From Tetrahymena elliotti 4EA (taxonomy: Eukaryota > Ciliophora > Oligohymenophorea > Hymenostomatida > Tetrahymenidae): 64,000 nucleotides of DNA. The notes below the pieces were generated by a model. That model worked only from the letters and a program-made list of their open reading frames with translations. It was not told where the DNA came from and searched no databases. The position numbers were made by a program, and so were the translations under genes. How positions within the stretch are numbered: the first letter of the stretch is position 1; every line of letters starts with the position of its first letter. The stretch is from contig JH720316.1 of NCBI GenBank assembly GCA_000231825.2, positions 270,455-334,454 on the forward strand, in the 5' to 3' direction. Below, piece by piece: positions 1 through 64,000 of this stretch.

Positions 1-2
1 AT

Positions 3-1290
3 GCCTTCAAAATTTAATTTTATGCAAATGCTGATAATGAAGTGAAAGTTATGAAACTGTATGAAAATTATGAATATGTTGTCAAATTTATTCAAAACAT
101 CATTATTTTTTATAGTAAACATTAAAGAATAGATGTAATTGTCCTAGAAAAATGCAAATGCAGTTTATTAGATGAATTAAACAATATGATTTAACATATA
201 AATTTTCTTCAAGAAAAATTGTGCAAAATATTTAATCAGTTAATAGACGGTTTAGTCTGACTTAAAATTTATAAAATTCTTCACCTTGATATTAAGCCTT
301 CAAATATTATTATTAATTCTCAAGGAAATTATGTCTATTCTGATTTTGGTATTTCTTGTTTAAAACTTTTATAAATTGAAATTGAAATAAAAGGGTATAC
401 AGACTCTTATGCTCCACCTGAATAAAAAATTTATGACTAAATTAATATAAACTTTTAAGCTGATGTATTTGCTCTAGGAAAAACATTTGAATCAATTATT
501 AAATGTTATAAAACAACATAATCTGATGATAAAGATACAGTAAATATATTTTAAAAAATTATTGATTAAATGATCAAAGAAGAACCAAACATATTAAATT
601 GCTTAGATTTGCATAAATTAATTTTAGAAAAATATTTAGAGATTAATTACTTTTCAACTCCATTCAAATTGAAAGCTTAGAAGAATTTGATTAAAATAAA
701 GATATTCCTCTTTTTTAATAAATCAAACGAAATTATTACTTCAATTATTTAAATGTTCTCAAATCATATTAAGAGTAGATCATAGATTAAATTTAAAAAT
801 AATAAATAGATTTAATTTTGACAAGAAATTATCAATAAATAAGTTTTTATTGTTTTGAATTGGCTTAAATTAGAGAATGTGGAAAATACATTTTGGAATC
901 TCTGAAAATGAGAAAATAAATTTGCCAGAGAATCACCCTCATATTGCTTAATCTCTCAATAATGTTGGTCAATGTTATTCAGACAGATCTTGATGATTTT
1001 AAAAAGTCCTTAGAATATCTTGAAGAATCTCTAAAAATAAGAAAATAAATTTTGCCAGAGAATCACCCTGATATTGCTTCATCTCACAATAATGTTGGCT
1101 TATGCTATTCACATCTTGGTGATAAAAAAAAGACCTTAAATATCTTATAGAATTACTTAAAATATGAAAATAAATTTTACCAGCTCAACCCTATAATATT
1201 ATTAACACTCTCTAAAATTAGCTAATGTTATTCAAATCTTGATGATGGAAAAATAGACTCAGAGTATATCGATGAATGAAATGAATATTG
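3..1290 (+). pseudogene. Decayed protein kinase with TPR (kinesin-light-chain-like) repeats
   Basis: With TAA/TAG read as Gln, the frame starting at base 3 gives the C-lobe of a protein kinase. Around 282-308 is HLDIKPSN (HRD loop with R to L), followed by NSQGNYVYSDFGIS (DFG, about 340) and an APPE-like APE motif near 415. An in-frame TGA at 258-260 falls just before the catalytic loop, where an aromatic residue is usual, and another TGA ends the frame near 820. From about 880 to 1150 two copies of a tetratricopeptide unit appear (excerpt LPENHPDIASSHNNVGLCYS), split between frames. Kinase-TPR proteins are a large family in Tetrahymena. The N-lobe would lie off the left edge. The internal stops and frame changes suggest a pseudogene; a sequencing error at the first TGA is possible. 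Confidence 0.6.
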
Positions 1291-2085
1291 ATAATTTTTG
1301 TTAGAAAAATCTCCTTGTTGCTGCTTCAACTTCAACTCTATGGTTATCAAAACTAAATCTACAAATAAATGAAACTAATTATTATTATTTTACTATGATA
1401 TTTTTTTTTATCAAGACAAATTAAATTTATATACATACCTCTATTTAGATAACAAAATTACTCTTAAACTTTAATTTAGAATTAAATTTTATTTTTGGTT
1501 AATAATATTTTAAAATCTACCTCTACATAAGAACATGATATACACTGGTTTTTTTTTGAATCAAAGCCATTTTAAAAAAGCTGGATTTAAGTATTTAGCT
1601 TTCAATTTGTCTTTGATAAAAAAGCCTACTTATTTGAATTGCTTAATACATATCTTTTAATTTGATAAGGATTTAACATTTTCAAAAAATTGGAAAAGGA
1701 TATTTTAATTTTTAATTTTTTCTATTTTTAATGAAAATCTGAAAATAATTGTCAAAAAATAACTATTAAATCAGGGACAATGAAATTATAGAAAATTTAA
1801 AAAAATATAGAAAATTGATAGAGTTTATTTTAAACTATTTAATTGATCATCTTGATATATTTCAATAACATAAATTTATCCACAAATCATTTTATTTTGC
1901 TTTAATTATTTTTAAAAGTTATTACTTTTTTTTTTTGAATTACTCAACAAAAAAAATAATGAGAAGAGAACAATATTCTAATTAATATATTTTTTTTAAT
2001 TTAAATTCAATAAGATTTATAATAAAATTGGAATATACTTAATAGGGAGTGACAATTAATTACAAAAATTTATTTCAAATTTTAA
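1291..2085. other. Intergenic, A+T-rich
   Basis: No supported gene. The stretch is homopolymer-rich A+T sequence with frequent stops in every frame even under the ciliate code. Confidence 0.5.
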
Positions 2086-2900
2086 GAAGAGGCCAACTTT
2101 TAAGCAGTAATCTGATAAATTCAATTTGTTTGGGTTAAGCTTAATATTTGCCTTCTCATTTCAGCTAAATTTTTATCTTTTGTATTCATTCAAATTTTCA
2201 TGCTTTTCTCATTCTTAAAAAAAAAATTTATTTATTTTTCTAACCTTTTAACAGTGGGAATAATATTGGTGAAATGGGAGCATAAGGTTTAGGATCGGGT
2301 TTAGCAAAATGCTCTAATTTCTAAACTTTGAGTCTTAACCTTGGGTAAAAATAGTGTTTCATTTTTGAATGAATAAATAAAGGCTTTAATTTACAAGAAA
2401 CTGACTGATTAATTTGGCTTTGTTTACTTGATATTTGTTTGACTTGCTTGCTCATTCGTTAATTTTGATTTTTAGTTCCAAAATTCATTCAAATTTACAT
2501 GTTTTATTCTGAAAAATATTTATTTATTTTTATCACTTTTTAATAGATTGAATAATATTGGTAACATGGGAGCATAAGGGTTAGGATCTGGTTTAGCAAA
2601 GTGCTCTAATCTCTAAACTTTGGCTGTAAACCTTTGGTAAATATAGTTTTCATTATAAATTATGCACTTTTGAATGAATAAATAAAGAATTTAATTTTTT
2701 AAAAACTGGTTGAGTAACTTGAGTTAATTAAATTTAGTATTTGTCTGCTCATTCAATTAAATTTTGATTTTTGGTTTTAGAAATCATTCAAATTTTAGTT
2801 TTTTTCTCATTTTTAAAAATATCTATTTTTATTCAATATTTATTTTTTTAAAAGCTTTAAAAAAATAAGATTGGTGAAGTGGGCAGATAAGGATTAAGAT
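2086..2900. repeat. Three-copy 300-bp tandem repeat carrying LRR exons
   Basis: A unit of about 300 bp recurs. The landmark ATTCATTCAAATTT-like motif sits at about 2184, 2483 and 2783. Copies 1 and 2 each include a 90-nt leucine-rich-repeat exon plus flanking intron; copy 3 is more diverged. The similarity extends through the intron, so whole exon-plus-intron units were duplicated. Confidence 0.7.
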
Positions 2901-2950
2901 CAAAATAATTAAAAGCAAAAGAATTAGTTAAATTATCATTTTTATTTTGA
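2255..2950 (+). pseudogene. Leucine-rich-repeat exon array, decayed remnant
   Basis: Two exons of exactly 90 nt (2255-2344 and 2547-2636) have matching boundaries (TTTTAACAG or TTTTAATAG before, GTAAAAATAG or GTAAATATAG after), both split after the second base of a codon. Each encodes a 30-residue repeat; the shared core reads MGAQGLGSGLAKCSN followed by (F/L)QTL. This matches the ciliate RNI-like LRR family, in which one repeat per exon is common. The third copy near 2855-2930 retains KIGEVGRQGLRS but is out of phase. No start exon or other domains were found, so this looks like an isolated remnant. Confidence 0.6.
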
Positions 2951-4376
2951 AATTGAATCATTTAACAGAAAATAATTTTAAAATTATTATTCTAGATAAT
3001 AATAATTAATTTAGTTTAATTATGAAAAAAGTAAATAAAAAATATTCGTTTAATATGAAAGCATATTTTTTTATTTATCTATCTTAATCAGATACTTTTA
3101 TCAATTAAATTACTTTTTTTTACTTTATTTAAATCACATTTTTTTGTTTTTTGAGAAAAAAAGAAATCTTCTGTTCATTCATTGAATAAGACATTTATGA
3201 CTCATTAAAATTTGCAAGTAAATGTTTAAAATCTATCAATTTGTTTAATTACTTATTTCACAATAATTTATGATGTTTCAAAAAGGATCATTAATAATTT
3301 ATTTTGGATTTATTTTTATGATCCTCTTCATAATTTAAAAAATCCTTTATGGGTATTTAAATAACCCTCATTTTGATTTTATAAAACCAAAATAGTTTTT
3401 AATAGTTCTTTTTTTTTAAGTGAGGAGATATTTAAAACTAAATTAAAATACAAAATTAATATCTCTATTATATTTAAAACAAGAATTGTTTACATTTGAA
3501 TTATCAAATTTTTGGTTAAATTCATTTTTTTTCTTCTTGCTCGATTTAATTTTGGTTATGATAATTAAATTTTAATGCTTTATTTTTATAAAATGATATT
3601 TCCAATAGTTTTTTTTATTTATGTTGAAAAGATAATATTTTCTTAAATATAAAATGAATAAATTAATTTAAACTGACAACAGAATATATTTTTATATGAA
3701 AAAAAACATTAAAATATATTGTCAACAGTTTTGTCGAAAGTTTTGTTTAATAATTATTAGAATATTTTTGAAATAAAACGGAAGATTAATTTTAAAATGA
3801 ATGATGAATTTAATTGAGAACTTTTTATTTAAACTACTTTTCTTTGTCAATCAATACAAATTAATTGATAATATTTTAAAAGAATTAATTTTTTTCTATT
3901 CATCTTGAAAATTCTCAAATTCCAAAGATGACGGAATCAATAAAATTAAGGGATTCTTGATGTTTTCAAGTATTTCAAATAATAAAATGTGAAGAAAAAA
4001 ATAGATAAACCTTAATAATTTACATTTGAGAGTAAATAGAGTATTTAAATGTTAGCTAGATTAATATTGAATTTATTTTTATATTTGAGGAATGATGATT
4101 AATTGGCAAGTAGAAATAAGCGGTTTTTTATCAATTTATAGAATCAATAGAGAAAGATATGATTGAAGAAATAAAGAAAATAAAGTAATAAAAAATCTTA
4201 TTGAAAATATTAATTTAGAAAGAATTAATCATATTTGAATTAAAATGTGTGTTTGATTTGAGTTTCTAAAAATATTATTGCATATTAAATGCACTTCATA
4301 GAATACAGATAAAATAACAAAAATATTATCAAACAAATATCATTGCGTTAGATTTAATGATTTGTTTTCATTCAGC
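2951..4376. other. Intergenic, A+T-rich
   Basis: Nothing recognisable: A/T homopolymers and no splice-bounded reading frame I could support. The right end is the 3' flank of the nucleoplasmin-like gene on the minus strand. Confidence 0.5.
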
Positions 4377-5483
4377 TCAGTTCTTTTTTTAGAAGGGCTT
4401 TTTGTTTTGGTTTTTATTGTGGTGGTGTTATTGGTTCTTGTTATGTTGCTTGTTTTAGAATTAATTTTGCTTGTTTTAATTTTATTAGTTGTTTTGCTTA
4501 TTTTAGTTCTATTATTGATTGTTGTGGTTGGGCTTTCCTTGTTATTAGTTGTTGTTGGGCTTTCCTTATTGTTAGTTGTTGGGCTTTCCTTGTTATTGAT
4601 TGTTTTGCTTTTAGTTTTGGTTTTATTATTAAGGCTTTTAGTTTTAGTTTTAAGGCTTGTTAACAGCTTAGTTGTTGTTATTCTTAGACTTCTTTAACAT
4701 TTAAGATAAGTGTTCCTTTTCATCATCAGAGTCAGAAACATCGTCATCAATGTCATCTTCATCTTCATCACCTTCTTCTTCATCATCATCTTCATCTTCT
4801 AAATCCATATCATCTTCCAAATCAATATCATCTTCATCATCTTCTTCTTCTTCATCATCACTTTGTAAAGCTTCCTTAGCCTTGGAAGCAGCTGCAGCAG
4901 CGGCCTTTAAAGCCAAAGTTTCTTGGAGGGAAGGTTGCTTCTTAGCTTCAGCAGCCTTAGCAGGAGCAGCAGGTTCAGCCTTCTTAGCTTAAGTTTCAGC
5001 AGGCTTCTTAGCGGCAGCAGCTTATTATTGGGCAGGTTGAGCAGCAGGCTTCTTAGCAGCTTCTTTTTATTGTTATTGCTTAGGCTTTTCTTCTTCTTCT
5101 GATTCTTCATCATCTTCACCTTCAAGTTCTTCATCATCTTCTTCGTCATCTTCTTCTTCACCATAGGGATAATCTTCATAAAAATCTTCTTCATGATTAT
5201 CAGGTTCAAAATAACCGCTCAAGTGAACTTCAGCTTCTCCCTTAACGCCAAAAGTAACTTCTTGGTCGTTTCTGAAATAGAGATCGAGAGTAGTGTGTTC
5301 AACTTTACCCTTGGTCAAATGAGTAATGATGAATTCCTTACCATCAACCTTGGCAAAGACGGAGGCATGAGCACCATCCTTAGTTGATAAACCCAAAGCT
5401 ACGTTGGAAAGATGTAAAATAGCTTGGTCTTCAGATTCGAATTTGTGATCGTTACCTTTCTTAACAGTGCAACCCCAGAACAT
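4377..5483 (-). CDS. Nucleoplasmin-like (NPL) histone chaperone with acidic tracts and N/Q tail
   Basis: The 368-residue frame is intronless, runs from ATG at 5483 to TGA at 4377-4379, and contains many TAA/TAG Gln codons. Residues 1 to about 95 form an NPL domain: it opens MFWGCTVKKG, like the N-domain of FKBP39/46 nucleolar chaperones and plant HD2 proteins, and contains an LHLSNVALG-type strand. Then come an acidic run (about 100-135), an A/K/Q-rich linker, a second long D/E run (about 195-250), and a low-complexity tail of N, Q and K with three QQQGKPNN-type repeats. No FKBP prolyl isomerase domain is present. The likely role is nuclear or nucleolar histone binding and chromatin or rDNA regulation (inference). 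Strongly G-poor, T-rich plus-strand sequence explains the spurious hydrophobic frame seen opposite the tail. Confidence 0.8.
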
Positions 5484-7491
5484 TTTACTTGCTTAAAACT
5501 TTTAAAGATTCTTAATTTATTTTTGTATTTTTATTTTAATACCTTGGTATTTTATTGTTAATTTATATATTAATTTATTCTTTCAGAAGCTAGGCTTCCC
5601 TTTTTATAACAAACAACTCTTCTCCCAAGAAACTCGCTCAATATATTTGATAGAAGCACATTGATTATAATTTTCATATTTTCTTTTGATAACTAACTGA
5701 GCTATTTGGTGGATTTTCTGCCCAAGCGCCAAATTTAATGAAGGGAGGGAGGTAATAATACTCCATATTTATTTTCCACTAAACTAATTTTTTGGCCATT
5801 TTTATAAAATGCATAGGAATAATGACAAATAAGATAAAATCTATTCAATCATGAACTAATTCTACTAAATATCTAAATACTTCTTAACAATTCTTAAATT
5901 CCTACTAACTTCTTTTTAGAACTTTTAAAGAAAACCAAAGAACACATCAAAGCAAAATAATGAAGATAGAAAACTTTATTATTTTACTACAGTCTATACT
6001 AAATAAATTAAAAAGTTTAACTTCTCACATTGAGCAAAAAAAAGGGGGATCTTTGCTGGCTATTTTCTCATTAAAAATTTATTTTATATCTTTATATTAA
6101 TTTGGTCTGAAAACAAAGATTATTATGATCATTAACCTGAGAGGTCAATTGGCATACATAATATTTACTTTATATACCTCAATGATTTTTGATATGTATT
6201 TTGACTTAAAACTGAAGAATATTCTATGAAATACTAGATAGACAAAAGATAAAAAAAATAAAAGAGATTGTCTAATTAACATTTGAAACAAAATAAAGTT
6301 ATCCCTATAAATTTACTCTTTATTAAATTTCCTTTTAATTATTATTGATCAAATTTTTTAATAAACCAATAAATATTCACTAAAATAACTCATCTTAATT
6401 TAATTCATATTATTATTATTATCATCTAAAAAAGAAGTAATAAGATACACTTTCTTATCAATAAATTTTATTTATTCATTTCTCAAATCAATTTCTTAAC
6501 TCCTATTTTTAGATCCAAATTTTGTTTTAAATAAAGGGGGTATTCTTTGGCATAAAAACCAATCATTTTCATTACTTTTATTTATAAAATAAAAATAATA
6601 AGAAATAATTTTTGTGATAAAATATAAAGAGCTGAATGAAAGAGGGTTTAAGGTGTGCATAAAAAAAAAATATTTTGGAAAATTTTCTAAAACATTTTTT
6701 ATTTAAATGTTTAGATTCAAAAATATTAATGCTGCTAGATAATTGATAATTAATAAAGAAAATGGTTCTGGGTAAATAAAATGGTCGAGTAAAATAAAAA
6801 TGTTTGGATCTTTTTAATACTAAAAATACTAATAAGAAAGAAAATATAAATTTAATGGGGTTAACAACAATTTATTTGTGGAGTCTTTATAATAACTTTG
6901 AAGAAGGATTCAAGAATAAGACAAAATTGAGTATTTGATAGTTAGTTTGTTATTCCGTCAAAATCTTTACAGTGTTATTCTAGAAATAGAAATAGATAGT
7001 GCGTGTGAATTATTCCTGATGTGTCGAAACAACAAATATTAACTATATTTAACAATATCTAAATAAATATCTATTGTTGCAGTTGAGATATCTTTTGCTT
7101 TATAGTCAAGAATCTTTATCATTTATTATTCAAATAAAAAGCAAAACATTTTATTGTAATTTGCTCTAAAAGTTTAAATATGTTTTTCTTCCTCAAATAT
7201 TCAGCATTTTCATGTTAATAAAATTGAGTTAAGATTTTTTCGCCATATTTATAAACAAAAAATTAATGTAAAAATTAAAAATTTTTAATCAGAAACAATT
7301 TTTGTTCGTTCATAACTGGCTGCTTAAAAATTGACACATAAATAAACAACTATAAAAAGAAGAAGTTTAAAATATCTTATAAACAATATTTTTCTAAATT
7401 AATATAAATAATAAATAGTTTGATAGATTATTTATAAAAGTAAAGCAAATAGAAACAAAGGTCCTAAATAAAGTAGCTGCATTTAAAACAA
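5484..7491. other. Divergent intergenic region
   Basis: The region separates the upstream ends of two divergently transcribed genes (NPL on minus, PCYT2 on plus), so both promoters should lie here. No recognisable motif or further gene was seen. Confidence 0.5.
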
Positions 7492-8895
7492 ATGGAAGAA
7501 GAAAACACCACATTATTCGCTGTCATGCTTAACTAAATTGTTAAGCAAAACCGTTTCCATGATGAATCATTCTTGGAAAAGCTCAAATTAGTTTGTTTGA
7601 ACAAACAAAATGATGAATTGCTCAAGAAAGCTGATATTAATTTTTCTAAGCTCTACTAATTCATTGAGCAAACATTCAAGACTATTAAGGTCACTGAAGA
7701 AAATAAAGCTTTGGTTGCTCCTCTCTAATAGCCTAAGGTTCATCGTCTCTATGTTGATGGTGTCTTCGATTTGACTCACTCAGGTCACTTCAATGCCATT
7801 CGTTAAGCTAAGTAGCTTTGTGAAATTTTAGTTTTAGGTGTTGTTTCCACTGAAGAAGTTATTAAACGTAAAGGTCCCCCTGTTTTAACTTATGAAGAAC
7901 GTGTTGGTATTGCCCGTGCATGCAAATGGGTTGATGAAATCTACGAAAATGCTCCCTATGATCCTTCTATTGAACTTCTTGATAAGCTTAACTGTAGTCA
8001 TGTTGCTCATGGTGATGATCTCATCCTACTTCCTGATGGTACTGATTCATATCAAGCTTTCCGTAATGCAAATCGTTTCTTAACTTTTAAGAGAACTGAA
8101 GGTATTTCAACAACAGACATTGTTGGTCGTTTGCTTCTTTTAACTAAGACTGAACCCAACCCTGCCATGCAAAAAATCCGTAAAATGAGTGGTGATGGTG
8201 CCCATGTAATTGCTAGTAAAATAGACGAAATTCATGAACATCATGACACTCCTTCTATTCAATCAACTCAAGAACATGAAGTTGATGAAAAGACTGCTCA
8301 CAAGGTCAAGCTTCTTAATACAACCAAGAGAATTCGTTAATTCAGTCATGGTTTAAAAGAACCTCAACCTGGTTAGAAAATCGTTTACATTGATGGATCT
8401 TATGATATGATTCATATTGGTCACATCTCAACTCTCTAAAAAGCTAAGGAATTAGGTTATTTAATTGTAGGTTTACACGACGATGATGTCATTTCTGAAA
8501 AGAAAGGCAGACACTATCCTCTTCTCAATTTATAAGAAAGAGTACTCAGTGTCTTAGCTCTTAAATATGTTGATGAAGTCGTTATTGGTGCACCTTGGAA
8601 AGTAACTAAAGCCATGATTGACTAATTCAAAATCGATTTAGTAGTATCTGGATCTATCGACAAGCATGAAGTTCCTTTGTCAGAATATGAAGAAGATCCC
8701 TATGAAATTCCCAAATAATTAGGAAAGTTCAGCATTATCCCCTCCACTTATGAAATTACAACTGATAAAATTATTGAAAGAATCCTCCATAATAGAAAGA
8801 ACTTCTTAGATATATATAACATTAAAAATAAAAAATAGGATTAATATTATAAACAAAAGGAAGAAAAAAAGGGTGACGATGTCCAAGAAATTTGA
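7492..8895 (+). CDS. PCYT2: Ethanolamine-phosphate cytidylyltransferase
   Basis: The enzyme makes CDP-ethanolamine from phosphoethanolamine and CTP in the Kennedy pathway to phosphatidylethanolamine. The single 467-residue frame starts in an AACAAATGG context and ends TGA. It has two cytidylyltransferase domains, as in all PCYT2/ECT enzymes. The first has YVDGVFDLTHSGH (HxGH His at about residue 96) and RTEGISTTDIVGRLL (the RTxGISTT signature). The second has YIDGSYDMIHIGH (about residue 308) and a C-terminal ITTDKIIERIL. An N-terminal extension of about 80 residues precedes the first domain. No introns are seen. Assignment over choline-phosphate cytidylyltransferase rests on the duplicated domain. 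Confidence 0.95.
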
Positions 8896-10009
8896 AACCA
8901 AGTTAGCAAAAAGTGAAAAACAATCAATAAATCAATTATAAATTATTTATAATTAAATAAGATGTATTTATAAATTGAGTTTTGATTTACTCAACTAGTA
9001 AAGTAGATAACTTCATTCATTTTTTTATGAATATTAATTGCAATGTTTATTTTCAATTTAATTACTTAATTATAAATTAAAAATTTTTTAATTAGATTAA
9101 CATTTGTTCATCTTACAAACAATATTCTTTTAATATATATCAATAAAATAAATCATATGTAATTATCTCATTTTTCTTTTATTTAATTAGTGTAAACTAA
9201 TATTCAAAACTCTAGAAGATATCTAAGACTCTTCTTAACACTTATTCTTCTATTAAACCAGATATTTTATCTATTCCACATAAAATTTAAAAATATTTTT
9301 GGCATAAAACCAATTGATTCATATTTATTTTATTGAGAAATGAAGATATTTTAATTTAAAAGAAAAAATTGTTTTATTTTATTAATTTTACAAATTTTTG
9401 TTTTCTTATTTTTTCACATTATAAATGCTATAAAATAATCTTTTAGAATGATTATTTTTTATTATTAAATGAGATAATTATGATAATAAAAAAAGTTAAT
9501 AAATTGAAAAATAAATATTGATTGATTTTTGAGCATTTTAGTTGTTCCTAATGTAATTTATAAATATTTTAGTAAATTTTTTGATACCTTTTTTTATAAA
9601 GAAATTTTTTAATTATCAAGAAGCAAGATTATGATTTACTTTTAATTTTGATTATTATATGAGTAAGTAATCTTCTTGTATTTGTAAAAGTAAAATGAAA
9701 TAGGGTTAACTTTTTAATAAAATAGAGATAGCAGAGAGTAAAATATTCAAAACTAATTCAGAACTCAAAATAAAGTTTCTGAAACTTATCATTATATTAC
9801 CAGTTCCAGATAACTGAGTATATTGTATTACTTACCTCTCTAAATATTATCTTTGTATTGATTGATTAAGAATGAAAAGTATGAATAGGAAAGCCAAAAG
9901 AAATATGTTTAGAGTAATTTATTAATTTTAATAAATGATGTTTTTAGATAAAAGTAATAGTTACTTTTAAATTTTTTAAAGATTTTAATATATAATTATA
10001 GATTTTAAA
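8896..10009. other. Convergent intergenic region
   Basis: 3' flanks of PCYT2 (+) and the endoglycoceramidase-like gene (-). A+T-rich, with no supported coding or RNA gene. Confidence 0.5.
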
Positions 10010-11896
10010 TCATTTATTTTTGATAATTAAATGAATTTTATTGTTTTCATTAATAGGAATGACTTTGTAATAACCTTTAGGTTAGCCTTCAATAGGTACT
10101 AAATCTCTAACATTTTCAGATTTAACTATTTTTTTATTGGTGAACCAAAATTCTTCACTCAAGTAGATTTCAGTTTATTAACCTCCGCAGTCTCCATTAA
10201 GATATTAGAGCTCATAAGTAACTTTTTAAGGGTTAAATTCACTTATGATGTCTCCTCCTTTAGCACAAATAGCATAAGCATAAGGTCTACTTAAGTGCTT
10301 GACTTTATTGGATTAGAGATTTCCGTTTTTATCAAAGAATCCTTCAGAGTCACTATCTGATTAAGTGGTAATATCACCGTATCCTATTAATAGGTTTTTA
10401 ATTTATCTTATAAAAAATATATATAATAATTAGCTAAATACCTTTGTATTACCAATGAGCCCAACTTCTTAAATGCTTATCAGCCTTGTTCAAAACGAAG
10501 TCTAATTCGTTGCTACTTTTGGTTGAGTTTGTTAAAGCTCCAAATTCAGTTAAGAAACCTGCAACTCCCATAGATTTGATATTCTTTTCCTTAGCATTAA
10601 TGAAAGTAGTATCCAATAAATGACAAAGTAAACTTGAACTAGGATCTCCTTAGCTATTGTTTACTCCACAGTAAATATGATATGAAAGAACTTCTAATTC
10701 AGGTGTTCCTAAGTTTGATTCAAAACCACCACCCAAGAAATCGAAAAGAGCAGTTTCATAGAAAACCAAACGATAAGGATCGCTTTCTCTCATTTTTTAA
10801 CTTACTTTTTTGTAAAAAGGGAGCAAATACTTATTGTTCTATCTACCTCCAAAAAGCCAATCCACAAAATGATTGTAAGGAGAAACACCGAAAGGTTCAT
10901 TAATGATTTCATATCCCATGAGATGTGTAATTTCATCACCCTAAGATGCAAAATACTTAGCAACTTTACCCCACATAGCTGCAAAGTCATCGGCCAAACC
11001 GTTATAGTTAAGGAACAAGTTTTCACCCTACTAAGAAGCATCTTTAGTAAAATAATACTCAAAGAATCCAATTTTGAGGCAATCTTTATATTTAAAATTT
11101 AATGGTAAATTTTGAAATCAAAATGAGTAAAATGGAATTATAAGGTTTATATAAATAAATAGTAAATTAATTAATTCATGATCTTTTTTTACTGTCTTTT
11201 AGTAAATCAAATCAAAAAAAAGTTTACTAATTATCTTGTATATTTTTTATCTTTTCTAGATGTAAGTTAATTTTCTCACAAAAAATCTTAATTATTTTTA
11301 AGAATTACTTGATAATATTATTACATTCTTTTAATAATATTATTCAAAAAAGGTTCATTATATTATATGTTTTTGTTACCTTCAATAAGAGGAACACCTT
11401 AATTGTCTCTTCTCAAATGAATATTCTTGAAAGGAGCTGGGAAAGTATGATTGGTATTGTTCATAATTGTCCAGTCAGGCATACCTTCACCACAGAAGAA
11501 ACGGTTGTACAAATCCTAATGGGCATCTAAGAAGACATAAATATCATATTTTTAGCAGAGAAGAATGATTTCTTTCAACTTAGCGAGATACTCATAATTG
11601 TAATTTTGTCTCTCTGGTTCAAATCCTTCCCAAGACATATAAAGTCTGATAACATTTTGTCCCCATTTCTTTAAATCTTAAGCATCTTTTTCAACAAAAG
11701 ACATAGATGTATTATAAACATCTAGGATAGGATAGAAAGGATACTCTTTGACAACAACATTCTACCCATGGAATATTCTTGTTCTATTGTATTAATCCTT
11801 CAAATTCAATGTCTCCAAATTGACTGATATGTTGTTTACTGCTAACACTCCTCCTATTAAGAAAAGAGATAGCAAAATATGACTTAATTTCATCAT
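10010..11896 (-). CDS. Endoglycoceramidase-like glycoside hydrolase family 5, secreted
   Basis: Three exons: 11380-11896, 11083-10442 and 10383-10010 (minus). Introns are 11084-11379 and 10384-10441, both phase 1 with GT..AG ends, giving 510 residues. It begins with a signal peptide (MMKLSHILLSLFLIGGVLA). Family motifs appear in order: NVIRLYMSWEGFEPE, then VFLDAHQDLYNRFFCGEGMP, then NLFLNYNGLADDFAAMW, then MGYEIINEPFG (catalytic acid/base Glu at about 235), LEVLSYHIYC, and GVAGFLTEFGAL (nucleophile Glu). These match endoglycoceramidases, which cleave oligosaccharide from ceramide in glycosphingolipids, more closely than plain cellulases. A C-terminal beta-domain of about 110 residues follows. 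Likely secreted or lysosomal, for digestion of prey glycolipids (inference). Confidence 0.85.
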
Positions 11897-12710
11897 TTCT
11901 CTACTCTAGTTAGTATATTTGTAGCAAATTAAATCTAAATTAATTTATTTGATTATTTTTTTCCTACAAAAAGCTTTTGTATCATAAATCCAAAAACAAG
12001 CAAACAATTTGTTTATTTTTCCGTAAGCTATCAATAAATAGAGTAAGTTATCAATTAAGAGAGTAAGTGATTTAATTTAGGATTTTATGACATCATTTCT
12101 TTTACTATTTCTAATCTTCAATTTTTACAAAGTTTAAAATAAAAACTATTTTATTTAAAATTTATTTGTTTGGTCTTATTACTTTATTTCCTATTGTTTT
12201 AAACTAATTAATTCTAAATTCTAATTTAACCATTCTTTATTTCTATAATAAGATAATTAATTACAAAAAGTATTTTTTCATATCTATATTTTAATTCAAT
12301 TATTTAATTAATTCACTTAATTGTTATTAATACATTACGAAGAAAGAGAAATAAAATAATAAATAAAAATGATAAAATTTTCAACATTTCAAATTAGAAA
12401 TAATTTTTTTCAAACGTCTAATTTATTTTTGAATAAACTATTTATTTATTTTTTAGCTAAATGTCTATATTTCGTAGTATTAAATAAAAATAGTGGTTTG
12501 AAAAACATTTAATTACTTTTGAGAATGGATTGTTTTATTTTTTGTTTGATATTTTTTCTAGAAAATACGAAGCAGATGAGAATTAGAAATGTAGATTTTA
12601 TTTTATATAGATGAAAATATTCTATTTAATAATTTCAAAATCAATCAATCTATTTATAATCAATTCTTATTTTAATAAATTTTAATAAAATAATTAGTTA
12701 AAAAAAGGAA
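11897..12710. other. Divergent intergenic region
   Basis: 5' flanks of the GH5 gene (-) and the DUF4419 gene (+). A+T-rich; no additional feature supported. Confidence 0.5.
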
Positions 12711-13826
12711 ATGAGAAACTTACTAAAATTAACAAACAAAATCGGATTTGCTTAATAACAACATTTAAGATAAATTGATAATGCGATTTCTTTAAAGATT
12801 TAATAAACCCCTTTATTAGATTAGTAATTAAGGAGCAGGTTACTCTAAATATAAAAGTTTTAATCCAATAAACTCCCCTACTATTTTAAAAACAACTTGA
12901 TTAATTAAGACAGTACTTTATACTAAATATCTGGAAACAGCTTTTTTGATTCTTTTTATGCTGCCTATTGCTTACACGGAGATGTTATGATCTCTCCAAG
13001 CGATATTTGGCTTGCTGTTGGCCATAAATTTGCTAGAAAAGTTTTAAGCGACTCATAAAAGTACAGATAATTTTTTGTCTCCCATGAAGGAAAGATGAAT
13101 CTTAAATTTACAGTAGATCCTAGTTCATAAGATTGGAAAGACTTTCCAAGCAATAAGAACAGATGGGATAAAGCTATAGATCATTATTTTAATTTAGTTA
13201 CTAAAAATGTAAAATCTGATATTGGATTAATTATGAAAAATGATTTTTCCTGCTCAAATCATATAGAATAAGTTTCATCTTAGATGATTTTCTTATCTTC
13301 TATGAGAGATTATTTTAGATATTAAATGAGTCTCATTTGTGGTATTTAAAATGTTCATTTTGTAGGCAAAATTGAAGATTATGAGAATTTATATAAAAAG
13401 ATTGAAAGCTTAATGACCAAATTTCCATAATTTAATGCTTAAGAAATATTAGAAGTTATTGATAAATTTATCTTTCAAATGAAAAATCCTGATTAAGTAG
13501 ATGTTCATTTTTGGAATAATATATTTTAATACAAAGAAAAAAATCTTACTGGAATTTAAGGTTGTGGAGGTCAAGAATATAAAAAATAAGTTTTTGATGG
13601 GTGGTTTAAGCACTTTTTTGAAGACATAAACACAATTTAATATTATGATTTAGAATGGACATAAGATAAAAGAGAATTCAGAGTCCCTTCTTTTTATAGT
13701 TAATATGAGGTTGAATTTAATAATTTTGGCTTTATGCATAAACTAACCTTTGAGACCGGTATGAAAGGAATAGAAGAAGTACTCCCAAATACATTTAAGC
13801 CTAATATTTATATTCAAATTTATTGA
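12711..13826 (+). CDS. DUF4419 domain protein
   Basis: An uninterrupted 371-residue frame runs from ATG (AGGAAATGAG context) to TGA at 13824-13826. After an N-terminal region of about 75 residues the DUF4419 pattern appears: FYAAYCLHGDVMISPSDIWL (about 80-100), QFFVSHEGKMNLKF (about 120), NDFSCSNHIEQVSS, MRDYFRYQMSLICGIQNV, GKIEDYENLYKKIESLM, VDVHFWNNIF and GCGGQ followed by FDGWFKHFF. The biochemical function of this widespread eukaryotic domain is not established. It is intact, intronless and complete; the final third is typical in length for the family. Confidence 0.85.
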
Positions 13827-14150
13827 ATGTATTTTTTTTGTTATTAATACATCTTTTAAGTAATAAATTTACAAATAGACAAAAAAATCATCTTTTAGTC
13901 TTTTTGAATTATAATCTGTAAAAATTAATATAAAAAAAGTAAATATAATTTTTTTATTCTTTTTAGAAAAGTTAGAAGGGAAAAGTATAAATATTGCCTA
14001 ATAAATGTAATCCCAATACTTCGATTAATTTTATTGAATACTTTTGTATGTTATTTATACATTTTTTAAGTAATTATTTTACAAATAAAAAAACAAACAA
14101 ACCATCTTTCAATCTTTATTTAATTACAACCTTTAAAAATTAAATAAAAA
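13822..14150. repeat. Imperfect tandem duplication of a 3' flank
   Basis: The stop-proximal sequence and 3' flank of the DUF4419 gene (TATTGAATG.., AATACATCTTTTAAGTAAT.., TTTACAAATA..ATCATCTTT) recur about 210 bp downstream in diverged form (from about 14032). Confidence 0.5.
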
Positions 14151-15047
14151 CCATAGATATAATATTATTCATTCCATATTAATCATGTTAAAATTTTAGA
14201 TGGGGACGTTAAGCATTTCAAAAATTTTCAGTTTCATCAAAACTCTCTGATTTTTTTGTGAAATCCATTCTAAAAATCTAAAAACATATTTTTTATTTGT
14301 CCACCTTAAATTAGAATTTAGGAATAAGTAAAATAAAATCATTATTTAATAAAAGAAGAGAAAAAGATCATTTGAAAATAGCTTTATAATGAATTAAATT
14401 TAAATTGGTTTTAAGGTAAAATAATTCTATGCAAAAAAACCTATTTTTGTGACTTAAATATTGGCTGAAAGACTAAATAAATTCAGATGATTGATTGTAA
14501 TATAAAAGAAATAATAACAAAGAAAATTGATTGTAAATGATAGGAAAATTGATTGTAAAAGTAAAATATCTTCTAATAAAAATAAAAATTTGATAAATTA
14601 ACTATTTCAACTAAGTAAACCATGTTCAACTATTATAGCTAGAAATCTTATTCTTTTGATTTAAATATAAACCACAAATATAAATTGAAGATTAGAAAAT
14701 AAATATAATAATCAAATGCTTTATCCATAAAGTCAGCTTAAAAATAATTTTTAAATTTATAAAGAATAAACCAAATTGAATCTTATATTACAATTCTTTT
14801 GAGTTTTTTTATTAAAATTCAAATATTTTAAAGTTAAAATGATAAGCATATTTTTATTTTTTATTGTATAGATTTTATCACTTATTTGATAAAAGTCAAA
14901 AGAGTCTAAAATTAATTTTTATTTAAAAAAAGGTGTAAATTGTAAGTATTTTGATTGCTTATGAAAATATTGTCACTTTTATTCGTTTATTTTATTTAAA
15001 CAGAAATCCGAAATAGATGATGATTATAAAAATAAATTTTATTGGAG
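14151..15047. other. Intergenic, A+T-rich
   Basis: No supported feature. Short runs built on TTGATTGTAAA recur at 14490-14570. Confidence 0.4.
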
Positions 15048-15406
15048 ATGAGTCGCTATCTATCTAGAAGTTAATTTTTTGAGAGTTACTCCTTTAATCA
15101 GTGTGTGGTAAATAATACAGGTATTAATTATCTTTCTTTTTCTAAATAGAAAGAAGAAAGGATTAATTTGATAAAAAATAAAATTCAATTTAAAAATAAT
15201 AGTTCTTTAGATGATAAAAATTAAATTTCAGTAAGAGTTTATTTTTAAAAAATGTAAGCTCTGATTTCTATTAGAACAAAATAATTTTGAATACGCTTTT
15301 CTAAAGGTAATAAGGGTCAGCAGCTCTCGAAATATTTAGAAGAAAATTGGATTAATAAAAGCATAGATAGATTACAAAATACTGCTGGCTAATATTTAGT
15401 GTGAGA
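15048..15406 (+). CDS. Possible small two-exon gene or remnant, unrecognised
   Basis: Exon 15048-15107 (ATG, 20 codons) joins in phase 0 to an exon from 15150 across a GTAAATAATA..TAAATAG intron. The second exon stays open to a TGA at 15288-15290. The same frame then continues to a TGA near 15404, with the excerpt KGNKGQQLSKYLEENW. An internal GTAAGC donor could bypass the first TGA, but several frames are open here, as is easy when only TGA stops translation. No family recognised; pseudogene or gene fragment equally possible. Confidence 0.25.
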
Positions 15407-15871
15407 AGTCAAATTTTAAATTAATAATTTGACTAATTTAGTCTTGAAATACTGAGAAAATCTAAAGGAAATAATTACTTTTTTTAGTTTGTTTATTTAT
15501 TTATAATTTAAAAAAAAATGTTCAGAAAAGAAATGACTTAAATGCATATAAATTTGAATAAATCCAGATGTATGTCAATTTTTTTTGTATTTAATGACCA
15601 GCGTTTACATCATAATTAAAATTTGCTAATATACATTACGAAGTGAAATGATTACAAAAATACTAATACAGTTTATAAATCATTATTGATTGAAATTAAT
15701 TCTGATTGAAGTAATTAATAAAAAAAAATAAAAATAACTAAAGTAGAGTAGAGTCGAGTCGAGAAATAAAACCTAAAGTGAAAATTCCGTTGCGGTTGGT
15801 ATCAAAACAGATAATAAAAGCAATAACGAGATATTAATTTCTATAATACATTTACAAGGGTAATTTAGAAA

Positions 15872-18800
15872 ATGTAAGATATTTTACATTTATAAGAGAA
15901 ATTTCAGGATGGAAAAGTGAAAGAGTAAACGAAACAATTTGCTGTTGATAAGAGCTTAAAGATTTAGTTAGACTTAACATTATCAACAGATAGATTAAGA
16001 AATATGAGCTATAATGAAAATAAGCTGCTTTATGCATCAACGCAGTAGCTGCATTATTTTGAGAGGTTGTCTCCTATGATGAAAAAGGAGAAGGATAAAA
16101 TAGATATTAAAAATAAGTAGCTCTTAGAGCTATCTGGAGAGGGATAAAAGGGGATAAGCAAAAAATTGGGAGGATTGAAATTAGAGAAAATTGATTTTAG
16201 TTAAATGATGAGCTAAAAATATTAAAGATTAATGGAGCAGAAAACATCAAAAACAACGAGAGATTATGATTATAAAAATAATGTTTACTAATTACCAGAA
16301 TAAAATTATAATAGTAATCAATCTAAAGAAAGATATTTCTAAAATTAAGATTTTACCCACGTTAAAGCACCTATTAGAAAAAAGGCAAAATAATTGAGTG
16401 ATATTGTGGTGACATGTTAAACTGAAGACAATAATTAACAGAATGATGCATATTTTAGAAACAAGAGGAAGAATACTAATTCTGCTGCCGTTGGTGATAT
16501 TGAACAAACTGAGGAGGCGATATAAAAAGATGGTTTAAACAGTGAATACACTTCTCAGTTCTGGAAGGTTAAGCAAATAAAATAAGGCAGCAAGAATATT
16601 ATGTAGAATAATTAACAATAATCCTAAAATTAAAATTCGCCTTGTCAAATTAATAAACATAATAAACACCACTAATCTAATAATAAAGAAATGAATATTT
16701 ACAGCCAAAATACCTTCATCTAACCCTAAAAATACAATTTAAATCAAATTAATTTAAAAGTTCCCCAAAAATAAAAATTTGATTTTTAGATAGATAGCGA
16801 TTATTCACCATCACCTACAAGTCCAAATAAATTCCATAAAATATTCTAATCAAGTTCAAATGATGTCAAAAAGGATTTTGCCATTAAAGCTGTAACCCAA
16901 AATTCAAATATCACCAGATCATATTAATCATAAATAAACTCATTTTCATCTCTTCCTTATGATTTTCAACCTCCCAGCTTGGCACATATTGGGTCATCTC
17001 AACACCAAAATCTACAAGGAAAAGTAGAACACAAAAGCAACCTATCTCTAAAACAAACGAAAAGCTCTCCATTTTTACTAACATTTTCATCTAAATTTTC
17101 GTCTTCACCAACCACAAAATCCAGCAGCCCTTCTAAAAAATTAAATACCTTTAATAACTTTAGTAGCGCTGTTTAATTAGATTAACCAAGCCCTTCTAAT
17201 GCGAATAATTCTTAATAAAAAGGTATTTTTCATTTACCCCTTAACAAAAGCAACTCAGAATAACAACCATTAAATTAGTAAAAACATAATATCCATTCAA
17301 TCATCAGTAAGAATACTAAAAATCTGAAAAATTCTGATAGCTTAGGATTATTAGGCTCATTTCTGAATATTCAAAAAGTTCAAGTAGATGACACAGATTT
17401 AAAAATTAACATAAACGAAAAAATCAGCAAAAAATTGAGCTCAAAAAATAACAACATTATTATTTCCAACAACCATAACAATGACTTAAAAAATAATTAA
17501 AATGTCACCAATAATAATTAAAATACCAACAATAATAATAACAATGGATAGTTACTTACACCATCTACCTAGACAGCATCGTTTTTCTAAAAGTCCCCGA
17601 TACTTTCTTGTACTTCTGAGGTTTAATAACTTACTCCAATTTCTAAGATGTAAAGACCTTCATTGATTCTTTAAAAGATAGAAAATTTTGCTTTGTTAGA
17701 TTCTCCTCAGCTAAATTCGTAACCTTTTAAACATTAGTAATCTATAATTATTGAGGAAGAGTTGAATTTGAATGCAGATTTTTCATTTCCTCAATCGCCA
17801 CTGATTAAAGCTGAAAAAAATAGAGAAAGAAAAGTATCCATCATGAAAGATTCTATTGATAGAGAATTTAAAAAAAGAAGCAGCATCTGTAAGGAATCTC
17901 TGTCTCCAGTTTATAGGAGAAATTACTCAAAAATAAAGAGTATGACAGATGAAAGTCTAATCTTAGACTCCATTTCACTTACATCTTCTCCGTTAACTCA
18001 TAATTCTAAGTCAAAAGCTAGAGAAGCTTCTTTTATTCTTGAAAGCAAGCTTGAAGAAATTAAATAACATCTGCTTACACAATTCTAAAAAGAATAAGAA
18101 TTGAATTAAATAGTAGAAGAATTTTGTTTAATTAAAGGCCATGAATTTATTAATGAAATAATAAGATTTCTCAAATACACAATAGAATGTTACAATAAAA
18201 AGAAAATTATAGAAAGTTAAGCTGAAATGTATTAGTCAAATACACCATCACATGAAAATTAATAGAACAATAATAATAATAATCATAACATAAACACATG
18301 TGGTCATAACCATCATCATCTCATGATGGATGATAATTAAAATGGAAATACTATGAAATTTTAAATTATTCCGAAAATTCTTCTTGATTGGGTCATACAT
18401 GAACTTTTCTAAAAAATGAAGTCATGGAAAATTGATGGAGATAATCTTTTCGCATATCTTGTTGAACTAGCTATAAATCATTTGTTACCACATAATCTTT
18501 ACGAAGAGCTAGGTTCTGAAATTGGAATAAAAAATTGGATTAAATTAATCTTAGAAAAATTACAGTAAATAGTTGTAATAGAAACACGCTAAATAAATGA
18601 CAAATTAGATTAATTATATTAGATAGTAGTTAATATAATCCATAATAATTTCAGCAGTGTTTCTTCATTATTTACTCTATTTTAAATGGATTTTAACTTC
18701 ACTTCTATTGAATTTTATCTTCTCAAATAAGTTTTTATTGAATCATTTTCTTTGTCTCATAACAAGGCCATGCATTCTTAGAGCATTAAAGGAAACCAAA

Positions 18801-19648
18801 CAATATGTCAACTTATTGATTTTTATAGTAAAAACGCAAGCAAAGAAGTTATTGTGGAAGATCATGGATATGTAAATTCATATATTAAAAATGAAATTCT
18901 TACTAGAATAGAGATATGTCGTAACATTCTTTTAAATGTAACCTAACCTCTTAAAGAAGATAAAATAATTACTGCAATAAGCATATTCTTGAATAGTCTG
19001 ACTGGCTTTAACAAATAAGGTAAATCAAGTGGCTAAACCTTAAAGACAATAGAAAATTTCATTAGAGAGCTTTGCTTTGTATTTTATCAAAACAAAGAAA
19101 AAAGAGAAACATTCCTCTTATTTCAAAAAACTAGATTTGTTGAGAATTATGACAAATCATTTTGGTAAAATATTAATTTAGCTTTTGAAAAGGTCATGGA
19201 AAATAAACTAAATGAAGATTTCCACAGCAAACATATTCAAATTGATATCAATCTATAGCTTTACTTACTAGAAATTGAATCTTACCAACTAGAAAACAAG
19301 CAGTATCAATCTGTATTTGATTACATATAAAATGTATAGGAATTAATTCATGACCTCTTTCTTTATATAGAAGAACTTTACTTTAATCTTGGAGAAAATT
19401 TTTAAGTTGATGTTATTTTAGCTTTAGATAGATCTTTTATGAGTTTCTTCTTAGAAACTGCTCTTTCTCCTGGCTCTTACTCCTCAACAGACATTTACTA
19501 AGCATTCCTATATAAAAAAATCAGCAAGCAACTATTTAACTTCTGGATGAAAGCACTATAACAAGTCTTAGAATCAAACAAATACTAACTTAACCATATA
19601 TAACAAAGAGATTTACTTACATTTTTGTATAACATAGCTCCTCTTTGA
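15872..19648 (+). CDS. Large Q/N/S-rich orphan protein
   Basis: One uninterrupted frame of 1258 residues from ATG 15872 to TGA 19646-19648 with dozens of TAA/TAG Gln codons and no intron. The nearest upstream in-frame stop is just before, at about 15777, and no earlier ATG intervenes. Residues 1 to about 750 are low complexity, rich in N, Q, S and K, with poly-Asn stretches and many SP/TP pairs (possible phosphorylation sites). A basic/serine segment (RKVSIMKDSIDREFKKRSS) follows. From about 750 it looks folded and helical: RFLKYTIECYNKKKI, a His cluster CGHNHHHLMM, then ILLDWVIHELFQKMKSWKID and LPHNLYEELGSEIGIKNWIK. I recognise no family. The C-terminal 450 residues are the part worth a profile search; a scaffold or cytoskeletal role would only be a guess. 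Confidence 0.8.
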
Positions 19649-21118
19649 AAAAAACTCATAACAAAAAAGAAGAAGTATATATCAAACTACTATTTATATT
19701 AATATTTTTAGAATCAATTTTCTACTAACCTTTTAATTTATAATTGTTTTCTATCATATTATATTTATAACAACTTTATGTATGTATGTATTTATTAACA
19801 AAATTAGAGTCTATTCAATCATTTCATTTTGCTTCTGTAGAAATTTTGTTCATTTTAAAAATAATTTTTAGAGCATTTGTTAGAAGAAAAACTTTAAATT
19901 TAAAAATTAGTTTTGGTTTCAAAATTGAATTTAATATGGATGGATACATGTTTATCATTTTTATTAAAAAGATACATCTATCTATTGTTATACTAAAAGA
20001 ATAGGTATTTTTAATCTATTTTAAAAATATTCATTTTTATGAAAGACCATACAAATTTTCATATTAAGAAGGAAGAAATAAAATTAAATGTAAAATTCTT
20101 TTTGTTAACTACAGTAAGTAGTCTAGTAAAAATTCACCATGATAATTTTAAATAAAATGTATTAATAAATACTAATTTCATCTGAGGGATCTAAGCAATT
20201 TACTTGTTTGTTTCTTTTAATCATTCAGAAAAATGCTTCCATAATAAATAGAAAATAAAGGAAATATCATTAATGATTAATTGTTCTCATACATATGTTT
20301 TTCAAAATGAAAAATTTACTCATTTTAAATATTTCTTGACTGCAATTTTTATTAGACATCATGTATGTATGAATAAAGCTCATACACCTTATTTTCAATT
20401 AAATTTCAAAAAAATTTATAAAAATGGATTAAGCAAGTATTGAGAAAAAAATCTGACAAAATTAATATGAGAATAGTAATAAATCAGTAAATTATCCAAA
20501 ATTAATTCAAAAACTTTAGAATAATATTTAAATTTATTTTACTTGTAAATAAAGTTGAAATGTAAATTATAATTATGAATGATAAGAATACATTAATATG
20601 AATAATTACCCAAAATTGATATTTAAGTCAACAATAAAAAATATAACAGAGATATTTATTTTGAGTAATCAACTTTTGATGAAGAATTTTAAATTGAAGA
20701 GTAAATTTTAAGAAAGTTAGTATCTTTGATTACCAAAGACTTATTCACAACAAATTAGTGCATATTATTAAAATTATAATTTTTAATTGAGATATTTTTA
20801 ATAATATACTGAACATTGGTTGATAAAATATTTGCTACACAAGATGGATAGATAGATAGATACATACATACATACCTTCATGTTAAACAATCAATTTTAA
20901 TTTGAAGTTAATCATTTGAAATTGATTTAAAATAAAGTGAATTTGTGAAAAAATATTCATTTTTAAAAAACATCAATCTATCAATCAAATTAGCTAAAGA
21001 AAAATTAATCTTTAATTTATAAAAAGTAATAGAAAATAGGTTGGTTGCAAACTAATATAAAAGGAAGCAAATAGGGATTAAACTAATAAATATAGCAAAA
21101 AAGCAAGCAAGTAAATAA
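19649..21118. other. Intergenic with GATA/TACA microsatellite
   Basis: A+T-rich spacer. It holds a GATA-type then CATA-type tetranucleotide run at about 20846-20878 and, at 21005-21118, the purine-rich 5' flank of the next gene. No gene supported. Confidence 0.5.
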
Positions 21119-23682
21119 ATGGCTAAAATAATAGATAATTATATTCTTTTAGAACACATCTGCTAAGGAACATTTGGAGAGATTCATAAAGGAAGAAATC
21201 TGATTTCGAAGGAAGCTGTTGCTGTTAAGACTATATAACTTGAATAGTTCTTGAATGATTCAGTTTTGAGAGACATGATAATTAATGAAATCTAGGCACT
21301 CAAAAAGTTAGAGGATCCCAACATTATTCGCATGATTAAGATGCTTAAATCGTCAAATAACATTTACTTAATTTATGAGTTCTTGTAGGGAAGAAATTTA
21401 AAAAAACTTTTGAACGAGCGCCACCATCTTAGTGAGATGGAAGCAGTTTAAATATTTTAGTAGATATGCAAAGGTTTCTAGAGATTGCAATCAGAAAAAA
21501 TAATAAAGAAAAATTTTAATTCGCATAATGTACACATTATAGAGCATTAAACGGATAATTAATAGATAGGTTATGAAGTTAAACTGAAGCATTTTTTCAT
21601 TTGCAAAAGCTCATCTTCAAACAGTTCATCTTCTCGGAAATTTGAATAGTTTTTAAATGAAAAATTTCATTACGTGGCTCCAGAGCTGCTTGTTAATTCT
21701 TAAGCTGATTCGGCTGTTTGCGATGTTTTTAGTGCAGGAGTTGTTCTTTATGAAATGCTGCTTGGTACATTACCATTTGAAAAATATGCAAATAATAAAG
21801 AAGATCTTACTGAATTTTATTCAAATAATGATATTCAAGACGTAATAGCTCAAGATATTTCTCATCTTTCTGAGAGAATTTAATTGCTTTTAAATAGAAT
21901 GCTTGTAGTTGAATAAGATGATAGAATAACTTGGGAAGAAATTTTTGAAATTGTAGCATAAATGAGTGAATAGAAATTTTCAAGCAACATCAAAAATGTT
22001 TAATCAAATCAACCTAAAATAGGCGAACAAAGCCCCAACTAATTTGGAACCTCACCACGCAAGCATGTGTCTCTGAATAATGCCTAGTTAACCAGCACCG
22101 CTAATTAGAATATAAATCAGTTTAAGAACGATTTTGAAGATGCTGATTAAAAAAAATACAGTTAAGGAAAACTTTCTGGACAAAAGCAAATATCCTAAAA
22201 AAATAATACATAAAATAGCAGCAGTAAATTTTTACAATTTATGAATTGAATTTGAATTTATTCTAAGAAATTGCATGGTTTTTCTAAACTTTAAATTTTT
22301 CATACAATTCCATTTAAATTTTTAATTAATTAATTTACTAACAAATAAACAAAAGGTGCTAATAATAATGATTCAGACTAAGAAGAAACAACTGAAGAAG
22401 AAATTAGAGGCTCTTAGAATGTCTAAGCAAATTAAAAAAGCAATAAAAAATCAAAATCTAATGTGTCAGTTAACAATAATGCATTGAATTAAATTGCTAC
22501 AGGAACAATTAATCTGAATACTAATAGCAACTTAAATTCTTAAAAAGGGAAATTTAGAAATAACTCTGAGATGACTTAGTAAATGGCATTATAAGAAACA
22601 CCTGGTTCTCCTCCTGTTGCAACTGTGAACTTAACATATAACAAGTCTCAATAAAATATAAATTCTTAAACAAATAATTAAAAAGAAATTATTTCTCCAG
22701 TAAATCCATTCTATGCCTCTGTTAACTCTAAAATAAATAAAGAAAATTCTCAATATAAAATGAATGAATTCTCAAGCAGCATGATGTAAAACAATAAAAG
22801 AGAAAACTCTATGGATCCTCAAATGAACCAACGCTAAAGTAAGTTTAACATTAAAATGTTATTTTAATTAATAATAAATATGTTATCAAATGAAAAGGCT
22901 AATAGAGTATAACTGGTCTTAACGGATTCAACAATAACAATAATATTAATAATAATAATAATAACAGTAGTGGAAGTAAAATAAATAAAGAAGCAATCAG
23001 TTTAATTCTTGATGAAATAATGGATAAAAGAAGTAAAATTTAAGTCATATTAGGTGCTTTAGATAACTGCATGGAACAAGACGAATGGAATGTCAATACA
23101 TTAAATGCTTACTCTTGTGGTTTTATACTGTTAAAAAAAGCTTGCGGTTTAAGTGAATATTTAATGTAAATATTTGAAAACCCTTAATAAGTCTTAAGTC
23201 ACTTTAATTTATCAGAATCATAGTTCCAAGCATGGAATTCAAGCTAGAAAAAATAACAAATCAAGCTTAATATAATGAGAGAAAATTTAGAATTAAAAAA
23301 TAATTTAATGAAATTTTAAGATGACTTTTCAGAGAATATTCAAATTTATGTAAATAATTAAAATATCTACAACTCTAAGAGAGGAGGAGATGATATAGAT
23401 AACGATGAAGTATTAAACACAATTCTTTTTGAAACTTCTAAAGAAATGTCAGCTATTTCAGCCTAAACAAAAAATCGCAAAAGCCTAGTTTTAGCACACT
23501 ATTTAGCTGACATAGCTTGCATTGATATTATGTATAACAAATTCCTAGGTAAAAAAAGATTAGATGTTCTTAATCATCCATACTTCAAGAAACTAAGTGA
23601 AATTTCTAGAGAAAAGCTTTAAGAAAACTTGGACAACAAATTTAAATTGTATGAATATCATAGAGCATGTTCAGATGTTTGA
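21119..23682 (+). CDS. Pseudokinase with long N/Q-rich region and helical C-terminus
   Basis: Three exons (21119-22223, 22356-22838, 22898-23682) joined at phase-1 GT..AG introns give 790 residues. The N-terminal 260 residues have a kinase fold: glycine loop HICQGTFGEIHKG, VAIK-type lysine in EAVAVKTIQL, hinge IYLIYEFLQGRNLKKLL, and HYVAPELLVNSQADSAVCDV then FSAGVVLYEMLLGTLPF. The catalytic loop is replaced by KKNFNSHNVHI (no HRD and no catalytic Asp) and DFG by LKHFF, so phosphotransfer is not expected. The middle (about 280-540) is N/Q/S-rich low complexity. The last 250 residues look helical (excerpt SLILDEIMDKRSKIQVILGA). Overall layout recalls ULK-like kinases of ciliates, but that is inference. 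A scaffold or allosteric role fits better than catalysis. Confidence 0.8.
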
Positions 23683-24619
23683 AAAGCTTTACTCGAAAAT
23701 AGTAAGAAATACTAATTAATTAATAACTAAATTAAAAATAGAATATAATTAGAACCAAACGAATCTTGTTGAGTAGTGATTATATTTAATCTCTTTTTTT
23801 CTACAACAAAATTCAGGTTTTTAATAACAATAACTACCTACCTACCTTTTATATAATATTATGAATACCAATCAAACTATAAATAAAGCCACTATTGGAA
23901 ATTGATTATTAATAAATAAATAAAATAACTAATGTTATTTACAAAATAACATAATTGATTAATTTTTAATTAAATAAAGAAAATGTTTATTATGTGCAAC
24001 AATATTTTTATTAATTTAAAAACAAAAATTAAAATAAAATTTATCATTTATATATTGTATCATCTTTTAAATAATTATAAATCAATTTATTTATTTTTCA
24101 GGATCTTTTCATTCTACTATTTGATTAAATATGAAATTTAGAAATTTAAAAACAATAATAAGAACTTAGAATATTTACAGTAAATAAAGTAAATAAGTAT
24201 TATTGATTATGTTTACATCAGCTAACAAAAATTGAATATTTTGATGTATTATAAGATATTCATTTTTATAAATTAGCTTGAGTAATAATAATAATACATC
24301 TCAAAGTTCAAATAGACAATGAATAAAGTATTCTCTGTTATGTTTTCATTTACTTTTATTCTGTTTAAAAAATTTTTGAAATATATTGTAACTCAAGATG
24401 GCTTAATGCTTTAATAATAATATATTTAGAATAAACATTTAACCTTTAAAAAAATAAGAATTAATTTATGTACAATTTATTACATCATGATTTTTATTTT
24501 CTAAATCTAATTTAGTTCCTGTAAGCTAAATTGCAGTAAGCTAATCTGGGCTGATGATCATCATGATAGATTTTTTAAGGAAAATGAGGTCTTTATAAAT
24601 AGAAATTAAATTTAATTAT
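23683..24619. other. Intergenic, A+T-rich
   Basis: Convergent 3' flanks; no feature supported. Confidence 0.5.
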
Positions 24620-26085
24620 TCATTTATTTATTTAATAAGTTCTGTTTGTAGTTTTTTTTATTCGTTTTGAGCTAAGTTTGTCTATTTTCTTCTTGAGCAC
24701 CAACTATGTATAGAAAATTTATAAGTAAATGAAGAAAATAAAAAATGAATTTATTTTACTTGGTGATTAAATATAATTTTTCTTAAATTTGTTGGTAAGC
24801 TTAGACTTTTAATCTGATTAAGATTGGAAATGCATTATTATTTCAAGTTATTTTAATTTATTTATTCATCTAAAGAAAGGTCTTTTGCTAGAGTAGTTTT
24901 TAGATTAATTTAAGAATCTGCTTGCAAAAATAGTTGTTTTTTATTTGGAAAAGCTTATTTTATCTTTGAATAATTATGTACTTATTTTGTTTCATTAATA
25001 TAGTTTTTATTTTCATTTAACACTTGTTTAGAAGTATGCTAAAGCGTGGATTAAATTAATCTTTTTAATTAATTTTTTTATTTTAATTGGAATTTAATTT
25101 ATTATTTTGATCTCTATTAAATTATTAATTTTTGCTGAAATAATTAATTTGGCTGCTTCTACTACTAAGAATGCTTTTTTATGAGTAAAATCAAGGTGAA
25201 TCTTAAATAATGACATCAAAAACTTAGTTTGTTTCTGTCAAATGAGGAAGTCTGCTTTTTTGGGAACTCCTTATTCTCAGATTAAAAGTTAAATTGTATT
25301 TATTTTGTTTTATTGTTTAATTTAGATGGACTTGGTGTATAAGCTGTAAATAAAGATTAGCTCTTTGAATGATTTAAACACTTCATAATAATTTTTGTTT
25401 ATGTAGTCAATTCAGGATCTTATCTTCTTTCTATGAATTAATATCATTTACTTCTATCTTTAGTTATTTTAAGCTTTCATGCTATTGCTACTATTGTGCA
25501 TTTAGATTTTGTAAAATTTTCACTTTTGATTCAGAGAAAGCTTGGATTTTATTTTCTAAAGAATCTTCTTCTTGAACAATTTATTCTTCTTCTATTTAAG
25601 GTTTATCGATTAAATTTCTAGAATAAAGTAATTCTAGATAAGTTTTTTGATATAAATTTTGAAGCAAAGTCATAGAAACATCTTAAATTATCACCCTTTT
25701 AGCAACAGCTCCAATTCCTATCAGAACATTTAATGCATTATAGAAAATGGCTAACACTTCTAAGAAGGTAGGATATTAAATTTAAATGTGAACCATAGAC
25801 CTAATTCAATTAAGTATGAAATTAATTAGCCATTACTAAATTGTTCTATTCAATATTTTTATTAAAATTTAGAGAAAATTTCAAATTTCTTTACATTCTT
25901 TTTAAAAGAATTTAAAGGAAGAAGGGTTGGTTCAAAACTTTAGCAAAATCATTTATATGACCTAACTCTGCATTTTTGGAAGGGGGTCTTAAAAATATAA
26001 CCACCCCTTAAACTTTTTTTTTGTGTTTAAAATTTTAGCAATAAAAAATATTACTATGATTCCTCATTAATTAGTATCTACCCTC
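24620..26085 (-). pseudogene. Decayed gene resembling large ciliate transmembrane proteins
   Basis: Reading the minus strand with ciliate code gives exon-like segments. One lies at about 26060-25890 (excerpts FLRPPSKNAELGHINDF and LNQPFFLQILLKR). A phase-2 GTAAAG..AATTAG intron follows, then a second segment with YPTFLEVLAIFYNALNVL, IGIGAVAKRVI and LLQNLYQKTYLELLYS. An intron of about 70 nt (25380-25451) leads to a long Q/K/N-rich frame running to a TGA at 24620-24622. An in-frame TGA at about 25216-25218 has no splice pair that removes it. The second segment resembles the hydrophobic stretch found near the end of a very large Tetrahymena family of uncharacterised membrane proteins, but the Cys-rich N-terminus is missing. 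Probably a truncated copy. Confidence 0.45.
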
Positions 26086-27212
26086 ATCTCAAATTTTTAT
26101 GAATAATTAAATATAAAATTAATTACTAAAAAATAATTTAGTTTCTTATTTTATTTGCAATTATTTTAAAAATTAAAAAGTTTCTTAAAAGAAATTAAAA
26201 TTTTTAAAATAAACTTTTGGGAGTTACACTGGATTTTTTTATAAACATAAATAAATGGCTTGCACACAAGATGTAGAGGATCCTTCAAACAATTTTAAGA
26301 GTTTACATTATCACTAGCTCAATTTGTAATTATTTTGATCAACCTTTCTTATTATGTATAATAATGCAAAACTTTGAAAAATTATTGTAGATTAGCTTTT
26401 TACTCCTTTTTTTAAAGATTAAAATAGGATAAAATATATTAATTTTTAAAGTAAAAAAATAAATTAGGTTTTTTCACTGATACCTTTATTTTATTTTATA
26501 TTAATTTAAAGTTATTCTGGAAAAAGAAATTTGTTACAAAATTAAATTATTAGGTTATTATTTCAATTCATGAATTTTGAAGAAGCAATTTAAGCAACAC
26601 TTGATGAAAATAGCAAGTTTTTGGATTTGCACAGAGCCCTTTTCTCTAAAATGTGCATTTTTTATACTAAATATGAAAACATTCAGTTTACCTTTAAAAG
26701 ATTTTTTCATTAAAAATAACACTTATTTCTAAAAGCTAAAATGTTACAACTAAATTGATCACTCATCATTTTTACAATAAAAAAAACTTTATATGAAAAT
26801 GTTAGTTACATATCATTCTTTGATAAATTAAAAAAATTTTTAAATTCTCTCTTCGTTTTTATGTGGTTAAATATTACGCATTTAAAATAATCAATCATGG
26901 GCAATAACTTTTAGTCTAGAAACAACATAAGAAATAAGAAAGTAAAAGTTCTTTAAAATTTGTTCATCAAATAATGAATCAATAAATCAGTCAATTAAAT
27001 TAAATGAATAAGGGCATCAAAAATACTTACAATTCTAATTTGAATAAAAGTGCCATACTTTTATTCATTATATTTTAAACATTTTGAATATACTAATAAC
27101 TATTGCCTAATAATTTATAAGGAAACACATTTACTTTCATTAATAATTTATTCATAGATTAAATCAAATAGATTTGTTAATAATAAAATAGGTTTAAGGT
27201 AATATAGGAAAA
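26086..27212. other. Intergenic, A+T-rich
   Basis: Apart from the short frame at 26570-26758, nothing is supported. This is the divergent spacer before the kinase-like gene. Confidence 0.4.
26570..26758 (+). CDS. Possible short protein or first exon, unrecognised
   Basis: A 62-codon frame from ATG to TGA opens NFEEAIQATLDENSKFLDLH, which looks amphipathic and coding-like, then becomes F/K-rich. It could be the first exon of a decayed gene, since a GTGCAT donor follows SKM. No family recognised. Confidence 0.25.
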
Positions 27213-29498
27213 ATGGACTAAAAAAGCTAAGTTTCATAGCAATAAGATAAGATTAAATAGAAGCTAGTCAGGCATATAGAAAATAGGTAGAAAATCAGAA
27301 AAATGTATGCAGATAAGGGCATCTAAATGCTTGACAAACAAGATCTATTGAGTAATTATTCTTTTTTACATTTAAATTATAATAATGTTTCTCATTTAAT
27401 GATCTAAAAATTATTTTTCCATTTTAAGCTGCTACTCATTTTATTTTTTACATTTAATTTATTTTATTTTAAACATAAGTTTTCAGCCATTATTTTTTCA
27501 CAATATTAATAGTTTAGGATATTTAAGATCCAATTTTGAATGCCAATTAGAATGATATCTACAATGCGATGTAAAACGAACTATCTCAAAATGGATATAG
27601 CCATTTTAGGTTTTTAGGATAAGGAGCATAAGGATTAGTCGTTCTAGCTAAAGATTAGTTAACTAACAAAAGATTTGCCATCAAAGGAATACAAATCAAG
27701 GATTCCAAAGGAAACGTTGATCAGCAAGCTGTAAAATAGGTTAATCAAGAAATTAATTTGCTCAATGAATGCAAAGGATTACCATATGTTGTCAATTTTG
27801 TAGGAAAAATAGAAGGATAACAGTTTGTATATCTAGTACTCACAGAATGTTTAGGTAAAAAATAGAAAAAGTAGATTACAGTCAATTAGAAAATAATATA
27901 AGATGCAACATGACCATTAGTAATTTTTAAAAAAGGAACTCTTAACCAAATCATTTAAAAGAGTCCAGATAAGAAGTTGAATGAATTATCAGCTATTAAG
28001 TATGCCAAAGATATTGCTGAGGGCCTTTACTTTATTCACTCAAAGAAGTGTTTAGTCAATGATCTTAAAATGGATAATATCCTTATAGATTATAATGGAA
28101 ATGCAGTTATTTGTAAATTAATTTTATTCAATAAAAAGAAAGAATCACTCTTATTTATTAATTTTATTCAATAAAAAGAAAGAATCACTCTTATTTATTA
28201 ATTTTATTTATTACTTACTTACTAGCCGACTTTGGATTGGCAGATAATCTCCCTAAATAATCAGGATATACCTTGAACTTATGTGTATTTTTAAATAAAC
28301 TACATATCCTCTCATATCAAATAAATTTGTTTGGTTAATTAAGATGGGCAATGTTGCATATTAGGCACCTGAGTGCTATGATCCACAACATTATGACACT
28401 TACTTTTTAGAATACTAAAACTTAGGAATTGTTGTTAAAAGAGAGCCAAGTTAAAGAGTAATTCATTAACTTTTTGCTGAAGATAATATATTTATTTATA
28501 AAAACTAACTATCTTTATAAAGAGCGAAGCATGTTCATTAGGTAAATAAACAAATATAAATGATAAAGACAAGTGCCAAAATTGTTTGTAAAATTAATCA
28601 CAGGCTACCTAATTTACTCTATGATTTCAGGATTCAATAACAGCGTGTTGTTCAACAAGCATAATCCTTTACCATACAAACCAGAATTCTAAAACTTCAC
28701 TTACAAAAAGCAACTTCAATACATAATTGATGGATTGACTTAATTTATCCCAAGAAATAGGTTTGAGATCAAAGATGTTTTAATTATATTAAAAGGAATT
28801 ATTTCATTTGAATTTTCTTTAGATAGTAGGTTTTTCGAACTCGTTGAAACTGAAGAAGAAGAAGAAGAAGAGTCACTTTAACAATTAATAAAAAAATTCA
28901 AGAATGAAATTGAATTGGTTCAACAATTTGAAAATAAGTTTTATCCAGTCATGTATGTAGCTTTTTTAAACCTTCTGAAAATTACTTCTAAATCTTTTTT
29001 ATAGTAAAAATGAGTAGAACTTACTTTAGCAACTTGACTCAAAACAATCTTAACAAGTAGATTCCAAATTAGATATTAAGTTCGTTGCTTGAATTAAATA
29101 ATTAATTAATTAATTAACTAAAATAGGTTTCAGTTATTGAAGAACTAAATTAAAAAATAAAGAGCTTGAATGAAACTATTTAGCAATTACAAAATGAAAA
29201 CAAATAATATTAGAATTATTCATCAAATAACTAACATTTTGTTTAAAATAAATAAGCTTATTCTAATTAGGTATTCAATTAGCAAGTATCAACTTAGCCA
29301 ACTTCAAGCCAAAAAGATAATTAATTGAAGCAAGAGCCTGGGGAAAAAAAAGAAATTCAATTGTTTTAGCAAAATCAGATTTCAGAACAGAATGTTTCAC
29401 AACAAAAGATTTAATCTAACAAGTAATTAGATTTTGTTGATTTCATAAATTTAAATGCAACTAATTCAAGATTCTTTCCAAAATACTATTTAATATGA
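27213..29498 (+). CDS. Protein kinase-like protein with coiled-coil tail, many introns
   Basis: Clear exons: 27213-27351, 27513-27854, 27921-28112, 28226-28284 and from 28344, all with GTA..AG introns in consistent phase. The kinase domain has glycine loop FRFLGQGAQGLVVLAKD, lysine RFAIKGIQI, catalytic loop CLVNDLKMDNIL (HRD replaced by VND, Asp and Lys kept), SDFGLADNL (DFG intact) and NVAYQAPECYDP (APE). Beyond the APE motif the splice phase is unresolved: the frame of 28344-28540 does not match that of the exon from about 28600 unless an unusual donor (GTTAAA near 28452) is used. The distal part has a GLTQFIPRNRFEIKDVL C-lobe helix, a Glu run, then Q/N-rich coiled coil to TGA 29496-29498. 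Active or recently decayed; I cannot decide. Confidence 0.6.
28118..28197. repeat. 40-bp tandem duplication within an intron
   Basis: Two exact adjacent copies of a 40-bp unit (landmark ATTTTATTCAATAAAAAGAA at 28121 and 28161) plus a partial third lie in the intron 28113-28225 that separates the HRD-type and DFG exons. Confidence 0.9.
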
Positions 29499-29567
29499 GG
29501 TTTTAGATCAAAATTTAAGAAAATCAAAAATTAATTCATTAGATAACTTGGTTTATTTACTGGCTTT

Positions 29568-32500
29568 ATGAATGAATATATGTATGTGTTTATAGATCTT
29601 TTAAAATAACATCCTTCTTTCTTAAAAAAATTAAAATTCTTTTGTTAAGTCATTTGAGATCATTTGGAAAATTTACTATTTTTAATAATAATCAAAACAG
29701 GAAGTAATTTTTCGATCTTATTTGCATATTAATGTCAAAATAATGGTTTAACTAATTAGACAGTATCCTTTTTCAAATTACTTTTAATTATGCTAATTAA
29801 ATGATCTTATTGTTCATTATTAACAGAGGGTAAGCAGTTCAAAATATAATTTTATCTTTATTTACTTTTCTTTTATAAAAAGCTAGTAAAATTATCAACA
29901 TTCCTCATTTGTTTGCCAAAATAAATTCATTGATTCTAATTTTATAAAGTGTGTAAAATTTTAGCTGCTTCTTATATCTTTACTACTAATTAGAATATAC
30001 TATCTCCTAATCAATTATTTTTATTTCAAAAGCTAGTAATTTCTTAAATCATAATGAACTCATTCGTTTCATAATTATTTTCATATTAAAAATAGTGAGT
30101 AATTAATTAATATTCTTGAAGGATTTTAGATTGAAAGATGATGAAAATCATGACCATGCAATGCAGCATTCTGAATTTATTTATTTATTTTCNNNNNNNN
30201 NNNNNNNNNNNNNNNNNNNNNNNNNNNNNNNNNNNNNNNNNNNNNNNNNNNNNNNNNNNNNNNNNNNNNNNNNNNNNNNNNNNNNNNNNNNNNNNNNNNN
30301 NNNNNNNNNNNNNNNNNNNNNNNNNNNNNNNNNNNNNNNNNNNNNNNNNNNNNNNNNNNNNNNNNNNNNNNNNNNNNNNNNNNNNNNNNNNNNNNNNNNN
30401 NNNNNNNNNNNNNNNNNNNNNNNNNNNNNNNNNNNNNNNNNNNNNNNNNNNNNNNNNNNNNNNNNNNNNNNNNNNNNNNNNNNNNNNNNNNNNNNNNTAA
30501 TATTCTTGAAGGATTTTAGATTGAAAGATGATGAAAATCATGACCATGCAGCATTCTGAATTTATTTATTTATTTTCATATTAAAAATAGTGTGTAAAAT
30601 AAAAAAATATTGATTGAAAATAAAAAATTTTTTTAAAATAAAATTTAGTTTGTAATTTTTTGGAGATGAAATTAAAAACATTAAAACTATTTGGTAAGAT
30701 AACTAAATAAATAAAATATAAAATAAAGGAAGTAAATTTGAAGATAAATTTTGAAGATTAAAAGACATTTATAACTTTGAAAATAAAAGTGAGTAAGGAG
30801 TTGTATCAAAATAAATAATAAATTAACTTATTAACTATCTATTAGTATATTTCTTTTTTAGTTAAATAAATAATTAGATAGTTAGTTAGTTATTTAAAAA
30901 TTGCAGATATTTATAAATTCCTTTAAAATTAAAATAGGCAGTAAAATTACTAGATAATTTTTGATTAGTTTTGTTTAAATCTAAAAATGTGTAATGACAA
31001 ATAGAAAGGAGTAATAAATACATGACAATAAAATAATTAGAATTAGTTGAGTTATTTATGATCTAAAATATAATCTAGCAAGTAATTTTTAAGTTGTTTT
31101 ACATAAGTTAAGTCAGAATTAACTTAAATACGAAATGTAGATTGTAATTGTTTTTAAAAACTTTAATGAAAATATTTATTTAATTATTAAAAAATAGTAT
31201 GTAATTAATGACTTATGTTTTCTCTAATTAACTTATGATCAAATAAATCTAAAAATAGTGGGTAGTTTATTAATTGATGAAATATTTATTATAATAATAA
31301 CGATACAAATCATAAATATTTATTTTAATAAATGTGTTTAACAATAATTAAATAATTAATAGATGGTAATTAATAATTTATCGTTTTTGGTTTATAATGA
31401 GAATAAACTATGATTAAAAAAGCATGTAAATATAATTTAAGCTGTAAGAAGCAGAATAAATAATCAATATTTATTTTAAAAATAGCAAGTAATATTTCGA
31501 CTTATTTTCAGTTAGAAAGAAGAAATTAAATAAAAAACAAAATAGGAAGTAATATTATTGAATAAAATAAATTAGAAATTATTAAAAATAACCAATATTT
31601 TATCAGGTAGTAAAAAATTTGATTTGATGATTTAATGCAATTTTAGTAAGAATAAAATGATAAATTTGAAATTAAAAGAGATATCGAGAAGTAAAATTGT
31701 TTGAAAGATTTATGCTTTTCAATAAAATGTACTTATTTTGTTAATGCTAAAGAGGAGAGTAAGGATTTAAAATGAAAGTTAACTTAAATTAATAAATAAA
31801 TAAACAAATTGTCTAAAACATTCAAACAGTAGAATGTAATATTTTTAAAATGAATCAGTTTTAATAAATATGATTTAATTTAATTCAATAATTAGTAAAT
31901 ATTTTATTCAAAATAATTTCTCCTTAAACAAAATTGAACAAAAACCACAAACATAAAAGGAATTAATAAATAAAATAATTCACTCATTTATTTGATTTTA
32001 ATCAATTTCTCATTTTTTTATTTAAAAATTTTTAAAATATGAATAAATAGCTTGTGAGATAAATTCATTAATCTTAGTTAGTACAGAAACTCAAAATTTT
32101 AACATATTTGTATTTAGGATGTAATAAATTAATTAATTAATTTCTTATTTCATTTATTTTTTTTTTAATTAATAATTTCTTAATCCTTGATACTAATAAA
32201 TTCTTATACAAACTAAACTAATTAGATTGTAAGAAAATTGAACAACTCTTTTATCCTTTATGCTTGAACATTTTATTTCACAATTTAAAAAAAGATGGTA
32301 AATTTATTTTTATTTTCTTAGTTTTATTCTAAATTTAACTTTATATTTAATATAGGCAGAAGTAATTCTTAATATTTTATTTCTCATAAGAAATTTTAAA
32401 CTTCTTGAATATCTAAAATAGCTTGTAATTTTTCACTATGTAAATTCTAATAAATATGAACAAAATAACTATTAAAATAGCTTGTAGAAACTTTAAAGGA

Positions 32501-35145
32501 TTTAAATTGATTTTAAGAAATGAGTTTTGATATTTAAAATAGTTGGTAATACTTTCAGTTATTAACTTATTTCTAAAAATATTAACCAATTTTTACTTAT
32601 TTACATAGGAAGTAACAGAAATACTTTGTGACTTTAATTAATAAATTTTATAAAGGAAAAGGTAAATAAATAAAATTACTAGTATTAATATGGATAAGTA
32701 TATTTTTGATAATAATTAGGATGTAATCAAATAATTTATTTAAATTTAAATTAAACAAATCAAATCAACAAACAACCATAAAATAGTGGGTAGAACTTGA
32801 AATACTTTTGAGTAGAATATTTGTAATGTTTTTTAATAAAATAGGAGGTAAAATTTTAGAATGAAAGCTTAAAGAAGATGGAGAATATAATTTATTTAAT
32901 ATCTAAATAGAGTGTATTAATTGTTATTATTTCAATTCTAATTACAATATTAATTTCTTTTTAAATAGTTCGTAATATTTTTAATTGGACAAGAAAAGAA
33001 CTGAATTGATTATCAGACTTCTTTTTTTATAAAAAGATTGTAAAAGATATTAAAACTCTATCTATTTCAATACTACTAAAATATTTTTTCTATTAATTCA
33101 AAGAATGTAACTTACTTAGCATTTAGAGGTTCTCTATACTAAAAATAGTTTTAATTTTTTATTTTTAATTGCAAAACAGCAAGTAATTTCTTAGGATAAT
33201 TTCAAATAAAAATGCTAGAATAACTTTTAAATAAACAAGTGGGTAATCTAATCTATCTCTTGAAATAAATTTGATAGAAATAAATTAATCAAGGAATTAA
33301 CTAAATCTTATATTTTAACAGAGAGTAAGAATTATTTTAAATTAGAAAACAAAGCTAATTAATTAATACAAAAAACAAATTTAAAAGAAAGTAAATTAAA
33401 TTTTGAATGGCCTTACTGGATAAATATAAGTTAATCACTTACTCTTATTTCTCAAAATAGAATGTAAATAATGCTTTGATCAAATTGCTATCAATTCGCT
33501 AATAATGTTGAGTTAACTGTTATTTGAAAAATAGCTAGTAAATTTTAAATTTTATTTCAAATTCAATTATAAATTTTTCATTTTATAAATTAAATTATAG
33601 TCAGTAATAATTTTTGATGATTCTAATTAGATTGATAAGTTATATTTTAAAATACATACTTTAAAATAAAACAGATACAAGTAATATTATTTATTTATGA
33701 AAAGCTTTTTTATTTAAATAACTAATTCAAAATAGCAAAAAGTAATATCTGAAATAATTTAATATTGAAAGATATTAAATTTAATTTTCAAATTTAAATA
33801 GTTTGAGGTAACAAAAATTTTCATAAATTTGAACTAAAAAATATTAAAATAAATTTAAAATCAAAATAGTGAAGAGTAATATTATAAAATGATTTAATAT
33901 CTGAAAGAGGCTGATCTATTTTTTTAATTCTAAATAGAGATAAGTAATATTATTGATTCAATAAATTCATTTCTTAAATTTTTAACCAACTTTAAAAATA
34001 AAAACAGCTTTAAGTAATATGGAAATAATGAAATATAAATAGATAGATAGAATACATCAAATACTTTTTAAAAAAACAGATAGTATGATTACAAATTAAT
34101 TAAAGTTTAAAAAAATTAATTGAACTTGAATTTTTAAAATATAATATAATAGGTTGATAAAGTAATACTTTAAATAAATTTAAATACAAAATTAATGGCT
34201 AAATTAAATGACTAAATACATTTTTTATCAAAAATTGAAAATAAAATCTGGAAAATGTAAAAATATGTTTTGAGTTGACTTTGATTAATATTTAAATTAG
34301 ACCGTAAACCATTTTATTTTATGGAAAAATAAATCATTGAATAAATTTAACATAAAACAAAGGAAGTAAAATTTGATTGTGAAATTCGAAATAACTTATG
34401 AAAATTGCTCTATTAAATAAAAATTCAATTTAGCTGGTAATTCTTTTTAAATTTTTCTAAATTTCAAAAATGAATGTAATACTTTATTGAATAATTCTAA
34501 AAGCGAGTAAGATTTATCAATGTTTACATGAAGTATCTATTAATGATTAAAAATAAATAGATAGTAACTTTTTTATGGGAGAATTCAGTATCAATCAGAC
34601 TTTAATTTAAAATAATTAATCATTTTAGCGAGTAGATTTTTGTTTTGATTTAGACTTTGATTTGATTAATTTTAAATAAATATAACAGACTGTAAAATCT
34701 ATCAATTCAGAAAGATTTTATTAATCAAATTAAATAAACCAACCTAAAACAAACATAGCTTGTAATAGATTTAACCTGTTTTATTAGATGTCATTAATTC
34801 AATAACTTTTTTAATTAAGCTGGTAAAATTAATATCTAAAATGAATCTTCTTTTATTTTTGTTTAATTGTTGATCTAAAAAAGAAAGTAAAACTTTTGAA
34901 TTTGAAGAAAATTGATAAATAAAAGCAAATACTAATTATATTTGGAATTCTATTAGGTAAAATTATTGTTAAAAATATTTACTTTAAGACCGACCACTCA
35001 TCATTATGTCAAACAGAAAGTAAATTTTATAAAAACACATTTTGTTTTTTATACAAAATAAAAAACTGAATTTTAACAAAAGTTGGAAGATCTATAAAGG
35101 AGTGTCATTAGATTTAAGAAATACTAAAATAGAATCAATAGATGA
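29568..35145 (+). CDS. Microexon gene: about 69 exons of 3-12 nt plus a terminal exon
   Basis: Repeated pattern: intron end (TAG, CAG, AAG), then 3, 6, 9 or 12 nt, then GTA. 3-nt exons start at 29701, 29760, 29827, 29883, 29950, 30033, 30096, 30591, 30649, 30729, 30790, 30878, 30938, 31079, 31141, 31198, 31259, 31363, 31423, 31486, 31546, 31607, 31833, 32051 or 32078, 32118, 32226, 32295, 32422, 32481, 32543, 32609, 32720, 32787, 32845, 32911, 32969, 33037, 33104, 33180, 33240, 33322, 33388, 33461, 33535, 33601, 34080, 34301, 34363, 34434, 34504, 34561, 34629, 34689, 34759, 34820, 34884, 35017. 6-nt: 31005, 31753, 32356, 32656, 33675, 33736, 33802, 33870, 33938, 34008. 9-nt: 34153. 12-nt: 31679. 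Terminal exon 35083-35145 ends TGA. Phase-0 reading includes GQIYWMHQEVRYRERRN and KKLEDLQRSVIRFKKYQNR, suggesting a small helical protein. Codon-position GC is about 44/31/18 percent. A possible 18-nt start exon is 29568-29585 (donor GTGTTT). TGA codons occur at 30096, 30790 and 33870. Function unknown. Confidence 0.6.
30110..30577. repeat. Direct repeat flanking the assembly gap
   Basis: About 83 bp before the gap (30110-30192, beginning TATTCTTGAAGGATTTTAGA) are repeated after it (30500-30577), differing by a 5-base insertion (ATGCA) in the first copy. The flank preceding copy 1 (TCATATTAAAAATAGTG) also recurs just after copy 2, so a tandem unit holding one microexon was duplicated and the middle is missing. 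Confidence 0.85.
30193..30497. other. Assembly gap of 305 Ns
   Basis: Run of N inside the microexon gene. True length is unknown because the flanks are repeats; further microexons may be hidden here. Confidence 1.
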
Positions 35146-35870
35146 CAATATATGAGACACACCTAAGGCATTTAATAAAATGGAAAATGAATATGGATAA
35201 ATAAGTTATAATATGTAAAACCTGTAATTGATTTATGTAATCGTTACTTGTATATTTATATGTTGTAAACTTAATTTATTAATTAATTTTTTTTTTTTGA
35301 ACAAACAAAATAAAGAAAATAAAGCATTATTTTATAGATAATATCTATTAATTGTTTTTCCTTTTTGAGTCGTCATTTTCTTCAAATTTTTATTCTAAAA
35401 AACTAAAAATGAGAAAACTAATTTTTATTTAGCTTATGGAATTATTTGTTTCATAAAAGTGAGAAATTAAAGTATTTTAAATAAGAGAAATATTTTTGAA
35501 ATAAAACAGAAATATTATTTGAATGATAAAAATTATTTATAATTTAAAAAAGATTTATTAAGGAAGGTAGGTAAATTATATAGTAAAAAACTAAATTAAG
35601 AATTGGATATAATTTATCAGATTTATTTCAAATTTTGTTGATTTTTAAATTTTGATTGAAAATTTTTATGCAGCATAATTACCCCTCTGCATTTTTTACA
35701 AGACAAAACAAGACATAGCAAGCAAAGCAAATTGACACAGCAAAAATTTATGACCGGTTAATTAAAATGAAAAGTTATAAAAGGTTTAATTAACTTCATT
35801 GTCTATTAAGATTAAATATCTTTAAATAAAACTGAAATACTTAAACACAATAAAAATATTGAAACAAGAA
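35146..35870. other. Intergenic, A+T-rich
   Basis: Splice-like periodicity stops after the terminal microexon-gene exon. No gene seen before the ATG at 35871. Confidence 0.5.
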
Positions 35871-36149
35871 ATGGGACTCAACAATCCAGTCTTAGAATTG
35901 CAAGCTGAAGGCTAATAAAAGAAATTCATTTAGAAAATTAACAAGGCTAGACTTATGACTTTCCTTCTGAAGGTAAATGTTGCCTCAACTAAGATTTAGA
36001 AGGCCTATAAGAACCTTAAGAAGAGGAGATTACTCTATTAAGCTCTCTAAAACATGAATCCTTCAGGTGCTGGTGCTTAAAATTCAGAGTTCATTGAATT
36101 AATAACAAAGCTCTAGTTAAAGCAAGATGAAGAAGAAGAAGAACAATGA
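35871..36149 (+). CDS. Small basic protein, unrecognised
   Basis: A 92-residue intronless frame starts in an AGAAATGGG context, typical of ciliate starts, and ends TGA. It opens MGLNNPVLELQAEGQQKKFI, continues with a basic helical segment (KIQKAYKNLKKRRLLYQALQ) and finishes with a Glu run. The smooth codon use with third-position A/T supports a real gene. No family recognised; a purine-rich 5' leader precedes it. Confidence 0.6.
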
Positions 36150-36876
36150 ATAAAGGCAACTAACTAACTAGCAAGCAAGCAAATATAAAAAAGAATTATT
36201 AATTTTTTTGTACAAAAATAAGAAAAAATGAAACACCTTTTTTTTCAAGTTAAAATAAAAGTTTATTCATTATTTTTTTGATTTCAAAAGTATCTTATGT
36301 TTCAAATTGAATATTCACTTTTTAAAAATTTCCATTTATTTATAAATTGTATTTTTACTAATCACCTATTCACTTAAATTTCGACACGACACAACTCAAA
36401 AATTCTTCTTGTTCTTATTTTATTTCAGCAGCTAAAGAGTAAATCGAGTAAAATAATATTTATGTTTCTAAACAAAAATAAGTAAAAATAAATGAATGAC
36501 TTATTTGATTCAAGCTTGAACAAATATTTATTTTTGAATTCGAATTGAAAAGTTTTTAATATTTTAAATTTAATACTAACTTTTAAAATTTTTACTTATT
36601 TTTTAAATTGTATTTCTACAAAAATATATCATTCAAATTTCTACCTAAATATCCAACTTGCTGTATTTCAAAATTTTATCGACAATGAAATATAAATTTT
36701 TTACATTAAAAATGAAAGATTATTGTTATATAATTCATGCTGAATATAAAATAAGAAATAAATTGATTATTTTTTGAAAAATCATTGAAAAGTTAGTTTC
36801 TTTGCTGCAAAAATAGATTATGAACTTTTGAAAATTTTACATTGATTTATAAATAGTAATTTATTAATAAATATTT
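36150..36876. other. Convergent intergenic region
   Basis: 3' flanks of the small basic gene and METTL16. A stretch at 36360-36700 and one at 36840-36920 share TATTT-and-CATTCAAATTTC/TTCCACC motifs, a weak duplication. Nothing else. Confidence 0.4.
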
Positions 36877-38190
36877 TCATTCAAACTTCCACCCTACTAT
36901 CCATCTTGTTGTATTTCCTTAAATTATACTTCCTTCAAATATTTAAACTTTTTATCTTATATTTAGTTAGTCTTTAACCTAATTATTTTCTAATTCAACT
37001 GTGGTTTCTTAAATTTCATTAGAGATATTTTCTTATTATTAAGGTTGTGTTTTTATTGAACTGTTTTAATTCTATTCTTCAAGTTGTTCTTTTTAAAGAA
37101 TTGTATCATTTTATTTGTTGATATCATTTAGATTATGTTAAGATTCCTCTTATATTTCATTTGATAATCTACAGTCGCTTTAAGAATTTTATTTACTTTA
37201 ACTACTTTATAGCAGCTTATCTCCCTCTTAATTAGCATTAATATTAGACATTTTTTGTAGGTTTAAAGAAGCTTCATTTAAGTTTTGTATATTTTATTGC
37301 TTTAAGAATAAAATAAACTATTCATAACTTGTTTATTTACCAACAAGAGAGGTAAAGACATTGATTTAATTAGCAAATATCTTAGATTCTTCAAACATTT
37401 GCTTTAAAAATCCTAGCTCTCCTCCATCACAGATATATTCGTTTTCTTTCATTTATGCATTAATCCAAACCTTCTTTTCTTCATGTTCAGAGAAAAAAGG
37501 TGGATTACACATAGAGAAAGAAATATTTCCATCTGATTATTGTATGATATCCTTAAAAATACTTCCTTAAGATTTTCTTAAGTCTACTTTGTTATTTAGC
37601 TAAGGGTTGTTGTTTAATATTTTTTTAGCATTTTAAAAAGAAACTTCACTGAGCTCAGTTGCAATAAATGTCCAACCATATTTAGATGCACCAAGAATTG
37701 GATATATTACGCTTGCTCCTGTTCCAATATCGATGATTTTAACTTATTATTATTAACTGTTTTTATTTAAACTCTACAATTTTTTATTGATCCATTCTAA
37801 ATAATTTAATCTTGAGGGGATAGTAGGAATAAGTTAATCTTCTGGCATGTCCCAATATCTAATTTAAAATTAAACAGACAGAATTGCTTGATTAAGAGTT
37901 TTATGAGCAACTGTATTTGTCCAATCTATCGTTGTTCTCCCCCTTTCGCTTATAAAAACATAATCATTTAACGGGGGATAATTAATAGCAAGTTCATCAA
38001 AATCCCATTAAAACTTTTCTTAGATTTCTCTATTCACATTTGAATCATTTTATTTGTGATTGTAATTCCTTTTATGTTCTCTAAAATCCCCTTTTTCTCT
38101 ATTTTTATAATGATGTTAATTGCTATTGTTGTTGTTTTTCTTTGTAATATTTTTGTGTTTTTGAGGATATTTTGAGTTATTATAATCCAT
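36877..38190 (-). CDS. METTL16: METTL16-type RNA m6A methyltransferase
   Basis: Intronless 437-residue frame. METTL16 enzymes put m6A on U6 snRNA and some mRNA hairpins. A basic, N/K/Q-rich N-terminal region (about 60 residues) precedes the conserved core: [33 protein letters not shown], the SAM-binding loop [40 protein letters not shown], the catalytic NPPFF (N at about residue 229), [17 protein letters not shown] and TSLVGKQTSYEQFILFLKQQ. A Q/N/S-rich insertion of about 140 residues follows, then the conserved terminal motif [13 protein letters not shown], matching the family ending. No vertebrate-type VCR domain. Probably nuclear. Confidence 0.92.
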
Positions 38191-38605
38191 TGTTTCTATA
38201 AAAATAATTAATTTAATTTATGTTTTATATGATTTCCTAATATATCTATCTTATTGTTTATGCAATCCAACCCAAACAAGCAATTAAGCAAGCAAAGTAA
38301 GCAGAGCAAGACCAAATACAAAGATAAAATATTTTGTTTTGAAAGATTGAAGAGCATATCTTTTGATACTATATATAGCAATGAGCTATGAATATGGATA
38401 ATGAGCATGTGTGTGTGTGAGAGAGATGAGATACTGTTTATTGAAATGGCTTTGAAGATGATGAAAATGAAGATATGTATTTAGTTTAAGAGAAATCAAA
38501 GTGAAAAGATAAGAATATTTTTTATATAAATTTTAATAAAAGCTCTTAATTTTAGGTTAAGGAAAAGAAAAGAATAAGAAATAATAGCATAAGAAAGATT
38601 TTGAA
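38191..38605. other. Divergent intergenic region
   Basis: Short spacer holding the promoters of METTL16 (-) and the small membrane protein (+). Contains a GTGTGTGTGAGAGAG-type run at about 38408. Confidence 0.5.
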
Positions 38606-38940
38606 ATGGGTGGCTTCTAGAAATATCCTATTCCTCGTTACTTGCACGTCGGTTAGTGGATTGTCAATAAAAACTGGAAATGGAATACTTTCCATATGTT
38701 TTTCCCCACCGCCATAATTTGCTACTTGGTTTGGAGAAATACTATGATAACAACAGTATAATCTTCATCATATTTTATTTTTACTTTAAACTCATCATTA
38801 GCAGCAGCTGCTGACTATTTTAGCTATTCTGCCAAATATCAAATAATTAAATACATTTTTTATAAAAGGCAAAACCACCTAATTATGGTGAATACGTTGA
38901 TCCTCAAAGCCCAGTTGCTCCCAAGGCTATCAAATACTGA
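38606..38940 (+). CDS. Small single-span membrane protein, probably mitochondrial
   Basis: Two exons (38606-38755 and 38869-38940, phase-0 GTATAA..AAAAG intron) encode 73 residues. The start context GAAATGGG is strong. It opens MGGFQKYPIPRYLHVGQW, followed by one hydrophobic span (FFPTAIICYLVW) and a short polar tail (KPPNYGEYVDPQSPVAPKA). The size and pattern resemble accessory subunits of respiratory complexes or ATP synthase in ciliates; that is inference, and I do not recognise a specific subunit. Confidence 0.7.
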
Positions 38941-40424
38941 AATTAAACATTCATAAATGTAATAAATATCAATTGAAGGTAAAAGGATTTTCGTTTTAGC
39001 AATTCAAAATATGCAAAATTAGCATTCAATCTGCCATTAAGAGCTTTAATATTAATTCATGTAGTCTTTGTTATTCAAAGCTTCATTTATTCGTATTGCT
39101 TTCAGTTCAAGTCTTAACAATTATTTCTCATTTCTTCATTAATTAACCTATTTTTGCCAAACAAAATATTAAACACACTACACTATCTGCTATTCCAAAT
39201 AAATATAAAAATATTAAATAAACTAATATATTTATTTAATTGGTTAAACAACATAACAAAACTTAAGCTATTTTTAAAATATTTCTAACAAAAAATTAGG
39301 CTACTTTTTAAAAATTATTCAAATAAAACTTTAGTATTGATAAAAAGCTAACAACTTAATTGACTATTAATCAGTTCATCATTCATTTTTCAAAAAGATA
39401 AACTTTGTTTATTCATTTAAAAGTAATAAATTCTAAAATAAAATTATTATTTTTTGGAAATTTTTTTATTGAAATCAGAATATTTCACTAAATTAAGTTG
39501 TTTATTTTTGAAATTCAAAGGAAACTTTTAAATTGAAAATATTTTTTCTGATAAGATGCTAACATTTCCTTTAAAACTAACAAAAAGTAATAATATTCAT
39601 ATAAAACTTGCAAAGCAAAACAAATAATTTTTGGAAATGATTTTTCTTGAAATTCCAAAGTATTCTTTTTAATTAAACTGATTAATTTAATTATTTTATT
39701 CTTTAAATTCAAATCTTTTAATTGAAAAAGGTTTTTTAATATGATTAAATGATTGGAAATCTCATCAAATCAATCCAAAAATCTAATAAATAATTTTGAA
39801 TGAAAAAAGAAAAAAAACCATATTATCATTGATTCTCAATGATTTTAACAAATACAGCAGAATCAAACAACTGGCAACTTATCTTAAATATAATAAAATC
39901 TTTGAAATAAAAAATTAATTTAGTAATCTTATTTAAATTAAAATAATCTTAAAAAATAAATTTTTAAAATTTTAGATTTTATTTATTTTCTAAGTTCAAG
40001 AATTAAATTAATTTTAAAATGTTTTTTGATTAAATAGAATATATTTTAATTTTAAATCCTAATAAGTTAACATGTCTCCTTTAAAAACTAAATTAATATT
40101 AAATTTAATATGTGAGTGAAATGATAAAAACAGAACTATTTGTTAAATTATTTATTTATAAACGACTTCTTTTGTAAATGTTTGTATGCTTAGAATAATA
40201 ATACTGATTAATTGATTGATTATTAGATAAATTGCTTAGTATTAAAACATCAAAAATTTAAGAGTGTGCAATTTTTAATAATCTGCGTTAAAATAATAAA
40301 TAAATAACTAACTTCTGTGAAAGAAAGCAAATAGTAGTTTTTTAGAAAGTAGAATAATCTTATTCAGTAAAGCAACAACCAAGCAAGAAGAAGGATAGAA
40401 AGTATACTTACTTATACTAAGGAA
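38941..40424. other. Intergenic, A+T-rich
   Basis: Nothing supported. A minus-strand frame at 39515-39712 is short and F/K/I/L-biased as expected from A+T-rich DNA. Confidence 0.5.
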
Positions 40425-41182
40425 ATGGATTTAACTTAAGGATTAGATTATAAAGAATTGCAGAAAACACTAATTTAGTTCTAAAAGGCTTAGATGTAGC
40501 TTGAGAGAACTGGCAAATTATCTCCATTGAAATAATTATCTCCATTCAAAAAGAAAGAAATGGTCAATTTCAAAGCTCTTGAAGAAGCAGGATTAATTAG
40601 TAATTTATTTTTATTTTTTAAATATTTTTCACACAAATTAAATTTGTTTTTCTTCGAAGTATTCATTTCTTAGCCATTTTTTTATTGAAGTTTGCAAGAT
40701 TAAAATTAATTAATATAGATTTGAATTTCCCATCATCTAAGGAGAAGGTTTAAGGAGTCCAAATCAGTTTAGAAGATATTGAGAAGGCTTTTAAAATACT
40801 TGATGAAAAAAATGGAGGAACTAAAATATCTTTGTAAGAATTGAAGAGAAAAATTCCAGATTTAAATCCTAATTTCCCTTTAAATGAAATTCCTGCTTTG
40901 ACTTAGGGAAAGTCTGAAATAAAATCAAAGGAACTATTCGAGCTTTTAAAATAAAATGAATTAGATCACTTTGATCCTTTATAAGAAGCTTTTAACTTAC
41001 TTGATCCTAATAAAACTGATACACTTGATATGGGCAGACTTAAAAAAGTATTCCAAGTCCTCGGATATGCTGATTTAGATCCAAAAGACATTAGTATTCT
41101 TGAAGAATGTCTCAACGTTAAAGGTGAAAAATCAGGAAAAATCACTTTGAAAGACCTCAGAGAAATCTTTGAAAATGAATGA
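40425..41182 (+). CDS. EF-hand-like (calmodulin-superfamily) protein
   Basis: Exons 40425-40599 and 40719-41182 (phase-1 GTAATT..ATATAG intron) give 212 residues. The N-terminal third is helical (LDYKELQKTLIQFQKAQM). After it come EF-hand-like helix-loop-helix pairs: LEDIEKAFKILDEKNGGTKI, then FDPLQEAFNLLDPNKTDTLD with GRLKKVFQVLGYADLDPKDI, and LEECLNVKGEKSGKITLKDL. The loops keep the spacing but lack several Ca-binding Asp/Glu residues, so calcium binding is doubtful. Such divergent EF-hand proteins are common in ciliate axonemes and cortex (inference). Confidence 0.8.
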
Positions 41183-43204
41183 AAGAAATTTAAAAAGAAT
41201 TAATCAAAGTTTTATTTAAAATAATCTTTAAAAAAACAAACAAACACACAATAAAATAATTATTAATCAAGCAATAAAGTCTCTCTATTGTCTATCTATC
41301 TATCTACATATATATTATATCTTACTCTTATTAAATTTCATCATTTCTTCAGCCTAGCCTAGGAAAGTTTGTTTTTACATTTATTCAATTTATTCAGATA
41401 AATTAGTTGTTTATAGAAATAAGAAATATAAAAAAAATAATGTACTTTTTTAAAACTAAATTATTATTTTTCTCATTTTTAAGGAAGCCATTTTGTTACA
41501 AAAAAAAAGATCAAATAATTCATTTTTAAGTAAATGATTAATAAAAAAATTTAAAAATAACAAAATCATGTTTAAATTTTGTTTTAAAGTATTCATAATA
41601 AATATAAAATAACTAGAAATATGACTTTTTTAAATTAAATTTAATATCTTCTTTATTTAACAATCTTTATATCAATTAATCAACTCTTCAGTTCAAAGTC
41701 ACCGTATATGTTATATTAATTTGCTTGAGCCTAATTATTTTTTTAAAATATAGTATGAAAAAGATCATAACAAAAACAAGAAATAAAATAATTTTTAATT
41801 ATTACTTTTTTCCTTTAGTTTAATTACTTAATTAAATAAGAAATTTAAGATATTAAATATGTTTGATCGTTTTTTTTATTCTTAAATTATTTTAAAGTAA
41901 AAAAATAAAAGGATTCCAAAATAAACAATACAACTTGTATGAAGAAAATTGAATATTAAAAGTAAATATTGAAATAATTGTTCTATTTATGAAAATAAAA
42001 CTAAAGATTTAGTAATTATTTAATTAATTAAACAGAGAATATCTTTCACAAACAAAAGTTAAATAGATAAAAAATTTACACATTAAATTCATTTTTTTCA
42101 ATTTCAATAGAAAAATTAATTAATTATTATAATAGATATACGATTTATGAAAAGAAAGATAAACATTTAAGTTAATAAATTTTTGATTTAGTAAATTTAA
42201 TTTTATTAAATCATTTAAAAATTGTGAAATAAATATTCAATTTATGAAAAAAAACTACCTTTAATTTGATAAAATTCATTTTAGAATTATTTAATTAATT
42301 TTAAATAGAATTAGATAAATATGTAAATTCTCATTAATTAAGACTATCCCCCTCCCCACTTTTCCCCTTGACTCAATGACCCTTTTCTCAACTTTAGTAA
42401 AAAATTATTCTTAATTAATAAGGATTTACAGTATTTACAGAAAATTCAATATAATCGATCAAATTTTATATTTAAAAATGTATTTATTATGGTAAGAAAC
42501 ATTGAAATAAATACACTAGATGAAAACAAAAATTTAATTTCAATAATTTAATTTAAGATTTATGAAAATAATTCAATATTAGAATATCTTTTTCAAAAAG
42601 GTAGAATAAATAAACAATTCATAGAAAGAAAACTAAATTATTTTTTATTTAAAATTATCAATATAATTATTAAGAATGATGATTCATTTAATTAAAATAA
42701 ATTTAATAATGAAGAGAAAATCATTAATTTCTATCATTTCAAAATAAAAAATTGAAGATTTTTGAATGAACTAATTAAATTTGTAAATATTTGTTTTTAA
42801 ATAAATTTACATAAACAGTTGTTATGCATATTTGCATGTATGCTGCTGCTACTACTTACGACTTTTGGTGATTGGAGGTAATTGAAATTTGTAAAACTGA
42901 AAGAATTTATAAAATCAAATTTTAATTATTTTCAAAAATAAAAAGAAAAAATAGGAATAATTGAAAGATAGGATGCAGGCAAGATCCATTCAAAGTGCTT
43001 AAGAATTAATGAATTTGAGTTGTTTATTTGATAGATATATTGAGTGCTTTTGAAAATTGCTTGTATTTTAGAAAGAAAAAAGAAATAATAAAAATAAAAA
43101 TAATAAAAAGAGATTGAATATTATAAATTAAATAGTTATAAATATTAATAAGACAATAAAAAGCAATCAAACAAACAAACAACTGCAAATTTAATAATTA
43201 TAAA
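41183..43204. other. Intergenic with short C-rich tract
   Basis: Long A+T-rich spacer. A TCTA microsatellite lies at about 41290-41310, and a pyrimidine-rich stretch (CCCCCTCCCCACTTTTCCCC) at about 42348-42368 stands out in composition. No gene supported. Confidence 0.5.
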
Positions 43205-44968
43205 ATGGATAGCAATAGATTATCTAGCGATCTTAAGTACATTAATCAAATTGGAGTTACCTTAAACGTATAGGAAAAGTCAGATCATTTTTACATTTTA
43301 TTCAAGCCATCATAGGCAGGCAGGCAGGCTGTAAAAGAATAGTTGGCATATCAGTTCGCATAATACAAATAAAACAAAAGATAATTGATCATTAATTTTC
43401 AAATGATGCATTTTTATATTAAACAATTTAAAGTCGAAATGAGTTGATTACAATTTCTTCTTTTCAGCCAAATAAAATTTTATCATTTTAATGAGTTGTT
43501 TATAAAATATTTTTAAATAAAATAAATAGGTTAAGCCTTGAACTTTCTCTATTATAAATTACTGAAACCGAAAAATTTGATAATATACTTTTCTGGGGTA
43601 AAATTAATGGCGTAAAATTCGATTATTACATCGCAGTTGGCTTACACTTCAAAGGAAAGTTCGAATTCCCTACCAAGAAATTCTACTGGGCCAAGTAAAC
43701 AAGTTTACATAATATCTAATTAGAATATTAAAATTGAAATCAAGATAAAGCACAAGTAATTCAATCAACTAAAAACTTTATTTGCATTATAAAAAGGAGC
43801 GATACCTTTGTCTTTGACGAATTACCAGAAATTAATTTAGAATATAGAGCTCAAGTTGATTCTTTCCGTAATTTATTCACTGGTGATCACAAATTCGTAT
43901 TGATTCCTCTCCCAGAAGATCAACAAGGTAAAAAAACATAAAAATAATAAGATTAAAATAGCTTTATGTTTGTTTGTTAGATAGCTAGTTAGTTAATTAG
44001 TTGCAATTCTTAGCAAGAAAAAAGAATATATCTTTTGTTTTTAAAAATACACAAGATTTTCTATTGAAAATAAGCAAGCAAAATAAATGAACAATTTGTT
44101 TTTGCAAGAAATAAATGTAAGCAAAAAAACCAAACAAACAATTAACTAACTAGCTTAAATAATAAAGAAGGGAATGAAAAATATTTAAACTTGAAAAGAT
44201 ATCAAAAGAAAAGATCTAAATAAGAAATTATCTGTTTCAAATTTTTGAATGATTTTTATTAAATAAATAGCTGAAGAATAAAATCAAGAACAATAAGAAG
44301 GTGAAGAAAAGCCTGAAGATTCAGATGAGGAAGAAAATATTAAGGTTAAGCCCAAGGCCTTCACTGAATTAGATCGTTTAGCTTACGTTGTTCGTGCTAT
44401 TGAAAATGACTGTGCTGTTGCCCCTGTTGGTGCTTTTAAATTAACCCCCACTCACGAATTAAGATATAACGACTCTTTCAGAGGTGCCTCTCTTGAAAGT
44501 GTTGGCAACATCAGCACTTACCAACACTTCAGAGGTAAAAATTTAATTATTTCATTCATTTTATTAAATGTTTATTTTTTAAATTAAATTAAATAGCTCC
44601 TCAATCTGAAGAAAAGAAGAAATTCATTGGTAATAAAAATATTCAAAGAGATTAACTAAAAATTAATATATTTTATTTCTTATTAAATAGCTCGTGATGA
44701 TGCCCTTTTCCACTTCAACTTCCTTGACCCTATTGAGCATGACTTACCCAAGGGATGCTGGTCTGTTTAAATTGATTCCTCAAAAACTAGTGTAAAATTT
44801 GTTTGCATATTATCATTTAATTTGAATGAAAAATTAAAAATTTAGGCTACAGTTCGTTCTCTTTTATGGCCAGGTTTTGTTGGCTATCATAGAGCTAATT
44901 CATAAATTTTCGGCTATGCTTACATGGGTAATGGTATTAAGAACAGTGATTTACCTTTCTTATTGTGA
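43205..44968 (+). CDS. RSPH9: Radial spoke head protein 9
   Basis: Seven exons: 43205-43278, 43530-43694, 43797-43927, 44271-44534, 44597-44629, 44691-44791, 44846-44968. All junction phases agree, giving 296 residues. Family motifs: FWGKINGVKFDYYIAVGLHF, FPTKKFYWAK, FRNLFTGDHKFVL, then after an acidic Q/E insert LDRLAYVVRAIENDCAVAP, LTPTHELRYNDSFRGASL, FLDPIEHDLPKGCWSVQ, RSLLWPGFVGYHR and YAYMGNGIKNSDLPF. It is a subunit of the radial spoke head of motile cilia, next to RSPH1/4/6. Intron 1 uses a GTCAGA donor rather than GTA; that junction is chosen because it is the only one giving the conserved phase. Confidence 0.93.
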
Positions 44969-46155
44969 GATATTTAAGTTTGATGTAATAATTAATAAAT
45001 TAAAAATTTCGAGGTATCAAAAGCTAAATAAATAGTGTTGTTTGTGCCTCACATCGAAGCAACTTTAAAATTCTAAAGCCATTTAAATATATAAATATTA
45101 TTAATAACTAACTATTGAATCAATCAATCAAATAACCATTTTCTTTATTTTTATGTCAAGTATTCCATATTGAATTCTCTCTCGATTTTACTTTGACTTT
45201 TCATTAATTTTTATTACTTTTCAAAAGTCTATTAGAATTATCTGTTTACCATAACTATTATTGTTGGATATCAATCTAGTATTTTCTATTAAATTATAGA
45301 ACTCAATTGAATGAATAAAACTAAACTCTAACTATTTGATAACACACAAAATAACCTAATGTTAATTATCATTTTAACTTTCACTTAATAAAAATACAAA
45401 TTTATAAAAAGATATTCATATTAAATTGTTATCTTTATTAGTTTAACTAAGTTTTATTATTTATTTCAATTTTTCAAGATTTCAAATTAAATTTTTCATT
45501 TTTTTTATTATTACGTCCTCTGATAAAAAGACTTGTTAACTTGAATAAAGCAATAATGAATTCTCAGCTATTAACTTACTGATTTTTGATTTAAAATAAA
45601 TAATTAATGAAATGCCTTTGATTTGAAATATTTAATATTATTATTAATCTTTTTAAAATAAACTTAAATGAATAGAATCAGAAGTATCTTTAAAACGAGG
45701 ACTAATTTAAATCCCTAATAAATTAAAATTTATTTAAAAAATGAATTTATTTATTTATTTTGATGAAAATGGTTTATTTTGAATAAATTTTTGATGGAAA
45801 TAAAATTGAATTTTAAAAAGATATGTTGTTTATATTAAGTAGTAGTCTATTTGTTTAATATTTCATTGAGTTGTTTATTTTTTATTCATTATTTAGTTAT
45901 CAATCAACTTGATTTTAATTTTTTTTTTGAAAATCTATAACTCCTTCTTGTGAAGTATTAAATTAATTATATAGATAGATAGCATGTGCTTACCATATAT
46001 TTATGAATGGAAATGATTATTGTTATTTGTATTTAATTATCAAAGAAAGAGAGCTGCTTTTTGTTTGTTTAATTGTTTGATTTTGGTTTGATAATTAAAT
46101 AAAAGCAGAAATAAATTAAATACATTCATTCTTACTTATTTCAATATATTTTAAA
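44969..46155. other. Intergenic, A+T-rich
   Basis: Spacer between two same-strand axonemal genes; no feature supported. Confidence 0.5.
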
Positions 46156-49100
46156 ATGCCTCCTAAAAAGCTAAAAGAAGAAGAAATAGATGTCAGCACT
46201 CTACCTCCATGGTTTCCAGTTAACTGTGTGATAAAATGTTAAGGAAAGAAGTAGAGAATGCAAAATTTTTTGAACCTTATTAAATAGCACCCAAAAAGCT
46301 TCCAAAAGAATATAACTCGTGAAGAAATTGTTGAATATGCAAAAGAAAAGGGATTATACACTGATCCAAACACTTTAAATGAAAAATAGAAAAAGGATCC
46401 TAAATTATTGGAAACCTTAAATTTAGAATTAACACCAGCAGTCATTTCTAAAGCATTTGTAGCACTTCGTTAAGAATTAGATCTTAAGGGAAGAAAGGTA
46501 AAATCTCAAACATATTAGGCTAATTTGCCAAATCAATCATTGATTGATTGATTGAAATTAATTATTTCAGAATTTACAGCTAAATAAAACATTCATTCAT
46601 TTTATTTTAAAGGCAAAGAAAGATAAATTAGAAGGAAAGGAAGAAGTTGATGATAAAAAAGTAGACCCTAAAAAGAGTAAAATTAATAGCAAAAGCAAAC
46701 AATAAAGCATTTTAATTCCATTTATTATCAGAAAAAGAAGATCCTAAAAACGTCAAAAAGGGAGGAAAGGTTGTTGAGCAACCCAAAGAAGAAGAAGAAA
46801 AAAAAGAAGAAGTAGAACCTGAAAAGGAATATAAAAAAGCCTTGGATATTATTTATTTCTTATTTGATTTTCCTCAAACTCAAGTAATTGATTACTTCAT
46901 TCCTTAAAATCTTATTTGATTGATTGCTTTGATTTTTTATCTTCACTGCTATTTCTTTATAAATCTTATTAAGTTTATTGATTTATGCTTGCAATTTTGA
47001 ATTTGAATTGAAAAATATTTTAATTTATTATTAAAGGAAGATGCTGCTGCTCTTGCTAAGAATGAAGGATAAGTTGATTTGTTGTTCGATATTCGCGAAA
47101 AGGTTTTATGGAATAATTAAGAACCAGATATGAGTTTACTTGATCACAAAGAAAACTTTGATGAAGATATTAGACAAAGAATGGTAAATTCATTTTTGAT
47201 AAATATTTGTTGATTTTAATTATTCTTTTTGTTTTATAGGATGAGTTTATTGATGGTGATGATGAATAACAAAATGGAGAAGGTAGTTTAGTTATAAAAA
47301 TAATATTGAGGATATTTATTTAGTTTTTGTCAACAAAAAGATGAGGAAAATGAAGAGGGAAAACCTAAAAAGCAAAAGAAAGAAGTTTTAACTGAAGAAG
47401 ATTTAGCTTTTATTGAGGAGAATAAAAGTTTTGTTAGAGAGTTTAAATTGACTAGAGCAAATAGCACTAGAAATTCAGCTTTAAGAAAATCAGTTGTTAA
47501 GGAAGTTGTATTTGAAATTGATCCTTATGCTGAGGAGGAGTCATTCAAAAATTTTATTGATTATTTGATAGAAGAAATTTGTTTATACTCTTTTGATTTC
47601 CAAGCTTATCAAGAGTGGGTTTAGGGAAAGAAGTAAGTTCCTTTATGCCCCAAGGAGGCTCTTAAACAATAAGAAGAGGAAGAAGAAGAAAGATAAAGAT
47701 AATTAGCTAAGCAATAAGCTGAATAAGGTAATTCAATAATTTATTTTTATTTTATATTTGATTATTTATTTATTTTAAAGCTGCTTTAGAGGAGTAGGAA
47801 GCCTTGAAGAAAAAAGGAGGAAAAGCTGCTCCTCCAAAATAGGAACCTAAGAAAGATGCTAAAAAGGATGCCAAGAAGGAAGAAGTTAAAGTAGAGGAAG
47901 TTAAACCTGTTGAGGAACCTCCTAAAAAGGAAGAACCTCCTAAAGTTGTTTAAGAACCTTTCTATCAATATTATAAGTAGTTGAATGAAGTTAGTTTGCA
48001 AAAGACAACTGCTGGTATTCTTCTTGAATGTTTAATTGATTAAATTGAAAGTGAAAAACTTCAAGCTTAAGAGTAAGTTCATCCTAAGGATAAAGAAGAA
48101 GCTGACTAAATAAACTTAATTCTTAACAACTTAACAAATTTTGTTGATTACAGTTAGAATAACAGCTTATAATGTTACAAAAAATAATTGTTTTTGAATC
48201 AAATTGACAAGGTAAAAAAAATATTTTAAATCATTTATTTTTTATTTAAGTTTTATTTTATTTAGAACACTCCTTATAAATCGATCATTGATGAATGTGA
48301 TGAGATTGAAAAGAGTTCTCATAATGCATATTTGGCTAACATGGATTAAATTTCTAGAAGAGAGCGTGATTTATTTTCATTGTTACTCTTCCCTGGTATC
48401 GATAGAAATTTGATGCCTGAGATTCCTGATAAGTCTGAGCCTTTAAGAAAAGCAGAAAAGTCATAAATGTATCCATTTATCAGCTGCAATGTTTATGAAG
48501 TAATTTTTATAAAAATCAATGGATTTTTAATTGAAAATAATTTTAAATGTGAATTGAAAAGTTTGAAAGAAGATTGACAATTACTAGATTCGAGGAAATG
48601 ATGAAGGAGATTGAACCAGAGAGAGAATGGAACTTTGGAAATAGGATCTATATGGAAAGACATAACAAGAACACCTTGAGTTAGTAATTATACAAGTCAT
48701 TAATATATGAGCCATCAATTATCACAAAATACAACGATAAAGATGACAATCTCTATGTGGCTATGTACTTTAAGAATCCTCCAGGTCGTATTTTAAGAAA
48801 AAAATGGAATGCTGAATGGAAAGTGTTGCCAAATTTAGAAAATTGGATTAACTTTTTCAAGAATAGTGAAAACAACATAAAAAATGAGGTTTATTATGAC
48901 ATTGATTATGAATTAATAGGCAATTTACATGAAAGAACAAAGTATATGTACCCTAATGACAATTCTGTGGTTTTTGGTACAAAATTCTAGGTTGGTGATC
49001 AATTCCATTATAGGTAATTCATATTCATTTTCATTAAATCACAATTTAAAAGATTTGAAATAAAAGGGTTTTATTTAATAGTTTCTTTTTTTATGATAGG

Positions 49101-52100
49101 TATAAAGTAGTTAAAGAAGGAGTCATATTTGGCATTAAGGAGTCTAATCATCTCTCTAACTTTTGGGCTCTTTTTGAAAACAATTCTCTTTTCTTTGTTG
49201 AATTGGAGGGAAAATAAAAGAGATAGAAATCTCTCTAGGTAGATGACATTTTTTAATATTTTTATAATCCAATTAACATTTCATAATTATAAATTAAATA
49301 GGGTACTTAGGTTTAATTAGATGAAGGAAATCAAGATATGATTGAAAAGGAAGTTCCAAGCGAGGAGCAACTTGAGGAGGATCTTAAAGCTTCCATTACA
49401 ATCACTCTTGTTAATGGTTTGGTCAACAAATTTTTACCCAATGGCGATGTTTTCCAAACTAAGTTAGAACACGATAAGAAAACTCTAACTAGAGATTTTG
49501 AAGATATAGTTAATCCTCATGACACACCTAAACCCAATTCTGAATTAGAAATTAAACGTATTATTACAGGTAAAGGTAGTGTAATCAAATACATGAAAGA
49601 TGGTTCAATCAGTGTACTATATGCCAACGGTAATGTCAGTTTCTGCTAACAAAGAAACGGGATCTGGATTACAACAAACAATAAGGTATATTTTATAATT
49701 AACATAATTCTATCAAAAATAATTAATGAATGAATGGATGAGTAATTTTTACTTAATAAAATTCAAGGGTTTAAGAAAGCTAAGAAATACTAAAGATGGT
49801 ACTGAAACTGAGCAAGATCATGTTCCATGCGCAAAGAGAATAGATCCTGAATCAGGAAGCAAAATTATCATCAGAGGTGATTAAACCACAATTATTACTT
49901 ATAGAGATGGATCTATTTATACTAAGCATAGAGACGGTACCTAAATGCTAACTAGCTCTAAGAAAGATTGCATTATCATAGAACATCCAGGTATTATTAA
50001 AAAAAACAAATTAGCAAATAGACAAATAGATAGATAAATAAAATGCAATAGATAAATAAATAACTAATTTGTCTCCAATAAATTTTTTTTGAGCTACCCC
50101 TAGGGTATTTTTCCTAATAATAATAATTAAAAAAAAAGGGGGCCCAAATGAAATTTAAAATTTATAATTTTTAAAACAGATTTTTCAACTGTGAAGGTTT
50201 TATTGGATGAGGTTAAAGCTAGAACAGACACAGTTATTGGTCTTGGTAGCGCTTATGCAAATGTAGGTTTTGACAATTTATTCGAACGTTCTAACAACGG
50301 TGTGATCGTTGAAACTTATTTACCTGATGGCACTAAAGTTGTCGGTTACAAGTAAATATCTTTAAAACAAAATTATAAAATTTTTAAAATTGATTTTGTT
50401 TGAATAGGGAAAAGCAAGAATTACCTGGATATAATTAATTCTAAACCAACCATATTCATTTAGTTTACTTTGATGATGGATCAGTTGCTAAGGTTCTTGA
50501 TAACGGTGAAATTGTTTTCATTTCTGCTGTTGACAGAGTTGCTCTTAACAAAAATGGTTCAAATAAGCCTTTTGGAGAGGATCTTGATTTCTGGCTGTAG
50601 CTTTTCTGTGTCCCAGAAGAAAGAAAAGCTGGTGTTTATAATATTAGTTTGAAGGATAGAATACTTTGGACTAAAGATGATGAAGGCAATTTCTTTGCTC
50701 TTAAAAGTAATGGAGAAATTGACACTAAAATTGCTGTTTCTCTTAATCTCAATTAAAATCAAATTGATGGACCCAATAGCAACGTTAATCCATTAGACAG
50801 ACCTTAAACTCCTGATTTCTAAGAAGGCGAATTTATTGAAGAAGAAAACAAATTCCTTCCCCAACCTTCTTCTTGGGTACCAATCAGACTATTCACAATT
50901 AACAATGATAACACTGGTTTTGAAGTAATTACATGTTTATTTAGATCAATAATAAAATAACTTTAATATAATTATAATAGCTCTTCAATGAAGAACAAGT
51001 TTAAAATTATTTCAGACTGAAAGAGAAAGACCCAACTTGTGTGAATTTGTTTGATGACTAAGTGCCAAATTACTAAAACTGCAAATCAATCAGCTTTATT
51101 TCTTAATTATTAAATTTAGAAGATAAAAAGGTAGAAAAAATAAAAGCTTTTTTATTTTTTGATCTATTCTCAAAGTTAAAAATTTTAAAATAAAAACAGA
51201 TAATTTAAATAAAACCTGAAATACCAAGAAATTTAGACATTATCCCTAAGACAGAATAAAAGAAATCAGAGCCAGAAAAGAAGAGTTATTTATTCCGTAA
51301 TTTCTTGAAGTTTGAAGAATTCAATGGAGAAAAGCGTGAACAACACAAATAAGATTTAGAGAAATATGATTTATGGAAAAAAGATTAAGTGAAATAATCT
51401 AACGAGTATGGTATTATATAGAAATCTGAAGAAGAAAGAGATGCAGAGTTCAATATTTAGCTTAAAATTTTAGAAAGCAGAAAGAGAGAATTTAAAGATG
51501 AAAAATATGATCAAGTTAAAAACAACATAACAAAGATCTTCCTTGATCGTTCTGACTTTGTCATTGGTGCTCATAAAGTTTTGAGTGCTACTGATTTAGC
51601 TAATCTTGAATCTCCGAAAAAAGAAAATACTCCTTTGTCTTATAAGAGAGAAGATAATAGAACACAAACATAAATAGCAAGAGAATTGAAATCTGAGAAA
51701 TTAAAAAATAAAGCGAGAGATTCATAACTTGAATCACTTAAAGTTTAAAAGAAAAAAGATTATTTTGTACCTCATTATTTCGAAACACAAGAAGGAACTA
51801 CTGCACTTAATGCTATGCCAAAAGATATTTTTAACCCTGTTGTTGTAGCTGCAAATATTAAAGACACCAATAAAAAGGAAATCGATGAACTTAAAAAGAG
51901 TGGTATAGAATTCGAAAACTAAACCTTAAAAAATTCTACCATGAGAAACTCCACTTAAAGACTCTCCTAATAGCTCACTCCCAAACAAGAATTTGGCTAA
52001 AATGACCAACCAATAGTCCAATTAGAGCCCGAATAAGATTAAAGAAGATACACCTAAGGTCAATAACGCACAATAGTAATCAAACCAAGTGTTTTCACCT

Positions 52101-53999
52101 AGCGCGATATTGATGAAGAAAAGCAACTCATCGAAAACGAAAGAGAAGCTCTTCGTCACAGAAAAGTTAAAACAAAAGAATACAATGTCTATGGCACAGA
52201 AAGAAGAGATGATCAAACAAAAAAGGTAACAAAAAATAAATAAATAAATAAATAAATAAATAACAATATTTATTGAAAATACTGATTTTTCTTTTTCTTT
52301 TTATTATTTTAATTTTTTGAAATACTTCCAACCAATTTGTTCAAAAATTTTTTTAATTAAAAGAAGAAATAAACTTTTTTTTAAAAAAAAACAAGTTTCT
52401 TTGTGAAACTCTATTTATTTGATTTTATTATAATTTTTTTTTCTTAATGTTGAAAAACAAACAAATATCTCGATTAATTTCTTTGATCTAATCTGATTAG
52501 ATTAGATTAGAATTCCTTTTTTAATTTTAAAATATAATTTGTTTGTTTTAACCATAAATAAATAAATAAAAAGTATTTTAATTTGATTCAATCAAGATTG
52601 GTGAATAAAAACAAACAAATTTCTTTGATACTATTAAAATAAAAAATGAAATTTATTTAAACTCAATTTCTTTATTTTGATTACATTAGATTAGAATTTC
52701 CTTCTTTATTTCTAATACAGAATTTCTTTATTTGAATTAAAAAAAAAAGTATTTTAATTAGATTTCATTTGATTCAACACTTTGTATGTGTTGGAAAATT
52801 AATTTCTTTTATTTAATTCTTCCAAATTTAAAAACTAAACTCTTATTTGAATGAATAGGTTCCTTGCTTGTTAAAGACAAATCCCATCTCAGAGCTAAAT
52901 CAAAAATACATTCAAACAGATAGCTTGACTGATAAAAGAATCAAGATGTCTTCAATGGCTAACAGAATGCATATTAATGCTCCAAGTATTAGTGAATTAC
53001 GTAATACTGGTAGTCATCAGACCTTGGCTAAAACATTAGATAAAAAATTTAACATAGACGATTTAGAAAATAGAAAAAATCTTATGCTTACTTCTGACTT
53101 AAACGATCAACTTCGTAAAGATATTTCAGTAAAAATTCATTTCAATTCATTTTTCAATCTTTTTTTTTTACTTTGAATAAAATTTCAATGATTTTTCCTG
53201 TTTTAATGTATTTTTAAAATCATTTTTAAACTTATTTGTTTTCTTGAATAAATTTTTGAAAAATATTAGATTCTTCCTGCATCAGTTAGATTTGGTGTGT
53301 TGTGTGCTAGTAACAGAATTTATGAAACTAAACTTGTAATTAAAAATGAAGATGTTTTGGCATAGAGAGTAACTTTGAAGTAGCCTCAAACATAGCACAT
53401 TAAGATTTTCTTAAGTGAATAAGGACCTGTAAATTATTAAATGAAATTATATTAAAATTAAAGTTAAAGTTAAATTTAAAATTAAAAGATTCCTATGGGT
53501 TTGAATAGAGAAGTGATTGTAAGATTGAATACATCTTAAGAAATAGTTGGCAAGTTCCATGAAGAATTCTAAATAATTTCTAAACACTAAATATATAAAA
53601 TACCTATTTTTGCTAATATTTTGGAACAGAGGGAATATGATGAATTAGAAAAGGAAACTAAAGAACTCCACAATAAACCTCTTCTTAAAACATTTGTCAA
53701 AGAAATAGAATTTGTAATTTTTCAATATATTCATCAACAAAAAAGGTATTTAATCATTTTTTAATCTAGAATAAGCGCAGAGACTAGAAATCATTGATAA
53801 ATGACAGTCAATAATCTGATCTATTCCCCAGAATTACTAATTTTGATAGAACTTACAAGGTAAATTACAAAACAAAAAATTAATCAATCAATTACTAAAA
53901 TAATTTATTAAATTGAAAACAAAGATTGACCCGAACAGCAACTTAAATAAGGGAGGTAACTAGCAATAAGATTCTTTTGACTAGTCTTTTGCTGACTGA
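46156..53999 (+). CDS. SPAG17: PF6/SPAG17-like ciliary central-apparatus protein
   Basis: Large multi-exon gene. The first seven exons check out in phase (46156-46497, 46613-46676, 46732-46883, 47037-47183, 47240-47282, 47341-47727, from 47781), and the last ends TGA 53997-53999. It opens MPPKKLKEEEIDVSTLPPWF. E/K-rich linkers lead to AGILLECLIDQIESEKLQ and NAYLANMDQISRRERDLFSL, matching SPAG17. From about 49340 to 50930 short beta-hairpin repeats (NGDVFQTK, DGSISVLYANGNV, DGSIYTKHRDGTQ, DGSVAKVLDNGEI) form the MORN-like centre. An ASH-like beta domain (PASVRFGVLCASNRIYETKL) lies at 53275-53740. SPAG17 organises the C1a projection of the central pair. About 20 introns; the longest is 52226-52858. 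Confidence 0.85.
52226..52858 (+). other. Unusually long intron of the SPAG17-like gene
   Basis: A 633-nt GTAACA..AATAG intron between phase-0 exons, compared with about 50-130 nt for the others in this gene. It contains an AAAT tetranucleotide run (52238-52263) and a partly repeated block (ATTAGATTAGA and AAACAAACAAAT motifs). Confidence 0.75.
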
Positions 54000-55340
54000 T
54001 TATTAGACAAGAAAGAAAATATAAATTATTCATTTAAAAAAGAAATAATTAACTTTTATTAAAATATTACTTACTTTATTATTATTTACGTTTGTATTAA
54101 TCCATCCATACAAATCAACACATAAATAATTAGATACTTCAAGACTAAAATCAAGTTTCTTCTTCTATATTAAATTTGTTTCATAATTTAAAAATACTAA
54201 TTTCTTTTTTTTCATTAAAAATAATACTAACTAAAATAATTTTTGTGTGTATCTAAACAAAGTAAGCAACAAACACATGCATATTTACATTAATTCATTC
54301 ATATTTCAAAAATTAAAGTCAGAGTTTGTATTGATTGAAATAAAAAAAATGGATTGATTAGTGGTTTAACAATCAACCAAACGACTTTACTTATTTTTCT
54401 ATTCTCAAAATAATTATTTTATTTCTAAAGAAATAATAATAATTATCTAAAAAAGCAGAGGTAACTGAGTCCATAAATTAATAACCTCAAAGATGAACAT
54501 ATGTACTAACAATTAAAAGGGTACTTACTTCGGGCTAATTGTTTACAAAAAGACTAAGCTTAAAATAATAAGGTTTCTTTAGAGAGTAAATGAAATTTCT
54601 TAGGGAAAATAATTCTTATTAAAATTGAAAAATATAGTAAATAGGCAGGGTAGGTAAGTCTTAAATGTTCTAATTTTTAAAGAAAATATTTGTAAAATTC
54701 TAAAATCAAATTAAGGAAATAAAGACTTATTAGCTATGATAATTTTCCTTATTATTTTACCGCAATAAACCAATTTAATTTCATTTAGATTTTTCATCTT
54801 TCAAATAGATTGAAATCTATATAATTGCATTTTCATCTTTAATTGATGTATTTTACAGTTTGTTTCAAAATCTTATTCCAAATACCTTAAAATTCAACTT
54901 TGTTTATTCATCATTTAAAGTTGATTTCTAAGTCAAAACAACCTTGATTTTCTTTTCAACCTGTTTGATAACTTTTACTGTTTACTTGATTTTAACTTGT
55001 TTAATACAATCTTTTGTATTTGTTTTGAAAAATAAAATTGAAAAAAATCTTAGAATTAACTATTTCTGATAAATTTTTGTTCGTTATTTTGTTAAAGTAA
55101 AACAAGATTTAAAGCTTAGTTAATTATTTGTAAATTACAAAAACAAACAGATTAAAATACATTTTATAAATTTCTTATTGAATTTCTTTGCTTTTTTTTA
55201 AGCATTAATTTTACAAAATTACATCTTAAAATAAAAATATTTCCTTAAAAATTTGTTTTTTAACATTAAATTTTTGTATCATATTTTGTATAGAATATGT
55301 AAATACATACTTTTTGTTTCTTATTTAGCTTATCATTCAT
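54000..55340. other. Convergent intergenic region
   Basis: 3' flanks of the SPAG17-like gene and the next minus-strand gene; no feature supported. Confidence 0.5.
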
Positions 55341-56105
55341 TCATTATAAAAAGTTTCTAAATATTGATGCTTCGTTGAGGTAATTCAGAATAAACATGCT
55401 TATAAGTTGGTAATCGCTGTTTTCATCAAGCTTTACAGAGACTGCTTAGCCATTTACTCCATCAACGAGGAACAGTCTTTTTTAGTAATTTTTGATAAAT
55501 AGCTTTTTAAATCCTTTTTCTATTTGTGATGAATCTCCATTCAAAATGAAGAAGTTAGGTGTTACATTTAATTAGACATTTTGAGAGTCAATACTTAAAG
55601 CAATAGGACTTTCAATATCTTGTTTGTAATTATCAAATTCTGGGGAAAGATAATATTTAGCCTAAGCAAGTTGCTTAATATTCTAAAAAACTAGTTATAA
55701 TTTATCTACCATTGATTAATTATGACCTAATAGAACAAAATAATATCTTCCTTTCAGAGCTTCGCTTGAAATTTAACCAGCTGATGATTGCAAAACCCAA
55801 GGCTTGACTTCTAAAGAGAGTTAAGCATCTAAGGCTTTCTTATTTTAACTGATAGCTTTTTAATCGTCAATAAAAATTCCCTATTTTTTAAGTTCTTCTT
55901 CACTATAAAACTCATCTTTATTACTGAATTTCTTATATATTCCATACAACAAAACAGAAGTCAAAGCTATTGAGCCTCCAATTACTTTTTTAGAGTTGTT
56001 CTTTGGAATAAACTTTTGATTCCCTCCTTCAGAAAAGAAAAATTTAGCTTTTTAATGCAAATTTGAAGTTGCAGCCTTTCTAAAATGGTTTGCAAAGTTG
56101 AACAT
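55341..56105 (-). CDS. Membrane-anchored, probably mitochondrial protein with SCO/thioredoxin-like layout
   Basis: Intronless 254-residue frame. The N-terminus (MFNFANHFRKAATSNLHQKA) is basic, Ser/Ala-rich and acid-free, as in mitochondrial presequences. One membrane span follows (VIGGSIALTSVLLYGIYKKF), then a soluble domain of about 180 residues. Its strand-helix pattern (SSEALKGRYYFVLLG, MVDKLQLVFQNIKQL, TPNFFILNGDSSQIE, RLFLVDGVNGQAVSVKL) resembles SCO-type thioredoxin folds of the mitochondrial inner membrane, but the CxxxC copper motif is absent. Identity is therefore tentative. Confidence 0.65.
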
Positions 56106-56561
56106 TAAATGTATTGATTTTTGTTATATTGTATGTGTTTTATATATATATATTATGTGTATATTTATTATTAGTTATTTTATGATTAATTAAAATCAAT
56201 TAATAACATAAAAAAGAATTCACAAAAGATATTTTTATTTATTTAAACATAACATATCCTACCTGCCTAAACAATAGTTTAAGAATTTTCTAAATTTACT
56301 TTTATTATATCATTTATGAATTTATTCATTTCACACACTTGCTTTTTAAAAAGAAAGTTTTTTAATAAAACAGTTTTATCTGAAATGATTTATTACATTT
56401 AATATAAATTCCTACCAAAAAAAAAACACTTTTTTTGTTATTTTAGAACCCTACCCCTCAAGTTAAGCTAAATATTATAACGATCTAATAAAAATAGAAA
56501 CGGGATTATCCATGAGCATTTAATTAATTTTTTTTTACAAGAATTAAAGCTAAGAAGAACA
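56106..56561. other. Divergent intergenic region
   Basis: Spacer with a TA-repeat (TATATATATATTATGTGTATAT) near 56139-56160; no gene supported. Confidence 0.4.
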
Positions 56562-56735
56562 ATGAAGAAAGAATAGTAGAGGAATAGCCATAGAGGATAA
56601 GCTCCAAAAAGAAACTAATTACCAGAAAATGATCAGATTAATGAAGATGTAAAAAAGCTACTGCTTTAATTTATATAAATTAAGAATAGGAAGATGATTG
56701 ACTATCATGCAAGAAAAGCAAGAAGAAATAAATGA
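56562..56735 (+). CDS. Short basic peptide, doubtful
   Basis: A 57-codon frame (MKKEQQRNSHRGQAPKRNQL then a K/R-rich helix KNRKMIDYHARKARRNK) ends TGA. Preceded by a purine-rich leader as other starts here are. Composition is unlike the spacer, but the length and lack of homology leave it uncertain; a downstream GTGTGC donor could make it an exon. Confidence 0.35.
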
Positions 56736-58268
56736 AAGGTGTGCACTTTTTAATTAAGGTTTTTGCTAAATAAATTTTCAATAATTATTAACAATTTATA
56801 AATCGTTTTAAAAAAATGAATTCTAAGTGTTAATCAAAAATATTATATAAATAAATAAATACTCACTTTATTTTATTTAGCATTTTCAATCATTCAATTT
56901 CTTTCTTAAATATTAAATTTCCTTGAATTTTTAAGATTAACAAATTTTTACTAAAAAACCTTTAATCACTCATTATTACCAAAAAAAGGAAAATGATAAG
57001 TTTTGAATTTGAATGAATCAAACTTCGTAATTAATTTATTTGACAAAATTCAACACAATACAAATAGCATAATTGTTGGCTAAGTCCTTTTGAGATAAAC
57101 AGAGATATTTTAACTAATTTAAGTCTTATATTTGCTTTTTTTGTTTGTTTATGTTTAAGTATTATTTTTTTGTTTATTTTAATAGAAATTTGCATATTAA
57201 TTCATTTTTTTTGAAAAATAAAATTTTTTATGTTTTATTTCTTTTTAAAAATTTAGCTTTAATGAAATGCATAAAGAATTGGTAAAAGTTTCATTAATAT
57301 TGAGTGGTTGGTTCATAGATATAAAAAATTATTTACTTCAAAAAAATAGAGTTAAAGTTAAAGAAAGTTGATTAAAATTTCATAAAAAACGATCCATCTC
57401 TTATTAATTATTTACTTGTAAAAAGTAGAGTTACATACATACAGTCCAAGAGTTTTTGTAAAAAAATGTTTATTTATCTTTCATTTTTCAATTTATTTGA
57501 TAAATTTAGATAGATTCAAGATTAAAATATTTAAAAAAATAGAGTTTTTTTAATACTTATCAATTATATTTCTCAGATAAAAAAACTTAAATCTGTAATT
57601 TTTTGTTTTCTAAATTCTATTAAGGATTGTTAAAAAAATTATTTCAAATACTATTGATATTTAATTAATTTTTCTGATTTAATGGACAAAGTTTTACAGA
57701 GTAAATTATCTTTTTTGTTAAAATAAATTCTTACAACAATTTATCAATATTTAAACACTTTCTATTTTTTCTAAAGTATTTTTAAATCACAAAAAGCTTT
57801 TTTAATGTATTTCTATTCAATTTTTAAAATAAAATTATTTGAATGTTTGCTTATAAATAAAATACATCTTTTAAATGAATTAATTTTGTAATTTAAATTA
57901 TAAAGATTCTTTGAGTAAGATTACTTTCAAATTTATTGAATGTAATTATGTAATGCAATATTCAAAATAGAAAGAAACCATTTTTTTTAATAGAATTTGA
58001 AGAAATGAAATGAAATTGCATTTAATGAATAGTAAAAACAAGAAATGCAATATGGAAATATAAATGGGTTGATAGATAGATATTTATTTTATTTGCCAAT
58101 AGTGATTAATTAAATGGGATAATTTTAATATAAGCTGTAAATTGCAGGTAGCTAGCTAACTTACTTGATAGCTTGCTATTAAACTAGTTAATTTCCAATT
58201 ACTGATAATATTTTATGTGTGATTTATTTGTGTTTGTTTATTTTTTATTTAATTTATCAGGAAGGATC
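56736..58268. other. Convergent intergenic region
   Basis: A+T-rich spacer with a GATAGATAGATA run near 58071. No gene supported; the plus-strand frame at 58215-58451 is the complement of BRX1 exon 4. Confidence 0.5.
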
Positions 58269-59347
58269 TCAGAATTCTACATCAAAACTATCTTCCTTAT
58301 CTTCTTCAAAAATTCTATCAGCTTAATCGACTTGGTCTTTAATGGACAAGGTTTTTTCTTTTTATTCCTTCTTTTATTCTTTTCTCATGGTGGCCATCAT
58401 CTTTTCTCTCTTCTTAAGAACTCTCATCTAAAAATAAAATATTTCATTTAGTTTTATTAATTCATGAATATAAAATCATACGGCAGTTTTAGTTTTGTAT
58501 TTAGGATTTTTATATAAAACTTCTCCCATCATTGTGCCATCTATAATTGCAATAGGAGTCATACAAAATCTAGGTCCTATTTCATAAAGTTCCTAATTAT
58601 CCAACTACTTGTTTTAGGTTTCTTGGTAAAGCTATTTATTTTATTAAAAGTTAAACTCAATTCATTCATTTATTTCTCATTATAATTTACTTGATAATTT
58701 CTGAACCACAACTTTTCATCAGAATAAATGAAACTTAATAAATGGTCTGTGCAGGGCTTACTCTTAGGGTGATATCTAGGAACATTGAATATATGAGTTA
58801 ACAATTCTCTGTATAATTTTAATGATGGTTCTTCAGAGAAGGACTTATCAAAACTGATAACGTGTCTACTTCCCTTTAAGCAGTTTCCTGTGCATTTTAA
58901 TTCTCCACTTCCTCGAACTTTTTTAAATAAACAAATGAAATTTAGCTTAAAATCGAGCCATATTTAGATAATTTAATTGAAATAATGCAATTCTCTATGA
59001 ATTAGAAAACTTAAAATTGTCGCTATATAATTACTGTGTTCAACTAAGAACTTGGCAGAAGGACCATCAGGGAAACGGCCAATCCATAAATATAAATCGG
59101 TCTTTCTACGAGCTTCAAAGTACATAAAACTAGTGCATGAATGAGTAAAACATAATTCACTGATTTATTCAGGAATATCTCTCTTTTCTAACTTGGCATC
59201 CTTCTTTGAATGAGGCATCATAGAAATCATGTCATCAATAAGATGCTTATGTCTATCATTAATACCTCTTGATGCTACAATCAAACATCTTTGCTTATTA
59301 ATCCACCTTTCTTCCTTCTTTGTGTCAAAAACCTTTTCAGCGTCCAT
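58269..59347 (-). CDS. BRX1: Ribosome biogenesis protein BRX1
   Basis: Four exons on minus: 59347-59035, 58917-58691, 58631-58482 and 58427-58269, in consistent phase, 282 residues. Brix-domain motifs: QRCLIVASRGINDRHKHLID, MMPHSKKDAKLEKRD, YFEARRKTDLYLWIGRFPDG, PSAKFLVEH, CTGNCLKGSRHVISFDKSF, HIFNVPRYHPKSKPCTDHLL, SDEKLWFRNYQ, ELYEIGPRFCMTPIAIIDG and GEVLYKNPKYKT. The basic/acidic tail (LKKREKMMATMRKEQKKEQ) is in exon 4. BRX1 acts in the nucleolus in 60S subunit assembly. At the exon 3/intron 3 border the donor GTATGA puts an in-frame TGA at the start of the intron, so retention would truncate the tail. Confidence 0.95.
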
Positions 59348-62300
59348 TTATTTATTGAATTTGTTTGTTTATTTGAATCTTTATATTTAGTCTACTATTT
59401 AATTAAGCTTAAATATTTCTATCTTATTCACAATTAAATCAAATTTAATAATTAATATTCATCCTTTCTTAGAATACATTCCTCTAAATCAATCAAGAAG
59501 ACTAAGCAAAATGAGTTAGCTTTTTATTTATTATCTTATTTATTATCATATCCCTATTTTACATTCTAAATAATTATATCCTATCTAAATCAACCTTATG
59601 TCCTTGCTCTACATATCATTTATATATCAAGACATCTAATTTCTATTTAAATTCTAATTCTTCTACTTATTTCATTTAGCTAAAATATCAATTTTCTACT
59701 TTCTTTGTATTCATTTACTCCTCTCCCTCTTAAAATTATTCTAAAATACTTACTCTTTAAATTTTTATATATTTATTTTATCTCTTAAATAATTTATTCT
59801 ATTTCTGTTTTTTAAATAAGTTCAAATTCTCTAAAAAAAATAAAAAAACTAAAATATTTTATGAACAATGCTTATTGATCAATTAAGATTTCAAATTTAA
59901 TCTAATTATCTTATAAAGAAATTTGTAAGTCTAAAACATTTTATTTGACTAATTAATAATTATTCGGATTTTTAAATAATACTTTACTTTATTTTTAACA
60001 TTTTTTTACAATCAATTTTAATAATTCTAAAATAATTTATTTTAAAAATGATACAAATAATAGATTTCAATTCTATCTTAAATTTTAATTTTTATTGTTT
60101 ATTTTTTTAAGGATATTTATAAATCTAAAATATTTTATTTAAGAAATCCTCTTTTAATTTATCTTTCTCTGAATTATATTTCATTTATTTGATTTTAGTT
60201 TTTTAAGATTCTTGAAATTTATTAAATTTGGTAAAAAATTTATTTTTTTTATTTCTTCTATTTATTTAGTATATAAAAGTATCCTTTTTCAGTTTTTTTA
60301 TTTGAATAAAATATTATTGATTGATAATAAATTAAAATATCTTTTTTAAGTTTTTGAAATTTGCAAAATTTGTTCAAATGAGAAAAAATTTTATTTATTT
60401 TTAGCAGTGATAAAGATTAAAATATTTTATGCTTTTAAGGAATAATAAATAATAAATATTACGGTTTTGAAGATTTCATTTTTATTAAAAAGATATTCAA
60501 AAAATTCAAAAATGCAAATTTTTATGTTGAAGCTATTAGATTTATTTAGAAAGATACATTTTTTAATTTAAATATAAAGAATAGAGTTATAAAATGTAAC
60601 TAAATATTGATTTATTTCGCTTACACATTTGCTCTGAAAGTAAGCTTGTTAAAAGGAAACAAATGTTGGGGGAATAAAATTAAAAAATCTAAAAGATAAT
60701 AATAAATAAAAATAGAGCAGAAAAATACAAAATACTTGAATGTAAGAAACAATCAGAAATAGATATTTAATGAATGAATCTTACCTCAGGATGATTTGGG
60801 AATAAATTTGTATGCAAAAAAGCCTTTGATAAATAGTGTAAATTGGAAATTACTAAATAAAATAACAAAAAAGCCAAAAATAAATAATTTTGTCTCTCCT
60901 TACAAAAATGCTGGCTGGTTGGTGATAATGTTTAAACGCTTAAGCAGTCAATTAATGGGATTTTATCTCCCAGATATTTAATTTTTGCAATAAAAGTTTA
61001 TTTGATATTAGTAGTAGTATTGTAATATATTATTTTAAATATAATTCCTAGCTAATCAGCGAAGAGATAAGCCTTCCTAATTAACTTTCTCTATTATTTT
61101 ATACATTTTTTATTTATTTTGTATGATAGTTAAGTATTTTTATCCTAAATCTTCAAGAACTTAGACAAAATAAAAGGTAAATTGAAATAATATACTTTTG
61201 AAATAGAAATAAAATGTGTTACGAAGGATTTAGTTATGGCATTAATAAAAACAATCAAAAATTTTTGGTGGCATTTAAATTTGTTATTGTATTATACTTT
61301 GGCATTACACTTTAATGTAGATCTATTTCAATTATTTACACTTTTTTTTTGAAATAATATAATTAATCTGGATCAATATTCTTTTCATCCTCGAATTAAT
61401 TCTAAATTAGCTGTCACATTTTGTTGAGATAAATGTTTCTCTATTTTAATGTTTGAATATCTTAATGAATTTCTTTTCAGGTGGAATTTCATTGTTTACC
61501 TATCATCTTTATTCTTAAAACTAAATGTAATTTCTGAGGAAATTTATTTATAAAAGATTAATCCCCCCCTTTTTGCACCTTTAAAACAAACAATAATCCC
61601 TCAAAAATTGAAATCAGAGACACTTTTCTAGGAAATGACCAGGTATTATGTAAGAAGGAAAAAATATTGAAATTTTAAGTGAAAAGATATAAAATTGTCT
61701 CTTTATTTATGTTTGCCACTGACGTAAACCATAAGTGGTAATATCATCTATCTTGCTTTAATTAAATTTATTAAAGGCTAATTTTGACAAGACCTCATTC
61801 TGGCAAATACTTAAAATGATAACGTCACTTGCTTAAATTTTTGATAGCTTGGTACTATTGTTATTCTTTTTTAATTTATTTTATTTCTAACATATTTTTG
61901 TATTATTTTATTTACTTGCTATTATTGTATTAATTGATTGATTTATTGACTGATTTATGGGGAGATCATTTTGTTTTTTTATTTATTTACTTATGATTAA
62001 TTATTACTTGATTATTTGAGGGAAGGTGGGTGGGCTCTATAATAGTTGATATAGATAACGAAATTCAGATTTTTGTTAATTTCTCTTTACAATTACATAT
62101 AAAGCGTACAAGTAAATGCTGGAATACTTACATATGATCTAATCAAATTTTATTAAAATTCATTCTTTTTAAAATCAATTCTACACAATCTCTTATCGGT
62201 TAATCATATAATAAAATTCTTACACACTAATTCATCAAAATCTCCTTCTTTTTAAACAAAAAAAGAAAACTTAATTAAAAACAAACAAATTTCATAGCAT

Positions 62301-62432
62301 AAAGCATACGCAGGTAGAAATGATTTGCAGTCTCTAAAAACAATAAAAGCTCATCAGTAAATTCATTTTTTCTCTTTATTTTCAAGAATCTTTGAATAAA
62401 ACATTTAAAATATTAAATAAATAGACAACATT
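59348..62432. other. Intergenic, A+T-rich
   Basis: Longest region without a supported gene. At 60788-60982 a frame (excerpts LGINLYAKKPLINSVNWKLL and FVSPYKNAGWLVIMFKR) follows a possible CTCAG acceptor and may be a remnant exon; I recognise no family. A CCCCCCC tract lies at about 61563-61569. Confidence 0.4.
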
Positions 62433-63797
62433 GAAAGTTAAAAGAAAAAGTATTTCCATAAAAAGCAAAAATTAGAAGATCACTCTACTGATTGTAGCAA
62501 CTCAAGTAGTGCAAGTTCTTCTCCTTAGCTCATCAAAGCAGATAGCAACCAAGCTCTCCCATAAGCCAAGAGAAAGCTCATCAGAAAACCTTAGAAATTT
62601 ACATTAAAGAATAAAATCATTGCTGAAGGACACAGAGGAGCTGGTATCCATTTAGTAGAAAACACCCTCCCCTGCTTTAGAAGAGGCATCGAAATAGGCT
62701 TAAATTCAGTTGAATTAGATGTCTGGTTGACCAGCGACAAACAAATTATGGTAATATATTTGAATTCATACATAAACTTTTTATTGAAGTATGATGTCAA
62801 TCAATGTTGGTAGGTAGGTAGGTAGATACAAGTAAGTATCAATCACTACGTGATTTATACTTTGGTACTACCTCGAAAATTAAAAATTAACATTCACTCC
62901 ATTCATAAATCAATCAACTTTTATTGATTTTATCTATTACTTTTTTATTTTGCGAGTTTGTTTGAATAATTGACTATTCTACCAAAATTTAAAAAATTGG
63001 CTCGCTTGCTCACCAACCTTCAGCTAATTAATTAAAATAGAACTTAACTAATTAAATAAGATCAGTAATAATTTTTTAAAAGCGTCATCAGGAGAAATAA
63101 TTAACAAAATAATGACATCATTTTAATCTTTTTTTAAATTGATTTCAATTATTTAAATTTATTTCAAATAAAACAGGTAGTTCATGGAAGGGATGATGAT
63201 ACTATTCAACTTGATGATGGTTCATTCAAAAAAATCAATGAAATGACATTCTAAGAAATCACTGATAAATATACTATTAAAGGAGAAAAATGCCCCTTGC
63301 TTCGTGATGTTTTATTATTATGCAAAGACAAAGTCCATGTTAATATTGAAATTAAAGGAAGAGAAAACGAAATGTGTGAATATATCCTCAATTTGGTCAT
63401 TCAATGCTAAATGATTGGATAAGTCCATTTCAGCTCTTTCCTCCATTACCATTAACCTCTTATGATTAAAGCTCTCGAATCTTAAAATTTACCCACAAAC
63501 TCCATTCAATTCGGCTATCTTATTTGGGAACACAAGGACTTTGAAACATTTGATTAAATTAATTTCAAAGGAAACATTCTTGCCTTCCCTTGTAATTTCG
63601 TCTATGATGAATTCGCCTTACCTTACCTCTTCAAAGCCCAAGAACAAGGTATGAGCCTCTCAACCTACTTCGATTTTGATATCATTGAAAACTTCAATAT
63701 CTACAAAAGACTTTATGAAATAGGAGTTGATTGCATCATTACTAACTAACCCTAATTACTTGTTAATTTTATAAAAAAATTCCAAAAAAAAATCTGA
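62433..63797 (+). CDS. Glycerophosphodiester phosphodiesterase
   Basis: Exon 62433(approximate)-62750 and exon 63177-63797 join in phase 0 (GTAATA..AAACAG intron) and end TGA. The catalytic opening is AEGHRGAGIHLVENTLPCFR (HRG, E..N), then IGLNSVELDVWLTSDKQI (E-D metal ligands), VVHGRDDDTIQLDDG (catalytic VxHD-like His), LLRDVLLLCKDKVHVNIEIK (NIEIK), HFSSFLHYHQPLM and IGVDCIITNQP (TNxP). These are diagnostic of GDPD, which releases glycerol-3-phosphate from glycerophosphodiesters. The start is uncertain: the frame stays open to at least 62220 with no in-frame ATG, so a first exon is probably unresolved upstream. A Ser-rich N-terminal segment precedes the domain. Confidence 0.88.
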
Positions 63798-64000
63798 AAG
63801 CACAAACAAATGTACAAAAAAAATAGATAAATAAATAAACTACTTATCCATATTTATAAATTATAGACAATATATTAAATCTTTATTATAAACTATTTAG
63901 TTATTCCATTTATTAGTTATACCCATCTTTATATTTATATTAGTATCTCCTTTTTATCATTTTCAAATTCCTTCAAATTTCCTCAAATAATTCTAATAAG
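63798..64000. other. 3' flank of the GDPD gene
   Basis: A+T-rich sequence to the end of the window; nothing supported. Confidence 0.5.

Follow-up and report, generated by a model that had tools for sequence, protein, structure and literature searches.

The window, that is, the whole 64,000-nt stretch of DNA that was analysed, contains on its + strand a predicted protein kinase gene, the conventional exons of which are followed by a long array of very short exons. The features are listed below; L009, L010, L011 and L018 are paralogous loci.

27213 to 29422, + strand: predicted conventional 5' part of the gene, protein kinase exons (gene DP with codon weights; Pfam)
27213-27351, 27513-27854, 27936-28112, 28226 onward, 28525-28541, 28604-28956, 29030-29056 and 29127-29422, + strand: the predicted kinase exons
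29701 to 30098, + strand: first seven microexons, 3 nt each (gene models; L009 alignment)
30193 to 30497, no strand: run of 305 N, an assembly gap or a withheld stretch, inside a repeated intron of about 95 nt, with flanks on both sides that match the repeated introns of L018
30591 to 34822, + strand: main microexon array, exons of 3, 6, 9 or 12 nt, predicted phase-2 introns (chains and gene models)
31890 to 31962, + strand: remains of two lost microexons (TTA/TGA and GAA), present in L009, L010 and L011 (alignment)
34820 to 34884, + strand: putative stop TGA split by an intron, TG of CTG at 34820-34822 and A at 34884 (junction in paralogues)
34884 to 35145, + strand: predicted 3' UTR, placed by its position beyond the phase-2 stop and holding one or more additional microexons (AAA, 34884-34886)

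Protein kinases carry a catalytic Lys, an Asp/Asn pair in the catalytic loop and a DFG motif. The predicted protein contains RFAIKG, NDLKMDN and SDFGLAD, with the HRD triplet reading VND, and its predicted N-terminal 234 aa matched the Pfam Pkinase family (PF00069) with 106.7 bits (cut-off 31.7; 1.7e-30). The kinase exon around 28226-28457 is poorly modelled. Considering this mid-kinase region together with the loss of two microexons, in which one changed acceptor and a 9-nt deletion left the frame intact, the window copy may be decaying.

The microexon chain

Between 29.7 and 34.9 kb of the window, we found about 65 microexons, mostly of exactly 3 nt and otherwise of 6, 9 or 12 nt, with spacers that have the form of GT-AG introns of about 62 nt. 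The pattern AG-N3-GTA occurred 56 times in 29568-35145, as compared with 2.8 expected from the remainder of the window, and AG-N6-GTA 12 times versus 2.2, while all other AG-N-GTA spacings (0-24) and the reverse strand were close to background or lower. When exon length was left unconstrained within 1-30 nt, the Viterbi chain comprised 58 exons from 30591 to 34886 (45 of 3 nt, 10 of 6 nt, and one each of 4, 9 and 10 nt), 56 of them multiples of three; taking the AG two bases upstream as the acceptor would bring the 10- and 4-nt exons to 12 and 6 nt. The chain scored 114; the best of 200 dinucleotide shuffles reached 5.8, and none of 54 other 6-kb strand-windows exceeded 7.2. The first seven microexons (GAA, ACA, AGG, CTA, TGT, CTA and TGA at 29701, 29760, 29827, 29883, 29950, 30033 and 30096) share alignment columns with GAA, AAA, AGG, CTA, TCT, CTA and CTA of L009. 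A free parser gave 65 exons of 12 nt or less in the window, and 64 exons of 3-12 nt (237 nt in total) make up the final chain, which omits 31753-31758 and 32051-32053, both of which are used by other models; these counts exclude any microexons hidden by the N run. Introns have a median of 63 nt in the main array and 62 nt over 614 introns. A tandem-repeat artefact was rejected, as TRF reported in 25-40 kb only 8 short low-copy arrays, none with the period of the microexon array.

The earlier note had described this stretch as a gene of about 69 microexons of one to four codons, beginning at 29568, which is intronic in our model (the chain starts at 29701). The chain itself is real, and the predominance of single codons holds (45/58 main-chain exons); as against the number 69, 64-65 exons were found, and the N run may conceal others. 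Its statement that all inserts are multiples of three agrees with 56/58 at free length, the 4- and 10-nt exons departing from it unless their acceptors shift. The window chain contains the run of very short, multiple-of-three internal exons that characterizes micro-exon genes, yet it is predicted to form only the 3' end of a gene for a kinase, not a whole gene. The length statistics and the paralogues speak for a segment made of one- to four-codon exons, and an intronless relative adds modest support.

Reading phase and the C-terminal end

The same note had placed the array in phase 0 on the basis of GC content by codon position, leading to a 63-nt terminal coding exon (about 35083-35145). The GC pattern was as described (0.50/0.31/0.22 in phase 0 over the array loci examined), but the distribution of stops contradicts the phase. 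Among 588 microexons of 11 genes, found without knowledge of frame, phase 2 contains no internal TGA, as compared with 36 in frame 0 and 30 in the remaining frame; per locus, frame-0 TGAs number 2 in the window and none in L009. Nine TGAs do occur in phase 2, all at one terminal CTG|A junction, where they close 9 of the 11 chains. Permutation of exon order yields about 10 frame-1 TGAs, so that the count of nine is ordinary and their position unusual. L018, which lies outside the 11-gene count, has no TGA in any frame, and the stop test is uninformative there. In six paralogue pairs, single changes that alter a stop amounted to 0/72 in phase 2, 11/107 in frame 0 and 8/93 in frame 2, and synonymous differences to 29/72, 16/107 and 22/93, respectively; in the closest pairs alone, the synonymous fraction does not separate the frames.

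The gene models point in the same direction, as the last kinase exon ends in phase 2 and the array is entered in that phase. In models without codon weights for 13 loci, C82 among them, 8 end in YELF, YELN or YELFC followed by the stop; among the other five, L011 and L012 end in FNC and the stop (reaching YELF and the stop only in codon-weighted models), L014 ends in TLF and the stop, and L018 and C17b have no end. L015 has Cys at the terminal stop position, and in general further introns come after the stop. Phase-tracking models without a multiple-of-three preference drift between phases in several copies, and codon-weighted models assign phase 0 to part of the L013 chain and to the whole of the L018 chain, and phase 1 to L017. 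The GC argument for phase 0 was misleading: with the introns in phase 2, each exon opens with a wobble base, and at this position GC is unusually frequent (296/631). On these sequence comparisons, the array introns are phase 2, not phase 0, and the 63-nt terminal exon sits beyond the conserved phase-2 stop.

We also found an intronless paralogue, C4, possibly a retrocopy, whose 620-aa ORF includes a distantly related tail in one uninterrupted piece. When a profile was built from ten phase-2 tails (L014 not included), it ranked the C4 tail first of 5001 (E 0.004), whereas the frame-0 and frame-2 profiles ranked it 2342nd and 345th, respectively. Single tails matched the C4 ORF weakly, with a best z of 3.0 (L017, badly modelled) followed by 2.6 (window), the C4 tail was absent from the hits of an earlier profile built on a smaller gene set with a less complete set of exons, and the search of this tail against a protein database gave 25 candidates, none at E 0.01. 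The contiguous tail of C4 lends modest backing to the predicted phase-2 reading.

Paralogues, divergence and probable intron copying

About a dozen paralogues with like microexon chains were found in the same 90-Mb genome. In free-length chains from 12 well-covered kinase-tail loci, L018 included, 607/632 exons are multiples of three, and the exons of divergent paralogues fall in shared alignment columns. Outside this total, multiples of three were 21/27 in L017, 7/7 in C17b (mostly N), 55/60 in C3b, 32/32 in C16 and 17/20 in C1. The loci C72, C10 and C3:2321k enter long N stretches, C10 with 3 microexons beforehand, and C106 is short and has a gap; C77, C23a and C40b have no array within the stretch examined. 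Three-exon chains number 294 + 75 genome-wide, as compared with 15 + 9 for the reversed pattern, and we estimate some thirty arrays in all. They include a second, unrelated Cys/His-rich family with similar arrays, apparently in phase 0, for which the C1 protein had no protein-database relative at 0.001, and no contiguous copy of its arrays was found in the genome, one search matching only the gene's own flanking exon. GGGGTT repeats stand at the ends of checkable contigs, a list that does not include C24, to which the window belongs, and the genome is likely the somatic one of a Tetrahymena-type ciliate. The tail profile matched none of 29 annotated Tetrahymena relatives, 6 of them marked partial, and a Pfam scan of the pieces, with the L013 tail piece read partly in phase 0, gave no LRR family.

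Microexon codons change faster than the introns between them. Between the window and L009, 44/207 exon bases differ, as compared with 55/1840 intron bases lying 4-20 nt from exons. One paralogue has ten extra exons with unrelated codons among closely similar introns. The pN/pS ratio is 0.73 in the array versus 0.47 in the kinase part; since synonymous change is raised as well, this does not demonstrate plain positive selection. Similar intron pairs, found versus expected, were 61/0.4 in L018, 149/2.6 in L013, 19/2.0 in L009, 9/2.0 in C82, 4/1.7 in C24b, 4/1.4 in L010, 1/1.3 in L016 and 1/1.7 in the window. The percent identity of adjacent introns in L018 was discarded, since it ignored gapped columns and gave 75-84% for unrelated neighbours.

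Interpretation and comparison with known systems

Taken together, these results make it probable that the stretch encodes the C-terminal tail of a kinase gene in one phase-2 frame, divided among about 65 exons, each of 3-12 nt, with GT-AG introns of about 62 nt between them. The chain, its exon lengths, the open phase-2 frame, the conserved end and the paralogues are established at the level of sequence. Splicing would proceed intron by intron and join the microexons into a single open frame, all introns being phase 2. We infer that the spliceosome recognises every short intron as a whole, over its own length, that is, by intron definition. Two spliceosomes probably cannot occupy splice sites only 3 nt apart, so that neighbouring introns would be removed successively, each new codon being joined onto a 5' exon that lengthens step by step. 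As exon lengths are multiples of three and the phase is constant, the skipping, loss or gain of an exon would change residues only and never shift the frame; the window copy has lost two exons in this way. Extra units likely arise at copied introns. The fast-diverging tail of about 80 residues may, as a guess, set the binding partner of each kinase.

Several other explanations were weighed against this one. The chain could be real while the window copy, possibly like others, is a pseudogene in decay that never yields a functional spliced mRNA. The two lost microexons, the poorly modelled kinase exon and the higher pN/pS of the array would fit such decay; we nevertheless regard it as unlikely, given the lack of an internal phase-2 stop in the 11 copies examined, the retention of multiples of three at 607/632 exons, and the much smaller divergence of near-exon intron bases than of exon bases between the window and L009. 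A phase-0 array with a 63-nt terminal coding exon and a TGA at 35145 is very improbable. Although its GC by codon position resembles normal coding DNA and codon-weighted models choose it for part of some chains, the 36 frame-0 TGAs come close to refuting it, and both the 11/107 stop-changing differences and the blindness of the frame-0 profile to the intronless paralogue speak against it.

Recursive splice sites resemble AG-N3-GT apart from the three extra bases, and the stretch might be one long intron removed by stepwise recursive splicing, with the 3-nt pieces as non-coding landing sites. There is little to recommend this, as pieces of 6, 9 and 12 nt are also present and aligned between paralogues, change is rich in synonymous differences in one phase, and the open frame, the conserved C-terminus and the contiguous relative in C4 would be unexpected. 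Ciliates also delete internal DNA sequences, and the spacers could be eliminated as DNA while the nucleus develops, instead of being spliced out of RNA. We consider this exceedingly improbable: the spacers are bounded by GT and AG and are of the usual intron size, and assembly contigs (C24 not being among those listed) end in GGGGTT, as rearranged somatic chromosomes do, so that developmental deletions would already be done.

Comparable systems have been described. Tetrahymena LRR genes, for which the authors propose exon shuffling and unequal crossing over, resemble the kinase tail in genus, in arrays of equal-length, multiple-of-three exons and in phase-2 introns (>98% of preceding introns), but their exons are of 90 bp and encode LRRs, in contrast to the 3-12 nt exons of a kinase gene here; neither 'microexon' nor 'micro-exon' appears in the main text of that paper (PMC6564038). 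The fast-evolving aphid bicycle genes, putative effectors, share with the array many small internal exons of nearly always phase 2, with no kinship claimed; megacycle spreads about 2000 aa over >100 microexons, which gives tens of bases per exon, as compared with mostly one codon here (PMC9168663). Schistosome micro-exon genes also have short exons (3-81 bp), but encode secreted proteins and have introns of up to 5 kb, unlike the kinase gene with its introns of about 62 nt (PMC10526429). Isolated tiny exons in Arabidopsis APC11, for which intron definition and successive removal are proposed (PMC4674806), in Drosophila homothorax (PMC7392893) and, with lengths of 1-15 nt, in plants (PMC8831610) demonstrate that splicing of 1- to 3-nt exons is possible; as described there, they involve one or two adjacent tiny exons, in contrast to 50-75 consecutive ones. 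In T. thermophila, intron retention exceeds exon skipping, which the authors take as intron definition, and one RNA-seq mapping demanded 8 bp on either side of a junction (PMC3274533). The similar introns of L018 and L013 recall the intron families of introner-like elements (PMC4457414), although they are not seen in the window copy and random insertion does not explain one-codon spacing.

A broader reading, to which we give an even chance, is that introns have saturated these genes at the level of the codon more than once, in phase 2 in the kinase tails and in phase 0 in the Cys/His-rich family, with the codon as the unit, introns that copy themselves and one-codon exons as replaceable cassettes. 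Single-codon exons would then be gained, lost or rewritten with frame and splice sites untouched.

Single exons of 1-3 nt have been known so far; the tail predicted here would have its own exon for nearly every residue. Such a structure may explain the missing annotation of the tail, given the 29 relatives without a profile match and the 8-bp junction rule of one mapping. It makes two questions testable in a laboratory organism, namely, the order of removal for introns 3 nt apart and the multiplication of introns at codon spacing. If the predicted structure is true, splicing fidelity would rest on some 65 successive events, and an intron-definition spliceosome would need essentially no exon length.

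A microexon chain behind a kinase domain

The segment at 29568-35145 contained 56 AG-N3-GTA motifs against 2.8 expected and 12 AG-N6-GTA motifs against 2.2, with expectations derived from the remainder of the window; other spacings were near or below background. A Viterbi parser with exon length left free (1-30 nt), whose splice-site weights were trained on the 3-nt hits of the same region using intron positions only, found a single chain at 30591-34886. Its 58 exons included 45 of 3 nt and 10 of 6 nt, and 56 were multiples of three in length. The chain scored 114, as compared with maxima of 5.8 in 200 dinucleotide shuffles and 7.2 in 54 other strand-windows. Seven additional 3-nt exons were found upstream of a 305-N run. 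The final chain had 64 exons (237 nt in total) and a median intron of 63 nt. Runs of N were seen inside arrays, or where arrays would begin, in the window (30193-30497) and at other loci of this genome (L010, L016, L034, L042, L043 and L047); unit numbers are therefore underestimated. Perhaps similar introns defeat assembly there, or the runs may be sequence that was withheld.

Exons upstream of the array (27213-29422) matched Pkinase in Pfam (1.7e-30), and the last of them joins the array in phase 2. With this kinase as query, 126 exon-level pieces were found in several dozen places of the genome. The annotated relatives were Tetrahymena proteins, the best showing 70% identity over 219 aa and another 74% over 140 aa, which makes a species other than T. 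thermophila probable. A perfect 40-bp tandem repeat (28117-28208, 2.3 copies) lies inside a predicted kinase intron and coincides with a 41-base gap in the alignment of the window with its paralogue L009. L009 also has, farther upstream (661-1303), a reading frame whose repeats look leucine-rich; dynamic programming merged it into the kinase model, and it is probably a separate gene.

Reading frame of the predicted kinase-tail arrays

The phase does not follow from exon length. In 588 exons of 11 genes, located without knowledge of frame, TGA occurred 36 times in frame 0, nine times in frame 1, the frame with phase-2 introns, and 30 times in frame 2. All nine frame-1 TGAs were terminal, each divided between a CTG exon (TG) and the exon after it (A); L012 and L015 had none. 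Random exon orders gave a mean of 10.1, so nine is an ordinary number; frame 1 is unusual by its absence of internal TGA, not by its total. Because the genes share ancestry, these counts are not independent, nor are those of single differences in six paralogue pairs, which were 29 synonymous, 43 non-synonymous and 0 stop-changing in frame 1; 16, 80 and 11 in frame 0; and 22, 63 and 8 in frame 2. The synonymous excess of frame 1 came from the more distant pairs: the window-L009 pair gave synonymous fractions of 0.26, 0.26 and 0.20 over the three frames, and frame 1 was not favoured in L010-C24b (at most eight changes) or L014-L010. The earlier note had proposed about 69 microexons in phase 0, a phase that these TGAs and stop-changing differences speak against. 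The first exon base serves as wobble position under phase 2 and has a high GC content (296/631), so that any codon-weighted view favours phase 0, and the note was misled thereby.

An intronless paralogue on contig C4 encodes a kinase (2.8e-34) and then a tail in one piece, in an ORF of 620 aa. A profile of ten phase-2 tails ranked the C4 tail first of 5001 sequences, 5000 of them shuffles (E 0.004), as compared with ranks of 2342nd and 345th for the frame-0 and frame-2 profiles. It was missed by a previous profile, built from nine less complete tails, and individual tails gave no convincing match to it. The contiguous C4 tail thus lends modest support to a phase-2 tail. The profile matched none of 29 annotated Tetrahymena kinase relatives (P0001-P0029: 26 T. 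thermophila, one T. malaccensis and two T. utriculariae; six marked partial), the best E being 3.8. The annotated ends of several of these may run into introns. The family includes one more intronless kinase (L020:1468-3606, C32:536k; 712 aa), whose C-terminal half is different and hydrophobic.

Taken together, the sequence suggests that this array is very probably the tail of a kinase gene, with about 65 microexons predicted to be spliced in phase 2. Disagreement between model runs on phase and end counts slightly against this. Models without codon weights, in which in-frame TGA was forbidden and multiples of three were preferred, ended in YELF*, YELN* or YELFC* at 8 of 13 loci; L014 ended in TLF*, L018 and C17b ended elsewhere, and L011 and L012 ended in FNC*, or in YELF* with codon weights. 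Models without the multiple-of-three preference drifted between phases, and codon-weighted models chose phase 0 for L018 and part of L013 and phase 1 for L017. We consider it unlikely that the window copy, perhaps with others, is a decaying pseudogene; it has lost two microexons of L009, L010 and L011, with the frame undamaged.

Paralogous arrays and their divergence

The initial pattern search found microexon clusters elsewhere in the genome, and ten 10-kb stretches, with pieces added later, were parsed. In free-length chains at 12 kinase-tail loci, 607 of 632 exons were multiples of three, a total that omits the five loci tabulated below. Exons share alignment columns even in copies only about 65% alike in DNA. 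Three-exon runs numbered 294 + 75 genome-wide, as compared with 15 + 9 for the reversed pattern (first 100 listed); since 169 lie inside the scanned stretches, 12 of them in the window, the genome may hold some 30 arrays.

Exons with lengths in multiples of three, remaining loci
L017: 21/27
C17b: 7/7
C3b: 55/60
C16: 32/32
C1: 17/20

Between the window and L009, 44/207 microexon bases differed, as compared with 112/2886 intervening intron bases (p 5e-20 against intron bases 4-20 nt away, 55/1840). The exon rate also exceeded the near-intron rate in L011-L012 (52/153; 0.115), L010-C24b (8/195; 0.014), L009-L010 (50/180; 0.187) and L010-L011 (60/141; 0.294). Split by base, the three closer pairs showed the excess at GC sites as well as at AT sites; L009-L010 and L010-L011 showed it at AT sites only, with the direction reversed at GC sites. 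Kinase introns of window-L009 differed at 38/360 aligned bases, so that array introns are unusually alike and array exons unusually divergent. In this pair, the array and the kinase had 0.193 and 0.055 non-synonymous changes per site (p 1e-7), 0.263 and 0.116 synonymous changes per site (p 0.03), and pN/pS of 0.73 and 0.47; array pN/pS in other pairs was 0.47-1.14. The array changes fast; positive selection is not demonstrated, because synonymous change is raised too.

Ten exons of L018 (L018:331-1466, C24:43.3-44.5k) are missing from L009. The introns that flank them, about 95 nt long, closely resemble one another and are separated by unrelated 3-nt exons. The window intron beside the N run matched many L018 introns at 76-97%. 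Similar pairs were counted among trimmed introns, with dinucleotide shuffles for expectation.

Similar intron pairs, observed (expected)
L018: 61 (0.4)
L013: 149 (2.6)
L009: 19 (2.0)
C82: 9 (2.0)
C24b: 4 (1.7)
L010: 4 (1.4)
L016: 1 (1.3)
Window: 1 (1.7)

In L018 and L013, exons next to the most similar introns were no more alike than other exons. Introns may have been copied without their exons, or units may have been duplicated and their codons then changed fast.

A second family, the genome and known systems

Single-codon exon arrays were also found in a non-kinase, Cys/His-rich family:
C16:851-854k, array at L058:1978-4158 (C16:851.5-853.7k)
C1:454-456k, array in L059 (C1:454.3-455.9k), minus strand

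The N-terminal parts are similar (1.8e-7, 34% over 90 aa) with a Cys/His pattern, and a Pfam scan of them gave no family above the cut-off. In C16, 29 of 32 exons are 3 nt long, and the free model stays in phase 0 throughout, continuing the preceding exons; C1 keeps phase 0 only in the model preferring multiples of three. TGA counts by frame were 0, 2 and 2 in C16 and 0, 0 and 0 in C1, where the stop test is uninformative. Both arrays are apparently in phase 0 with flanking conventional exons.

The assembly searched comprised 90 Mb in 134 contigs. GGGGTT repeats, the Tetrahymena telomere type, gave 80 + 33 matches, 100 of them listed; every listed reverse match fell inside the opening 82 bases of its contig, and on C3 and C40, contigs of known length, the listed matches sat at the very ends. 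Since the repeats are at contig ends where checkable, the contigs look like telomere-capped somatic chromosomes of the Tetrahymena type; C24, the contig on which the window occupies 270455-334454, was absent among the listed matches. The reversed-pattern control, being the same repeat out of register, is uninformative.

The anatomy suggests ordinary short introns, each of which would be recognised singly across the intron. Because splice sites are only 3 nt apart, the introns flanking a 3-nt exon would have to leave in turn. RNA-seq of T. thermophila was interpreted as favouring intron definition (PMC3274533), and successive removal of both introns was proposed for an Arabidopsis 1-nt exon (PMC4674806). 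Among the open-licence papers listed in literature searches, no title or abstract opening described microexon genes of this kind from Tetrahymena or other ciliates. The nearest systems are Tetrahymena LRR genes with arrays of 90-bp phase-2 exons (PMC6564038), aphid bicycle and megacycle genes (PMC9168663), schistosome MEGs (PMC10526429) and, as single exons, isolated 1-3-nt exons (PMC4674806, PMC8831610). Since none of these, in the portions of the sources consulted, has runs of single-codon exons, the predicted array of the window is placed as a micro-exon gene extreme in degree.
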